NCBI GenBank assembly: GCA_027603945.1
Contig: JADIIU010000001.1
Span: forward strand, 186,001-250,000
Source: Terramyces sp. JEL0728
Taxonomy: Eukaryota; Chytridiomycota; Chytridiomycetes; Rhizophydiales; Terramycetaceae
Direction: 5' to 3'
Length of the DNA stretch: 64,000 nt
The notes below the pieces were generated by a model. It saw only the letters and a list, made by a program, of their open reading frames with translations, ran no database searches and was not told the DNA's origin. A program made the translations under genes and the position numbers. This document shows positions 1-64,000 of this stretch, piece after piece (within the stretch, counting starts at the first letter, position 1; every line of letters begins with the position of its first letter).

Positions 1-240
1 CTTGGCACTACTGCCAACGACTTGTATGAACTTCGATTGAATGACACTATTGCGTTTGAAAACACTTTCAAAAATGTGTTGTTTGGCGAATACCTTTTCA
101 AACTGCGTGCCAAAGTAGAAACATTCCAAGATAACGAAAAGGTAAGATCAAGCGTAGTACAAGCAACCAAAATTGACTTTGTTTCCGACTCAAAGAAACT
201 CATTGCGCTCATTGGCGAATATGAAAAACTGACAATATAA
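1..240 (+). CDS. RFA1: Replication protein A large subunit (C-terminal part)
   Basis: This is the last 79 codons of the large subunit of RPA, the heterotrimeric single-stranded DNA binding complex used in replication, repair and recombination. The frame is open from base 1 and ends at TAA 238-240. The segment matches the end of the C-terminal OB fold that holds the trimer together: residues NDLYEL, FENTFKNVLFGEYLFKLRAK and EKVRSSVVQA follow the family order. The zinc ribbon and the other OB folds lie outside the window. Peptide deformylase starts 33 bases downstream on the same strand. Identity is firm; the upstream exon structure is unknown. Confidence 0.93.
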   Translation, partial: LGTTANDLYELRLNDTIAFENTFKNVLFGEYLFKLRAKVETFQDNEKVRSSVVQATKIDFVSDSKKLIALIGEYEKLTI

Positions 241-273
241 TTATTGCTTAAAATTTTTTTAACTGGCCTTGGA

Positions 274-846
274 ATGAATCTCTTTAAAAAGTCCAAAATC
301 TTGTGCGCTGGCCATCCAATGCTAAGAATTAAAGCGCAACCAGTTGATTTGAATCAATTGAAAACCAAAGAGTTCCAGGATATCGTAACAAGCATGAAGC
401 AAGCAATTTCAAAATCAGGAGTAATTGGAATGGCTGCTCCTCAAGTCGGACATTCAGTACGGCTAATAGCAATCAATCTAACGGATAAATTATTACTTAA
501 AGAAAAGAGGATAGAAAAATTAATGCCAATTACATTTTACGTTAACCCTCAACTTAAAGTCCTCAAACAAGAATTTCAAAAGGATTATGAATTCTGCGAG
601 TCGATTCCATCTTATTCTGGAATAGTATCAAGAGCGACTAGGGTCTATCTCAATGCATTCGATTTGGAAGGGAATAAAGTAGAAGGGCAGTTCACTGGAT
701 TTCATGTAAGAAAAGAGTAATGTTAGGCGCGAGTGTTGCAGCATGAAGTTGATCATTTGGATGGGGTTGTGTTTGTAGATAAAATGGAACCAACCTCACT
801 AAGGCACGACAAATACGTTGGTGAGTTTGAAATGCACATGAAATAA
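274..846 (+). CDS. PDF: Peptide deformylase, probably mitochondrial
   Basis: Removes the formyl group from initiator methionine of organelle-made proteins. Exons 274-705 and 727-846 are joined over a 21-nt intron and give 183 residues. All three motifs are visible: GMAAPQVG (motif 1), EFCES (motif 2, metal-binding Cys) and QHEVDHLDG (motif 3, HExxH). Motif 3 is restored only by removing the intron. The first ATG is used and the N terminus is short and basic (MNLFKKSK), which may serve as a weak mitochondrial signal. Motif 2 is normally EGC, and the Gly is replaced by Phe here. The stop TAA runs into AAATAAATAATAAA, a likely poly(A) signal. Confidence 0.93.
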
Positions 847-925
847 ATAATAAACGCAACTTGAAATGTTCTAATGATTACTCCTTTTTCTGTGCAGAAA
901 CTCAAATTCAATTTTAGAAAAAAAA

Positions 926-1727
926 ATGCCAACACACAACTGGAGTGACGATGTTGATGATAACGGAGTCAAGACAGTAACTGAAATCAAAACAAACGAG
1001 AATGGAGAAAAAGTTAAAGTTACCAAGAAAATTCAATTGAAAACGCAAGTAACCCAAGTAAATCATGCAGCCGCAGAACGCAGAGTAATTTTGTGATTAA
1101 TAGAAGAAATGGAAAAAGTTTGGAGCTTGCAAAGGATTCCAGCCTGGACCAGATTCCGAATCGACAACAATTGGAGAAAGGGTAATGTTGAAATTGGCGT
1201 TGAACTCTAAAGATTTGGACGAACCTGAAGAAGACCAAGCAAAGAAATCATCATCCAACACTAAAATTGTTTGTAGAATCTGTAAAGGTGATCACTGGAC
1301 TACTAAATGTCCATTCAAGGACACTTATCAACCATTGAATGAAATTGCTTCAAAAGCAGACACCAAAGAAAGTAATTTCAATTTGACTGTAGCTAAAGGA
1401 GGGAATAAATATGTTCCGCCATCAAAGAGAGGTGGTGCAGCTGGAGATAAACCCGCTGGACGAGAAAGAGATGATACAAATGCAATCCGTATTTCCAACT
1501 TGTCTGAAGAAACTACCGACGGTGATGTTCGTGAATTATTGAGAAACTGCGGCCCTACACAGAGAGTTTTTGTTGCAAAAGATCATGCTACCGGATTATG
1601 TAAAGGCTATGCGTTCATTACTTTTTACAATCAGGAAGGAGCTGAGCATGCTATCAAGACCTTGAACGGACATGGGTTTGACAACTTGATTCTCAAAGTT
1701 GATTGGGCACAGAGAGATAGGAACTAA
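926..1727 (+). CDS. TIF35: Translation initiation factor eIF3 subunit g
   Basis: RNA-binding subunit of the eIF3 complex, acting in scanning and reinitiation on the 40S ribosome. Exons 926-1084 and 1104-1727 flank a 19-nt phase-0 intron; splicing restores the family motif KKWKKFG. The 260-residue protein has the conserved N-terminal region, a CCHC zinc knuckle (CRICKGDHWTTKC) in the middle and a C-terminal RRM with RNP2 IRISNL and RNP1 KGYAFITF. The start is the first ATG, preceded by a run of A. The stop TAA is followed at once by AATAAA. Identification is firm from the order of all three parts. Confidence 0.95.
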
Positions 1728-1905
1728 AATAAACGTAATTTTATCGTCTCCGTGTGAATTTGATGTCATCGCTTACTTGGACTTTAAAATCCAGATTGGT
1801 ACAGGAAACTCTGCCGGATTTAACTCAACCATCAAGCATCTATCCAAAGAGCATATTTCGGCAGCTATTGTGTCAATTTTTTTGTGAATATTTTTTTTAA
1901 CAATT

Positions 1906-2697
1906 ATGATTCACCCGAATGATGAAGACTTGGAGTTTGATAGCAATATGTTTCAAGAACCAGAAGATTTCAGACCACCTACACCAGAGCCAACAACTAC
2001 CACATTTCATAGGAACTCGGAATATGTAGAAAAAGGTCCTATAGATATGATTGTTCATTTACCTGCCAAACATAGGTTCTATTATTTTAATCCTAGTTTG
2101 TGGGCACACAAGTTATGGAATGCAGGACAGTCCCTAGCAAACTACTTGGATGAGCATAAAGAACTTTACAGAAACAAGAATGTGCTGGAACTTGGAGCGG
2201 CGGCATCCTTGCCCTCGATTATCTGTGCAATCAATGGCGCTAAAAAAGTAATATCTACTGATTATCCTGATGAGCCTTTAATCCAGAATATTATCTTGAA
2301 CGCAAAAGCTAATGCCAAGGAGCAATTCGATGACGAAACTTTTCTTGTCAGAGGTTATATCTGGGGCCAAGATGAAGACGAGTTGGATGAGCCATTGACC
2401 AAATACGGAAAATTCGATTTGATTTTGTTAGCAGATTTGATTTTCAACCACAATCAACATGCAAACATGCTCAAAACCTGCAAAGAAATGTTGTCTGCGA
2501 ATGGAATTGTGTTGATGACCTATTCTCATCACGTAGTTCACCGCGCCGAAAAGGATCTAGTGTTTTTCGATGTTGCCAAAGAGTTTGGATTTACCTGCGA
2601 AAAGCTTTACGAGCAAAAGTGGGATCCAATGTTTCCTGAAGACAGTGGCGACCTTGATGTAAGAAGTACCGTGTATGGATGGAAATTGTACCTGTGA
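1906..2697 (+). CDS. EFM7: EFM7-like protein N-terminal/lysine methyltransferase
   Basis: A 263-residue, intronless class I SAM-dependent methyltransferase of the fungal EFM7/NNT1 group. In yeast that enzyme methylates the N terminus and adjacent Lys of elongation factor eEF1A in the cytosol. The SAM-binding motif is NVLELGAAASLPSI, the family-specific SLWAHKLWNAG lies before it and STDYPDEPL follows as the acidic loop. The start ATG follows a long T run typical of upstream regions here. The 178 bases before it show no feature beyond the eIF3g poly(A) signal. Substrate assignment rests on family resemblance only. Confidence 0.88.
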   Translation: MIHPNDEDLEFDSNMFQEPEDFRPPTPEPTTTTFHRNSEYVEKGPIDMIVHLPAKHRFYYFNPSLWAHKLWNAGQSLANYLDEHKELYRNKNVLELGAAASLPSIICAINGAKKVISTDYPDEPLIQNIILNAKANAKEQFDDETFLVRGYIWGQDEDELDEPLTKYGKFDLILLADLIFNHNQHANMLKTCKEMLSANGIVLMTYSHHVVHRAEKDLVFFDVAKEFGFTCEKLYEQKWDPMFPEDSGDLDVRSTVYGWKLYL

Positions 2698-2805
2698 ATG
2701 TTACACATCAAATTTGTGAGTGGTGTTGCCGTGATTTCTTACAGTTCGTAAATAAAGCTCTTCTGCATGATTAGGGAATGGCCCGCGCGTTTTGTTTTAT
2801 TTAAA

Positions 2806-4600
2806 ATGACCCAACATGCAATTCCACAGGAATACATGGAGCTATGGCCATACGCTGCGGACCAGCAAGCTTGTTTTCCAAACGTAATTGAAAGATTTGT
2901 AAACTGGAAAGCGGTTATTCGTTCTATCACAGAGTTTTTTCAAAACACATCTTCGCTGGAGAAATCAACAGCAAAAGTCTACGAAACGCTTCACCAAAAT
3001 CTGCAACAGCAGGAAACGCTACTTGGTACGCATTGTTTTATCTAGGGGCGAATTCATCAAACATTTTCAAGCCTTGGGAGCAACACTGCCATCAAACGCA
3101 AATAAGCTTTGCAGCAATAGAAAGTAGGACAAACGACTTTATCATTGCCCGACTGATAACTCTCAAGCAAGCCCTAAAGAAAAAGATTCAGGTAACTCCA
3201 AGCTTATGAGACTTATGTTAAAGAAATCGAGAAACTGCAAAAGGATATCCTCAAAGCGAGAAGTAAAACTGCAGAATACATTAAAATTCGCCAAGTTCAA
3301 GTTCAAAATAGAGCTGTTGTCACTACCAATCAAACAAGAGACGTGGTTGATCCTTGGTTAACAGAGCTCATGTTGCATCTGCAGTTGAGATCGATGGTTG
3401 ACAGTGAAAATCAATATCAAAGCAAGATGAACGAAGTTTTTCAAGATATGGCGGTATTCGACTCTCATATTATAAGCGAGCTCAAAGCAGTATTTGAAGA
3501 GTTCAATTTAATCAAAACAACACATTGGTCCTCATTGCAAGTAAGTTGTATTAATACAGAACCAAATGCAAGGCTTGAATATCAATGAACTTTATGCAAA
3601 TCCCAACACTTACTTTGAGCATTTTTCCACTGTACATTTACTTGATTCGGCACAGTCATGGAAAGCAGAGCGTAAATTGGAAGATTTTCCGTGCAAGATT
3701 GAGCATATAGATATTGTAAAGCAGGGGAAACTGTATCGTCCATCCAGGTTCGGTTTGAAAATGTGGACCGCTGTAAATTGCGTGCTGACTGCTACTGGAT
3801 TCTTGCACTGTTTCGATTTGCCAGCAAGCAGGAGTAATTGGTTTGACTTTGGGCACAAAAACGAAAAGGGGAATCATCAAAGATCTTCAACTTGCCCAAA
3901 ACCATTAGCAACTGACTTGCAGACAAGCTCATCCACAATAAATGAACAAAATGGGTTTGAAATCGAAGGAGTGGGCAATGCGGTAATTAGGTAATTCTTG
4001 ATTGATCCAGTGTTTCTCTCAGCCAGCCAAGAATCCTAATCCATCCCGTTGTAAGGAAAAATTCCCTACACGTTTTTGAAATAATCATTTATCAAAGAAA
4101 ATCAAAACAAGGATGGCCATTCTCAAAATCAAGCTACAACGATACAGTCGTAAAGTATGAATTCAAAGCCGAAAACGACAACGATATGGTTGAATGGATT
4201 GCCTGCTTGCAAAAGTATATTCAGTACTTGCTTTTTGACACATAGAAACTACGTGCCAAATAGACCACCTGAGCCTCTGTTTAAATCTTCGCAAAAAATC
4301 GAAGAGAATGTGGAAGAGCTTGTTCAAAAGCAAAACGATCTGTCTACATATGATACGGCCGTTGGCAATGAAAATGCTGTTACCAGGTCTCAACCACTCA
4401 ATATCTATGTTCCATCGCGAAAGAGTACTCAGTATCCAGTTGAACACGAAAGAAATGTTTGGGAGACGGATAATAGTCCAACGGCTCAAACTATTGGTGA
4501 AGATCGATCTTACACATCACAGCTAGCTGATAGTAGACCCGATGTCAAATCGCTCTTTGGACAGACCCTAACTCAAGATCCATCCAATGTTTACCAATAA
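2806..4600 (+). CDS. SLM1: SLM1/ASK10-like BAR and PH domain protein
   Basis: Probable eisosome and TORC2-linked phosphoinositide-binding protein, 564 residues. Six exons: 2806-3025, 3046-3191, 3211-3540, 3560-3990, 4011-4223 and 4246-4600; introns are 19-22 nt. The N-terminal half is helical and BAR-like (SITEFFQNTSSLEKSTAKVY). It is followed by a PH domain beginning near DIVKQGKLYRP and ending EFKAENDNDMVEWIACLQ. The C-terminal tail is polar and of low complexity. The ATG at 2806 is preferred over an in-frame ATG at 2767, whose extension looks like leader sequence. The stop TAA lies inside AATAAA. The family call rests on domain order; I see no calcineurin docking motif. Confidence 0.82.
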
Positions 4601-4616
4601 ATGCTTGTTTATTTTT
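4596..4616. terminator. Overlapping convergent poly(A) signals
   Basis: On the plus strand AATAAA contains the TAA stop of the SLM1-like gene. On the minus strand AAATAAA contains the TAA stop of the polymerase gamma gene. Both signals fall within about 20 bases, so the 3' ends of the two mRNAs must overlap in the opposite gene. The call is by motif; cleavage sites are not visible. Confidence 0.6.
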
Positions 4617-7600
4617 TATTCTTCTTGTTCACCATGCCTTTTGGTTTAGGATTTGAATTTGGTGTTTCTTTGGGTGTTTTCCCAAGGATGATGTCTTTAA
4701 CTTTTCCGGGACTTTTTTCTATCTGTGCCGATAGATATCTTTCATTTACTTTATCTTTTGGCTTAAAAATAGGTTCTAATTTGAATTTCTTCAAGTCTTG
4801 GATTGATTCGAGTTCGTCGCAGTAAATGTCTGACACGCATTCTATCCCAAACACTTTATCTAGCAGTTGATAAATATCCAACGATTCTCCTGGCTCGATA
4901 GGGTGTGGATTTGATGGGGTCACGCTGTCCATGTATACTTCTTTTCTTAGGCAATGGTCAATATCAATAGCAGAGAAAAACGCAATGTTCTACAAATTAA
5001 CGGCAAAAGTACCAAAGGTAAGTCATCAAACCCCAATCTACTACTAAACATGGCTCGAGTCCATAAATTACTGATTTGCAATGCCAATGCCGCTAGGTAT
5101 TTATCTTCTTCTTTGATGAGATATCTTATCTCATCGTGAATTGAGAGCAAATACCGTCCACGTATATTTAGTCTTTTCATCAAATAACTCATCGACACTA
5201 ACAAGAGGTGGAGGTAGTCTACTCCAGATGACTGAACTACCCAGTTCACTCTGCTGGTCATGTAGGAATTCCCAGTTTTCTCGCTGGACAAGGTGTTTGG
5301 AATTTGACAGTTTAACACTGGCGTTCTGGCATCTTCCGCAGTCGCAATTTTCTCCATACTATTAAACATTATAGACTCTGAGCCTCCATGCCAGAATATT
5401 TTAGTCGAAAATGCTTCGTATTCATCTTTCATCCTTTTACCTTTTGTCTCGGCAAACAGCTTTTCTGCTTGTCTGATTGCCTCGCTCTGCGATAGCTTGG
5501 GATTATGTCTGCACAACAGCTGAGCAGTGTGATTTACACCGGCACCGTATATCCTAGAATAGTTGAATACTTTGGCTACGTCTCTGCTGATATTTACAAT
5601 TTTGCCAGTGTTTGAATGTAAATCGGTTCCCAGTGCTTTTGAGCCTTGTAAGGTCATAAATCCAATAGCAGTACCGCCGTGAATCTTGAATTGAGAATCT
5701 CCAATTAAGGATGCAATCCACAACTCCTCAGAGTCTACATCTGCTCCTACTATGCAGTGCCCTTTAGGTGCCACTATTTTGGATTTAATTTCACTCCCAA
5801 TTAAATTTTTCTTTGCATTAGAAGCAGTCATCCAAGTTGGTTCAGTTGCCCTGCGTGTTACAGTGCCCATGACTGCTGTTTGTGGTAAAATTACACCAAT
5901 ATCACCAAGGGTATTATCTCCAGTAACGTCTCCATTTCTATCCCATACTACAAATTGCGACATTATTCTGTTCCTTGCGGCTATCCAGTAAATACATTGA
6001 TTCTTTAGATTGAGTAATTCTTTCGCTTCTGCATAGTCACTAGTCAGTACCCCGCTTTCAAATTCCTTCAGAAACGATTTCGAAAGAGGGTTTCCGCAAT
6101 TATGTCCTTCTCCTTCGGGATGTGGTATTCTGAAATAACTACGATTAGGATCCAGACCAAGGTTTGAAGGCTCAAAGTTGGACAAAGTAGTATCCCCATC
6201 TTTTTTGGATGTATGATATAGCCAACCATATTCTTTTGTATGAACAAGCGGATAATTATTCCATCTGAGCTGTAATAAGTATGGCACACAAGTCTTGCTT
6301 AGGCTAATCCTTATTCTTTTTTCTTTCGAGTCCCATAATTCCACCCACCATTTAGGTTTACCAGAAGTCTCTAAATTTGCACTTTTATACGGCCGTGCTT
6401 TCTCTATGACTTTACCTTTTGCATTAAGTTTCGGTTTCGTCATTCGAGTCTCCTTGCACTCCCACTTTAGGTATTTGAACCAGTCATTGTTTTCATAATC
6501 ATCGGAATGCATCTCTGATACCTCCTTTGCTATTTCATAAAGTTTGTGTTCGATTTTTTCCTGAATACCGTTTACCAATGATTCGCATTTGTCAATATAC
6601 TTTTTCCAGTCTGAATTTGTTGGCAAGTATCCTTTTGACATGTGCAGCATTCCAGCAAAAGATACTGGATGTGGGCATTTTAACAGAAACTTTGGTAACA
6701 GCACTTGATATACTTGAAATGTTGTTTTGACATCTTCTGCGCAATAATTCATCAGCGATTGGAAGTTTTCGGCGATCACATTCAAATCTGTCCCTGAAAA
6801 TAACGAACGTTGAGATTTGTCGATTTTCTTGTGCAGATAAAACTTGGCAATATCTTGTAAACTGTTAAAAGATCCTTCGTCCACCCATTTATTTTGGGAT
6901 TCTTTCTGGTATCGGTCGGGATTTTCTTCCCTATCATTTTGCGTAAATCTATACGTTGCTCTTTGCTGAGATGACAATCCGCCAACAGTCGAATGCATGC
7001 TTAGGGTATCAATAAAATCTATACTGCTGGCTTCGAGCAGATATTCTTCCTCTGATTAAAATCGATATACTTTAATTCTTGCCCGATCATAAGCAACATG
7101 GTGGCCAATTACTATCTTCTTGTTGGTTCCTAATGGTATCAGCACCTCTGGGACTTTGCTTTCAAATAACCCAGGCATACACCATCCATACCAATAGTCT
7201 TTGGACACTGCACACGCGATCACTGGGCACGGAGACAGCTTATATAGCACTTCAACATCAAATACTATCGCATCATCATCCGGAAACTTGATTAAACATC
7301 AGTTACAGGCACTTTTTCTGCAATCCCATCCTTATATCTTGTCCATCCTTCGTTCATTTGCCATGAGTTAGGTATTTCCGGGATATCTGACGTGGCAAAC
7401 TGTTTTGCAACGTTGAGGGAATCATTGGACTGGTCTATACCCAGTAGCTGGAAGTGATCTTCAATACTGTCTGCCACCAATTTAGGAATATTGAAATCTA
7501 CAGGTGGGACATCCGTTGTCTTTCCCAGCAATCCAAATGACTTTAAATGCTGTTTCGCCGTTTGGATTTGAAGGGCAGATGGCTTTGAATTACGATGAAA

Positions 7601-7681
7601 TAGTTTACTGCGAAAAGAGTCTGTTAATACTTGGATTCCAATTTCATTTTTCCGGACAGTGCTATATAATTTTGTAAACAT
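4609..7681 (-). CDS. MIP1: Mitochondrial DNA polymerase gamma catalytic subunit
   Basis: Replicates mitochondrial DNA. Four exons (7307-7681, 7071-7286, 5013-7049, 4609-4989) with introns of 20, 21 and 23 nt give 1002 residues. Exonuclease motifs are VFDVEV (Exo I), [13 protein letters not shown] (Exo II, completed by splicing) and [13 protein letters not shown] (Exo III). Polymerase motifs are [15 protein letters not shown] (A), [16 protein letters not shown] (B) and SIHDEI (C). Splicing the last intron restores the conserved end [15 protein letters not shown]. The N terminus [11 protein letters not shown] suits a mitochondrial signal. The C-terminal tail is Lys-rich. The gene is convergent with the SLM1-like gene, with 8 bases between the stop codons. 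Confidence 0.96.
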
Positions 7682-7775
7682 CTTGAAAATATTGGGTTCT
7701 GAACTCGCTTATCGCTGGTATCAAATTTCGGGTAAAGCCTTGTTTTTTTGTTTTGGATTTTTCAAAAAATACAAA

Positions 7776-8843
7776 ATGTCAGCATGGCAGCACAACGGCC
7801 CAAATTATGATACCGAGAGAAAAAGAATGGAGTTCGAATTCGAAGCTGCACCATCACCATTTATTCATCCAAGTCCATATGGCTCCGAGTTCCATTTTGG
7901 CGAAGAACAAGTACAATAATTTATCTTACCTTAGTCCTTCTCTCCTCTAGTGTCCCCGGCAGTCACTCCAAATGTCAATTTCACACAACTATCGCTACTT
8001 TCTCAACATAGCGGACAATTTGCTCCATTAACGTCCCCAGCGATATTACCAGTGAGAAACGAAAGAAAGAGGAAGAGCGTTGGGGATTCCAGCACAAAAG
8101 CAAATCATTTAGAATCACCAATATTTAATGGAAGTAGGAATTATATCCCTTCGCCTCTTCAACACAACCATATGTCTGAATTTCAATTTAATCAGCCGGA
8201 TGCTTCATTTTCATTATTATCGCCTCCAAGTAGCAACCAATTGCATCCTACATACCCAGTCCCCAACAATTTTGCTCCTCTTACACCTTCCGAGCTATTG
8301 AAAAATAATACTCCCCAGCCTGGAAATAGGAAAAAGACTGTAAAAACATTGTTGCCTGATTCAAAGAATATGAATAGCTTGGAGCTATTATCTCAGAAAA
8401 GCAATTACATGGCGATATTGGATGGACAATCAGAGTAATTTGTTCTAACTCAGGCATATCGGGATCAGGAGTGATTCAAACTTGGCAAAAGATACAAAGG
8501 TAAAGAAAACCAGTCACAAGGAAGCAGAACAGTTACGAAGAAATAGGTTAAAGCAGTCGTTCATTTCTGCAAAGGAAGTATTACCACCATTCAAGGTAAA
8601 GAATCCGTCCAAGGTGTTTATCCTAAAAAGAGGTACAAGATTCTAATTTTAGCGAGGGAATTCATTTTGGATTTGCAGCACACGAACCAACAGCAAGATC
8701 TTGAGATTCAGTATTTCAAGCAACAAATTAAGCAGCTCCAGCAGCAAGTAGAAGAAGGTGGTGGTGTTGCCCCAGTTATAGCACCGTTTGAAAGGACAGT
8801 AAGAACAGGAGAGCAGATAGAAGAAGAGAGCGATGAAAATTGA
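7776..8843 (+). CDS. bHLH transcription factor, tandem copy A
   Basis: Class B basic helix-loop-helix factor, 334 residues, exons 7776-7910, 7935-8434, 8454-8632 and 8653-8843 (introns 24, 19 and 20 nt). The N-terminal half is rich in Ser, Pro and Asn with fungal RTG3-like motifs (SPLVSPAVTP, FAPLTSPA). The basic region HKEAEQLRRNRLK has His5, Glu9 and Arg13, the set that reads E-box CACGTG. Helix 2 is REFILDLQHTNQQQDLEIQY and runs into a Gln-rich coiled coil. All three intron positions match copy B, so the two arose by duplication after these introns existed. The gene is divergent from polymerase gamma with 94 bp between starts. The regulated pathway is unknown. Confidence 0.85.
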
Positions 8844-9233
8844 TTTTTTTAATTAACTTATAATATATATATACAGATATAGGCTGTTGCTAGTTTCGTG
8901 AATGCCCATATGAATTGTTTAACTTTTGGCTAGATTCAAGATTGTGCCACAAATAGCACGTTTTCAAAAACGAATTTTCATTGGTGCATGACGGTTTGCA
9001 TCTCTTCAAAAAAATGAAATAATAAGCAATAAGCTGCAAGAGGATTTTGCGGAGATTAAACTCACTCTACTATTCTCCATCTCCCAATTTTAGGAGCTGC
9101 AATTGCTCAAAAAGCTAATTTAAGAGCGGAATGTGAAACCTCGAAAACAAAAACGTGTTTAATGGTTGGCAAGCAACAGCTTTTCTTGATCAAGATTTCT
9201 TTTCGTTCGTTGAGGAGATAGAACACAAATTCA
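8844..9233. other. Intergenic region between the two bHLH genes
   Basis: About 390 AT-rich bases. It holds an alternating TA run near 8865-8876. I see no open frame longer than chance, no tRNA-like fold and no clear AATAAA just after copy A. It is the longest spacer in the first 28 kb and probably holds the copy B promoter. Confidence 0.5.
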
Positions 9234-10452
9234 ATGAGTGATTGGAAAAAGAGCCAAGATCAAGTGAATTTTAGCCAATACCAACTAGGGCCAAGGGAAA
9301 ATTACGAATTGCTATCGCCTTTCGTTCAACCAAGTCCGTACGGATCGGAATATCATTTTGGAGAAGAGCAGGTATCTAGATTTTTATTGTAGTCCTTCTC
9401 GCCATTGATTTCACCCGCAATCACACCAAATGTAAATTTTAATCAGCTATCATTTCAATCAAACCCCAACCAATTCACAGAATTAACTTCTCCAGCATTA
9501 CAGCCTCTGCAATCCCAAAAAATGGATCAGCTGAACCTGCACACTGGCCATGTCCAAGAGAGCCCAATCACAGAAGCTTATTTTAATAGAAATGGTAGTT
9601 CGCCTTACATCGGGCCAAGGAAAGGCTATGTCCCATCTCCGCTTGTCCATTCTCAGCCATATTCAAACAGCTATGAAAGCACATCTGGAACCACCCTCTA
9701 TGAACTCGCAGATACCAACATGCAGAGACAGGGATCAAATCAGTTTTTCTCATTGCTACCTCCGTCTAGTGCAGCAGAAATTGCTATAGAGTCCAATTCT
9801 GGCACTCCAAAGATTGCACCTGTCACGCCATCACAACTTATGCAACTCAATTCTGGATCACAAAGCGAATTCTGCAAACCAGAACCAGGTAAAAAACCCT
9901 CTAGAAAGAAATCCACTGCAAATTTGAAACCATTACTCCCGTTTGTACAAGATGCAAGCAATGCAATACCAAATACTGCTCAAGTTTTGGCTTACAAGAG
10001 TAATTATCAAACGCTACTCGAGGGCCAAGGAGAGTAATACTTGATTTGACGTAGACATATTGGAGTTGGAAAGGATTCGCAGCTTGCTAGCGGGGTTAAA
10101 CATCGCAAAATATCTCACAAAGAAGCTGAACAACAAAGAAGAGACAAATTAAAGCATGCATTCAAAGTAGTAAAAGCAATATTACCGCCAATGAAAGACA
10201 AGAACCCATCCAAAGTAATGGTATTGAAAAAAGGTAAGCAGAATTTGATCTTAAGCGAAAGAATATATTTTGGATATCGCGCACGACAAGGAGCAGCAAT
10301 ACGAAGAATTAAAACAAATCAGCTTATACGTCCAGCAACTCAAGGAACTAATTGGGCAAGCAGGTATGCAAGTACCCGAACACCAAAAGTATATCAAGAC
10401 CCCTAGAGTAAAGGAAGCCAACGAGGGCTTTGGTTCCGATGAAGACGATTAA
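9234..10452 (+). CDS. bHLH transcription factor, tandem copy B
   Basis: Paralogue of copy A, 384 residues, exons 9234-9371, 9393-10033, 10055-10233 and 10256-10452 (introns 21, 21 and 22 nt). The basic region HKEAEQQRRDKLKHAF carries His5, Glu9 and Arg12-Arg13. The loop PPMKDKNPSK is nearly the same as in copy A, and helix 2 reads KEYILDIAHDKEQQYEELKQ. The shared N-terminal block PSPYGSE.HFGEEQ SFSPL continues across the first intron in both copies. Exon 3 is exactly 179 nt in both. The middle region has diverged and is longer here. It probably binds an E-box as a homodimer or with copy A. Confidence 0.85.
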
Positions 10453-10511
10453 GACTAGTTTATTGCATATTTATCATTCATATAATTTTAACTTTTTTTG
10501 ACTTTTTCAGA

Positions 10512-11348
10512 ATGGCTTCCAGGCAATCTTCGCAAATGTCAATAGGCAAGTCCAGCAATGACTTGGAACCAGACCATCCAATAGTAGCGCCAAAAAAAGT
10601 ACTACCCATACTCACTGGATTAAAACGAGTATCGCTCCAGTCAGTCCGTGATTCTCTACAAGATTCCGCACTATCAATCTCAATGTCCCCAACCAAAGCT
10701 GAAAAACAGGAACCAGAAGGAAATTCTTGGCCATTTATACAAGACAGACTATTGCAAGCGTTTTCCGGGCTGGGATACAAATTAATGATAGAGGAACTGA
10801 ACGTACTTGTAAAGTAAATACAAAATAACAATAGAAAATGGGTAGATAAAGGAACTGTAGAGTCAATAAGCACAGATTTAAATGTTTTTTTCAAGACTGG
10901 AATGATTATACTGGCAAATAAACTGAACGCGGTACAAATGGAAGTATTGCCTACTAGACTGGCGGATCTATGGACCTACTTTTATTCTAACGTAATTCCA
11001 TATGTACAGGGAGCGCTAATACCGCTGCGTAATTCTCCTAAAATGCAATATAACGGAATATATGGCCCGGAAAAGGTTAAAATACGAAGAATGTTAATCT
11101 TGGCATATCTGAATTTTGTTATATGGCCAATGAAGAGTAGATTGCAAGGTACCGATAAGATTAATCCAGAAATGTTACTCACGCGTATTAGTTGTTTACC
11201 TAATGGCGGCACAGATGTTGCAGGCAAACTAACCCAAATGTTTTCGACACTTGCGAGCTCGTCTGCCCATTTGGAACAGCAAAATGGAATGTTTCAGCTA
11301 CTATATATTCTGAAAAGTCAAACCACAAAGCCAAGTCAATCCAATTAA
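10512..11348 (+). CDS. TORC2 subunit of the HbrB / PRR5 / Bit61 family
   Basis: Peripheral subunit of TOR complex 2, which controls actin and plasma membrane homeostasis. Exons 10512-10813 and 10835-11348 (intron 21 nt) give 271 residues. After a Ser-rich N terminus the HbrB domain starts at WPFIQDRLLQAF and contains VLPTRLADLWTYFYSNVIPY and RMLILAYLNFVIWPMKSRL. Splicing joins NVLVK to KWVDKGTVES in frame. A second possible TORC2-linked gene, the SLM1-like protein, lies 6 kb upstream, but there is no sign of co-regulation. Family assignment is by motif pattern. Confidence 0.8.
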
Positions 11349-11485
11349 TATAATAATTTAGAGGTGACTCTTTAGTTTGTTCCTCGTGAGTTAGCAGCGT
11401 GCCGTATTCGAGCCAAACAACTCTGCCTAAGCATCATCGCTGGGCTATTCGCGTGGCACTCACCTCACACTTTTGCCAAATTTTC

Positions 11486-13704
11486 ATGGGTTGCTGCTGC
11501 TCAAAACCAGAATTAGATGTAAATAATACTAATCCAGACAACTGAACAAGCGCCGCTATTACAGCAATCGCAGCCGCAAAGGAAATCGTATTCTAATCCT
11601 AGATTCTATTCAGTAGAGATACCTGGATCAACCAAACAAGGAGAAGGACCAGTAATCCCAACTTATACTAGGCAAGAAGGAACGTTAATTTCACCGGGCA
11701 ATTAGTAGAAACTGTTTCAGATGCTCACAATCTGCACGAAAACTTTCTGAGAGGACTGCAAAAGAGCGGTTTGTAATTCTAACGCTAGGCTACGGCGAAG
11801 GGCAGTATCTGGGACACAGATCACGAGTATCAAGGGAGGTAGGGCCATACGTGTGGGAAACGTACAATCAAATATATGCGAGAATTCAATCATTTGGAAC
11901 TGGTTTGACAAAAGTAGGTGCCACCTTTGGAACTAATATTGGGTTATTCTCCATTAATAGGACTGAATGGGTTATCGCTGAGCATGCTTGTTATATGTAC
12001 GGACTAGTTTCAATTCCACTGTACGACACACTTGGAACGGAGGCAATCATTCACATCATGAACCTAACTGAAACCAGCATTGTTGCTGCAACCAGTGATA
12101 AAGCGAAAACACTACTCGATCTGTCTGCAAACCTATCACACCTGAAATATATTATTGTCATGGACAGCGTGACAAAAGCATTGGTGGAACAAGCACGGGC
12201 TGCTGATATTACAGTTTTCAGTTTTAGAGAGATTGAAGCACAAGGAGAGAGCAGCAAGCTTCCATACGCCGAAACTAATTCCGATACTATTGCCACGATT
12301 TGCTTTACAAGCGGTAGATATATTGTAATTTAGGGACAACAGGGGCTCCAAAAGGCGTTGTTCTCAGCCATGGCAACATTTTATCGTTTGTTGGGGCAGT
12401 GGAAGCACTAGTGAGCAAAGATTTGTTTCCAAACTTTAGCAAAGATGATGTTCATATATCATACTTGCCTCTAGCACATATCTTTGAAAGACTAATGCAA
12501 GCATACATGACTTATCACGGCGGAAAGATTGGATTTTATCAAGGGGACACCAACAAGTTGCTGGACGACGTTGCAGAGCTAAAACCAACCATCTTTGCAT
12601 CAGTACCAAGGCTGTATAACAAAATCTATGATAAAGTTCAAGCAGGAATTAAAGAAAAGGGCGGGTTAGCTGAAAAACTGTACCACTACGCGTTCAATTC
12701 TAAATTAGAAGGGCTAAAGCACGGAAAACTTACGCATCCATTATGGGATAGATTGATTTTCAAAAAGATACGGGAAAAACTGGGCGGAAGAGTGAAATTC
12801 ATGATCTCTGCTGCTGCACCTATTAGTCCAGAAGTAATGTCTTTCTTGCGAATCTGCTTCTCGGCAGTGTTAATTGAAGGTTACGGCCAGACTGAAACTA
12901 CTGGGGCTACTTGTCTTGTACTCTCTATTAACCATAGTCTGTTGTCGGCGACCTGTCAACTGGTAACGTTGGCGTTCCAACTCCAAACTGTGCTGTGAAA
13001 TTAGTAGACGTGCCAGACATGAATTATACTTCTGCGGACCAGCCTTTCCCAAGAGGGGAAGTCTGTGTCAAAGGAAACAGTGTGTTTAAAGGGTACTATA
13101 AACTTGAAGACAAGACAGGTCTTACTTGTATTAACAGTCAGCCGAAACTATATCGGAAGATGGATGGTGCCATACCGGTGATATCGGGGCATGGGACGAG
13201 TATGGAAGGCTAAAAATTATTGACAGAGTCAAGAATATTTTCAAACTAGCTCAAGGTGAATACGTTGCTCCTGAAAAGTATATTTTTATTTACTAGAATC
13301 GAAATTTTGTATCAACAGCACGAAATTGTTGCTCAAGCATTCGTTTATGGCAACAGTCTTGAGTCGGTGTTAGTGGGAATACTTGGTATACTCGTTCTAA
13401 CCCAGTAATTGATGAACAGCCGTTTAAAAGATTCTGCAATGAGCACGGTTTCTCAAATAGCAGTCTGCATGAAGCCATCAGGAATCCAACGATCCTAACA
13501 GCGGTACAGAAGACTCTCGAAGGGTTTGGCAAATCCAAAGGGCTCAAAGGCTTTGAAAATGTCAAGAATTGGCACTTGACCACAGAGCCATTCTCTGTTG
13601 AAAATAACCTGCTGACTCCAACTTTCAAATTGAAAAGGCATGACGCTAAGCTAAAGTATCAGAATGAAATTGACGAACTGTACTCCCAACTTGGCAGCCA
13701 ATAA
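11486..13704 (+). CDS. FAA1: Long-chain acyl-CoA synthetase with lipid-anchor N terminus
   Basis: ATP-dependent ligase that activates fatty acids. Nine exons: 11486-11518, 11538-11651, 11672-11768, 11789-12313, 12334-12917, 12938-13118, 13142-13277, 13297-13385 and 13406-13704; introns 19-23 nt; 685 residues. Splicing restores the AMP-binding signature [13 protein letters not shown], and later motifs are [20 protein letters not shown] and [16 protein letters not shown]. The protein begins MGCCCSKPE, a strong pattern for N-myristoylation plus palmitoylation. This is unusual for the family, which normally uses a transmembrane anchor. The stop TAA is inside AATAAA. Enzyme class is certain; lipid anchoring is inference from the first nine residues. 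Confidence 0.94.
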
Positions 13705-13759
13705 ACGATTTGAACGCCATCTGGTTGGGGCGTGTTTCTTTCCATTTTTTCACAAACAA

Positions 13760-14632
13760 ATGAACGTTGATGACGAAGTATTACTGAGGGCTATTCGACG
13801 TATGAATGACCCAGAAGAGGAGCCGCAACGACACAGCGACGATAGCGAAGACGATAAATCTGACAAAGAAATTATTCAAACAGTCCCACAAAGAATCGAC
13901 AAGGACATGGAAAGATTAAATTCCGACTCTGCCCTTCGTCAACACCTGAAAATTGGTACTGCGTTTACTGGACCTAAAGGAGTTAAACAAGACTACAAGT
14001 TCCATATGCGTCAAGAACGAGCAAGAGCCAAAGAAAAGCAAGAAAAGGATTTCAATAAATTAACCAACAAAGCACTGTCATCAGGGTGGCTGCAACGCAC
14101 TCTAAAGCAGGAGGAAGAGGAAGAATTCGAAGATGAAGAGTTTTTTGAAGAGTACAACAAGAAACGCCTGGCTCAACTAGCGTCGCTCTCAAAAATCCCA
14201 CGATTTGGGAAATTGTTTGAATTGGACCAGGATAGCTTTGTAAATAGTATAGATAAAGAAACCCCTCAAGTTAAAGTGGTTATTCACTTGTACGAGAATA
14301 ATCACCAAGCATGCAGACAAGTTAATGACTTTTTCTCTCAGCTTGCAGCCAAACACACCACTGTCAAGTTTTGCAAGATTGTTTCTACTGTCGCTGATCC
14401 AGGCTTTGATCGAGTTGCATTACCGGCGATCTTGGTCTACCAAGGCGGGGAATTGAAAAACACATTGCTTCGGCTGATTGATGAAATTCCAGGATGGAAT
14501 GGGTCTGGAAGAACCACTATCAGAGACTTTGAAGAGTATTTGATGCTGCAAGGTATTTTAGAAAATACCATTGATTACAGCGATGAAGAATCTGAAAAAT
14601 CTGTTGATTCTGACGAAGAGTTTTTCACTTAA
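13760..14632 (+). CDS. Phosducin-like protein (PhLP1 type)
   Basis: Co-chaperone that helps the CCT chaperonin assemble G-protein beta-gamma dimers. Intronless, 290 residues. Helix 1 carries the phosducin motif TGPKGVKQDY, followed by a charged helix. The C-terminal half is a thioredoxin fold lacking the CxxC active site (VKVVIHLYENNHQACRQVND, PAILVYQGGELKNTLLRL). The N and C termini are acidic. The TGPKGV motif favours PhLP1 over the PhLP2 group. The ATG chosen is the first one after the acyl-CoA synthetase stop, 55 bases away. Confidence 0.88.
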   Translation: MNVDDEVLLRAIRRMNDPEEEPQRHSDDSEDDKSDKEIIQTVPQRIDKDMERLNSDSALRQHLKIGTAFTGPKGVKQDYKFHMRQERARAKEKQEKDFNKLTNKALSSGWLQRTLKQEEEEEFEDEEFFEEYNKKRLAQLASLSKIPRFGKLFELDQDSFVNSIDKETPQVKVVIHLYENNHQACRQVNDFFSQLAAKHTTVKFCKIVSTVADPGFDRVALPAILVYQGGELKNTLLRLIDEIPGWNGSGRTTIRDFEEYLMLQGILENTIDYSDEESEKSVDSDEEFFT

Positions 14633-14729
14633 TATATGGAAAGTGGATAAGATTTATCCGTAATATGCTTCGCCATGAGATATTCCTTGTAGCTGCAACC
14701 CGATGTGAACGTGTTGCATCAGTGGATTT

Positions 14730-14766
14730 ACAACAGTCATAGCAAGCAATTTGCTATGACTGTTGT
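14730..14766. repeat. Perfect 16-bp inverted repeat (hairpin)
   Basis: Arms at 14730-14745 (acaacagtcatagcaa) and 14751-14766 are perfect reverse complements with a 5-base loop. The hairpin lies between the converging phosducin-like gene and the PD-(D/E)XK-like gene. If the latter has an extra last exon, its stop codon abuts the hairpin. A 3'-end role is possible but unproven. Confidence 0.8.
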
Positions 14767-14815
14767 TACCATGCCAAAGCCTGGATATGCAGTCGGGAGA
14801 ACTATCACAGATTCC

Positions 14816-15220
14816 TTATACAATTTTATTTCCTATCGCCTTTCCAAATACAGCTCTTTCATTAGTAACTGCGGCCCATCGAACTCTGCTTTCAGGATAT
14901 CTGCACTGCCAGAAATCAGCATATTTTTTCGCTTGGATTACAACCTCCTTTCTTTTGTGAGTTCTCCTGGAGCTCACCGTGTTTCCCGTTTTCTGAAAAT
15001 CAAGCCATTTAAATTCTAGAACAAGGTACATCTTTTTGTTTCTGCTGGCATAGACCAAATCTCCAACTCCGCGATGGCTCTGTCCAGGGGCAACAAACCA
15101 GTCTCTGGCAACTAACCTCGGAGTCTTTCTTATCCAACTCGGGGGATTCTTTATAAAGTAAGTTACGAGGGACTGTTCGTTGGAGAAAAGCTTTTTCTGC
15201 TTTGTAAGGTAGTTAACCAT
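14816..15220 (-). CDS. Putative PD-(D/E)XK nuclease-fold protein
   Basis: A 134-residue protein with the signature of the restriction-endonuclease-like superfamily: GVGDLVY (acidic residue), LVLEFKWL (ExK) and KRKEVVIQAKKYADFW (Q-x3-Y helix). The ATG at 15220 is the first in frame; the frame is open further upstream without an ATG, so an undetected 5' exon is possible. The simple stop is at 14816-14818. A 20-nt intron at 14799-14818 ending GATAG could instead extend the protein by 11 residues to a stop at 14766, just beside the hairpin. The catalytic-type residues look intact. Substrate and biological role are unknown. Confidence 0.6.
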   Translation of the reverse strand: MVNYLTKQKKLFSNEQSLVTYFIKNPPSWIRKTPRLVARDWFVAPGQSHRGVGDLVYASRNKKMYLVLEFKWLDFQKTGNTVSSRRTHKRKEVVIQAKKYADFWQCRYPESRVRWAAVTNERAVFGKAIGNKIV

Positions 15221-15473
15221 GAGGTGAAGAATCGTAAACTTATCGCTACCAGCCACAAATAAATGTTTTCAGCCACCAAATGCCACTTTTAAGTGTTGCT
15301 TGTTTTTTCCGTGCCAAATGGATTGCAGTAGTTCGCCAGCGGCACCACGCGCTTCCAGCTTGCGCTCCCTAGTTCAATCCACACCTTAAAACAGCTTTCA
15401 AAAAGCAGACCAAGAAACAAAATGGCTATAATATTAGTACCGTTTATTCTCAAACTACCAACTTGAACAAAAA

Positions 15474-16424
15474 TCAAACTTCAACATCTTTAAAGTATTC
15501 GTGCAGCAATGCGCGTTTGGCAGAGATACGGTGTCCTGGAGAATAAGTAAGTAGTTGCTTGGTTAATCACAAATTACTGTCATCAAATCCCTACCATCAT
15601 CGCACAATTTAGGAAAGACGGTAGAGAACGGCTTTGGGCTCCAGTGAGGGAATGTTTCTTTAAAGTCTGGCAGTTGAGTAGATCCTGGCCAAACTTCTTC
15701 GCTTGGAGTTCCTAATATTCTAAATATTCTAAACAATTGATCAATCTCCGAATCGCCAGGGAATAAAGGGGCCTTCATAACCATTTCAGCAAAGATACAG
15801 CCTACACTCCATACATCCACTGAAGTAGAATAGAGTTTTGATCCCAACAAGACTTCTGGTGGACGGTACCACAAGGTTACAACCTAAAAGTCAGCATCGG
15901 TTACTTCATGAGTATAGCTGCGCAAAGGAACCCCAAACGCTCTCGCCAATCCAAAATCAGCCAGCTTTAGCATGCCATGCTGATCAATCAACAGATTTTG
16001 CGGCTTCAAATCCCTGTGAATGATTCTGCGCGAGTGACAGTAGCATAACCCCTTCAGCAATTGAAAAGTGTAACTCTACTATTAGCGTCTATTACCTTAA
16101 CAAGTGATGGCGAAAGGGATGTGATGCTGTCCATGTATTTCTTTAGATCCATATCCAAAAATTCAAATACCAGCCATAAGCGCTTGTCATCATGGACAAG
16201 GTCCATTAATCTGTATCAATCTACAATTACTTGACGACATTTGGATGATCCAGTTCCCTTAATAACGATATTTCTCTAATTGCAGTTGAAGGAACTCCTT
16301 CTTCTTCGGTCTCAAGTCGGATTTTCTTCATTGCGACTGTGATTCCGCTGGATTTTTGAACCCCTTTATAGACTACTCCATATGTTCCCTCCCCAATTTT
16401 TTCGTCTTGTTTGTAATTTTGCAT
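15474..16424 (-). CDS. CDK1: Cyclin-dependent kinase 1 (Cdc2/Cdc28)
   Basis: Master cell-cycle Ser/Thr kinase, 289 residues. Exons 16231-16424, 16096-16210, 15905-16075, 15578-15883 and 15474-15557; introns 20, 20, 21 and 20 nt. The Gly loop is GEGTYGVV with the Thr-Tyr pair, the cyclin-binding helix is [13 protein letters not shown], the catalytic loop [19 protein letters not shown] follows and the activation segment reads [15 protein letters not shown]. The length matches the family and the end ([12 protein letters not shown]) is complete. The upstream gene eIF4B is divergent with 269 bp between starts. PSTAIRE and overall fit point to CDK1 rather than PHO85 or CDK5. Confidence 0.96.
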
Positions 16425-16693
16425 TTGAGATTACTGAAAAATGTCCGGGAGATTGTAAGCCCATTGGTTCTACAGTAGCTCTGTATCATGAGCAGCTTCG
16501 CCTATCAGTTAAACGCTTACAGATCTCAATGTTATAGAGCAAAAAGCAAAGTCACTGGAATCTCAAACATGAAGGCCAAAAGTATCTTGCTAGTCAATAT
16601 CATAGTAGTCAGATTTGGATTAATAACAAACTCAAGATAGGAGCCAATTGCAGGCGGTAAAGAAAATTTCTGTAGAAAAAAAAGTTGACAAAA

Positions 16694-17739
16694 ATGAGCA
16701 AGAACAAGAAGCAAAATAAAGGCCAAAAAATGGATTTGGGAACCTTTCTCCAAAATGATGGTAGGATCTATGATAACGATAGAAATTGGTGGTTCATGGG
16801 CCGATGAAACTGCGGACCTCCCAACCGCCCCAGCTGCATCATTGCAAAGTAAGTGATTGTTTATTCAAGCAAACTACGACAATGTCCAATCCAGAGAACC
16901 AAGAGAAAGAGAAGCACGAGCACCAATGGAAATCCCAAATAACCCACCATACACTGTCTACATTGGTAATTTATCATACAATGTGACCGAACAAGATATT
17001 GAACGGTTTTTTGGAGATTTACATATTAAAGGAGTTCGTATGATCATGGATATGGCTACCAACAAGCCAAAAGGATTTGGATACGTTGAATTCGACGACA
17101 GAGATTCTCTCGTTGCTGCAATTGCCATGGACGGCGAATCTTTGATGAACCGTGCAGTTCGATTGAATGTTGCTGAAGGATGTACTTTTCATTAACGTAG
17201 CAAAATCTAGACCAACTCAGCAAAGATTTGAAGATGCTAAATTTACTTCAAACTGGAGAGAAAGACCAGCTGGCGATGCACCACGTCCATTCAGAGACAC
17301 TTATGCCAAAAATAGAGAAGAGTCATTTGGAAGAAGGGATGACGGAGCTCGCCCATTTGCCAGAAAGCCTGAAGCCGATTCTACTCCTTTGCCTCCAAGA
17401 GCAAAAGTAAATCCATTTGGACAAGCTGCACCTCGCGATGAACACGCAATTCAACAGGCAATTGAAGAAAGAAGAGCTGCTAGAGAATCAGAAAAGGAAT
17501 TGGAACGCAAGGAAAAGGAAGAAGACAAGAAAAAGAGCAAGTTTGTTGAGGTAAAGAAGAAGCAAGACAATGTGCCTGTTGGAACCTGGAGAAGAAAAGA
17601 GCCTGCTAATGCACGACAAAACCCAACTCCTGCCGAAGACAAACGTTATAACGCATTTGGCGGAAAGAAGGATGACAAGCCAAAAGCAAAGAAACCTACC
17701 ACCAATGTTTATGATCTTTTGCCAGAAGAAAATCAATAG
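16694..17739 (+). CDS. TIF3: Translation initiation factor eIF4B
   Basis: Stimulates the eIF4A helicase during mRNA scanning. Exons 16694-16760, 16783-16848, 16870-17181 and 17201-17739 (introns 22, 21 and 19 nt) give 327 residues. The N terminus has the eIF4B motif around KKMDLGTFLQND and SWADETADLPTAP, which is joined by splicing. An RRM follows (TVYIGNLSYNVTE, KGFGYVEF) and then a charged Arg, Glu and Lys-rich C-terminal region with KFTSNWRERP-type repeats. The gene converges on RAD51C with 14 bases between stops. Confidence 0.92.
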
Positions 17740-17753
17740 ATTTATTCCTATTT

Positions 17754-18697
17754 TTACTCCTCGTCCCTGATGCCTTCTTGTTTTATCGTGTATCTAACCA
17801 TATTCTCTTCACAGTTTGATGATTTGCACAGCCAGGCATTTCTGCACTCTTGATACCACAATAATAGTATCCTTTCTGTACAAGCATGAGCCCAGCTTTC
17901 ACCAAGCGATGGAACCAGCCGCGATCTCCCATCTTCCATTATTTTAGTAGTCATTTGATTCGTTACAACAATCTACATTAATTCAGCTTACCGCTACGTT
18001 GAATTCACACGCCAATTGACGTAACTTACTGGCAATAGTATTTAAAATCCGTGTCCGCTCCATCAAATCGCTCACAAAAGATCTGAAATGGAACGCGATG
18101 CTGTCTATTACAATTAATTTCAAAGATTCATCATACTCTAGACATTCTTGTAGCAAGTTAATGGAAGCCAATAGTTCCTGCATCGAATATATCTTTGCAA
18201 TAGTTACGTTGGTCATTATTGTTTCAAGATCGGTATCAGGCACAGATGCTTGTGCAATTTGTGAGAATCTTGAAGCCATAAAACTACCTTCTGTGTCGAT
18301 ATAAAAAGCTTTTCCATTAATCGGTGACTGTTGTACATTAGCGCATAGCTGCATACATAGCTGGGTCTTTCCTATCCCAGCTAACCCAACTATTTCAGTA
18401 ACACTTCCCAGTTTCATTCCGCCGCCAAGCATTTTGTCAATTTGCGTACTTCCAGTGCTGATTGCGAGTATATCCAATTGAAGAGCATTCCATGCTGTTA
18501 TTTTCAACTTTTTTTCGTTTATTACATGCTGCAGAAACTGTTTCTTTGCATCATCCAATTTCAAACCTGGTCAGCAAAAATATACCGGACCACCGGTCTT
18601 TCAAGTCCTTGATTGTATAGTATCCTTGCGTCTCGATTTCTTTTAATAGTTCATCGTCGATTCCAAGAGTAAATAAAGATCGCGAAGGAATGGTCAT
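17754..18697 (-). CDS. RAD51C: RAD51 paralogue, RAD51C-like
   Basis: RecA-family ATPase for homologous recombination, 301 residues. Exons 18586-18697, 17992-18566 and 17754-17972; both introns are 19 nt. The N-terminal helical domain is followed by STGSTQIDKMLGGGMKLGSV, Walker A GLAGIGKTQLC, IDTEGSFMASR, Walker B LKLIVIDSIAF and the VTNQMTTK motif completed by splicing. GGGMKLGSVTEI and KTQLCMQL favour RAD51C over RAD51 or DMC1. The start codon lies only 12 bases after the stop of the upstream same-strand gene, so its promoter or leader must overlap that gene. Confidence 0.88.
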
Positions 18698-18709
18698 GAA
18701 AAAGCAAGT

Positions 18710-19101
18710 TTATTTTGTTTCTTTTTCAAACAAGTCGACACATACTTCTTGCAGCTCACTAATCGCAGTATCATCGTCATCGGCTTTAACCTACATCAAT
18801 ACTTATTACGGATTCTTCGGATACTGTCATGTCCGAATAAAAGTTGTGCTCATACCAATAGTTTTTTCGTGGATGCAAGTAGTCTATAGTGCCTATGTTA
18901 GGAGAATGTACTTTTTTGGAGGGCCCGATAGTGAATGTCAAAATGACTCCGGTCAGCTCGTACATTTAATTCGCTGTCTGTACGGATTTGTTGATTTCCC
19001 CATTCGGTAAAATCTGGAACAATTCTCAGTTGATAGAATTTTCGTTTGAACACTTTCATTTCCGATGGTTTCGGCAAACTCAGTTTTATATTTAGATGCA
19101 T
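18710..19101 (-). CDS. Conserved-looking small protein, function unknown
   Basis: A 117-residue protein from exons 18912-19101, 18803-18892 and 18710-18783, joined over two 19-nt introns with perfect GTA...AG borders. I do not recognise the family. It is basic at the N terminus and aromatic in the middle (NYWYEHNFYSD), with a DDDD stretch and an acidic, probably helical end. There is no signal peptide or membrane segment. Its TAA is within AAATAAAC and lies 12 bases before the RAD51C start. The ATG used is the only one in frame near the 5' end. Exon joining is supported by open frame and intron consensus, not by homology. Confidence 0.6.
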
Positions 19102-19152
19102 GATTCCACATGTCACTGGATTAATGCAAAACGTCAGCGTGTTAATGATTTA

Positions 19153-20517
19153 TTAATAGTTTCTGGTGAGGAAATCACTTATGTTGATGTAAGACAAGGC
19201 AAAATCGTAGTAGACTGCTGTCAGCACAAACGCTAGAAAAGCAAACGCCGAAGACTCGGTGTCATAGATTGACAACGCGTACATTCCAAATAGATGCGAA
19301 CTTGAACCAATGGATACTCCTAGTTGCACACCGAGCTTGAATCGGAGATGCTTGTAAAAGCGATAGAGTACTGATCCAAGGATCCCGGATAGCACACTAA
19401 CAAGCCCGCATAGTCCAGGTTCAGCACCAACGAATCCTGCATCTCCAACCGCGATGGGAGTAGGGATATTTTTGAAAACTAGCACTTTAGCCACGCCAGG
19501 AGAAACGTGCAGTAAGTTACAAACTATGACGATAAACGTTAGATTAAAGACGGACATTAGGAGGCAGCCTCCAAACAGAGGCAAGAATTTGGATACCCAT
19601 AGTTTCTTTTTCGCATAAACCGGAAAACAAAGACACATCACAGTAACATTCAAAAAATACACTAGTACATCCCCGACTGTAGTGTAACTTGCAATGTGTT
19701 TCACGGCAAACTTGTCCCCGCTGAAAAACAATGTCATGACATCAAAGTACGATTTGTTTGTTATCAAAGCAAGCAAGTACACAAATAAATATCCCGCAAG
19801 TGTAGTAATAATAGTTGGATGGAACAAAACCGACATGAATGGCGATATTTCAAATATCATGATCTGGATTTTCCAAAAACTCTTGTAGAATAACAAGAGT
19901 GAAAACAGCAGAGTAAACTGGAGCGAAAAGTATTCGACCGTGGAATTTGGCGGTGCGCAATAGAGAGTGAGGAGCGATACCACAAAGAAAAAAAGCAGAA
20001 CAGAAATCAAATATTCGTACGACTTTAGCAGGTTTGAAACTAATTTGCGGACAAACCGCATCTTCTTTGGAGTGTGCTGAATATCGTCTTCAATTTCAAC
20101 GTCGACCGATACTACCTCCATTTGCGGTTCTGTGTGGGGTAGAGCTAAAAACGGATAAACCGCAAGACCTCCTAGAATCATATTGATTGGCACGCCTAAA
20201 GCTATAATCCCTATTGCTTTATAAATATCACTAGGCTCCAGATAAATCAGATATTTCGGTATGGTTATCAGTGCTGGAATGTAATACATTTGAAAATATG
20301 AGAATAAAAAGTTTCCTGCCGGTGATATAAATGCCATCATCCTGACGAATACAGTGTTGCAATAGGTGTCCATAAGATAAAAAAATATAATAAGGAGTGT
20401 CAAAGCAAATCCTGCGACTGGCAGATGGAGGTTCAGGAGATTGCTGATCTCATTTATTGCTTCGAATATCAGGATGAGTATCGGTAATCCTGCCAGTATT
20501 AGAGTTGCTTCTCCCAT
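19153..20517 (-). CDS. LrgA-LrgB fusion membrane protein (PLGG1-like)
   Basis: Intronless, 454 residues, about twelve hydrophobic segments. The N-terminal half resembles LrgA (HLPVAGFALTLLIIFF). The C-terminal half has the LrgB core (KNIPTPIAVGDAGFVGAE, SGILGSVLYRF). Fused LrgAB proteins occur in fungi and, as the glycolate/glycerate transporter PLGG1, in plants. Here it may export or exchange a small organic acid across an inner membrane, which is inference. A cytosolic acidic loop (VDVEIEDDIQHTP) separates the halves. The ATG at 20517 is the first in frame. The stop TAA merges with AATAAA. AP-1/Gcn4-like sites lie about 180-210 bp upstream. Confidence 0.82.
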   Translation of the reverse strand: MGEATLILAGLPILILIFEAINEISNLLNLHLPVAGFALTLLIIFFYLMDTYCNTVFVRMMAFISPAGNFLFSYFQMYYIPALITIPKYLIYLEPSDIYKAIGIIALGVPINMILGGLAVYPFLALPHTEPQMEVVSVDVEIEDDIQHTPKKMRFVRKLVSNLLKSYEYLISVLLFFFVVSLLTLYCAPPNSTVEYFSLQFTLLFSLLLFYKSFWKIQIMIFEISPFMSVLFHPTIITTLAGYLFVYLLALITNKSYFDVMTLFFSGDKFAVKHIASYTTVGDVLVYFLNVTVMCLCFPVYAKKKLWVSKFLPLFGGCLLMSVFNLTFIVIVCNLLHVSPGVAKVLVFKNIPTPIAVGDAGFVGAEPGLCGLVSVLSGILGSVLYRFYKHLRFKLGVQLGVSIGSSSHLFGMYALSIYDTESSAFAFLAFVLTAVYYDFALSYINISDFLTRNY

Positions 20518-20693
20518 TGGATTTTTTTTCAAGTTTGGGTGACGAGTTTCGGAAATTAGCGGCAGACTCTAGTGCATCCGCGCAATGCGGAAGACGGGGC
20601 GGCTTGCAACCAGCCTGGGGTTTACTGTCAAGTATGTTGAACTATACAGTTTGTTAGTACCAATTATTCTTGCGTTCGGGATGAAAGCATGTC

Positions 20694-20729
20694 TGATTCA
20701 TTGTGACACAAATGATTCAGAGTGACTCA
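20694..20729. promoter_or_regulatory. Cluster of AP-1/Gcn4-like sites
   Basis: TGATTCA at 20694-20700, TGATTCA at 20713-20719 and a consensus TGACTCA at 20723-20729 fall within 36 bases. They sit upstream of the minus-strand LrgAB start (20517) and just downstream of SEC23. The match is to the bZIP motif TGASTCA; binding is inference. Confidence 0.45.
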
Positions 20730-20753
20730 TTTCAGTATGACCAATTTTATTTA

Positions 20754-23208
<2,455 letters not shown>

Positions 23209-23399
23209 TTGCTTTTCAGGGAAAAATTTAGATGGTGCAATTTTATTGGGCCACGCTTTGATATCGGAAATTTAACACCAGCCAGCTGTTTGTCTAATAC
23301 TATCATGAAGTATTTTGGGGTTCCTATGTGTTTTATTTTGTTGTATGCTGTTGTCAGCCCAGTGATTTTCATCAGCAGGCTTGAATATTTTTTTTACAA

Positions 23400-24866
23400 A
23401 TGTCTGCACATTCAAGATATAACTCACCATTAACCTCTCGTTATGCCTCACCAGAAATGGCGTACAACTTTAGCGACGATAAGAAATTTGGTACCTGGAG
23501 AAAACTCTGGCTCTCTCTTGCTACCGCCGAAAAGCAACTTGGATTGGAAATCACACAAGAGCAATTGGATCAAATGAAGGATAATTTGGGAAATATCGAT
23601 TACGCACTTGCCCAAGAAGAAGAAAAGAAGAGGAGACACGATGTCATGGCTCATGTTCACACCTTTGGAGTTGCAGCTCCATTAGCTGCACCAATCATTC
23701 ATTTAGGAGCGACTTCATGTTTTGTCACTGACAACTCTGAATTGATTATGGTCAAAGATGCTTTGGATATTATCATTCCAAAATTGGCTGGCACCGTCCA
23801 GACCCTCGCCAACTTTGCTGAAAAGTATAAGGAATTACCAACACTTGGGTTTACCCATTTCCAGCCTGCACAGTTGACAACAGTAGATATCTCATAACGA
23901 TAGGTTGGTAAAAGAGCTTGTTTGTGGTTGCAGGAATTGTTGATGGATCTTCGAAACATCACCCGTGCGAAAGCTGATTTGCGATTTAGAGGTGTCAAAG
24001 GCACTACCGGCACCCAAGCTTCGTTCTTGGCATTGTTTGATGGGGATCACGATAAAGTAGAAAGACTGGATGATTTAGTTACTGAAATGAATGGATTCCC
24101 TTCTGCGTTCCTTGTGACTGGACAAACCTATACTCGAAAAGTGGATTACGATGTCTTGAATGCGCTTGCTTCATTTGGTGCAACTGCTCATAAAATTGCC
24201 ACAGATATCAGGTTGTTGGCACATTTGAAGGAATTGGAAGAGCCGTTTGAAAAGGATCAGATTGGGTCATCTGCTATGGCTTACAAGCGCAACCCAATGA
24301 GATGTGAAAGAGTTTGTTCCCTCTCACGTCACTTGATGACTGTGGTTGGAAATGCCGCTCAAACTGCCGCTACTCAATGGTTGGAAAGAACTCTTGACGA
24401 TTCAGCCAACAGAAGAATTAGTATCCCTGAGGCTTTCTTGACTGCAGATATTGTATTGTCACTTTTGCAAAACATTTTCGATGGTATGGTTGTATATCCA
24501 TCCGTTATTGCCGGACGAATTTCTCAAGAATTACCATTCATGGCGACTGAAAATATCATCATGGCAATGGTAAAAGCTGGAGGGGATCGTCAAGTTTGCC
24601 ACGAAGAAATTAGGGTTTTATCTCACCAAGCCGCCAGACAAGTAAAGGAACTTGGAAAGCAAAATGATTTGATTGAAAGAGTTAAAAACACGCCATACTT
24701 TCAACCCATTGTTAGTCAATTAGATACTCTCTTGGATCCAAAGACATTTACTGGACGAGCACCGCAACAAGTTGACAGATTCTTGAAGAGCGAAGTTGGA
24801 CCAGCGTTGCTACCGTTCAAAGAAGTCTTGGAAAAGGGTTTGAAGAAAGTTGATTTGAATGTCTAA
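23400..24866 (+). CDS. ADE13: Adenylosuccinate lyase
   Basis: Catalyses two steps of purine synthesis (SAICAR to AICAR and adenylosuccinate to AMP). Exons 23400-23882 and 23904-24866 (intron 21 nt) give 481 residues, the usual length. The fumarase/aspartase superfamily signature is [12 protein letters not shown]. The substrate-binding [24 protein letters not shown] (completed by splicing) and [10 protein letters not shown] are all present. The gene converges on the RNF216-like gene with 12 bases between stops, and its TAA is part of a palindromic AATAAATTTATT. Confidence 0.96.
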
Positions 24867-24876
24867 TAAATTTATT
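24865..24876. terminator. Palindromic bidirectional poly(A) signal
   Basis: AATAAATTTATT reads AATAAA on both strands. The plus copy overlaps the adenylosuccinate lyase stop; the minus copy starts two bases after the RNF216-like TAG. One 12-bp site can therefore serve both convergent genes. Confidence 0.65.
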
Positions 24877-24878
24877 CT

Positions 24879-26691
24879 CTAACTATGCTTCAGCATTTGA
24901 GCTGCCGCCGGATTTTGTTGCCGCCATTCCTTTTCAGCTTCAATTGCAGCCATTTTTACCACTTGAGCATCAGCTTCTTTTTGATACAAGTCGCACTTGC
25001 TGCACTCTGTACATTTGGAGCCAGGGACGATCCTAAAATGCTAAATTAAGGGAAGGATACCTCGCAAAAGTGGGAATACTTTTCTACTCTGATATCTTGT
25101 CTGCACACATAGCACATTTCGTATTTGCAATATGGACATGTCATCTTGTTGCAGCCATCAAGCTTACTAAATCTAATTTGACAACTTGGACACTTGGTTA
25201 GAAAAAAATACTGTTCGTATAAGCGCTTGACTCATTGCCAATTCTACGTGCAAGCGAAGCGAGTCGTGCTCCTTTTCATGGCACCGGTGGAGAGGAAACC
25301 ACTGTTTCTGACATTCAACGCATGATATCTTTAGACATTTGGGGTTTTTACAGTTAAATATTAGCGGCGTGTCCAATCGGAGGTAATGAGGGATAGGAAT
25401 GGCTTTCAGTTTCCTATTGATTTCTATTTCGAATTTAGTATAAAAGTTTTTCAGTAAAACGCAAGCTATACAATAAAAATAAGTGGTTTCAAAAATATTT
25501 CTGGAGAAAAGGGATAGTAGAATACCTATTAGCGTGCCTAAAATCCACAATGCTTCTCTCCAGTGCAAGTAAATATACTGCATGATATTCTTTAAAAGGT
25601 GAAGCTGCGACTTTCCTGGCAGTTCTTCAATATATCTACAAAATGGGCACTGAACAGTTGGAATCCCGGATTCTGTGATAACCCGTTCAGCAATGGTTGC
25701 AAGGTAGTTTTCAAATAAATCTTGCGAGACACACATTTGAATTGCATCTTCTGCAATCACCGTTTCACAGTCGATTTCCGAAGACATGCACTTTAATTGT
25801 CTTCCCCTTATAGATCCGGTATCATACATCCCAATCGCAATAGATTTGTCCACACACTGTTTGCAAAACAAGTGCCCTTCCTTGCATGCCACTAAATCTT
25901 CAAAGGTACTGTCAGAAAAACAGCATTGGCAAGATATCCATTGATGGTTTCTTTCATATTCAATAGCATTAAACTTTTCCGCAATCTGTAGATCGTCGGC
26001 TGTTTCCAGATCTTCTTGCGCTCTAATTTCGGCCAGCAGTGAGGGATGATTCATCTCTCTTTCATGCGTGTAGTTCTTTCGCCTTTTTGTGAATGGCAAT
26101 GTCTTCCAAAATAAATTCACTTGGTTCTGCTCCAGTTTTGATTTTGATAGAGTAAAATTGTTGTTATTTTCAGCCATGATTGCTTGTATCGTCAATTCCC
26201 AATGGTACGGAAACTAGGTTAGGTTTCCATTACCATATTCATCAACCTATTTTTAGATCCAGCGATATATTCTTGGGATCTAAACAGCTCCTCCTCCCTA
26301 ATTATTGTGATTTCCTTTCTTTTTGGGTATCCACTCCTACTGCCTTGCATCAATAACGATTCTGTAACACTGTAAATGGTATTGCACTTGTGCTTCAGTA
26401 TTTCATTCCTTGCGTGCGCTACGTCGCAATCTGGGAATCTGCATTAGTCCAGTTTCACCGTTCCATTATCTCCAATAAATCATAGTTTGGTTTTACCAAT
26501 GGATCTATCTTTTTTGGATAAGTTCCATATTGTCTCTCCATTATTTTTTCAGTGATAAGTTGAACAATTTCTCCAGAATCGTGGGAATTATAATGTCGAA
26601 CGCACTGCTTTAACCATAGCGAGTCTGCATTGGGATATAATGCTTTCAATTCGCAGTAAGCTTCTCTTTGAGCCTGTCCATTTCCAAACAT
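24879..26691 (-). CDS. RBR E3 ubiquitin ligase, RNF216/TRIAD3-like
   Basis: RING-between-RING ligase, 577 residues. Exons 26459-26691, 26234-26438, 25212-26213, 25061-25192 and 24879-25040; introns 20, 20, 19 and 20 nt. RING1 begins [16 protein letters not shown]. The IBR is split by an insert of about 75 residues containing two hydrophobic segments ([14 protein letters not shown] and [12 protein letters not shown]) between [12 protein letters not shown] and [17 protein letters not shown]2 is [19 protein letters not shown] with the catalytic Cys, then HFCEHFR and a CTECSKC end as in RNF216. The membrane insert is not in the family pattern I know. Its start is 19 bp from the divergent SEC14-like start. 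Confidence 0.87.
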
Positions 26692-26710
26692 AAAAAATTT
26701 CTCCAAAAGA
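26692..26710. promoter_or_regulatory. 19-bp divergent intergenic spacer
   Basis: Only 19 bp separate the start codons of the RNF216-like gene (minus) and the SEC14-like gene (plus). Any core promoter must lie inside one or both reading frames. Confidence 0.5.
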
Positions 26711-27541
26711 ATGACACTTGAAGAAAAACAGGCACTGCATGCATTGCAGAAATCGCTGATCTCCAAAAGTAGATTTGATTCCAAGATCCATCATGATAGT
26801 CGACTAATCAAATTCTTGCGAGCAAGCAATTTGCAAGTAGGATTGGCAGAAAAAAAGCTTATTGAAGCTGATGAATGGAAGAAATCGGTCAATGTGGGGG
26901 ATATTATTGATAACTTTATTTTCAAAGAAGTCTGGGATGTATACAGAGTGCTACCAGCATTCTGGCATAAAACAGATAGAGCTGGTCGGCCGATACTCTT
27001 TCAATCCACAAAATATTTGAATTTACAAGATTTACTGACTGCAACTACAAAAGAGCGATTGATACAGAACCATATTTATCAACTGGAAAAAACAGAGAAT
27101 TACAGGTGCAAGGCCAGCTCCATCAAACACAAGACCAACGTGGAAACCATATGCCAAATCATCAATGTCGAGGGGGCGACAATGTATCAATTTAATGAAA
27201 TCAGAAACGCACTGTCAACGCTGTCTACAATCACGTCCAGCTATTATCCTGATAATTTAGGAAAGTGCGTGATAATCAACGCTCCTTACATTTTCACACT
27301 AATCTGGTCGATCGTCAAAATGATGCTTGATCCTAGAACTATATCCAAAGTCACTATTTTAGGATCCGACTATCATGAAACTCTGCTGAAATACATAGAT
27401 CCGAACCATCTACCTCTGCAATTTGGCGGGGAATGTAAATGTGATGGAGGGTGTGGGAATAAACTGGAGATTGGCCCGTGGAATGATGGCTCGGTGGAAG
27501 GATATCCAATGGAAAGATGGGAAAAGGCACACAGAATATAA
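26711..27541 (+). CDS. SEC14-like CRAL-TRIO lipid transfer protein
   Basis: Phosphatidylinositol or lipid exchange protein, 276 residues, intronless. It has the CRAL-TRIO N helix (LIKFLRASNLQVGLAEKKL) and a lipid-binding domain with GRPILFQSTKYLN, YYPDNLGKCVIINAPYIF, RTISKVTIL and the closing LPLQFGGECKCDGGC. These match fungal Sec14 and its homologues; which homologue it corresponds to is not clear. AATAAA lies five bases after the stop. Confidence 0.9.
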   Translation: MTLEEKQALHALQKSLISKSRFDSKIHHDSRLIKFLRASNLQVGLAEKKLIEADEWKKSVNVGDIIDNFIFKEVWDVYRVLPAFWHKTDRAGRPILFQSTKYLNLQDLLTATTKERLIQNHIYQLEKTENYRCKASSIKHKTNVETICQIINVEGATMYQFNEIRNALSTLSTITSSYYPDNLGKCVIINAPYIFTLIWSIVKMMLDPRTISKVTILGSDYHETLLKYIDPNHLPLQFGGECKCDGGCGNKLEIGPWNDGSVEGYPMERWEKAHRI

Positions 27542-27602
27542 AAGAAATAAAGAGATGCGATTAGATATATATTGACAATTATGCACAGCTATAAACAGAT
27601 GA

Positions 27603-28088
27603 TTAGGCAGATCTTGGAGCTTCAAAGAAGAGCATGTTAAAACTAGTCGGGCTCGGAGTCCATCCAGTTGTAAAGTCGTCAATTTGAAACGAGCTGATAT
27701 CCGTCTGCAGTTTGAGGTTTGGTTTCATTCTTGATTCTTTAAACTTTTTTCCTTTGGATGGCCAGCTATAGTTAATCATAATTACATAAAGTCAGGATAC
27801 TTTTCTTTGTGCTCTTTGTAAGCGATTTCTGCTTGCTTGGTAAATGAATTCTTGACTTGTTCATTTTCACTCTTCCACATTTCCGAAGCAATTTTGGACT
27901 ATATTAATTGACTATTACGATATCGCAGTTTCTTCTCACACCGTACTGGGCCATTATCTCTTGTTTCCGACTTTGCTTGTAAAGAAAGAACCTGGGTAAG
28001 TGAGATATTACGCATTCAATGGCTTTCGGACTAGATCTGGAGTATTCTTTGTGATTTTTGGGCTAGGAGTTTTACTTTTCAAACTCAT
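27603..28088 (-). CDS. HMG-box protein of the fungal mating-type/SOX-like class
   Basis: A 141-residue protein from exons 28012-28088, 27919-27991, 27786-27898 and 27603-27765, with three 20-nt introns. Splicing yields one HMG box: RKPLNAFFLYKQ, SKIASEMWKSENEQVKNSF, EIAYKEHKEKYPDF. The N-terminal NAFFLY form and the length resemble the sequence-specific MATA-HMG/SOX type rather than the abundant chromatin HMGB type. A basic KGKKFKE patch follows, as in nuclear localisation signals of that class. Whether this is a mating-type locus cannot be told from one haplotype. No TRIM or pheromone-type genes lie next to it. Confidence 0.75.
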
Positions 28089-28443
28089 TCACAGAACCTG
28101 TCACATCTGGGATTTGATTGTTATATATCAGATCCAAGCTGGCTGTGTTATTACTTGACCGTTGGAGAAGTATAATCCATGCGATATTGCTTCTATGTGG
28201 CTCTTGTGGCAGATGTTGCTGCGCAATCAGTAGAGACTAAGGTTGATTATTGGTGGCTCGGCAGAACTCAACCGCTTTTGGACAATGGAAAGACTTGACA
28301 CAAAGAATTGGCGAATCACATTTTCAGCGAGCTTCGATAACTGAGCATAGGTTAAACTTGGTTGAAGAATGTATCCATAATTGCAAATGTTCATTGCCCT
28401 GAAAGTCTACCAGCAATATTAATTTCTCGTTCCAAGCACTACC
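28089..28443. other. Intergenic region without recognised genes
   Basis: About 355 bases between the divergent HMG-box gene and the next plus-strand frame. I see no tRNA-like fold, no long frame and no repeat. It could carry regulatory sites for the HMG-box gene. Confidence 0.4.
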
Positions 28444-28614
28444 ATGAGCACAGCCAACACTTATGAACCTGGGACGAGTTCAGCCAAATTGGCAATTGAT
28501 CAGGTCCAAAAGACGGCTGTATTACCGCCAGCCAAAGATCAATTTCCACCCAAACTATCTGATTATTTGACAGCGCCAGTGATTGTCAACAGACAAGATT
28601 TGCCTGTGCTATAG
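28444..28614 (+). CDS. Possible small protein (56 residues)
   Basis: An uninterrupted ATG-to-TAG frame of 57 codons upstream of the Qc-SNARE gene, polar and Pro-rich (AVLPPAKDQFPPKLSDYL). No motif, signal or homologue is recognised. The spacing to the SNARE start (53 bases) is normal for this genome. A chance frame or upstream leader of the SNARE mRNA is possible. Confidence 0.3.
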   Translation: MSTANTYEPGTSSAKLAIDQVQKTAVLPPAKDQFPPKLSDYLTAPVIVNRQDLPVL

Positions 28615-28667
28615 TAAACTCAAAATAATCTTGAATTGACTTTACGCGTTTTATCAACAACACCAAA

Positions 28668-29618
28668 ATGTCGTCAATGAGAGATGCCCACAAGCGACTA
28701 GAAGTAATCTACAAAGCTTGCGCTCCAGAAGCACAGGAAGATGCTGCTGCTGAAGCCGGATTAGATGAATTCACAAGATTAAAAAAGAAAGTCCACGCGG
28801 ATATGAAAGCTATTCGCGAAGTAAATGCAACTAATCCAGGCGTTAAAAGACAGAGAAGCCGCAACAAAGAATGGAGGAACTACAACAGAGTCAGCAGAAG
28901 CTTCATATAGGATCCGAGTAATGATAAAAAGTGTAAAGGAATCCGTTTCCAGAATGGAGTCGATTTACGATAAGGAAGCAAAAAAAGTAACACAGAATTA
29001 ATATGAGAAAAAACCCAAGGATCCAGCAAAAGTTGCAGAGCATAAGGAGATTGTTCAATTATGTAAACAGCATATAGAGGAGGTTGAACAACTGGAAAAG
29101 CGAAGAGTCGCTGACACTCATGCGGGAGAAAGGGTTGAGCTGTTAAATGGTGCAGCTAATAACAATATATACGCCAATATGGGCAAAGGTGATATCATTT
29201 AATGCAGGTGGACAGGAGCAAGATATATTCACACATTCTGATCTACCAGATATTGACGCAGAGGAGGATATGAAAGCAATCAAAAATAGAAACAAGGAGA
29301 TTGTAAAATATAGTTAATTGATAGGATGAAGAAGTAAATCAGCTTGGACAAGGTGTCGCCAAGCTACGTGATATTGCGATTGATATGGGGCAGGAGTTGG
29401 ACAAGCAAAATGAGGACTTGGAACGAATTGATAGAAAAGTGGAAGCTAATTTGGATCACGTCGATAATATCAATGTATCGCTTAAAAAGGCACTGGACGG
29501 GGTAATAGACAACTGAGAATAGGTTATGAAAGGAGACAAGTTCATGGTCAACTGTGTTCTACTTTGCGTGCTGTTAGCTTTGGCTGCATTTATATCGTCA
29601 CAGTTCTTGAGCCAATAA
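28668..29618 (+). CDS. Qc-SNARE (SYP7/syntaxin-like)
   Basis: Membrane fusion protein of 282 residues. Exons 28668-28820, 28840-28986, 29008-29188, 29208-29302, 29325-29501 and 29523-29618; introns 19, 21, 19, 22 and 21 nt. A long helical N-terminal region precedes the SNARE motif GQGVAKLRDIAIDMGQELDK, with the zero-layer Gln in MGQELDKQNEDLERID. A C-terminal anchor (NCVLLCVLLALAAFIS) ends two residues after FLSQ. Domain order resembles SYP71-type proteins of the ER/plasma membrane route. The subgroup is uncertain. The stop TAA lies inside AATAAA. Confidence 0.85.
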
Positions 29619-29655
29619 AACCCGTGCTATTGCAATACATTTTATTAAATAAATT

Positions 29656-32192
29656 TTAGTCGTACGATTCATCCATCTCGTCTTCCATCTCCACTCTTCT
29701 CTTTTTGTTACCTGCTTTTACAAACGATTTGGCCGTTTTCTGTCTCATTTCCTCAACATTCTCTTCGTCCTTTGCCCATTCAATAACCAAGTGACGGCCG
29801 TACAAGTGAGTAGCACCAAGCGAATCATACGCAGTCTTTGCTTCTTGAGCAGTCAAATATTCAACGAAACCAAAACCTCTGTGCTGGCCATCAAATTTTC
29901 TTGGGATTCTAACCGTTTTTAATGTTCCACACGAGCTGATATTAGTAACCACTTACGAAAATAGCTGCTTCAAATCCTTCTTTGTAGCTTCAAACGGCAA
30001 GTTTCTAATCAGCAATTTGGTAGACGGCTCTCTTTCTTCAGCATTGACAGAATTTCTCTTTCGATTTGTGGATGCCTTCCCCACAGCATTTGAAAACTTG
30101 AGCTGAAGTTCATGTCCATCCAAATTAAATTTCTATAATCAATTAAAAATAACCTGCATTGTCTTTATACACTCCATTGCATCTTCTTTGGTATTAAATT
30201 CCAAGAAACCAAAGCCCATTGATAGTTTGATGCTTGGCTGTTTAGGGTTGGTTTTAGTAGACACCCTCGCACTTCGAAGGCCATTCATGACCTCAAATGC
30301 TGCTTTCAAACCTGCATCGGTGGTTTTAAAGTTTAAATTCTTGACAAACACAGTTGCCGCAGGAGGAGCATCTTCTAATTCGGCAGTCTCTTCAATTTTT
30401 ACCAGATTCTTCTTTTCCTTAATTTTCCTTTGCTTTGCGTCTTCAGCTGCGTCAAAATCTTTAACAAAAGTTCCAACTGGTGCGTATTCCAAATACAGTG
30501 GCAGGTTTTTAAATTTACTATAAGCGAGTTTTCTAAATGCAACTTTGGCCTCATTTCTTTCCAGGTATTCCACAACAGCCAGAGTCCTTGCTGGAGGGAG
30601 AAGCACTCTTCCCAATGTTCCAAACTTGCCAAACAATTCTCGTATTTCTTCTTCTTCAGTGGAGCTTGGGATATTTTTTACGAGAATAACGGTGTTGGAA
30701 CGTTGTTTTCGAGAGGTAAATGCATCCAGAGACACACCTTCTTCTTTTAGATAGTCCTTGGTCTCATTAATAATATTGGTTTCTGCGAGTGCCAATCGAA
30801 CTGCCATATTGTCGGTCTCTGCATCCAAAATTTCACTTTTCTTTACACCCAGCTTTCTTGCCATCGCTTCGGCAACTGCATCGCTGTTCATAAACAAACT
30901 GTTCCAGTTGAAATCGTTTGAAGAACTTGCTTTCTTTTCTGCATCTCTTTTTGTCTTAAAAGACTGTGGTCCAGTAGGCAACTCCTCTTCTGTCTTTGGC
31001 TTTTCTCTTGCAGCGACAATTTCCAAAATTCTGCCTTGGAAAATTGACTTGTCCAGCTTTGTAAATGCGGCAAATGCATTTTCAGGGAGCATATACATAA
31101 TAAAAGCATACCCTTTTGATTCTTTTGTAATTTTGTCGATTGGAAGATGGATCTAGCATTAAATCATTTGTACTTCAGTAATCGGCCCAAATTTCTTGAA
31201 ATGCTCTTCTAAATCTTCATATGTGCATGAATATGCCAAGTTTCGAACCATAACTCTTCCAGTTTCAGCAATCAAATCTGGAGAAGGTTCCTCGTCAAAC
31301 TGTGGTTCCGCCACAACTTCTTCAGGTTGCTGATGATTTACCTCGACCACTTTTGGGGCTTCGTACTTGTTAATTACGGCTGACGTGTCCACAGCTCCAA
31401 CTTCTTCCAAAATGGCCAGTCTTCCTGGGTGTATTTTTACAGCTTCCTGTTTGGTGGAATCTCGGTCTGAGTTAATTTCTGCTGATTCTTCTGCTGACGG
31501 CCCTTTCATTTTCATTCGTAAGTAATCCAGATCAGAAACTGTCGAATCAAAGGCAACGTTGGATTCTTGTGTTTCCCCCAACGGTTCATCTTCATCATCT
31601 GACAATCCCTTTGGCAAATCTTCATACAAATCATCCTCGCCTTGCGGTAACAATGGGGTAATTGTATCGTGCTTGTTGGCATGGGCAGCAACGACATCGT
31701 CATTTCCCCAAGCTCTATTTTGTGCTGCCTTTCTTGGCCTCATAACTTCCAAAAACTCTTTCAATCCATCATCCTCTTCAATATCAGCCAAAAATTTCAA
31801 TTGCTTTGGATTCAATTTCTTTTCATTTGCTTGCTCCTTTTCTGGTTCATCGGGCTTCAATGTTCTTTGATATGCAGAGCTTCCAGTTGAATACTTGCTC
31901 CAAGGTCTTTCAATTGTCTCGTCACCAATGGATTTAGCAACTTGAACTTCGATTTGACAGGTATCAATAAACGATTTGTTAAAATATGCAACTGCGTCCA
32001 ATCCCTGCTGGTCCGTCTTGTATCCAATGTAAGCAAATCGTCTGGAAACTCCGTCCTTTGTTTTCACTAATTTGATATCGGTGATAACCCCTTTTGTTCC
32101 AAAGTGCTTCTTCAAACGCTCGCTTGTAATATATTTCGGTAAATTCTTTACCACAATTCTAGAGCTCCTAGCAGGTTAATTTTAGCTTACAT
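29656..32192 (-). CDS. MRD1: Multiple RRM pre-rRNA processing factor MRD1 (RBM19)
   Basis: Nucleolar SSU-processome factor with five RRMs, 816 residues. Coding exons 32191-32192, 31174-32167, 30154-31152, 29957-30132 and 29656-29935; introns 23, 21, 21, 21 and 21 nt as placed, the first inside the start codon. Without splicing the mRNA would read ATG TAA. After splicing it starts [14 protein letters not shown], the expected family N terminus. RRM landmarks are [40 protein letters not shown] with GFGFLEF, and [15 protein letters not shown] with GFGFVEYL. Acidic and Lys-rich linkers separate RRM1 and RRM2. The gene is divergent from ALG6 with 42 bp between starts. Confidence 0.93.
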
Positions 32193-32234
32193 TTTGTTTG
32201 AAACAAAAAAAAATAATTGGCAATTTTTCTAGAT

Positions 32235-33741
32235 ATGGAAATCCCAAAAATTCCAAACTTGTTGATCGTACTATTTGGAATAATCATCAAATGGGCAGTT
32301 GGATTGCATGGACATTCTGGACAAGGAATCCCACCGATGTATGGAGATTTTGAAGCGCAACGACATTGGCTGGAAATTACAAGCAATCTGGATATTTCAA
32401 AGTGGTATTACTATGATTTGCAATATTGGGGTTTGGATTATCCGCCCTTAACTGCTTTTCATTCCTTCCTACTTGGAAAGATGTACATCACGATTTAATG
32501 TAGTGCCCATTTAATCAATCCAAGCTGGGTTGAACTAGACATCTCCAGAGGAATGGAGACACCGGACATAACATTGTACATGAGAGTAACTGCTTTAATT
32601 ACTGAACTCTTGATTTACGTCCCTGCAGTGTTAGAGTTGGGCAAGCATACATTTGGCGGTGGGTCAAAGAGTGTAATCTCAGTTTAAAAATAGAATACAA
32701 TCGTGTCGGCCTTGATTTTCTTTCCTGGATTGCTAATTATCGATCATGGACATTTCCAGTACAACTCTGCAATGTTAGGCTTCAGTTTATGGGCGATTGT
32801 GTTTATTATTCAAAAGAGATACATCCTAGGCAGCATTTCATTCTGCTGCGCACTCATGTTTAAGCAGATGGCATTGTTCTACGCGTTGCCAGTGTTTTTC
32901 TACTTGCTGGTGATTCTCATTAATTTAGGGGTTGTGTGTTCAAACAGGAGGAGTTCGTGGTATCCTGCTTCTCATTTCCATTGGGCTTTCTGTCTTATTG
33001 TCGTTTGGAACTATTTTGCTTCCGTTTGCTGTCAACTGGACTACAAATGAACTCTATTTAGAAGGATTACTTCAGGTATTTCACAGAGTATTCCCTGTCG
33101 CTAGAGGCTTGTACGAAGACAAAGTTGCAAATTTCTGGTGCGCACTTTCTGTGGTTGTCAAACTTCGCTCAATATTTGATATGGACTATTTGCTAAAGAT
33201 GAGCATCGGAACCACACTCTCAGTTGTTTTACCATCTTGCCTTTATCTGTTCTACAAACCAACTGCAAGCAAGTTTATTGCTTCGCTAGCAATTACCTCT
33301 CTCGGCTTCTTTTTGTTTTCGTTCCAAGTTCACGAAAAGTCCATCTTATTGCCACTCCTCCCAATTACAGTAATGTACCACGAATTCCCACTACTTGCGG
33401 TTTGGTTTAACAACGTGGCAATGTTTTCTCTGTTTCCTTTATTGAAAAAGGATCAACTGGTTCTTTCGTATATTGCGTTGCTAATACTGTGGAATGCAAT
33501 CACCTTGACAGCATGGAATGGCGCTGGAAAGATCAAATATTTTGTTTTTGTAACTCCCAAGTAATCGTAGATGTCTTATATCCCTATGTTTGCACTTCAT
33601 GTCATGGAATGCTCTTTTGCACCGCCAGCACATTTACCAGATTTATACGTGGTACTAAATGTTCTATATTCAACCGCCATGTTTTGCTCAATGTTCCTAT
33701 TCCTCCACCTAAGGCTATTTGGCGGGGTGGCATTCAAATAA
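32235..33741 (+). CDS. ALG6: ER alpha-1,3-glucosyltransferase ALG6
   Basis: Adds the first glucose to the lipid-linked oligosaccharide for N-glycosylation. Exons 32235-32482, 32504-32672, 32694-32909, 32929-33549 and 33571-33741; introns 21, 21, 19 and 21 nt; 474 residues with many membrane segments. The luminal catalytic region shows [15 protein letters not shown] and [25 protein letters not shown] and [15 protein letters not shown] are also typical. [10 protein letters not shown] and the [15 protein letters not shown] context favour ALG6 over ALG8. The stop TAA lies inside AATAAA, 18 bases before the spastin start. Confidence 0.93.
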
Positions 33742-33759
33742 AAACTTTCCCAATTTGAA

Positions 33760-34981
<1,222 letters not shown>

Positions 34982-35095
34982 TTTGTAATATATTTATTGT
35001 TTAAACAAGTAATAATAATGGGTATGGCCTATGGGGGTTAGTAGAATAAGGAGAATATACTATACTTTAATCCGCTTGTTTGACACTATACTTAA

Positions 35096-36118
35096 TCAAG
35101 AATTACCTTCCGCAGCGGACAGCTCTAACTCTCGTTTTTCAATGGATCCAGAGTCTATTGCCGTTTTTTCGGTGACAGAATCAAAGCCCAAATTTTGCTG
35201 CTGAATGGCATTTGTTTCAGCTGAAAGTTCTGCATCAGCGACTTCATTTTGGTTCCCAGCTCCCAGCTCAATATTTTCCGCTTCAGTTCCTTCATCTTGA
35301 ATTAGGGCAAGGTCATTTTCAATATCTTTACCAGTTTCAATTTCTTCATTTTGATCTGCTACAATTTCCGGGTTTACTTTTTGGCTATCAGTCCCACTGG
35401 CTAAAGTTTCTCCGTCATCATAGATCAAATCTTCAAATTCATTTTGCTCAATTTCTAAATCATCCAGCTGGTCTCGTTCAACTACATCGACAACATCGAC
35501 ATCGTTCTCGTGTTCGCCAGTCAAGTCATCAACAGAATCTACCGAATCGTCGGAATAATGGAGTTCCACTTCAGAGTCTTCTACAAGAATCGGATTTGCA
35601 ATGTCGCTCCCCCTTTCTCCTAAATAGTGGAGGAAGGTGATGCGGTCTTTAATGCAATTATTATGCTACAATTAATTACCCGTTACCTTTTGTAAAACAA
35701 TTTGAAGTGGTTCTATCTCACTCTCTGAGATGCCTTGAAAATGTGCCAACTTTACCCAATATTGATATACATCGTTGCAAGTCAATTTCTTTAATACGGA
35801 TATATCCTAAGGTTAAAAACCACTTACTTCGTGAATATCTAATTCAAGTTGCGGGAGTTTTACCACAACATCGGTGTTGACAATCCCAAGCATACTTTTC
35901 AATTCCAATACCATATAAATGATTGCAGAGTCGTATAAAACCAAAGAGTATTGTTCCTCATCACTGCTAATCGGAATTTCGATAGTCTGTGGGACATAGT
36001 CTTCACCGAATAATAGAACGTTGCTGTCTGATAAAGAAGTGAATAGGTCATAAGTTTTTCCTTCAAAGGTTAATGAAAATGATGGTAGCTCATAAATCTC
36101 TTGTTCCTGCTCAGTCAT
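35096..36118 (-). CDS. Acidic protein of unknown function
   Basis: A 326-residue protein from three exons (35828-36118, about 35682-35806 and 35096-35660) with two 21-nt introns; the summed frame is open throughout. The N-terminal half has a compact domain (YELPSFSLTFEGKTYDLF, SLVLYDSAIIYMVLELKSML). The C-terminal 160 residues are highly acidic and disordered (Asp, Glu and Gln). The pattern suggests a nuclear protein, but I do not recognise the family. There is no signal peptide or membrane segment. It lies 79 bases downstream of the FGGY kinase on the same strand. Confidence 0.65.
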
Positions 36119-36197
36119 TTGGCACAGTTTTTGAATGAAATTTCGAAATTTTCTACGGTTTTTATTGGCGATTTTCGACCAATCAGCTTCTCGCGAA

Positions 36198-37871
36198 TTA
36201 GTCACGCAAAGACAGATCAAACTGTAGCATCTTGGAGCGAGCCAACTCTTCGAACCTGTACATTTCTAAAAATATATCGTATTTCGCATTGTGGAACCTG
36301 CTTGTTTCCACGTTTGGATGTACCACTCTTCCGGCCCTGGACATTTCAATCATTGCATTGATCAAACTGCCAGTGCTTGCTGCATATCCGCACATAGCTG
36401 CACCCAGTAGAACAGTTGCATCGGCATCTACACCAGGCAGATACACACGACAACCTGTGACATCTGCCAACGATTGGCACCACAGTGGGTTGGTAGATAA
36501 GCCCCCAGATAGGTATAAATCCGTTATTGGTAATCTGAGAGATTCAATAATGTGTCTAGCACTATAGCACAGCGAGAGCAAGGTGGAATAATAGTAAACT
36601 GCCAATGATTTCGGACAAATACCGTCTTCAGGTAGCGATATTCCAGTCAGCATTCCTCTAATATTCTGGTTTGCGATTGGAGATCTATTTCCATGACAAT
36701 CTGGTAATACGTGAACGTCTCTAGTTAGTTTGGCTGGAAATGACAGCGATCGAGATAATCTTTCGACATTTTCATTTAGAGCAGCAAACAAATCCAGCTT
36801 TTGGTTTAGGCAGTATTCCTTAAAATTAGAAAACGTAGGATGGTGATTCAAGAATACTTCTATTGCTTTCCCCGTGAGAGTCTGTCCTCCTTCCATACAA
36901 CTGTAACCTTCGCACAAGACACCATTGTAAGGTCCCCACACACCTTTTGTAAAGTTGGGCTCCTTGTTCATAGTAATAAAGCACGAGGAGGTACCTATAA
37001 TTAGCTTGGATATACCGCATATAATCGCCATTTTATTGTCCATTTGAAGGGGTTTGTCTACTGAACATAAAGTTGCAATTGCCCCTGCATACGCATCTAT
37101 AACAGCACCGCCAACAGCTATTCCTTCTAGTTGAGGACAGCCAATTTCATTTGCTGCCTTTTTGGACAATTTGCCCACGTTATCTCCTGGTCTATGAAAA
37201 TGCGGTTTGCCATGCTGGGTACCACCAAACTTTGCAAATAACGCTTCCATATCTGCATCTTTAACTATATCGGCCAAAAACCCTGTGCTCCAGCCGTTCC
37301 CAGAATCTTGGCTGTATCCCCATTTACAGTGTAAAGAGCATAAGGCACGCGTTGTGCAATTAGTAGCTCTAAACGTCAAATATTCAGGCAATTCAAAAAA
37401 GTGCTTAATTTTGCTGTACTCGGGATTGTGCTTGTACATCCATAGGACTTTTGCAATGGACATTTCAGGACTAATTGAGCCTCCAGTGAATTTCAAAAGT
37501 GCATTTCCAGTTTGCGACAATGTATCTGCTTCAAAGTGAGATCTATGGTCCATCCACATTGTTACATTAAATATTGGATTATCTGAAGATGGAACTGGCT
37601 CAAAATGTTCATCCAAGTTGACCAATGAGCAAGTAGCGTCAAATCCAATTCCTTTGATACGACCAACATCTACTTTTGCCATTTCAATTGCACCCTTGAT
37701 GCTGTTGCATACACTCTCCCAAATATTCCCTGAAGATTGCTCAAAGTAATCTGTTTTTGGATTCCTAATTGAAATCAGAGTAATCCCAATTCCCACCATC
37801 TCACCGTTCCCAGTAAATATTGCAGCTCTGGCTGAACCGGTGCCAACATCAACTCCAATGAAAAATTCCAT
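36198..37871 (-). CDS. FGGY: FGGY-type carbohydrate (pentulose) kinase
   Basis: Intronless, 557 residues, of the human FGGY / yeast YDR109C group, which phosphorylates ketopentoses such as D-ribulose. The N-terminal ATPase phosphate loop is IGVDVGTGSARAAIF. WMDHRS, SPEMSIAKVLWMYKHNPE, the central GAVIDAYAGAIATL and the late SGGLSTNPLWCQSLADVTG / LGAAMCGYAA motifs all fit the group. The length is normal. The start ATG at 37871 is 44 bp from the divergent acetyltransferase. Whether the substrate is ribulose or another pentulose cannot be read from sequence. Confidence 0.92.
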   Translation of the reverse strand: MEFFIGVDVGTGSARAAIFTGNGEMVGIGITLISIRNPKTDYFEQSSGNIWESVCNSIKGAIEMAKVDVGRIKGIGFDATCSLVNLDEHFEPVPSSDNPIFNVTMWMDHRSHFEADTLSQTGNALLKFTGGSISPEMSIAKVLWMYKHNPEYSKIKHFFELPEYLTFRATNCTTRALCSLHCKWGYSQDSGNGWSTGFLADIVKDADMEALFAKFGGTQHGKPHFHRPGDNVGKLSKKAANEIGCPQLEGIAVGGAVIDAYAGAIATLCSVDKPLQMDNKMAIICGISKLIIGTSSCFITMNKEPNFTKGVWGPYNGVLCEGYSCMEGGQTLTGKAIEVFLNHHPTFSNFKEYCLNQKLDLFAALNENVERLSRSLSFPAKLTRDVHVLPDCHGNRSPIANQNIRGMLTGISLPEDGICPKSLAVYYYSTLLSLCYSARHIIESLRLPITDLYLSGGLSTNPLWCQSLADVTGCRVYLPGVDADATVLLGAAMCGYAASTGSLINAMIEMSRAGRVVHPNVETSRFHNAKYDIFLEMYRFEELARSKMLQFDLSLRD

Positions 37872-37915
37872 TTTCCAAATCAAAATCTGGAATCTAAAAA
37901 ATAAATCGACAAAAA

Positions 37916-38468
37916 ATGAAAGACTTGATAAATAAAGTCGAGTTTAAAGGGGTCCGGGATATTTATGAAGCATATGAGCTAGAATCTCAATGGTAGATTG
38001 ATTTTAATCCAGTTATCCAGAGGACGAAGCCGCGTCAATAGAAACAATGACCAGCCGTTTCAAGCAGGCACCAGATTTGTTTTATGGAGCATTTTTAGAC
38101 AATGAATTAATAGGATTAGTTATGGCGACCGCTACTCAGTCGAAATCAATCACAAAGGAATCAATGACCCTTCATGATCCTAATGGAAGAATAATTTGTA
38201 TTCACTCTGTATGTACCCACCCAGATTATCGTAAACTAGGACTGGCTTCCAAAATGCTGCAGAATTACATAGACATTCTCCGAGAATGGAGACAAAAACG
38301 TGTGTCGATTATTGTACATGAAGTAAGAACATTCTAACATAGTATTTGGTACCGTTTTATACCAAACTAGGATTCAAGGTCAGAGGAGTCTCTGATATCG
38401 TTCATGGCCCAGACCCGTGGTTAGAAATGAATTTGGAATTAATCGACGGTACATTTATCCACAAATAA
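37916..38468 (+). CDS. GNAT acetyltransferase, AANAT/Paa1-like
   Basis: Arylalkylamine or polyamine N-acetyltransferase, 170 residues, exons 37916-37992, 38013-38322 and 38343-38468 (20-nt introns). The acetyl-CoA motif lies in ICIHSVCTHPDYRKLGLASK, preceded by CYPEDEAAS and LFYGAFLDNELIGLV. The C-terminal part has LVPFYTKLGF and HGPDPWLEM. These are the family blocks of serotonin N-acetyltransferase and yeast PAA1. Preferred amine unknown. The stop TAA lies inside AATAAA. Confidence 0.87.
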
Positions 38469-38522
38469 ATAATCAACTTGTATTTCCAGTAACTTAAACT
38501 TAAACTTTATTTAATCCATACA

Positions 38523-39092
38523 CTAGTGTTGTATTCCAAATTTGACTGGGAAAAGCCCTCTCTTAGGTTCCTGTGGCTCTTGTGGTTGTTGATCCTTTAC
38601 TTCTTCCTTCTTTGGCTTTGGTGGAGGGGTTGCCATATCCTCTGGTAACATTATAGGTTGTGGGTCAATTGAACCTCCCATAACTTTACCAATTAATGCA
38701 CCGGCTCCTTCCATTGCAGCTAAAATAACACCGCCAAATATACCAGAAATAGCCATAGCAGCCGGTCCGCTTCTCACTGCCAAAATCACACCAGTCGAAG
38801 CGCCAGCAATAATTGGGTTCCAAGCATCTTCTTTTCCTCTGATTTGAACTAATGCGCAATCACATGCATTGAACATTCCTGACCATACTGCAAAATTACC
38901 AGCAAGGATTGGCGCTCTTTGCTTCACAGCAGCGACAATCCCTCCTATTCTTTCTCCTCTTGGTGAATTTCTGTATCCTTTGTATGTATTTGATAATGTG
39001 CCTAACACTGCACCCATTCCGAAACCAATACCAACATCATACACTATTACGTATGGGCAAGGGTCTCTACTATGGTCATTCGATTTTGTCAT
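38523..39092 (-). CDS. TIM17: Mitochondrial import inner membrane translocase TIM17
   Basis: Channel subunit of the TIM23 presequence translocase. Intronless, 189 residues. It begins DHSRDPCPYVIVYDVGIGFG, then has four membrane segments with Gly-rich packing (GMGAVLGTL, AGNFAVWSGMFNACDCALV, the family Cys pair) and RGKEDAWNPIIAGASTG. The C-terminal tail is Pro, Glu and Lys-rich (PPPKPKKEEVKD). Divergent from the class IV PLP enzyme by 40 bp. Confidence 0.95.
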   Translation of the reverse strand: MTKSNDHSRDPCPYVIVYDVGIGFGMGAVLGTLSNTYKGYRNSPRGERIGGIVAAVKQRAPILAGNFAVWSGMFNACDCALVQIRGKEDAWNPIIAGASTGVILAVRSGPAAMAISGIFGGVILAAMEGAGALIGKVMGGSIDPQPIMLPEDMATPPPKPKKEEVKDQQPQEPQEPKRGLFPVKFGIQH

Positions 39093-39132
39093 TATATGAT
39101 TCTGAGAAAAAAAAATTCAAGTTGGCATCGAG

Positions 39133-39879
39133 ATGGGAGTGTGTGTCGAATTCAAACACTTTAGAGAAACTACCAGAAGTGATTTTTTCAAATCATATCC
39201 TGATGGAGCATATACAGCCCTGCAGACTGTAGAAAACAAATCTAAAATAATCCAATTGGATGCACATTTAAGCAGACTAAAGTCCAATTCGTTGGAATTA
39301 TTTCAAGCAGCACTCGAGGATTCTTTGGTTTTAGACCTCCTTCGAAAATGCATTGATTTTGTTCCATATCCTGACTTGAAAATTATTGTTTTGGTTTATG
39401 ATCAAGACGGATTAATGCCAGTCGCTTTCGTCGAAGAATTTGTCCCGACAGACTTATCACCGTGTAGTGTTTATTGCTTTGGAAACCCTCGAAGCACTCC
39501 CCATTGCAAGTACAGTGCGTGGATCAGAGAAAGAGCTTATATAGAGGCAAAAAGGCTGCCCAACATATCAGAAATGGTTTTGCACAAAGAAGGATGCATA
39601 TATGAAGGGTGCGTTAGTAATTTTTATGCGCTAGTCCTGGATGAAGACGGTATTGCATGTATTATCAGAGCACCAGCAGGAATACTTTTAGGAACAGTCG
39701 CTACGCAACTGGAAGAAGTTATCAGGGAAAACAACATCAGATTTAGGTTAGAATACCCACAGACCGATGCTTCTAACTGGATAGGATGCTTCCTTACAAG
39801 TTTAGTTTCTTTAATAGTAGACGCGTATAGATGGGTACATCCGATAAGACAGATAACACTGCCGGATTTGTATTTGTAG
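39133..39879 (+). CDS. Class IV PLP enzyme, aminotransferase/lyase-like
   Basis: Fold-type IV PLP protein, 248 residues, no intron. The expected catalytic Lys lies in HCKYSAWIRERAYIEAKR and the cofactor loop in CIYEGCVSNFYAL; LLGTVATQLEEVI is the second phosphate-binding site. The family includes branched-chain and D-amino acid aminotransferases and 4-amino-4-deoxychorismate lyase. The overall pattern resembles the widespread eukaryotic BCAT-like group, and exact substrate is open. An ITS motif usual near the end is replaced by FLTSLVS. Confidence 0.78.
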   Translation: MGVCVEFKHFRETTRSDFFKSYPDGAYTALQTVENKSKIIQLDAHLSRLKSNSLELFQAALEDSLVLDLLRKCIDFVPYPDLKIIVLVYDQDGLMPVAFVEEFVPTDLSPCSVYCFGNPRSTPHCKYSAWIRERAYIEAKRLPNISEMVLHKEGCIYEGCVSNFYALVLDEDGIACIIRAPAGILLGTVATQLEEVIRENNIRFRLEYPQTDASNWIGCFLTSLVSLIVDAYRWVHPIRQITLPDLYL

Positions 39880-40010
39880 TTTAATTATTAGAACACTCAA
39901 AGAATTCCCTCCGTCTTTGCTGATTCTTTCTTTGCAACCAAAGCTCGCAAAGAGCTTGTTTGATCATGCACAAAGAATAAACAAATAAACTACGCCAATT
40001 TCCATTCCTA

Positions 40011-40645
40011 ATGACCCTCGATCCTATCATTCAGTTCAAACAAGATACACTACGGCGAATAAACCAGAAATTCAAACTTCCTGCCAAAAAAACAGACGCT
40101 AGTTTTCGAAGTTTGGAAGATGCACGCCAAGAATACATTGTAAGACTAAAGGACAGAATAAATAAACTAGGAGATTCCCCACCACAGTCAATGCTACCCA
40201 AATCCAAACGGGTAACAATCAAAAGTCAGAGTGAACCAGAAATCCGCAATATAAACCTCATTTCCTGCAAAAATTGTAAGCGAAAATTCAGTTCAGAAAG
40301 AGTAAAAGTTCATGAAAGCAAATGTAAAAATGTGCAAAAGAGCAGACCGGTGTTTGATGAGCAAGCAATGAGAAAACGAGGAACAGATTTGGAAGAGTTT
40401 GAGAAAGACAAACCACAGAAAAAGGGACAGGATCGTAATATTTGCTGACTTTAGGTGCGAAAAGTGCTATTGTCGTACGAAAGATCCACCCGTTCTCTAC
40501 CGCAAGTACACCGCCAGCAGGAAATACCTGTCCGCATTGCAGTCGGGTCTTTTCTGAAGAAGCGCTTGGTAGACACGTTCCAATCTGCCAAAAACTCAGC
40601 AAAAAACCAAAAAGGAATGCATTTTCAAAGCAATTGAGTGGTTAA
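40011..40645 (+). CDS. ZC2HC1-type zinc finger protein
   Basis: A 204-residue protein, exons 40011-40434 and 40455-40645 (intron 20 nt). It has two C2HC fingers: CKNCKRKFSSERVKVHESKC in the first exon and CPHCSRVFSEEALGRHVPIC in the second. The linker is basic. ZC2HC1/FAM164 proteins occur mainly in organisms with cilia or flagella, and the Lys-rich C terminus is typical. Function is poorly known. Confidence 0.8.
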
Positions 40646-40672
40646 TTTAATTTATTCTCTCATGTCAGTTAA

Positions 40673-41754
40673 TTAATACGGAATTCTCTATTGTTAAATA
40701 TATCTTACCTGTAAATCCAATTCTTCTTTTACCGTTTCGAATGTTTTCAACATCTTACGTCTCGCACCTAAAGCAGCAACACCTCTCTTTTCTAATTGCT
40801 CGTCAGTCAGCTTGACAATATCTCTCCAGTCATCATTTTCAAAGATTGTAGTGTACTTGTGCAAACGCAGCGATCGGAACCAGGAGGGAATATCTTGAAT
40901 AAGCGCTAAATTGAGAGGCTCGGCAGGTTTTGATTTATCTCGTGGCAGTGTCGCAAGTTCATCATCTTCTTCCTGTCTAGGACGTGGTCGTGGCAAACTG
41001 CCGCCTACCTGTCTTGGGGCGATCGCAATATGTGAATTTGGATTAGGTTTTTCCACAGCAGGTGAAACAACTTGTACAGGCGTAGAATTCAAAGAAGAAG
41101 TTCTTTGAGTAAATTTGATTGACCAATCTTCTTCCTTGGGAGATTCTTTCTTTGCTGGCAAGTCGGACAATGTATCTTCCTCTTCGTTCGTTGAGCAAGT
41201 GGAAGAGCGTAACAGTGAGTGAGTTCTCACTTCAGATGATAAGCGTCCATTAGAATTTGGTCTGGCGTACAATCTTCCGCCAGTGCTATCATCGGACATG
41301 ATTGAGGTTGGTCTGGAGATGATTGAAACTGAAAGGGGGTCGAGGCTGGCATCTTTTGCAGCCATTTGTTGCAGGACAGTAATAAAAAATCTAATTTGCA
41401 ATGGGGTCGTGCCTTTCAACAAAGTATATATACATACCGTCCTTTCTGGGTCGGTTAGCACCCTGAACCAGTTTTCAATGGCTTGCAATTCATCTTTGAA
41501 ACTGTCATCAAGTTTTGTATTCGACATATCTTCCAGTGTTTTTTCGTAGTAACTCAAATCTTCAAACCATTTATCGATTGCTAGGTTAAATCATCGATAC
41601 CTTGAGCTTCATCGGATTTATATTGCGGAAAATATTGTTCTGAATTTGGCCGTTGGTGATATGAATGCCTTTGAGCAGTATATTCCAGCTGTGCGGAATT
41701 GGGACGGCTTAATGTGATTGGATTTTCCATTGAAAGGTGTCTTGGATTGGACAT
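40673..41754 (-). CDS. VTS1: VTS1/Smaug-like SAM-domain RNA-binding protein
   Basis: Post-transcriptional regulator that binds stem-loop elements and recruits deadenylase. Exons 41601-41754, 40709-41580 and 40673-40687 (introns 20 and 21 nt) give 346 residues; the last exon encodes only four residues. The N-terminal VTS1 block is [10 protein letters not shown] and [16 protein letters not shown] with FFITVLQQM. The C-terminal SAM domain is [20 protein letters not shown] and [14 protein letters not shown], with the RNA-binding Lys-Arg residues kept. The middle is Ser, Pro and Arg-rich. Confidence 0.9.
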
Positions 41755-41986
41755 TATATTGTGTGGTTGCAAGTGCACTCACTTTTTTCCTCTTTATGTA
41801 TTCAGCCACACTTTGAAGCCACGAACGGAGGGGTTGGCACGAAACAATTTTGTGTTTCCAAGTTTCATCCAAGGTGAATAAAGTACGCGTGGGACTATAA
41901 TATATCTGGCTTGGTTGGTGTTGTGCTTTGCAGCGCCAAGTGGTAAATCCGGTTTGAAAAAAAAGATGATTAGGCACATGGTTATA

Positions 41987-43378
41987 TTATCTGATGAGCA
42001 AAATAGTAACAATGGGGAAAATCAAAGACGCTGTCAATGCAAAGGTGTAAAAGGTAAACTGCGCATCCAAATTTTCGATTTCAATCGTGCCGTACACAAT
42101 TTCTTCCAGACTGTTAGCAAAGTTATCCAACGAAAAGCTTTCTTTTACATGCTTCCGTCCATTTGCACCAAGCACTTTCTTTTCAGTTGGCGATTTAATT
42201 ATTTTAGAAATCGCATCGGCAAACGCATTTGGATCGGATTCGCATAGGAACCCAGTTTCTCCGTCTAAAACAGTTTCCGTTGGTCCGCCATTGTTAACTG
42301 CAACGACAGGCAATCCAGCGTACATTGCTTCAACAGGTACTATCCCGAAATGTTCATTAGATGGGGTGTAAAGTAAACACAGGGCAGATGAAAGCAGAAA
42401 CGTTCTTTGAGAATCGCTAAACGATGGGAGGAATAGTACCTGCGTATTTTTTGGTGTGGGTGTGTCCTCTTTCCAAACATGATATTCAAATTTGAATTCA
42501 GTAGCCAAACTAGAGAGTTCCCGCAAATAATCAACATTTTCAGATACCCTCGGATCAAAACCGCCTGGATTAAGTGTAATTACCAGCAATAACCAGCTGC
42601 AAATCTGCAAAGTCAAACGGAACTGTCTTTTCCAATTCTGCAAATGCTTTGATGGCAAGTTCAATGTTCTTTTTTCTTTCAAACCTGTTGATCGAGAGCA
42701 GCATTTTCTTTGCAGTAGCAAGCCCTTTGACGGACGGATCCTGCATATTAACTGATTTATCGTATGCTTCCAACGCTATTCCAGGATATAATACTTGCGG
42801 TACTTCACCAATTAATTTAAAAGAAGAATTAAACACGCCTGCAGTAAATTTACTGTTGACTACAACCACATCTGCCATTTCTAAATCAGAAATTCATTAC
42901 TGGTAGTAACTTCCTCGAAAAAGTCAACTGGAATTCGGTATAGTGTCTTTACCAGAGATTCTCTCTGTGTCAGCAACTTGTCTGGAAAATGGCAATAAAA
43001 TAGAATTTTGCTCCCAGCCATTCTTAAAATCGGAACTGAAGCCGAAAGCTGATCGACAATCAACAAATCATATTTCTGATTCAAAACCCTGGAGCTGAAC
43101 AGAATTACAAGTGCCAGCCACCAGGATTTCAAAATTGCAAAAATAATATGTCCCTTCCCTTTGTAGTGTCTTGGTATGCTATCTCCGTGAACTACTACTT
43201 TGAGTGTTCCATCTCTAGTTTCTTCAAAGCAATGTGTAGGATCGTGGTGAGAGGTAAATACGGATACAGTGTGACCCTTATTCTGTAGTCCAACGGCTGC
43301 ATCAACTATCAATCGCTCTGCTCCTCCTATTCCCAAGTCCGGATGAATAAATGCCAGGTTTAGCTGTGATTTTCTCAT
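41987..43378 (-). CDS. ALG2: ER mannosyltransferase ALG2
   Basis: GDP-mannose-dependent alpha-1,3/1,6-mannosyltransferase for lipid-linked oligosaccharide, 450 residues. Exons 42901-43378, 42584-42880 and 41987-42564 (introns 20 and 19 nt). Landmarks are AFIHPDLGIGGAERLIVDAA, FYCHFPDKLLT, KMADVVVVNSKFTAGVF (made by splicing), SINRFERKKNIELAI and the GT4 donor site NEHFGIVPVEAMYAGLPVVA. A C-terminal hydrophobic segment (FALTASLIFPIVTILLI) anchors it. The start lies 7 bp from the divergent VMA22 start. Confidence 0.95.
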
Positions 43379-43385
43379 TTTCGAG
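43379..43385. promoter_or_regulatory. 7-bp divergent intergenic spacer
   Basis: Just 7 bp (tttcgag) separate the start codons of ALG2 (minus) and VMA22 (plus). Each transcript must start inside the other gene's coding region if both have any leader. Confidence 0.6.
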
Positions 43386-43895
43386 ATGGTGGATCTGGAA
43401 GTAAAAAATGACGAGGATATGCAACAAAAAACAGAAACAATAGAGGCAGAACATAGCGGGGAGGCAAATGATATAGATATCCAATTAAGGGAAATGAAAA
43501 ATGAGTTGTTGATTGTCGAAATTTTGGATTTGGTCGATGAACTACAGCTGCATCAAAATAAGTTGGCAAAAGACATGCAAAAAGTAATTGGAGTGTAATA
43601 GTAGGGATTTGTGGGATTTGCACAGGCGAAATACGTATTAGGGCCATCTGTGCTCACCAGATCCAACTATGACAAACGCATGAAGGCAAATTATTTGTTG
43701 GCGCAAGGAGATTCAACCACGTTAATAAATAATCCAGACGAGCCCAGAGACCCGCTAAAATGGTACGGTTTGTTGGTGCCTGCTTGTTTAAAGAAATCTC
43801 AAACGAATTTCCACCACACTGTTGAATCAGCTGTTGAAATTCATAACATTGTACAGAAAATTAGGCACCTCCAAAGTTTATTAGCATCAGAATAA
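43386..43895 (+). CDS. VMA22: V-ATPase assembly factor VMA22 (CCDC115)
   Basis: Coiled-coil chaperone for the V-ATPase membrane sector at the ER, 162 residues, exons 43386-43583 and 43605-43895 (intron 21 nt). It has an N-terminal coiled coil (LLIVEILDLVDELQLHQNKL), GFVGFAQAKYVLGP just after the splice site and the family block DPLKWYGLLVPACLKKSQ. The C-terminal helix is HNIVQKIRHLQSLL. The stop TAA lies inside AATAAA and is 4 bases from the WDR34 stop. Confidence 0.83.
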
Positions 43896-43899
43896 ATAT

Positions 43900-45462
43900 C
43901 TACTTGAATAGCGACTTGACGCTTCCTAGTTCCTGTATATATAAAATATCCTCCTGAACTTGGTTCACAAGTGCAGATTTCATTCTCCAGATTTTAATTC
44001 CACCGCTGTTTTCTCCTACTGCCACTAGATCTTTGCGCTTGTTGTTAATGTGGAATGAAGTCGCCTTCGCACCTTCTTCCTTTGCTGACTTGTATTCATA
44101 TGCTGGCGAAGTGGTGGACACCTAGAATCAGCGGTTGGTTACCAGCAAATCGAATATATATACTGCTGAATCTGCAGCTACACAGCTAAATACGCTTGGT
44201 CGAGCATGCGACCACTGAACTGAAATAATTGGCCGAGTAGAAGGTTCCCACGTAAACAAAGGGTCGGACGATAATAGGTGGAATAGTTTAATATTTCCAT
44301 CTATTCCACTGGTCAAAAACAAGTTGTGGTGGTATGGGGAAAATGAAATTGCCGTTACTGGTCCAATATGCGGCAAATAAGTAAATATCACCGGATTAAG
44401 ATTAGTTTTTGATTCAATGTCAGCAATAAAGTACCTGAAGGGACGGCATCAAACTTTCTTACAGAACATCGTGCTACCACTCCAGTTTCAGTGCCAATTA
44501 CAAGTTCATAAGGATTATCTGTGGAATACCCAACTCTAGTCATTCCTAGTAGTGTTTGAGATTTCACCAGTCTTGGGATAAACTTGCTTTCAATTTGCGA
44601 CATCAACACTGGTTTAAGATTGTTATTTGACACCTCCCAGAATAGTACTTTGCCTTCACTGCCAACACTAACCAGTCTGAAATGATCGCTATCTTCATTT
44701 TGTAACCAGCGCAGTTGATTAACTGGCTCCTGATGTGAGATATCCAACCCTTGTGAAGAAGATACCACTGGATCTTGATTGTCAATCACATTCCATAAAA
44801 TTATTTCGCCATTGAACGTTCCTCCAGCTAGCAATGATGGAATTGTTGGATGATAGCCAACACACATGACGCAGCACTACATTAATCCCAGCTTACTTGC
44901 ACTTCCACCGAAAATGAAGGAACTGACCCGTTAAAGTCTCTCGCTGATAAATTCCATGCGCATACATAGCCACGATGTTCACACCAACTCTTATGGTCAC
45001 AAGTTCCATAGGCTGCAGCGATTGTTGACCCAGTAGCGTTCCAAGCTAAATCTGCCACACATAGTCCTTCGTTATCTTCCTTGAACAGTGTGTACAGGCA
45101 AGCTATTTCGTCTACTTGTTCTTCCCAATCAACAAAATACTTGTCAAATGCTGTGCTTTTAATATTTTGTAGGAGCAAGCTGGAGATTATTGGCTCAACA
45201 CTTTGCAAGAAATCCGTCAAGGTTTGGTGATTTGGATTGGCGTACTTTACATTTACTTGCGGCTCTTTGTCTGTTTGGATCTTTATTAGAGGAGAGTTAC
45301 ATATTGATTCCTAATTTCAACAGATTGCGACTCTGTGTTTTCGTATTTCACTACTGGCGTCTGAGTAGCTTTCCCCGTCGATCCTTGCTTTTCATTTTTC
45401 CAGGATGATTTAATTTCTGTTATTTTTGTATTGTAATCAGAGAATTTTTTAATTTCAACCAT
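43900..45462 (-). CDS. DYNC2I2: Dynein-2 intermediate chain WDR34 (DYNC2I2)
   Basis: WD-repeat intermediate chain of the retrograde intraflagellar transport motor, 493 residues. Exons 45301-45462, 44897-45280, 44435-44876, 44143-44414 and 43900-44121. Family landmarks are the N-terminal block TLTDFLQSVEPIIS, VADLAWNATGSTIAAAYG, DHKSWCEHRGYVCAWNL, the repeats LLAGGTFNGEIILWN and HIGPVTAISFSPYHHNLFL, and KIWRMKSAL. Three introns are GT-AG. The third (44415-44434, 20 nt) appears to end in TG: this joins VPSESKTNLNPVIF in frame before the conserved HIGPV. Its presence points to a flagellated cell. Confidence 0.9.
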
Positions 45463-45478
45463 GCAAACGCGTAAGTTT

Positions 45479-46247
45479 TTATTGATTTTCAGATTCTGTC
45501 TCGGCTTCCTTTGGTTTGCGGTTTCTTTTTCTCTTTGGACCACTTTCCCCTTTGCTTTTGACAGGTTCTTCCTTCTTGTCCACCACCTTCTTTGTTGGGT
45601 CGGACGTTGGCTTCTTTTTCTTTATTGATAGTGGATTTGGCTCCTTCTTTTTCTTCTTTTTAGGCGCTTCGGGTTCTTCTTCCAGCTTTCGTTTTTTAGG
45701 AAGGTCTGGCTGTACTTTTTGAATTTCAAGCTGCATTAGCAATCATCTACCGCTTTACTATGATTCAGAGTGGCTTTAGATGGAGGCTCTAAGATTATTA
45801 CACTTTTGTTGATATAAACTAACGGAGTCCCTGGGATTTTCCCCAAATGCCTTCTCAACTCTACATCTTGGCTAGCGACACAATAATTATTTTTGTTTGA
45901 ATCTCCAATAATTTCCTTTATGCATTCAGCGGCACTAACTGCTGGGTTGTGAGTGCATCTACGTTTTTCCAATTTCTTGGCATATGCTGCTGTTGGTCTA
46001 AAATCTGCCCCGAGTTTCTTTAATTCCGCATATACACAGTAAGTAGTCACTAAGATTAATGTAGATTACTGAGCCTAGTTTCTGCTCCAATGAATGCAGG
46101 GAGTGTTTCTTCCAGTTTTTTCCCAGTCAATCTTGCGACATGGAGGAAATTGCCGTCAAGAATAAACTGGTACGGCTGTCTGAATCCAAACGAATGGCCG
46201 TATATCTGCATATTCTTTTTAGTCTTTTTTTGTCTTTTCAATTTCAT
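45479..46247 (-). CDS. UTP23: rRNA-processing protein UTP23 (PIN domain)
   Basis: Small-subunit processome protein required for snR30 release, 242 residues. Exons 46070-46247, 45751-46049 and 45479-45730 (20-nt introns). It begins MKLKRQKKTKKNMQ and then YGHSFGFRQPYQFILDGNFL, the family N terminus. The PIN domain and CCHC-type zinc residues follow (RRCTHNP, SAAECIKEI, NNYCVASQDVELRRHL). The C-terminal exon is very Lys-rich and nucleolar in character. The stop TAA lies inside AATAAA, 16 bases before the WDR34 start. Confidence 0.93.
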
Positions 46248-46288
46248 CTTGAGTTTGCAAAAAAAAGAAAAAATAAGCTTCAAAAAAA

Positions 46289-47289
46289 TTACTTTTTATC
46301 TGGAATACACATTTCCACTTCCAGCTTCCATATTACTAGCCCAAGTATTCCCCGATATAAGCACAAGGTTGCAGAAACTACCAGTGCATGCCAGATCTGG
46401 TGCGAGTTACCCAGCAGGTCAAATTGTCCAATTGCAAACCTAGATTAAAGGAAATCTACCTTTCTGGGATTCGTTTTACATATACAAATATCCCTAGCAC
46501 ATATTGAATAACCATCAGCGCCAGGTAAGCCAGTGCAGGGTTTTTTTGTATTTCTGGCAGATTAGAAGTTCCATATTTGAATAAATAGAAACAAAAGGGG
46601 GTCGATGCAAGAGCAGCGCTTGTAAAATAAATAACGCATCTATAGGGCCTGAAATCCGGGGTATTCCATCCAGAGTATAGCGGGCCAAAAACTCCTACGA
46701 GATTAACCAATACAATCAGGAATAATAATACAAATCTGATTTCCGGCTCACAATGGAGCAAAAAATACAAGATTGATATCGCACCCCCAGCGATCGATGC
46801 AGATATGCCAGCATAATCGAAGCATCCCCAAATATAGTTTGCCCTTTCGGATATACAGCAATGCAAGTGAAAGAGAGACGAAAATAGCATGGTAAACACA
46901 GTACAGACGAGGAATATTACAAGCACGGCCCGCTCTTCATATGCAACGAGTGGATGAATATCAGCAAAGAGAGCGTGCCAGATTAAACCAGAGAATAGCA
47001 AGAAACCAAAAAAGTGCGTCCAGACATTTCCAGATTCGTTGTGTACATGGAAAAATGATAGCCAGCTTTCTTTGTACGAGTAGTGTGCGCGATAACTATG
47101 GTAAATATTGGGCTACCCTGTTCGAATATAGTCGTTATCTTGCAAATACCTTGGAATTTCGCTATATTCAAAGAATTTCAGTTTGGTTTGAAAGAAATTC
47201 CGCAGATCAATGATATTAGGAGTTAATCTGCCCGGTATTTGCTTGTAGTTGCTACGACTGATTAAGATGGATTTCAGCTGTTGGATCAT
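46289..47289 (-). CDS. PAQR/adiponectin-receptor-like protein, copy 1
   Basis: Seven-helix PAQR family membrane protein (yeast Izh type: sterol, lipid and zinc homeostasis), 319 residues. Exons 47117-47289, 46460-47095 and 46289-46439 (introns 21 and 20 nt). Conserved motifs are ESWLSFFHVHNESGNVWTH, MLFSSLFHLH, the Asp in GCFDYAGIS and the C-terminal SHQIWHALVV with two His. These three His and the Asp form the probable zinc site. It lacks three to four introns found in copy 2. First of three tandem same-strand copies, so probably recent local duplication. Confidence 0.88.
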
Positions 47290-47423
47290 TCAATTTGGTG
47301 GATTGTCTCTTTGTTTTATATCACTGCGTTTCATTTCAGAATCCAATGGACATGCACGTTCTGACGCACGTTTTAAGCTTTCTCAATGAAACATCACTGC
47401 TGGATTTACAATAAGTTTGGACT

Positions 47424-48574
47424 TTATTCTCCAGGAAAAATGCTTGTACCAAATGGATGGGTAGTTGCAGCTGAAATATCTGTGCATATTTGCGAGTCCA
47501 ATTTCCACACAATCATTCCAACTATTCCTCTGTAGAGGCATAACGTAGCAGCTACCACAAACAAGTGCCATAGTTGATGACTATTGCCAATAATGTCACA
47601 TTTCCCAATAAAGAATCTCGTTAGCAATTTCTTACTTTTCAGGTATCCGATTCACATAGAAAATGGCTCCAACTATATACAAGCAGATCATCAACGACAT
47701 GTAAATGAAACCTGGATTATCACTGGAGTCTGGAAAATGCTGAAATCCATGCTTAGCCAGGTAGTATCCAACCGGGAATACAATCACTCCACCACTTGAT
47801 ATGTATATTAACGACCTCCAAGGTCTGAACGAACCTCGAGTCCAAATCGGAAACATTGGGCCTGCGTCAAATGTAACTAACCTATGATGCCCACCAAATT
47901 GACTATTCCCAGGGAGATCATGATTGCTGTTCTGAAACCACCTTCGCAATGCAGTAGGAAATACATGGAGCTTATTGTACCCCCTGCAATCAACGCTGAA
48001 ATCCCGCCTTTTGTTAATAACAAAGTACTGTAATCTAGGGTTAGCTGCAATATACCTAAACATCCCCAAAATAAATAGGCAGGCTCGGATACGCATAAAT
48101 GTAAGTGAAATAGAGATGAAAACAGCATGGTGTAGCAGGCACAGGATAGTAATATAGTTAACACTAACCGTTCTTCTAATTCTATAAGAGGGTGAATTTC
48201 AGCAAACCAAGCGTGAAATAATAAGCCTGCAAACAACAAAAATCCAAGAAAGTGCGACCAGATGTTTCCCTTTGATGAGTAATTATTACTGATTCGTTAT
48301 GTACATGAAAAAATGACAACCAGGACGCTTTATAGCTGTAGTATGCACGATAGCTGTCATTATTTCTAAATTACCCAGACCTGATATAATCATTATCCTG
48401 CATATACTTGGGCACACTGTCGTAATCGTATAAAATTAATCGCGACTTTGAAACCCAAGAAGTTTGCGATTCTGGCAACGAAATCGTTCGGTTTATCGAC
48501 ATTGGCGATTTGGGTATATTAGACTTTTTCATTTTAAGCCGGAATTTAAGAGACTGCTTGGGACTGCTTGACAT
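47424..48574 (-). CDS. PAQR/adiponectin-receptor-like protein, copy 2
   Basis: Paralogue of 342 residues. Exons 48375-48574, 48290-48353, 48056-48269, 48029-48034, 47882-48007, 47636-47861 and 47424-47616; introns 21, 20, 21, 21, 20 and 19 nt. The fourth exon is only 6 nt (ATTACA). It is needed to encode Asp-Tyr-Ser of the conserved CLDYSGISALIAGG, including the catalytic-type Asp. Other motifs are WLSFFHVHNES, LFSSLFHLH and SHQLWHLFVV. The N-terminal tail is basic and polar, similar to copy 3. The stop TAA lies inside AATAAA. Confidence 0.88.
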
Positions 48575-48801
48575 TTTCGCACTGATTGTAAAAGGATAGT
48601 CACTGATAGATCAAAGAAAGCTTGTCCAACTGTGTGGCACGTTTTGCGCTACCAACTCTGTTTACGCATCATAAACAATGAAAATATTGAATATTTCTAT
48701 AAAGAAAAGGCTGCGCAGGTAATGAGTTCTGCTCTTGGGGCTATGGAATTACACGCTCAACAACAGATCAGGAACAAACGTTTTCGTTTTGATTAAACTT
48801 A

Positions 48802-49822
48802 TTATATTGAACACATGTCAGATTCAAGTTTCCAAATAATCATCCCCACGATGCCTTTGTAAAGGCTGATGGTAGCCAAAAGTACAAACAGGTGCCAAAT
48901 TTGGTGACTATGGCCAAACAAGTCAAATCTGCCTGCCCAGTATCTACATTACTTTAAAAATACCTCTCTGGAATCTGATTGACATAAAAGTAGGCTCCAA
49001 TCAGATACATTGCAATCATCATTCCCATCCATACAAAGGCAGGATTTTCACTGACAGAAGGCAAGTGCCCCAACCCGTTCTTGATCAAGAAAAATGAAAC
49101 TGGAATGATTGCAAATGCTCCGCTAGCAATGTATAATAGCGCTCTATACTTTCTAAATTCTCCTTTGGACCAAACTTCAAACATGGGTCCAACGATGCCA
49201 ACCAGATTCACGATCCCAAGCAAAACTAAACTAGCTGTCCTAAAATGCCCTTCGCAGTGCAAAAGGAAATACATTGCGCTAATTGTACCTCCCGCTATTG
49301 TCGCGGATATCCCACTGTAATCTAAATTAGAGATTTCATACCCAAACAGCCGTACCAGTGAGAAGCTTCTTTGTTTATACAAGTATGGAGGTGAAAGAGA
49401 GACGAAAATAGCATTGTATATGATGCACAGCATTGTAAAATGGTGAGAATAAATCGTTCTTCAAATTGAATTAGAGGGTGAATTTCCGCCAGCCATGTAT
49501 GCGCAATTCCTAATACAAAGATAAAGAACCCAAATGCATGCAGCCATACATTCCAGCTTTCGTTGTGTAGGTGAAAAAATGATATCCAGGATTCCTTTGT
49601 AGAATAAAATGCCCTGTACCCACTTTTAATATAAATATTGTCTTGCAAATAAGTTGGTAGTTCTTCATATTTATAAAATCGCAGTCTAGCTTTGCTTAGC
49701 CAGTGAATTTTTGGTGTTGGATCTGATAGCGATATGGTTCTTTGAATGGACATATCTTCCGTTCCTTTGGCGCCTTTGCGCATTTTCAATTCAAACTTCA
49801 TTCCCTGCTTTGAATTGCTCAT
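48802..49822 (-). CDS. PAQR/adiponectin-receptor-like protein, copy 3
   Basis: Paralogue of 326 residues, exons 49342-49822, 48964-49321 and 48802-48943 (20-nt introns). It shares the N-terminal pattern (KFELKMRK, MSIQRTISL) with copy 2 and has ESWISFFHLHNESWNVW, MLFSSLFHLH, LDYSGISATIAGG and SHQIWHLFVL. One intron matches the first intron beside the copy 2 microexon; the second intron there is missing, so Ser-Gly are encoded without a break. The 227-base spacer to copy 2 and 430-base upstream spacer hold no other gene. Confidence 0.88.
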
Positions 49823-50252
49823 CGTTGGGAAATTTTAAAACTTTTTGGTGCTTGGCGGGCGGTTTTTGCGGTGATTTTTTTGATTTGCAGACAGATGAAA
49901 TAAGTGGTTCAAACAGATTTGCAGCGTACGTACAAAATATAAACTGAGAGCTTTGAGAAAGAATCCAGTTGTTTCAAAATCGGAGCTGCTTTGGACTGCA
50001 GGTTCATTATCTGCCTCGCCTCATTGGTTTTCAAATGGCAATAATTACCAACAGTTCAACTGGTGATCGCTAACAATTAAAGGTGACAATTCAAAGTAAT
50101 CTCTTGAAGGATGCGGCACAGAATTTCTATATGAACAGGCCATTTCACATGTGAAATTGGTATTGTTCCGACGTGCAATGGAATCAATTCTATGAATCCA
50201 CATTGAAAATATTAAATGGTTTGTTTGTTGATGCGCGCTCACCTCTAATAAA
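49823..50252. other. Intergenic region upstream of PAQR copy 3 and the R-SNARE
   Basis: About 430 bases, the longest gene-free stretch of the window, between two divergent genes. I see a GC-rich patch near 49853-49873 and several T runs, but no tRNA, repeat or convincing frame. It is probably the shared promoter region. Confidence 0.4.
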
Positions 50253-51085
50253 ATGCGTGATTTAGAACAGGAACTGCGAGATTCAGAGAACGGAGATACC
50301 AGCCAAAACACATCTGCTCCAACAAGTAGACAAGGCTCAATGACGAATGTGTGGAAAAAAGTATCTTGGAACAAGTCAGATACGGAAGAGGAGCCATTAC
50401 TCGCTGAACATGAACAGAGCTCAATAAAAAATAAGCTAGATGAAGCTTCAAACGCAGTGCATGAAACAATAGGGAAAATGCTTGGGAGAGGAGAATCAAT
50501 TCACGATATCAAAGGAAAAGCTTCAAATTTGGAAAATGTTGGAGATATTTTCAGGAAAAAGACAAGGAAAGTGTACAACAAATCATGGTGGTCCTTGTTC
50601 AAAGTAGTCGCTCATTTATGGTAGCATCATTTCTTCAAGGGCTCACTCGCGCTGCTTTTAATCATTATCGTGTTTTTTTTCCTGTTTGTTTTGTTCCGAT
50701 GGATGTGTAGGCAGAATTAATAGTAGGGTACATTGTCTTTCCTTATAATCCAGGTTATGGTGGCGGATATGGCTATCCGAATCCAGGGCAAATGCCTGGA
50801 GCAGGCGGTGGGACAAACAAAGGTGGTCCAGGGCAGATGCCAGGCAATACAGGAGGCCAAACCCCTGGAATGCCAAATCCAGGTGCTGGAATGCCTGGAT
50901 CTTACCCAAGCTACCCACAAGCACCCCAAATGCAATGTCCTCCAGTGGTGTGTTCGTGCTCCTGTCCACAGCCAGCTTATATTCCTCAATATCCTCCATA
51001 TCCCTATCCTCCACCAAGTCAAAACTATCCGGTTCCACCCGTTCAGTTGCCTCCACCTCCTCCAAACCCAACCGCAGCACATTGA
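50253..51085 (+). CDS. R-SNARE with long Gly/Pro/Tyr-rich luminal tail
   Basis: Synaptobrevin-like protein, 263 residues, exons 50253-50603, 50625-50706 and 50727-51085 (introns 21 and 20 nt). The R-SNARE motif is KLDEASNAVHETIGKMLGRG with the zero-layer Arg in MLGRGE, ending NKSWW. A transmembrane segment follows (ALLLIIIVFFFLFVLF). Splicing the second intron joins RWMWYIVFPYNPGYGGGYGY in frame to a 110-residue tail rich in Gly, Pro, Tyr and Met with a Cys cluster (CPPVVCSCSCP). R-SNAREs normally end a few residues after the anchor. If the intron is retained, a stop at 50718 gives a normal tail-anchored form, so the two forms could be alternatives. Confidence 0.75.
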
Positions 51086-51272
51086 AGATTCCAAGCTCCT
51101 TGAATACGTTAATTCCCTGGTGGTAAATAAATTTTTATCGGATTTAACTAATTGATATATTTTGTATTTTTGAATCTATGGCTATCCGATGAATATTTTA
51201 AACACGCACGCCAAAACAATGACAGGTGGAAAACAATGCAATGGTATTGATTTTTTTCATTAAAATTCCAAA

Positions 51273-52662
51273 ATGGAATTAGAAGCAAGTCACAATCTGG
51301 AAGTACCGAGGAAAGGAACTCTACTGGAGAATAGACTCTCAGATGCGACAACCAATAGCAGACCTGCGGAATTCAGACAGAAATCCATATGGAATAAATT
51401 GACGAGCATATTAGGGTACAGAAACCCAAAGCAGATTGACAGTTTAAAAAGTCGAATTTCATTGGTGCTGGATAGCAATGAAACCATAGTAATACAAATT
51501 AACCACCAGACGGGTTCCAAGATAATTACTGAAAATATGCTGAGTGTGGATCAAAAGAAAAAGTTCAGAGATAACATAATTGAAATCGAGCTGCATTACC
51601 AGACAAATCTAAAGTCCAATTTTCGAAAGGTAATTATCATTAACCAAGGCTATGGCGCTGCTTCATAATATTGGAGAAACTCCCAACTGTGATTCGAAAA
51701 AAGCCGTAGAGGAACTATTCATATTTTCAGAGATGATTGTGGAGGTAGCAGACTCGTAACGGTAGGGATTGAGGAAGGAATCACTGCCAAACCCGCAAGC
51801 AATTACCATATATCACACATTCTTAAAAAATATACTAGAGCAAATAGAAGATTTCAGGCCACACACCAAATTGCAAGAAGATTTGGTATTTATTTGATAA
51901 TACTAGCAACGCGCCAAAGAACTCCTTATTGAACCAAACTCACATATTAAATCATATCTTAGAATATTCTCTCTATATCGATCAGACGATTATTGGAAAA
52001 TGTCGCAGGAACTCAAGGATATTGTGGATTCATATTATAAACAGGAAACTGAGTTTAATGAATTCTTGGAATCCTTTAAAAAGGTATTTTTCGCTAATCC
52101 AAGGAACTAAGAGAATTGCATCAGTGTAATGTGGTCAGCAAGCTGCACGAATCGTCTGGGCTGCAAGCAATTACCGAATTAAAACTACTCTCCGACGAAA
52201 TACTACAGGTACCTGCAAAATTATACTAGAATATCCTTTATAATCCAAATTCCATGGGACTGATGTTTAGAACAGTGGTAAGACTGTATTGACATCAGGA
52301 TGTGATAACGACATACGAACATTTCAATGAGCTTGCCACAAACTCAAGGTCAGAAATTTCAATTTATAAATTAACGGCTAAACCAAATTGGTACTACCTG
52401 GATTCCAAGATAAAAAGAAACGAGGTTGACGAGACAATTGTAATTTATATTAAAATAGAAACGCTTCGAAAACTATACAGTCAGATGCGCTGAAAGACTA
52501 ATTCAGTACCAGCGCTTTTTGTGTCGAGTAAAGCAAATAGGAGGAGTTGACGAGAGTCAGACAAAATTAGCACTGTTTACGGTTGGTGGGATTATTAGGG
52601 ATTTTATGATAAGAAATGGTTATAATTTGGACATCAAACTAGAGCCGCTAAAGGAAACATAA
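51273..52662 (+). CDS. Helical protein of unknown function
   Basis: A 415-residue protein from eight exons: 51273-51629, 51649-51744, 51766-51885, 51907-52083, 52104-52208, 52230-52277, 52299-52439 and 52459-52662; introns 19-21 nt. Every exon keeps frame and the last intron (52440-52458) rescues an otherwise broken frame. The composition is helical and charged (FLESFKKELRELHQ, RFENYTVRCAERLIQYQRFL), reminiscent of a BAR or sorting nexin C-terminal domain. I cannot name a family. There is no signal peptide or membrane segment. Confidence 0.65.
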
Positions 52663-52680
52663 AATACTCTTGGAAATATA

Positions 52681-52896
52681 TTATATATTCATTAGCTGCT
52701 TTCCTTTGTTGGTGTCTTTCGTATCGTGTGATTGAACAACTGGTTGGTTATGAAGGATCTTTGAATTGACCAGTTTGTAAGGACGGTTGCTCACGTCATC
52801 CTTTAATCTATGAATTTTATCCAAAACCAGTCCTTGATTGCGTCAGATGCAATATTCTCACCCAGATAATATTGCTTTAAAATATTTTGATGACAT
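52681..52896 (-). CDS. Candidate small gene, low support
   Basis: An ATG lies 28 bases after the GEM1 stop, a typical spacing here. Joining 52862-52896 to 52681-52843 over an 18-nt GT...TG gap gives 65 codons ending in TAA, with a polar product (LVLDKIHRLKDDVSNRPYKL). The GT-AG alternative leads to an early stop. No homologue is recognised, and a chance frame is possible. Confidence 0.25.
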
Positions 52897-52924
52897 CTCT
52901 TTATTATTGATAAATGAATTCTCT

Positions 52925-54954
52925 TCAGTTTGATTTAGAAGAGTAGCGATACCACACAGCAGCACCTATAGCTAGCACACCAACGGTAACGGCTGTAACT
53001 GTGATTGCGTTGATAAACTTTTTGTTATTTGTAGAATAACCGCCAGGAATCGCGATAGATCTACAATTAATATGGATTACGGATTCATGCATATACCCAC
53101 TAGCATATTAAATAAATCTGCAGTTACGCCAGTTTTCATTGAAACACTCATCGGTACTGCTAGCCCCAAGTCTCTGCAATATGTATCGGGCTGCATAGGA
53201 TATCTCTGAGCAACTAAATCTAAATCACTCTTTGTCGCAATGTAAACGATGGGCAAATGATCAAATTTGTATTTTTCCTGAATTAGCGAGACTTACTCTT
53301 ATTGATGCGAGATATGCAAAAGAATTTGCATCGCCAGAGTCGTAAACCATACATATCAAATCACATGCATCAAGTTTCTTTTTGTTCTGAAGGATTTCTG
53401 CTTCAAGGTTAGGTCCAAATTCCTGCATCTACAGATTATATGATTGTTACCACCAAATACTTTTCACTGCCTCCAATTTCTACGGAACTAACGACGCTAT
53501 ACGCGCTCGTAGTTGGTATATAGGTTGGATTAAATTCAGATTTGATGAACGACTTCATAATTGTAGACTTGTTAAAAACTCTGTACCTTTCCAGATCCTG
53601 CAGCACCGAAAACATAAGACAAAAATACATCCCTCTGAATTTTACCTCCTCTTTTCCTGTCTTGCTTTCTCGGTTTTGTCACCTTTAGAGCTTTAGTGGT
53701 ATCGCTATCGAAAAATCCCAAATATGCCAGGTAGCTTAGTGTAGTTTTGTAATTCAGCAATGTAATCATACTCCATTGCGCCAAAAATCCTTGAAGTGTA
53801 ATATTACCTTCCTCGTTAGTAAAACACTGTTTATGAGCCGTGTCTTCCCATGGAATAGCCGGCGCGGTTGAGAATAAATCTTCCAGTTCCTGTTGATTGA
53901 GTGCACCGTCATTATCTTTATCAAATATCTGAAACAAATCGGTAAAGAATTGATATCCATGGCTACTTAGCTCGACAGATGATTCTGGCGGAACTTCTAA
54001 ATTTGGGAATAAAAACTCTTCTTTCAATGTAAGATCATCTCCATATCCAAAGGTTCTCAGCACAGTCCAAGTTGTTTCCAACCGTCCCCGCTGTATAAAA
54101 AGCGTATGTAAGCAAATAAACCCGATTTCTGACAATCCCAGTTCTGTAACTCCTTCAGGTTCGTTTTGCATGACAACTGTCTTGACACTTTCCAATTCAT
54201 GTTTTTGCAAAGGAGCTCCAAAACATTTTTTCTACATGTTAGCGATTCATACCTGAAATGTGTCAATCTCATTATCATCCAAATATCCATTCTTGTCTAT
54301 ATCGCATAATTTGAAAATACGTCGCAAAGCATCAATGCAGGCTGGTTTAAGCACATATTCCCTGGAATCGTATAGTGGTGCGGTTGGATGAAGGACAGCT
54401 TTTTGGGCAAAATAAAAAACTTCAGAAACATTCAACGGCTGCTTTGCTGAGCATTCAACACATGTTTCCACTTCCTTGAATTCGTTCATAATTGGTTTAA
54501 CTTGTTCATCAAGAGTGTCATTTGCAACATCCTTTCCCCTCAAATCTATTTTATTTCCAACCAGTACGACTGGAACCTGGATTAATGATGAATACATTTC
54601 GTCCCAAGTTCCTAATATATGGTAGCCAAAATGTAGAAACTCCATCCTTTGTCTCTTTTCGATTTACGGCGTATACAATACATATTACATCCGCCTTTTT
54701 AATTTCAGTATCAAGCTGGTCTCTATTTTCTGGTCTTGCTGATGAATCCACAATCCTCGTAGTAACATTTTCCCGAGTCCATTCAGGTGGGATTGTAACC
54801 TCTGGAACCACATGTTGAATCTGGTTAATATAATTATTACTTGTTCAACAAATGATTCCTTGATTAGAGATGTTATCAGCGAACTTTTCCCAACACCATC
54901 TGCGGTTAATATCGTTATACCATCTCCAAGTAGCAATATTCGAATCTCTCTCAT
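52925..54954 (-). CDS. GEM1: Mitochondrial Rho GTPase MIRO (GEM1)
   Basis: Outer-membrane GTPase controlling mitochondrial transport and ERMES contacts, 622 residues. Exons 54921-54954, 54841-54899, 54596-54820, 54253-54576, 53587-54231, 53451-53567, 53297-53428, 53081-53277 and 52925-53060; introns 19-22 nt. The N-terminal GTPase has GDDGVGKSS (made by splicing) and GNKIDLRG. The two EF hands are DIDKNGYLDDNEID and DKDNDGALNQQELE. The C-terminal GTPase has GAAGSGKST. The tail anchor is AITVTAVTVGVLAIGAAVWY. Domain order and length match the family. Confidence 0.95.
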
Positions 54955-55204
54955 TTTTGGAGATTGAATTTTTTATCAACAAAAAAGCAGTCTGATAACA
55001 GATTGAAGCGATTCTTGAATCTTCTTTTGAAAGCAATGAGAAATGTAAAGTTGGCCAGCTCCACCTTAGACTTTTGCTCCACCATGTCATTTTACATGAA
55101 CCACCAGCAGGGTTGCAGTCATTGTCTCGACAATCGATCACATTCACTGTGAACTACCATGGCGTTCTCAGGCATACTAACAAGATCTTGTAGGATATTC
55201 AAAT

Positions 55205-56563
55205 TTATTGCATTATGTGCTCCACAGCGTCGGACACACTCTTAAATTCCTTGTCAAGTTTATATTTTTTCATAGTCTCCCTCATCTTGGTCTTGTCACC
55301 TCCTTGGTAATACTGGCTCAGCAACTCCAGCACGATTGTGCAATTCCTGGTGTCGCCCACTGTACCGCTATTTTCTGCCTTTTTTTCATTCTTATTGATC
55401 ACTTTGTTGTACAACTTATCAATGGTCATAGAGCGAATGTCCAACTTTGGCCTGGTTATTTCGGGTGGAGGAGTATGCGATTGCTCAGTGTTCATGTATT
55501 GTGTTGGGTCTTGAATCAATAGTGGTTTATAGACAACAGGGTTGGATTCTACTAAATCTTCATATTCAATATTAACTTTGGTTTTTTGCCGCTTGTTTAC
55601 AATTAATTCAGAGTGCCTGTTGAACTTTCGAATTAGTGACTTTGACTCCTTGATCTTTCCTGGTTTCATTGTGATATCAGGAGAGTTGCCAGTTTCCAAA
55701 TGATCTTCGGTCGTAGACACAAGGTCCAACAGCTTGTTTTGCGCTTCATATATGAGCTCCTGATCAATATCTTGGTATTTGGTAAAAATATCATGCTTTT
55801 CATTCTTCTTTTTAAAGTACTTCCAGGTAAAATATTCTGAATTAGACATAAGCAACCTTTCCAAAATTCATCTTCCTTCATCTTGTCTGGCACATTTTCC
55901 TTGTACGCTTTTTCGATACCAGGATATTCTGTAAAAATAGAGTGTATAATATCCGCATCTACAACAACTTTCAAATCACTCCCTACAGTTATGACTACAA
56001 ACCATCGGCATCAACTGGTTTGACGTCCGCTAATAATATTGAAGTTGTTCCTTTCTTTTGGGATATCTGATGTTCCTTCTGTGCTAGCAAACCTTGTTTA
56101 TTTTGCCAGAATTCCTGTTCACTGAGAATTCCAGAAATTACTCTGATTAACTACAACTAACCCAATTCTTTGTGTAGGAATTCAAAATTGTTATCGCTTT
56201 TTAAAATCGTTTTTCTTGATTCAATCTGTACTTTATCCAATTTCACTGCGAGTTTTTCCTTGAGTAATTCCACCACTAAATTCATTTGCGCTTCCGTTTC
56301 AAAATTAAACCTGATTAGTTCTCCAACATCCAACTGCAAGATGTACTTTTTCTTGTTGACTTGCTGCTTTTGAATTTTTACTAGTGGGATCTGTATACTC
56401 GGTTTATTGGTGTTTTCTTCAGTCTAGTTAATCTATACATACCTAGATTAGCTATTGGCTACCTATAATTAGTTGGATCCTACCTATAGTTAGCAACAAA
56501 TACCCATGTGAAGGTATCGGTAATTTCAATCTTTCCCCGTCGCTTTTTGAACAATCCAAACAT
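55205..56563 (-). CDS. TFB1: TFIIH core subunit TFB1 (p62, GTF2H1)
   Basis: Subunit of TFIIH for transcription and nucleotide excision repair, 405 residues. Exons 56504-56563, 56162-56423, 56003-56140, 55857-55982 and 55205-55836. The first gap (80 nt) consists of four intron-like units; the others are 21, 20 and 20 nt. It has a PH-like N-terminal region and then two BSD domains: SGILSEQEFWQNKQGLLAQK with SQKKGTTSILLADVKP, and EFWKEYFTWKYFKKK (made by splicing), followed by a helical C terminus. Shorter than yeast Tfb1 (642 residues). The stop TAA lies inside AATAAA. The start is 14 bp from the divergent COX10 start. Confidence 0.92.
56424..56503 (-). other. Four tandem intron-like units without exons between them
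   Basis: Read on the minus strand, the 80 nt between TFB1 exons 1 and 2 divide exactly into units of 20, 21, 20 and 19 nt at 56484-56503, 56463-56483, 56443-56462 and 56424-56442. Each starts GTA, has an internal TAAY branch-like motif (TAAC, TAAT, TAAT, TAAC) and ends TATAG, TATAG, CTAG or CTAG. Each alone looks like a normal intron of this genome. Removing all four joins TGG to ACT in phase 0 and keeps the family frame; removing fewer units leaves in-frame stops. It may be excised in steps or as one unusually long intron. Confidence 0.85.
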
Positions 56564-56577
56564 TCCCAAAAATAAAA
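56564..56577. promoter_or_regulatory. 14-bp divergent intergenic spacer
   Basis: Fourteen A-rich bases separate the start codons of TFB1 (minus) and COX10 (plus), so promoters overlap coding sequence. Confidence 0.5.
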
Positions 56578-57612
56578 ATGCAAAGATTTCGAATTGGCTG
56601 CAAAAATATTGCCAGTCCAATTATAAATAGTTTAAATACAGCTAGAATCAGTATCCGGACAAGAAGTTACAGCGATATCAATAAGGAATTCAGCGGTTTG
56701 AAATTTAAAGAAATCAAGTACAGTCCAACTGTTTACAGAGACCTTTCAAAAATGAAATTGTCTGCGTTTGTGTTATTGACGACAATGGCTGGATATGCTC
56801 TTGCTCCAGGCGTTTCCACCGCTGGCACATTGCTATATACATGTCTGGGAACAGGGCTTTGTATATCGTCTGCGAATGCAATTAACCAGTGGATCGAAGT
56901 ATTTTGGATTAATAGTAGGTTCCTTACGATGCTCAGATGAGCAGAACTAGAGCTAGAGTGCTAGTGAAACAAACGATTACACCAACCCACGCATTTTTGT
57001 TCGGGACAATATCAGGAGCAGTAGGAAGCACAATCTTGTTTTTTATTAATCCTTACTGCGGATTTTTGGGGCTGGGAAACATTATCTTGTACACTTGTGT
57101 CTACACCCCACTCAAAAGAGTATCCATTTACAACACATGGCCAGGTAAATACACCTAATATAGGCGCGGTAGTTGGAGGAATACCGCCAATGATTGGATG
57201 GATCGCATGTACTGGAAGTGTGGATGTTGGATCGATTTTGCTTGGGTTGTACTTGTATGCCTGGCAATTCCCACACTTCAATGCGCTGGCATGGCTATTG
57301 AGGCCAGATTACTCAAAAGCAGGATACAAAATGATGTCTGCGATTGCCCCAAAACTAAACGCTGCAGTTTCACTGGCACACAGCGTATCCCTATTTCCTC
57401 TTTCATTTGCATTTTATTATTACGATATAGTTTCCTGTTGGTTCTTGTTGGATAGTAGCATCATCAATTTATACATCACATGGTTTTCCATAGTGTTCAT
57501 GAGAAGCAGCGATCCAAGTGCAAGGAAATTGTTCTTTGCCAGTTTGATTCATCTACCTATTTATCTGTGTTTATTGCTCCTGCACAAACAAGATGAAGAA
57601 GAAAAGTACTAA
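56578..57612 (+). CDS. COX10: Protoheme IX farnesyltransferase COX10
   Basis: UbiA-family enzyme of the mitochondrial inner membrane making heme O for cytochrome oxidase, 331 residues. Exons 56578-56898, 56919-57144 and 57164-57612 (introns 20 and 19 nt). The Arg-rich start (MQRFRIGCKN...ISIRTRSYSD) suits a mitochondrial signal. The first prenyl-diphosphate site is NAINQWIEVPYDAQMSRTRARV, completed by splicing, and a later one lies near DYSKAGYKMM. Multiple membrane segments and YTPLKRVSIYNTWPGAVVGG fit the family. The stop is TAATAAATAA. Confidence 0.94.
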
Positions 57613-57719
57613 TAAATAACCTATGATATGGACAGCTTTGAGATGCAAATCCAAGCAATGTCTGTTGGATCAAAATAAAATCGCGAGCGCAGACATAAAT
57701 TTTCATTTTTAGATCACCA

Positions 57720-60700
57720 ATGAAGAGAAGACCACCTAAGACAAAAGATGAAATATCCACCAAAGGTAACTATTATTAACATCAGCATTTTATGATAGAA
57801 GAAAATCCATGCCCGTAACCAAAAAGGAAAATAAAACATTGCCCAAAAGATACTGGACCATTGAACTGGTACAAGAAAAGAGTTCCATTTGGGACGATTT
57901 TGAAGCTGAAGGGAAGAGATCATCCAAGTATAGAGATATCACTGAATCACTGGTGAAGAGTATATTTCACTTAAAGTTAGATGGGAAACCAAATAGAAAG
58001 ACACCTCTCAGGGATCGCACAAAGAAGGAGCAGTCAGGTATTAAGAACAAGGAGATTGTGGTGGAAAGGAGTGCAAAGCCCAAAGGTTTTTATATTCAAT
58101 CTGATTCCGATGAAGATGAACAGCCTAAAAACCCTGAATCACTTGCTAGAACAGGGAGATCGAACGGAAGAAGAAGGCCATCAATTTCTGCTTCAGAATT
58201 GGTGACCCCATCTCCAAAGAAAATCGTGACCCCCCAACGAACCTTAAAATCTGTTCAGTTCAGTGAATATAAGAATGAAGATGACAGAATTGAAACTCCT
58301 ACAAAAACCAAACAACCTGGCAGTGTAAATAAAAGCAGGCAAAAAGATACAGAAAAGGAAAATACGGTTGACAACACGGTTGAAAGGAAGCGCAAAAAGA
58401 AATCCAAACTCACAAGAAAAAGAGCCAAATCTGATATTCTCCCCCGCACAACTTTTATTTTGGAAGATCAAGATGTGGAAAATGAAACCCTCGATGGAGG
58501 ATGTGGACGATCTGATGAGAATGAGCATGTTGCAGCAGAGATCTTTCCAGAAGGCGAAAATTACGGTGGTGTATGGGGAAAGAATTGGGCCTACGCGACC
58601 GATTCTGGAAAAGCTTCTATCTGGGAAGATTTCGCAGTGCCTGAAGTAATGAATGGTAGCGGAAGAGTTACAAGAAAAAAACTTAAGGGGTTCGAGGAAA
58701 AAGTCAACTACTCTGAAAATAAGCCAAAGAAACTGTCTATTAGCTATGCCCAGAGATATCGTTTTAAATTAGAAAAAGAACGACGACAGAGAGAAAAAAA
58801 GAAAGCACTTTCCCGACGTCATTCTTTTGTCGCTTTAACTGATCTAATGCATACTAATTTTAATGTCAGTTACTTTAAAGAAGGCAGATATACCATTCCT
58901 GTACCCACTTCCAAAGAAGATTTCGTGTTTTCTGCCATTATGCAAAGAGGTACACGTGAAAACCCAAACATTTCAAATTTGGAATTATTTGGTAAGTTGT
59001 AATTGATTTAGATGAAATATCAAACTGTGTAATTGTTCCTCCAGCTCCTAAATTGAAAAAATCTCGTAGTATGGAAAATTTGAAACAAATATGCGAATCT
59101 GACGATGATGGGCCACTTTTCGATGATTATTATTTCAAAATACAACGGAAAGAAGCCAAGGAGTATGTTTCAAAAATATCTGATCTCAACTACAAAATTA
59201 CAAAAACCGCAATCGAAAATGAAGATCTAGTTCAATTAGCAAAAAAAGTCATCACGAAATTGGACAAGACGCTGAATTTCGTGAAATGTCGCATTGACGA
59301 TGTTGATTTTGACTATACTATCGATCCAAAATCAACCAAACTATATTCTATTTTGACAGAATATGATGACATCCTTACAGATTTGTTGTTGGATTCGTTC
59401 TTTTTGAATTTCCAAACGCATAAAATGAGCCCTGATTTTGAAACGAAATGTAAATACGATTAATGTAGACGCGATTTATGCCAATCCAGAGTTTGATGAC
59501 GAACAGCGAATGTTCCTGGCAAGGAAACTTGCATTTTTAATTCGGGATATCAACAATGGGGTCCAAAGTGTTGATGATGTTGCGAAAACAATTACTGACT
59601 GTTTCTTTGATACTGGGGCAGCACTTGATCCAAGCGATATCCTGGTTAAGGCTACCAATGTCCTTAAAGGCTGCATGCGTCCAAACATCCCAAGAAACTT
59701 GGAGGATTTCTTTGAGCACTGTAAAAAGTATCTGTACATGTACCATAGTAGAGCTGGATACGAAATTGATCAGACATTTAGATATGAAACCAACAAAACC
59801 GAAGCAAGGGTGCTAGCAACTAGAACCTGGGAAGCAGGAGATGAAATCAAGTTTATCTCTGGAATCCTTGCTGATTTGACACCAGAAGAAGAAGAGCGTT
59901 TGAACAACAGAGATTTCAGTGTTATGTTCTCATCAAAGAGAGCGTGTATGTGTCTGTTCACTGGCCCGGCAAGATTTGTTAACCATGATTGCGATCCTAC
60001 TTGCAATGTACTTGAATTTAATCTATAGTTTATTCCAGTTACAAATGGCAGAGATATCACTTTTAAAGTCAAAAAGAAGATAGAGGTTGGAGAGGAATTG
60101 ACTGCTTTCTATGGTGACGACTATTTTGGAGAAAACAACTGTGAATGCATGTGTATAACATGCGAAAAATTGAAACGGGGCCACTATGCGCCAATAGAAA
60201 CCCAGATCATTCAAATGCTGGGCGATGAGGATTATCAGCGGCCAAGAGATCTGCGCAAGAACAAATTCCGCGCTGGCGTAAATTACTATGAGGGATACGG
60301 TGGGCTAAAGCAGGGAAATGGTAAACTGGAAAAGAAGACGTATGTAAATGCGTGCGCTGGCTGCAAAGTTGAATTGAATAATGAAAACAGAGTTTTGGAG
60401 AAGATGGATACTTCAATCTTGTCATTTACGCATTGCAATAGGTGCTATCGCCACGAGCTGATCTTTGATATCGAATGGCCAAAAAGAAAGTTTGTAAGCA
60501 TGTTGCTGATCCTAGATACCAAAGAAAATTCGAACAAAGACAGAAAAAATTGTTGATAGCGAATCTCCAGAGTTGAGGGATGTAAGCGTGTCCCCGAAAA
60601 AGAAGCGCAAGACTGAGTGGCAGCAGAGTGAAGAGGTTTCGGGAAAATATCCGGCTTTTACAGCTGCAAAGCCAATGCTTGTTTGGGTGGATCCTGACGA

Positions 60701-61019
60701 CCCAAATGTTCCTTTATGGTGGCCGGCAATAATCGTCCCCAACTCTCAAAGGGACGAAACCATGCCTGAACAACCACAGGACGAAGACGAAATTACCATC
60801 GTATATCTAACTACACCTCTCGAATTGTAATTATAAATTAACTCTAGTTCAAACGTTAACTACACCGATACCCGGGTCTTTGATCTAGAAAAAGAACCGT
60901 ACAGGACATTTAGCCAACATCCTGATTTCGAAAATCTTCAGCAAATTGCAATTGCAACTCAGTTTTACAAAACTGGAGAACTTCCACACCGTCTCCAATG
61001 GGAATTTTTCGAGGGTTAA
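57720..61019 (+). CDS. SET9: SUV4-20/SET9-type histone H4K20 methyltransferase
   Basis: Histone-lysine methyltransferase of 1058 residues. Exons 57720-57765, 57786-58991, 59012-59449, 59469-60007, 60029-60493, 60516-60826 and 60848-61019; introns 20, 20, 19, 21, 22 and 21 nt. The SUV4-20 core starts DDILTDLLLDSFFLNFQTHK. The SET motifs are NRDFSVMFSS, RFVNHDCDPTCN and EELTAFYGDDYFGENNCEC with post-SET Cys. A C-terminal PWWP-like part follows (LVWVDPDDPNVPLWWPAII). The first 530 or so residues are a charged, disordered extension holding a repeated WDDF/WEDF motif (SSIWDDFEAEG and ASIWEDFAVPE). Fungal SET9 usually lacks such an extension. One continuous frame across all introns supports a single gene. 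Confidence 0.87.
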
Positions 61020-61191
61020 TAATTTACAATTTAGTCATCTAATATAATTGAATATGGATAATTTTGTATTTGCTCGCCATTGTCCCCATGTTGCATTCAT
61101 GGAGAGAAATCGACCACGAAATTCCAGCCAATCATTTTTTATCATAAAGCTGTCAAACTTGACATTTAATTTCACACTAGACTGATTACCA

Positions 61192-61977
61192 ATGGCTGAA
61201 GTTAAACAACCAGACAACAAAGGCTTGACTAAAATCGTTAACGATTTGGGGAAGCGTTTTTCGCAGCGATCAACTCCAGCGGAATTAGTGCAGAAAAACA
61301 TCCTCAGAGGTTCCCATAGCTAACCATAGAGGATGAAGCATCAGGAGTATCGAGCACCATTATTCAACAGAAAATGGCTCTGGAAGAAGAAAAGAAGAAG
61401 GATACACTTTCAAGAAAGATTAGCATGAGACCCTCCAAAACAGATTTAAAGGACAAGAATATTTTGAAAACAGGTAACATTTCTTAATGTAAGAAGGCGA
61501 AGTTGATGAGGACGATCTAACATCTCCAACAATCGAATCAAGAGCAAGCCAGCTGAAATCGTGCCTCAAGAAACGTCCAGACAAGGCCCAGCTTGAGGAA
61601 AAGAATATTCTTAAAGGTAGACCGGATTTAAGATAGGCAATGGGCTTAGTCCTGCTTTGGCTGCAGCGCAAGAGCAGTTGAAAAGATCAATTTTGGAGGA
61701 TACCCTCGAAAACAAAATTCGTGACAGACCTCCAGTAGAAGAACTAGAGGCAGCCAAAATATTAATCTTTGCTGAAACCGTTGAAGTGTTGCCTACATTT
61801 AGAAAATCTGAATATAATCGTAAGCCGGATGCGACTGCCACCTTCAAAAACCTCACCCAGCAAATGAAGGTTGATATACGTGAGGAATTGAATACTTATA
61901 AAAGAAGCGAAATGGAAGTCCATGACGAGAGTATGTGGTCATTAATGATAGGTGCCAAAAATACATGCTTCCACTAG
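61192..61977 (+). CDS. PHACTR-like protein with RPEL repeats
   Basis: Actin and protein phosphatase 1 regulator, 234 residues. Exons 61192-61309, 61330-61473, 61494-61616, 61637-61930 and 61952-61977; introns 20, 20, 20 and 21 nt. Four RPEL motifs: RSTPAELVQKNIL, RPSKTDLKDKNIL, RPDKAQLEEKNIL and RPPVEELEAAKIL, each binding one G-actin in known proteins. The C-terminal block DIREELNTYKRSEMEVHDES matches the PP1-binding end of animal PHACTR, and the last exon adds AKNTCFH where animals have a TRFHRP end. An exon border follows each of the first three RPEL repeats. Confidence 0.85.
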
Positions 61978-62002
61978 TTTTTTCATTTCAATAAAAAAAT
62001 AT

Positions 62003-62625
62003 ATGGAGAAACCAGAATTGAAAAGGTTTGTTTTGAATAATAAGACTAAAAATCCTTAGTATGGGAGATGCTGAGGTTGGAAAGAGCTGTATAATAAAGA
62101 GGTTCTGCGAAGGAAAAGTAAGCAGAGATTCACCCAGTTTGTCCAGGACTATGTCGCTACAATCGGAATAGATTACGGAGTAAAAAATTTCAAGACACAT
62201 TTGGAAGACGGTTTCAATTGCATTAATACAGTGAAAATCAACTTTTGGGATTGCGGAGGTGAGGATGCGTACCTAGAAATCAGAAACGAGTTTTACAAAG
62301 ATACCCATGCTGTATATACTACTGATAACAGGCATTCCTTGTATTCGATGTGAACGACTCTGCGACCTTTGAGAACCTCGGAAAATGGGTTGACGAATTC
62401 AAGAAATATTCTTCAAAAGAGGAAATTGTATTCTTTTTGGTGGGAAATAAGACGGAAAAGGGGCTTCGAGAAGTCACTTTATCTCAAGGAGAGGAGGCAG
62501 CTGCGAAATTCAATGCTAGGTACTACGAGACGTCTGCACAAACAGGAGAGAATATAGACGCAATGTTCTCTGAATTGTTTTACGCAACTCTAGCAGCAAA
62601 TTTCAGTGAATATGCGAGCCAATAA
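62003..62625 (+). CDS. RJL family small GTPase (RBJ-like, without J domain)
   Basis: Ras-like GTPase, 187 residues, exons 62003-62025, 62045-62117, 62138-62311 and 62332-62625 (introns 19, 20 and 20 nt). The P-loop is GDAEVGKSCIIKRFCEGK, followed by the RJL signature ATIGIDYGVK and EIRNEFYKDTHA. Switch II reads DCGGEDAY without the usual Gln61, NKTE replaces NKxD and ETSAQTGEN is the G5 motif. There is no C-terminal prenylation Cys and no DNAJ domain. RJL genes are found mainly in flagellated eukaryotes. The stop TAA lies inside AATAAA. Confidence 0.85.
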
Positions 62626-62664
62626 AATGTATTTGGTGAAATTTCTTTACTACGCGCGTTCATC

Positions 62665-63386
62665 ATGAAACTAGAAAATATATTGTTGCTAGTGAACTTT
62701 GTGCTATGCGCGTATCAAATGGTGGATTCATTCAATGTGGTAGGTCCTCCAGATCCCGGATATTTAAACGGTATAACCAGAATGTATCCAGACCAGACAA
62801 CTGTTACAACATTTTATCCAATAGCGAAAGGGGACAGAGTGCTGATTTACCTAAGATATACGAACGGAGACTCTGTGACTAAAGCGTACACATCATATAC
62901 TGCAGTGTTTTTTCCGGCAGTAGATGATTATTCGCTGATGACAATCCCCAATAGTAACTTCTGTTGTAACTCAGGTTGGAGCTTATTGAACACGCAATCC
63001 ACCTCCTCACAAACCGGAAATGCCACGATTATACTTTATTACGCAGGAAAATACCTTGCATTGCCGTATCGCCAATATGCGGTGAATGATCAGGGTCAGA
63101 CACGCTATGTCCCCTCTAGAACAGCGGTAGTTGCACTTGATCGAGGTACATATACTTTAATTGAAGGAAAAATTTCCTCGTTTGACTGGGCCGAGACAAA
63201 ATGTGTGCTAACTGAATGTTTGTGCCTGGATCATATTTGCTCAGATTTGTGCCCGACTCAAAATTGCAATATAACTATTCGACTGGCTTGGACAGGCACT
63301 GATTCCACTGGTTTGGCAATGAAAAGTTTTGGTAAGTTAACCCTAATTCAGAACGTGATATTTATCGATTCCAAAACATGTTTTAA
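62665..63386 (+). CDS. Secreted protein, tandem family member 1
   Basis: Predicted extracellular protein of 233 residues with a signal peptide (MKLENILLLVNFVLCAYQMV). Exons 62665-63331 and 63352-63386 (intron 20 nt). It is rich in Thr, Tyr and Ser, has a CC pair near residue 94 and a Cys-rich segment (KCVLTECLCLDHICSDLCP). No transmembrane segment follows. The block IAKGDRVLIYLRYTNGDSV and SYTAVFFPAVDDYSLMTIP is repeated in the next gene, so this is a local family. Function unknown; a cell-surface or host-interaction role is conceivable only as inference. Confidence 0.75.
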
Positions 63387-63473
63387 ATAAATGCATATAC
63401 CATGATCGATTTTTCCCTGATTATTGCTGCGGTGATTTTCAAATTTATCCTTTTTGTAGTTACGCGTCAAACC

Positions 63474-64000
63474 ATGCAACTGTTGGTATTCCTATTAATT
63501 GCCCTAACGTCTTCAATTAGTGACAGTTTTTATACAGCTGGAGATGCGAGTTCAATTCCAGATCAAATGACACCGCTTGGATTTGAAAATACTTTTAATT
63601 ATTCCACACAGAGAGTAACTGTAGCCAAAGGAGACACACAACTATTCTTTCTGCGTTGGTTTTCGTACGATGGTGTAGCTAGTGGAGCAAGTCCCTCTTC
63701 ATATACAGCGGCATTTTCAGTGGTAGTAGATGACTATTCTCAAATGGTTATACCTGGAAGTAGTTCAGATTTGATTTAGGTGTCCAATCAATTGTTCCAG
63801 CAATCCCTTCAAATGGGGCTTACAGAAATATTTCATTACTGTTTTACAAAACAAATCCAACCACACTACAAAAGACAGTAATTTGCGCCTTGGATCCACG
63901 AAGAAGCTGGATCAAGGAAAACGGACAGGATTATGCCGTCGCAGCAAGAACAGTGCTAGTAACTGTTACCAATGGTTGATACATCATAACCTTAGGAGTA
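63474..64000 (+). CDS. Secreted protein, tandem family member 2 (partial)
   Basis: Paralogue of the upstream gene, cut by the window edge. The signal peptide is MQLLVFLLIALTSSISDS. The shared block is VAKGDTQLFFLRWFSYDGVA and SYTAAFSVVVDDYSQMVIPG. A 20-nt intron at 63759-63778 interrupts the frame, and a 21-nt intron at 63975-63995 is predicted near the end, with coding sequence resuming in the last bases. An in-frame ATG at 63402 exists, but 63474 gives a clean signal peptide. Confidence 0.72.

Follow-up and report, generated by a model that had tools for sequence, protein, structure and literature searches.

The window (the whole 64,000-nt stretch of DNA analysed) comes from a Terramyces assembly of 15.0 Mb in 231 contigs and carries on its minus strand the gene for TFB1/p62, in which a single intron position is occupied by 80 nt of unusual make-up. 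The features of the gene are listed below, with the intron-model scores of the four units of the 80 nt ranked among the introns of 18-24 nt that were called in 264 kb of contig C1.

55205..56563, minus strand: TFB1/p62 gene; spliced protein of 405 aa with a BSD domain and a PH_TFIIH-like N-terminus
56504..56563, minus strand: exon 1, MFGLFKKRRGKIEITDTFTW; start codon at 56563-56561, p62 N-terminal alignment from residue 15 on
56484..56503, minus strand: unit 1, GTATTTGTTGCTAACTATAG, complete and intron-like, 20 nt; donor right after TGG (W20); score 10.9, 93rd percentile
56463..56483, minus strand: unit 2, GTAGGATCCAACTAATTATAG, 21 nt; score 9.3, 65th percentile
56443..56462, minus strand: unit 3, GTAGCCAATAGCTAATCTAG, 20 nt; score 9.2, 64th percentile
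56424..56442, minus strand: unit 4, GTATGTATAGATTAACTAG, 19 nt; acceptor right before ACT (T21); score 7.9, 43rd percentile
56162..56423, minus strand: exon 2, TEENTNKPSIQIPLVKIQ..., from the gene-finder call and the p62 alignment
56141..56161, minus strand: single intron of 21 nt, called by the gene finder
55983..56002, minus strand: single intron of 20 nt, called by the gene finder
55837..55856, minus strand: single intron of 20 nt, called by the gene finder

Pfam recognises the BSD domain in the spliced protein (PF03909, E=8.7e-18) and, weakly, PH_TFIIH (PF08567, E=5.3e-5; 23.9 bits, below the curated cut-off of 27.1), and the protein aligns best to General transcription factor IIH subunit 1 (p62; E=8.6e-27). 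Excision of all 80 nt joins TGG to ACT (W20/T21) in frame, and the p62 alignment, weak at that end, passes over this junction without a gap. The in-frame join, the domains and the gapless alignment together point to both the identity of the gene and the intronic nature of the 80 nt. The 219-aa ORF that covers the 3' part of TFB1 gave no Pfam match on its own, and scans of the window with Rfam (at the gathering threshold) and for tRNAs returned nothing. A divergent gene, COX10-like by eye, starts on the plus strand at 56578, 14 bases from the TFB1 start codon; with their starts so close, there would be next to no promoter space for them to share.

On the minus strand the order, 5' to 3', is ...TTCACATGG / GTATTTGTTGCTAACTATAG / GTAGGATCCAACTAATTATAG / GTAGCCAATAGCTAATCTAG / GTATGTATAGATTAACTAG / ACTGAAGAA... 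In good agreement with the original prediction, units of 20, 21, 20 and 19 nt tile the 80 nt (56424-56503) exactly, and each begins with GTA, carries a TAAY motif (TAAT or TAAC) close to its end and finishes with TAG, leaving three AG|GTA junctions inside. All four have the GT donor, branch motif, AG acceptor and host-range size of a U2-type intron, and together they form a back-to-back array, that is, at least two complete introns separated by zero-length exons within a coding frame. Each of the 15 TFB1 forms that retain at least one unit, including the one with all four, runs into an early stop. The proposal of four back-to-back introns with zero-length exons is the best reading of the anatomy.

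The fungal context lends some weight to another composite structure, the stwintron, in which an external intron has one of its splice elements interrupted by an intron inside it: stwintrons are known in fungi, where they are removed consecutively and where one genome has 117 of them according to the excerpted source (PMC9024468). Each TFB1 unit, in contrast, possesses its own uninterrupted donor, TAAY and acceptor, with no donor, branch or acceptor interrupted by an internal intron, and the units abut at AG|GT, being neither nested nor sharing a G (AGT) as in the [D1,2] geometry described in that excerpt (PMC9024468). Since nothing is nested or interrupted, the array does not qualify as a stwintron, an explanation we consider very improbable.

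Introns were called on 264 kb of contig C1 by a gene finder of our own making, which combines a codon model, a self-trained intron model and Viterbi decoding; having been trained on its own calls from an initial motif rule, it is biased towards units of that kind. The host introns have the form GTA, then TAAY, then AG, and of the 462 called, 446 measure 19-22 nt and 454 fall within 19-24 nt. Only one, of 29 nt, falls between 25 and 58 nt. The window accounts for 148 calls including the four TFB1 units, 144 of them of 19-24 nt, so the claim that its other introns all measure 18-26 nt was nearly true; the exceptions are four calls of 59, 63, 68 and 87 nt, which are probably spurious, as they score at most 0.2 where the median is 8.4. 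The genome contains a U2 snRNA gene with GTAGTA. The gene finder also places pairs of 21-nt introns around exons of 6 and 8 nt (48008-48055 and 40659-40708, minus strand), which are possible microexons.

Could the tiling have arisen by chance in one intron, or through misassembly? The units are short and AT-rich, which makes the question a fair one. Order-3 Markov simulation of 15.84 Mb produced 59 two-unit chains and none of three or more units. A regular-expression scan of both strands of the 264 kb returned, besides TFB1, one further chain only, a weak pair. The 264 kb, a sample not picked by pattern, contain three array sites; besides TFB1, the gene finder called these two:

C1:92337-92376: two-unit array in ARL2
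C1:126215-126256: two-unit array in a RIC1-like gene

Among the 329 gaps between neighbouring introns decoded in the 264 kb, a length of zero occurs five times and lengths of 1-5 do not occur. Genome-wide, the pattern AGGTAN{13,19}AGGTAN{13,19}AGGTA has 61 matches, compared with 26 in a backwards control, and these matches fall into 36 distinct places. Of the 33 places that were read, 29 decode as at least two back-to-back units in a predicted coding frame; because the backwards control is high, it is on this decoding, and not on the count of matches, that the class rests. The other four places gave no array on decoding:

C75: a lone intron
C104: repetitive coding sequence
C51: about 8-9 units in a row when read by eye, lying beyond the gene that was decoded
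C215: two single introns separated by 21 nt

Given that no chain of three or more units arose in the simulated sequence and that 29 of 33 places decode as arrays, we take chance or artefact as refuted for the class and give it practically no weight for TFB1. Most array places come from patterns with an obligatory AGGTA and are thereby skewed towards intact junctions. Two looser two-unit patterns were rejected as genome counts: the matches to TAATN{2,4}AGGTAN{8,11}TAAYNNNAG (51, against 2 backwards) decode as arrays at only two of eight cut-out loci (L023 and L026), and its TAAC form (30 against 6 backwards) was rejected with it. For such patterns the backwards control is too lenient, since a match also results when a TAAT..AG happens to stand before a single intron. 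A further pattern, with 137 matches compared with 28 in its control, serves as a lead only, its matches being listed in part.

Arrays of 2-9 back-to-back introns lie in unrelated genes, among them PSMA6, ARL2, MGM101 and GPHR, the last with the biggest, nine units in 198 nt (a PDB search with GPHR found no match). Protein alignments are gapless across the four-unit array of PSMA6, the two-unit array of ARL2 and a two-unit array inside the GGGGRGMR of a pyruvate carboxylase-like protein, and the Mgm101p profile aligns 167 residues of MGM101 to 167 positions, with no net gap, across a four-unit array. Because the proteins are continuous across them, the arrays are introns of ordinary protein genes and not satellite DNA. 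On a 36-kb contig (locus L046, C128:21200-23300), two adjoining genes hold four micro-intron rows within 1.2 kb. A TFIIIC B-block-like gene has a row of seven decoded units, or eight if a 48-nt call is split, and the HOOK-domain gene beside it has rows of seven, three and, by eye, eight units, the last with five identical 20-nt units.

An alternative description of the TFB1 sequence takes the 80 nt as a single intron that uses only the outermost donor and acceptor, with the inner AG|GT junctions as relics or coincidence. It predicts an identical mRNA and is to that extent compatible with the sequence, and a unit with an apparently damaged acceptor in the L060 array also speaks for it: GTACAATTTAGATTAACTTTG (minus strand, 388-368) seems to lack a terminal AG before the next unit. 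This unit is possibly a decaying array member; if the loss is real, splicing there would have to span about 41 nt. Several observations oppose a single long intron. The inner TFB1 units score like single introns; 157 of the 158 decoded array units are 19-25 nt long, a size that both the search patterns and the gene finder favour; and, apart from the one 29-nt call among the 462, introns of intermediate length are missing between 25 and 58 nt. When introns of 31-160 nt were permitted, GTA..AG (34 calls) was no commoner than the backwards control ATG..GA (39) under a lax penalty, nor under a stiff one (19 against 21), and GTG..AG (30 lax, 14 stiff) and GTT..AG (33 and 18) showed no excess either, in a test of low power in which three extra long introns would be hidden in the noise. 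We therefore judge a single 80-nt intron improbable. Separately defined and removed units are the simplest reading, because each is a complete intron of normal size.

How such arrays grow can be judged from the resemblance of their units. In a set of 40 arrays and 158 units, compared without the GTA and AG ends, an identity of 70% or more is seen in 25 of 118 pairs of adjacent units, compared with 12 of 167 non-adjacent pairs of the same array and 1% of 5000 random pairs from different arrays. Mean neighbour identity is 0.59, against 0.477 (s.d. 0.009) when units are shuffled among arrays. For this set, L045 (the same locus as L026) was omitted and arrays with identical unit lists were dropped; long decoded units were split at inner AG|GTGACT, AG|GTATCTGA and AG|GCAAG; L032 and L033 were both kept, so that near-duplicates count twice; and a 58-nt remainder of L060 was treated as one unit. 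The array of PSMA6 contains three consecutive identical units. Two homologous segments of 5.8 kb, one on C37 and one on C56 (BLAST identity 97%, or 98.6% over ungapped columns), have five and four units, respectively, at the same position, the gap being one exact 21-nt copy. This copy-number difference is one case: a second array in these segments has three units in both, and among seven other duplicated pairs, three carry a two-unit array in equal numbers (98-99% identical) and in the remaining four no array was decoded.

Two further gaps between the C37 and C56 segments resemble short tandem duplications, so slippage may occur generally, and copies of whole introns may be those that a gene can tolerate. 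We also noted that segments of about 500 bases, 98-100% identical and roughly 10-60 kb apart on one contig, recur on C3, C18, C26, C36, C37 and C90 (L066-L075, L082, L083); they are either recent duplications or assembly effects.

The four TFB1 units themselves share 0.44-0.53 identity, the background of random introns, and the near-identical neighbours that mark recent duplication in some other arrays are absent. The original prediction had taken this dissimilarity to argue against simple duplication. For the class that argument fails, as neighbours elsewhere are identical or nearly so and the number of units differs in one homologous pair; given these observations, dissimilar arrays can also be accounted for by duplication and later drift, and an old duplication would likewise be expected to have lost its similarity. 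The companion suggestion of intron gain at splice junctions is supported for the genome-wide class.

Units might instead have been inserted successively at one AG|GT junction, as introner-like elements or by reverse splicing, without copying in place. In favour of this, AG|GT is a natural proto-splice site, and the TFB1 units are alike in their motifs only. What speaks against it is that the excess similarity is found mostly among array neighbours, that the sole length change seen (C37/C56) is an exact copy of a neighbour, and that the 446 single introns include no dispersed family: no pair among them (264 kb of 15 Mb) is at least 95% alike, and the near-identical copies at many positions that characterise introner-like elements are missing. 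The excess at lower identity is modest, with 206 pairs of single introns at 80%, compared with 141-154 after column shuffling, and 35, compared with 24-27, at 85%. Successive insertion is unlikely in our assessment, if worth keeping in mind. Both histories fit the TFB1 units; we favour duplication and drift over repeated insertion because the class shows duplication and the 264 kb contain no dispersed intron family. Judged by its class, this array would go back to an old duplication and have diverged since.

The exon sequence after the arrays bears on how copies could form. A raw comparison, in which the next exon begins with GT after 42% of the 40 arrays and after 8% of the 446 single introns, was discarded as biased by the AGGTA search, and the test was for that reason redone on GT[CGT], with four arrays dropped (L033, a near-duplicate of L032; and L060, L061 and one of L046, all three ended early by the gene finder). 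The following exon begins with GT[CGT] in 12 of 36 arrays and after 29 of 446 single introns (P=8e-6), and there is no difference for G[ACG] (8/36 versus 104/446). An AG precedes 18 of the 36 arrays and 104 of the 446 single introns, a comparison possibly biased in the same way.

We propose that a whole intron duplicates in tandem, aided by AG|GT at both of its ends. These would act as short direct repeats one intron apart, between which slippage or unequal exchange could make precise copies. Every copy would be a complete intron of a size that the spliceosome accepts, so that the mRNA would stay the same and the copies could persist, diverging over time save for their splice motifs, with TFB1 as an old array. 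Each unit of about 20 nt would be recognised singly, by intron definition, and removed in any order, for every removal would leave a valid donor or acceptor abutting the exon for the remaining units, as in recursive splicing. Judging from the sequence, separate, recursive-like removal of the TFB1 units may be expected; stepwise removal is plausible, and other orders would give the same mRNA. By eye, GC donors (GCAAGT) occur inside arrays directly after AG, in L056 at 419-546 and in L046 at about 1500-1530; GC is a known minor donor type.

Taken together, the 80 nt of TFB1 are quite likely four complete U2-type micro-introns at one intron position, with zero-length exons at AG|GT, removed separately and forming one of many arrays that grow by tandem duplication. 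With somewhat less confidence, we lean towards a broader proposal: that in this chytrid introns act as minisatellites, introns of about 20 nt being copied at AG|GT microhomologies into rows of 2-9 autonomous units that are removed one by one by a spliceosome unable to take a longer intron. Intron number would then go up and down by slippage with the protein unaffected, a neutral gain of introns that needs no new position.

The intron position appears to be shared with relatives. Terramyces TFB1 is 80% identical to the proteins of Boothiomyces sp. JEL0866 and B. macroporosus (Rhizophydiales, Terramycetaceae), and the deposited TFB1 proteins of the two Boothiomyces genomes miss 11 and 21 residues from exactly the array position on, going from FTW to IPLAKIQ or to VNKKK. 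It is as if an over-long intron had been placed at the same donor during annotation, which suggests, judged from the proteins, that the position is intronic there as well. The same proteins have inserts, GSLFLII in P0001 and GSRILTCRLLLLTA in P0002, near sites at which Terramyces has introns of 20-21 nt, and these are probably micro-introns read as exon. One may speculate that the P0002 insert, whose 14 residues or 42 nt amount to about two units, represents a two-unit array in that relative. Such cases are a warning for annotation: rows of micro-introns, as perhaps in the Boothiomyces TFB1 proteins, may pass as one long intron or as exon.

There are few proven cases of intron gain, and how it comes about is still an open question. 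The Terramyces genome presents what appear to be several stages of intron multiplication, namely identical copies, part-diverged and fully diverged rows (TFB1 being of the last kind) and a copy-number difference; if they are such stages, introns may multiply in place while the protein remains unchanged. The arrays are also natural substrates for asking whether an AG|GT can serve first as acceptor and then as donor for a spliceosome adapted to introns of 20 nt, and where the upper limit of intron length lies.

Among the matches listed in a search of the open-licence literature, there was no report of exon-free rows of whole introns; several described systems are related, and we compare them here as the excerpted sources present them. 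Recursive splicing in Drosophila (PMC8605326) uses ratchet points in long introns, where juxtaposed AG|GT forms an apparent zero-nucleotide exon and stepwise removal yields the same final mRNA. TFB1 has the AG|GT juxtaposition without the long-intron setting (80 nt in total, units of 19-21 nt), and, unlike at ratchet points, where that excerpt describes a cryptic exon as needed at the junction, its tiled introns of about 20 nt leave no room for one and arrays can have near-copy neighbours. Stwintrons, the spliceosomal twin introns of fungi, likewise combine more than one U2 intron in a complex intervening sequence that is removed in consecutive reactions, but they are nested, as a rule with one splice element interrupted in the excerpted description (PMC9024468), whereas the units here are whole, consecutive and up to nine in number. 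In fission yeast, gained introns are built of 24-nt repeats with AGGC (PMC4974935, PMC3629103), and the arrays resemble intron gain by tandem duplication, as excerpted there, both in the duplication itself and in that AGGT supplies the splice sites. The difference from the Rogers model in these sources is that there a duplicated exon segment becomes a new intron, while here an existing intron is copied beside itself, raising the number at an old position. In the Cryptococcus gene CNN00420, introns were gained by repeat expansion and the repeat number varies among strains (PMC2395259); identical introns within a gene and a variable copy number are common to both, but the CNN00420 introns lie in intron-containing repeats according to that excerpt, and here only the intron itself is repeated, no exon separating the copies. 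Finally, the polyubiquitin gene UBC has dual-specific AGGT splice sites (PMC10809524), tandem sites usable as donor and acceptor as in the arrays; in the excerpted account its units are coding monomers that give differing isoforms, whereas here the units are introns and the mRNA would be the same.
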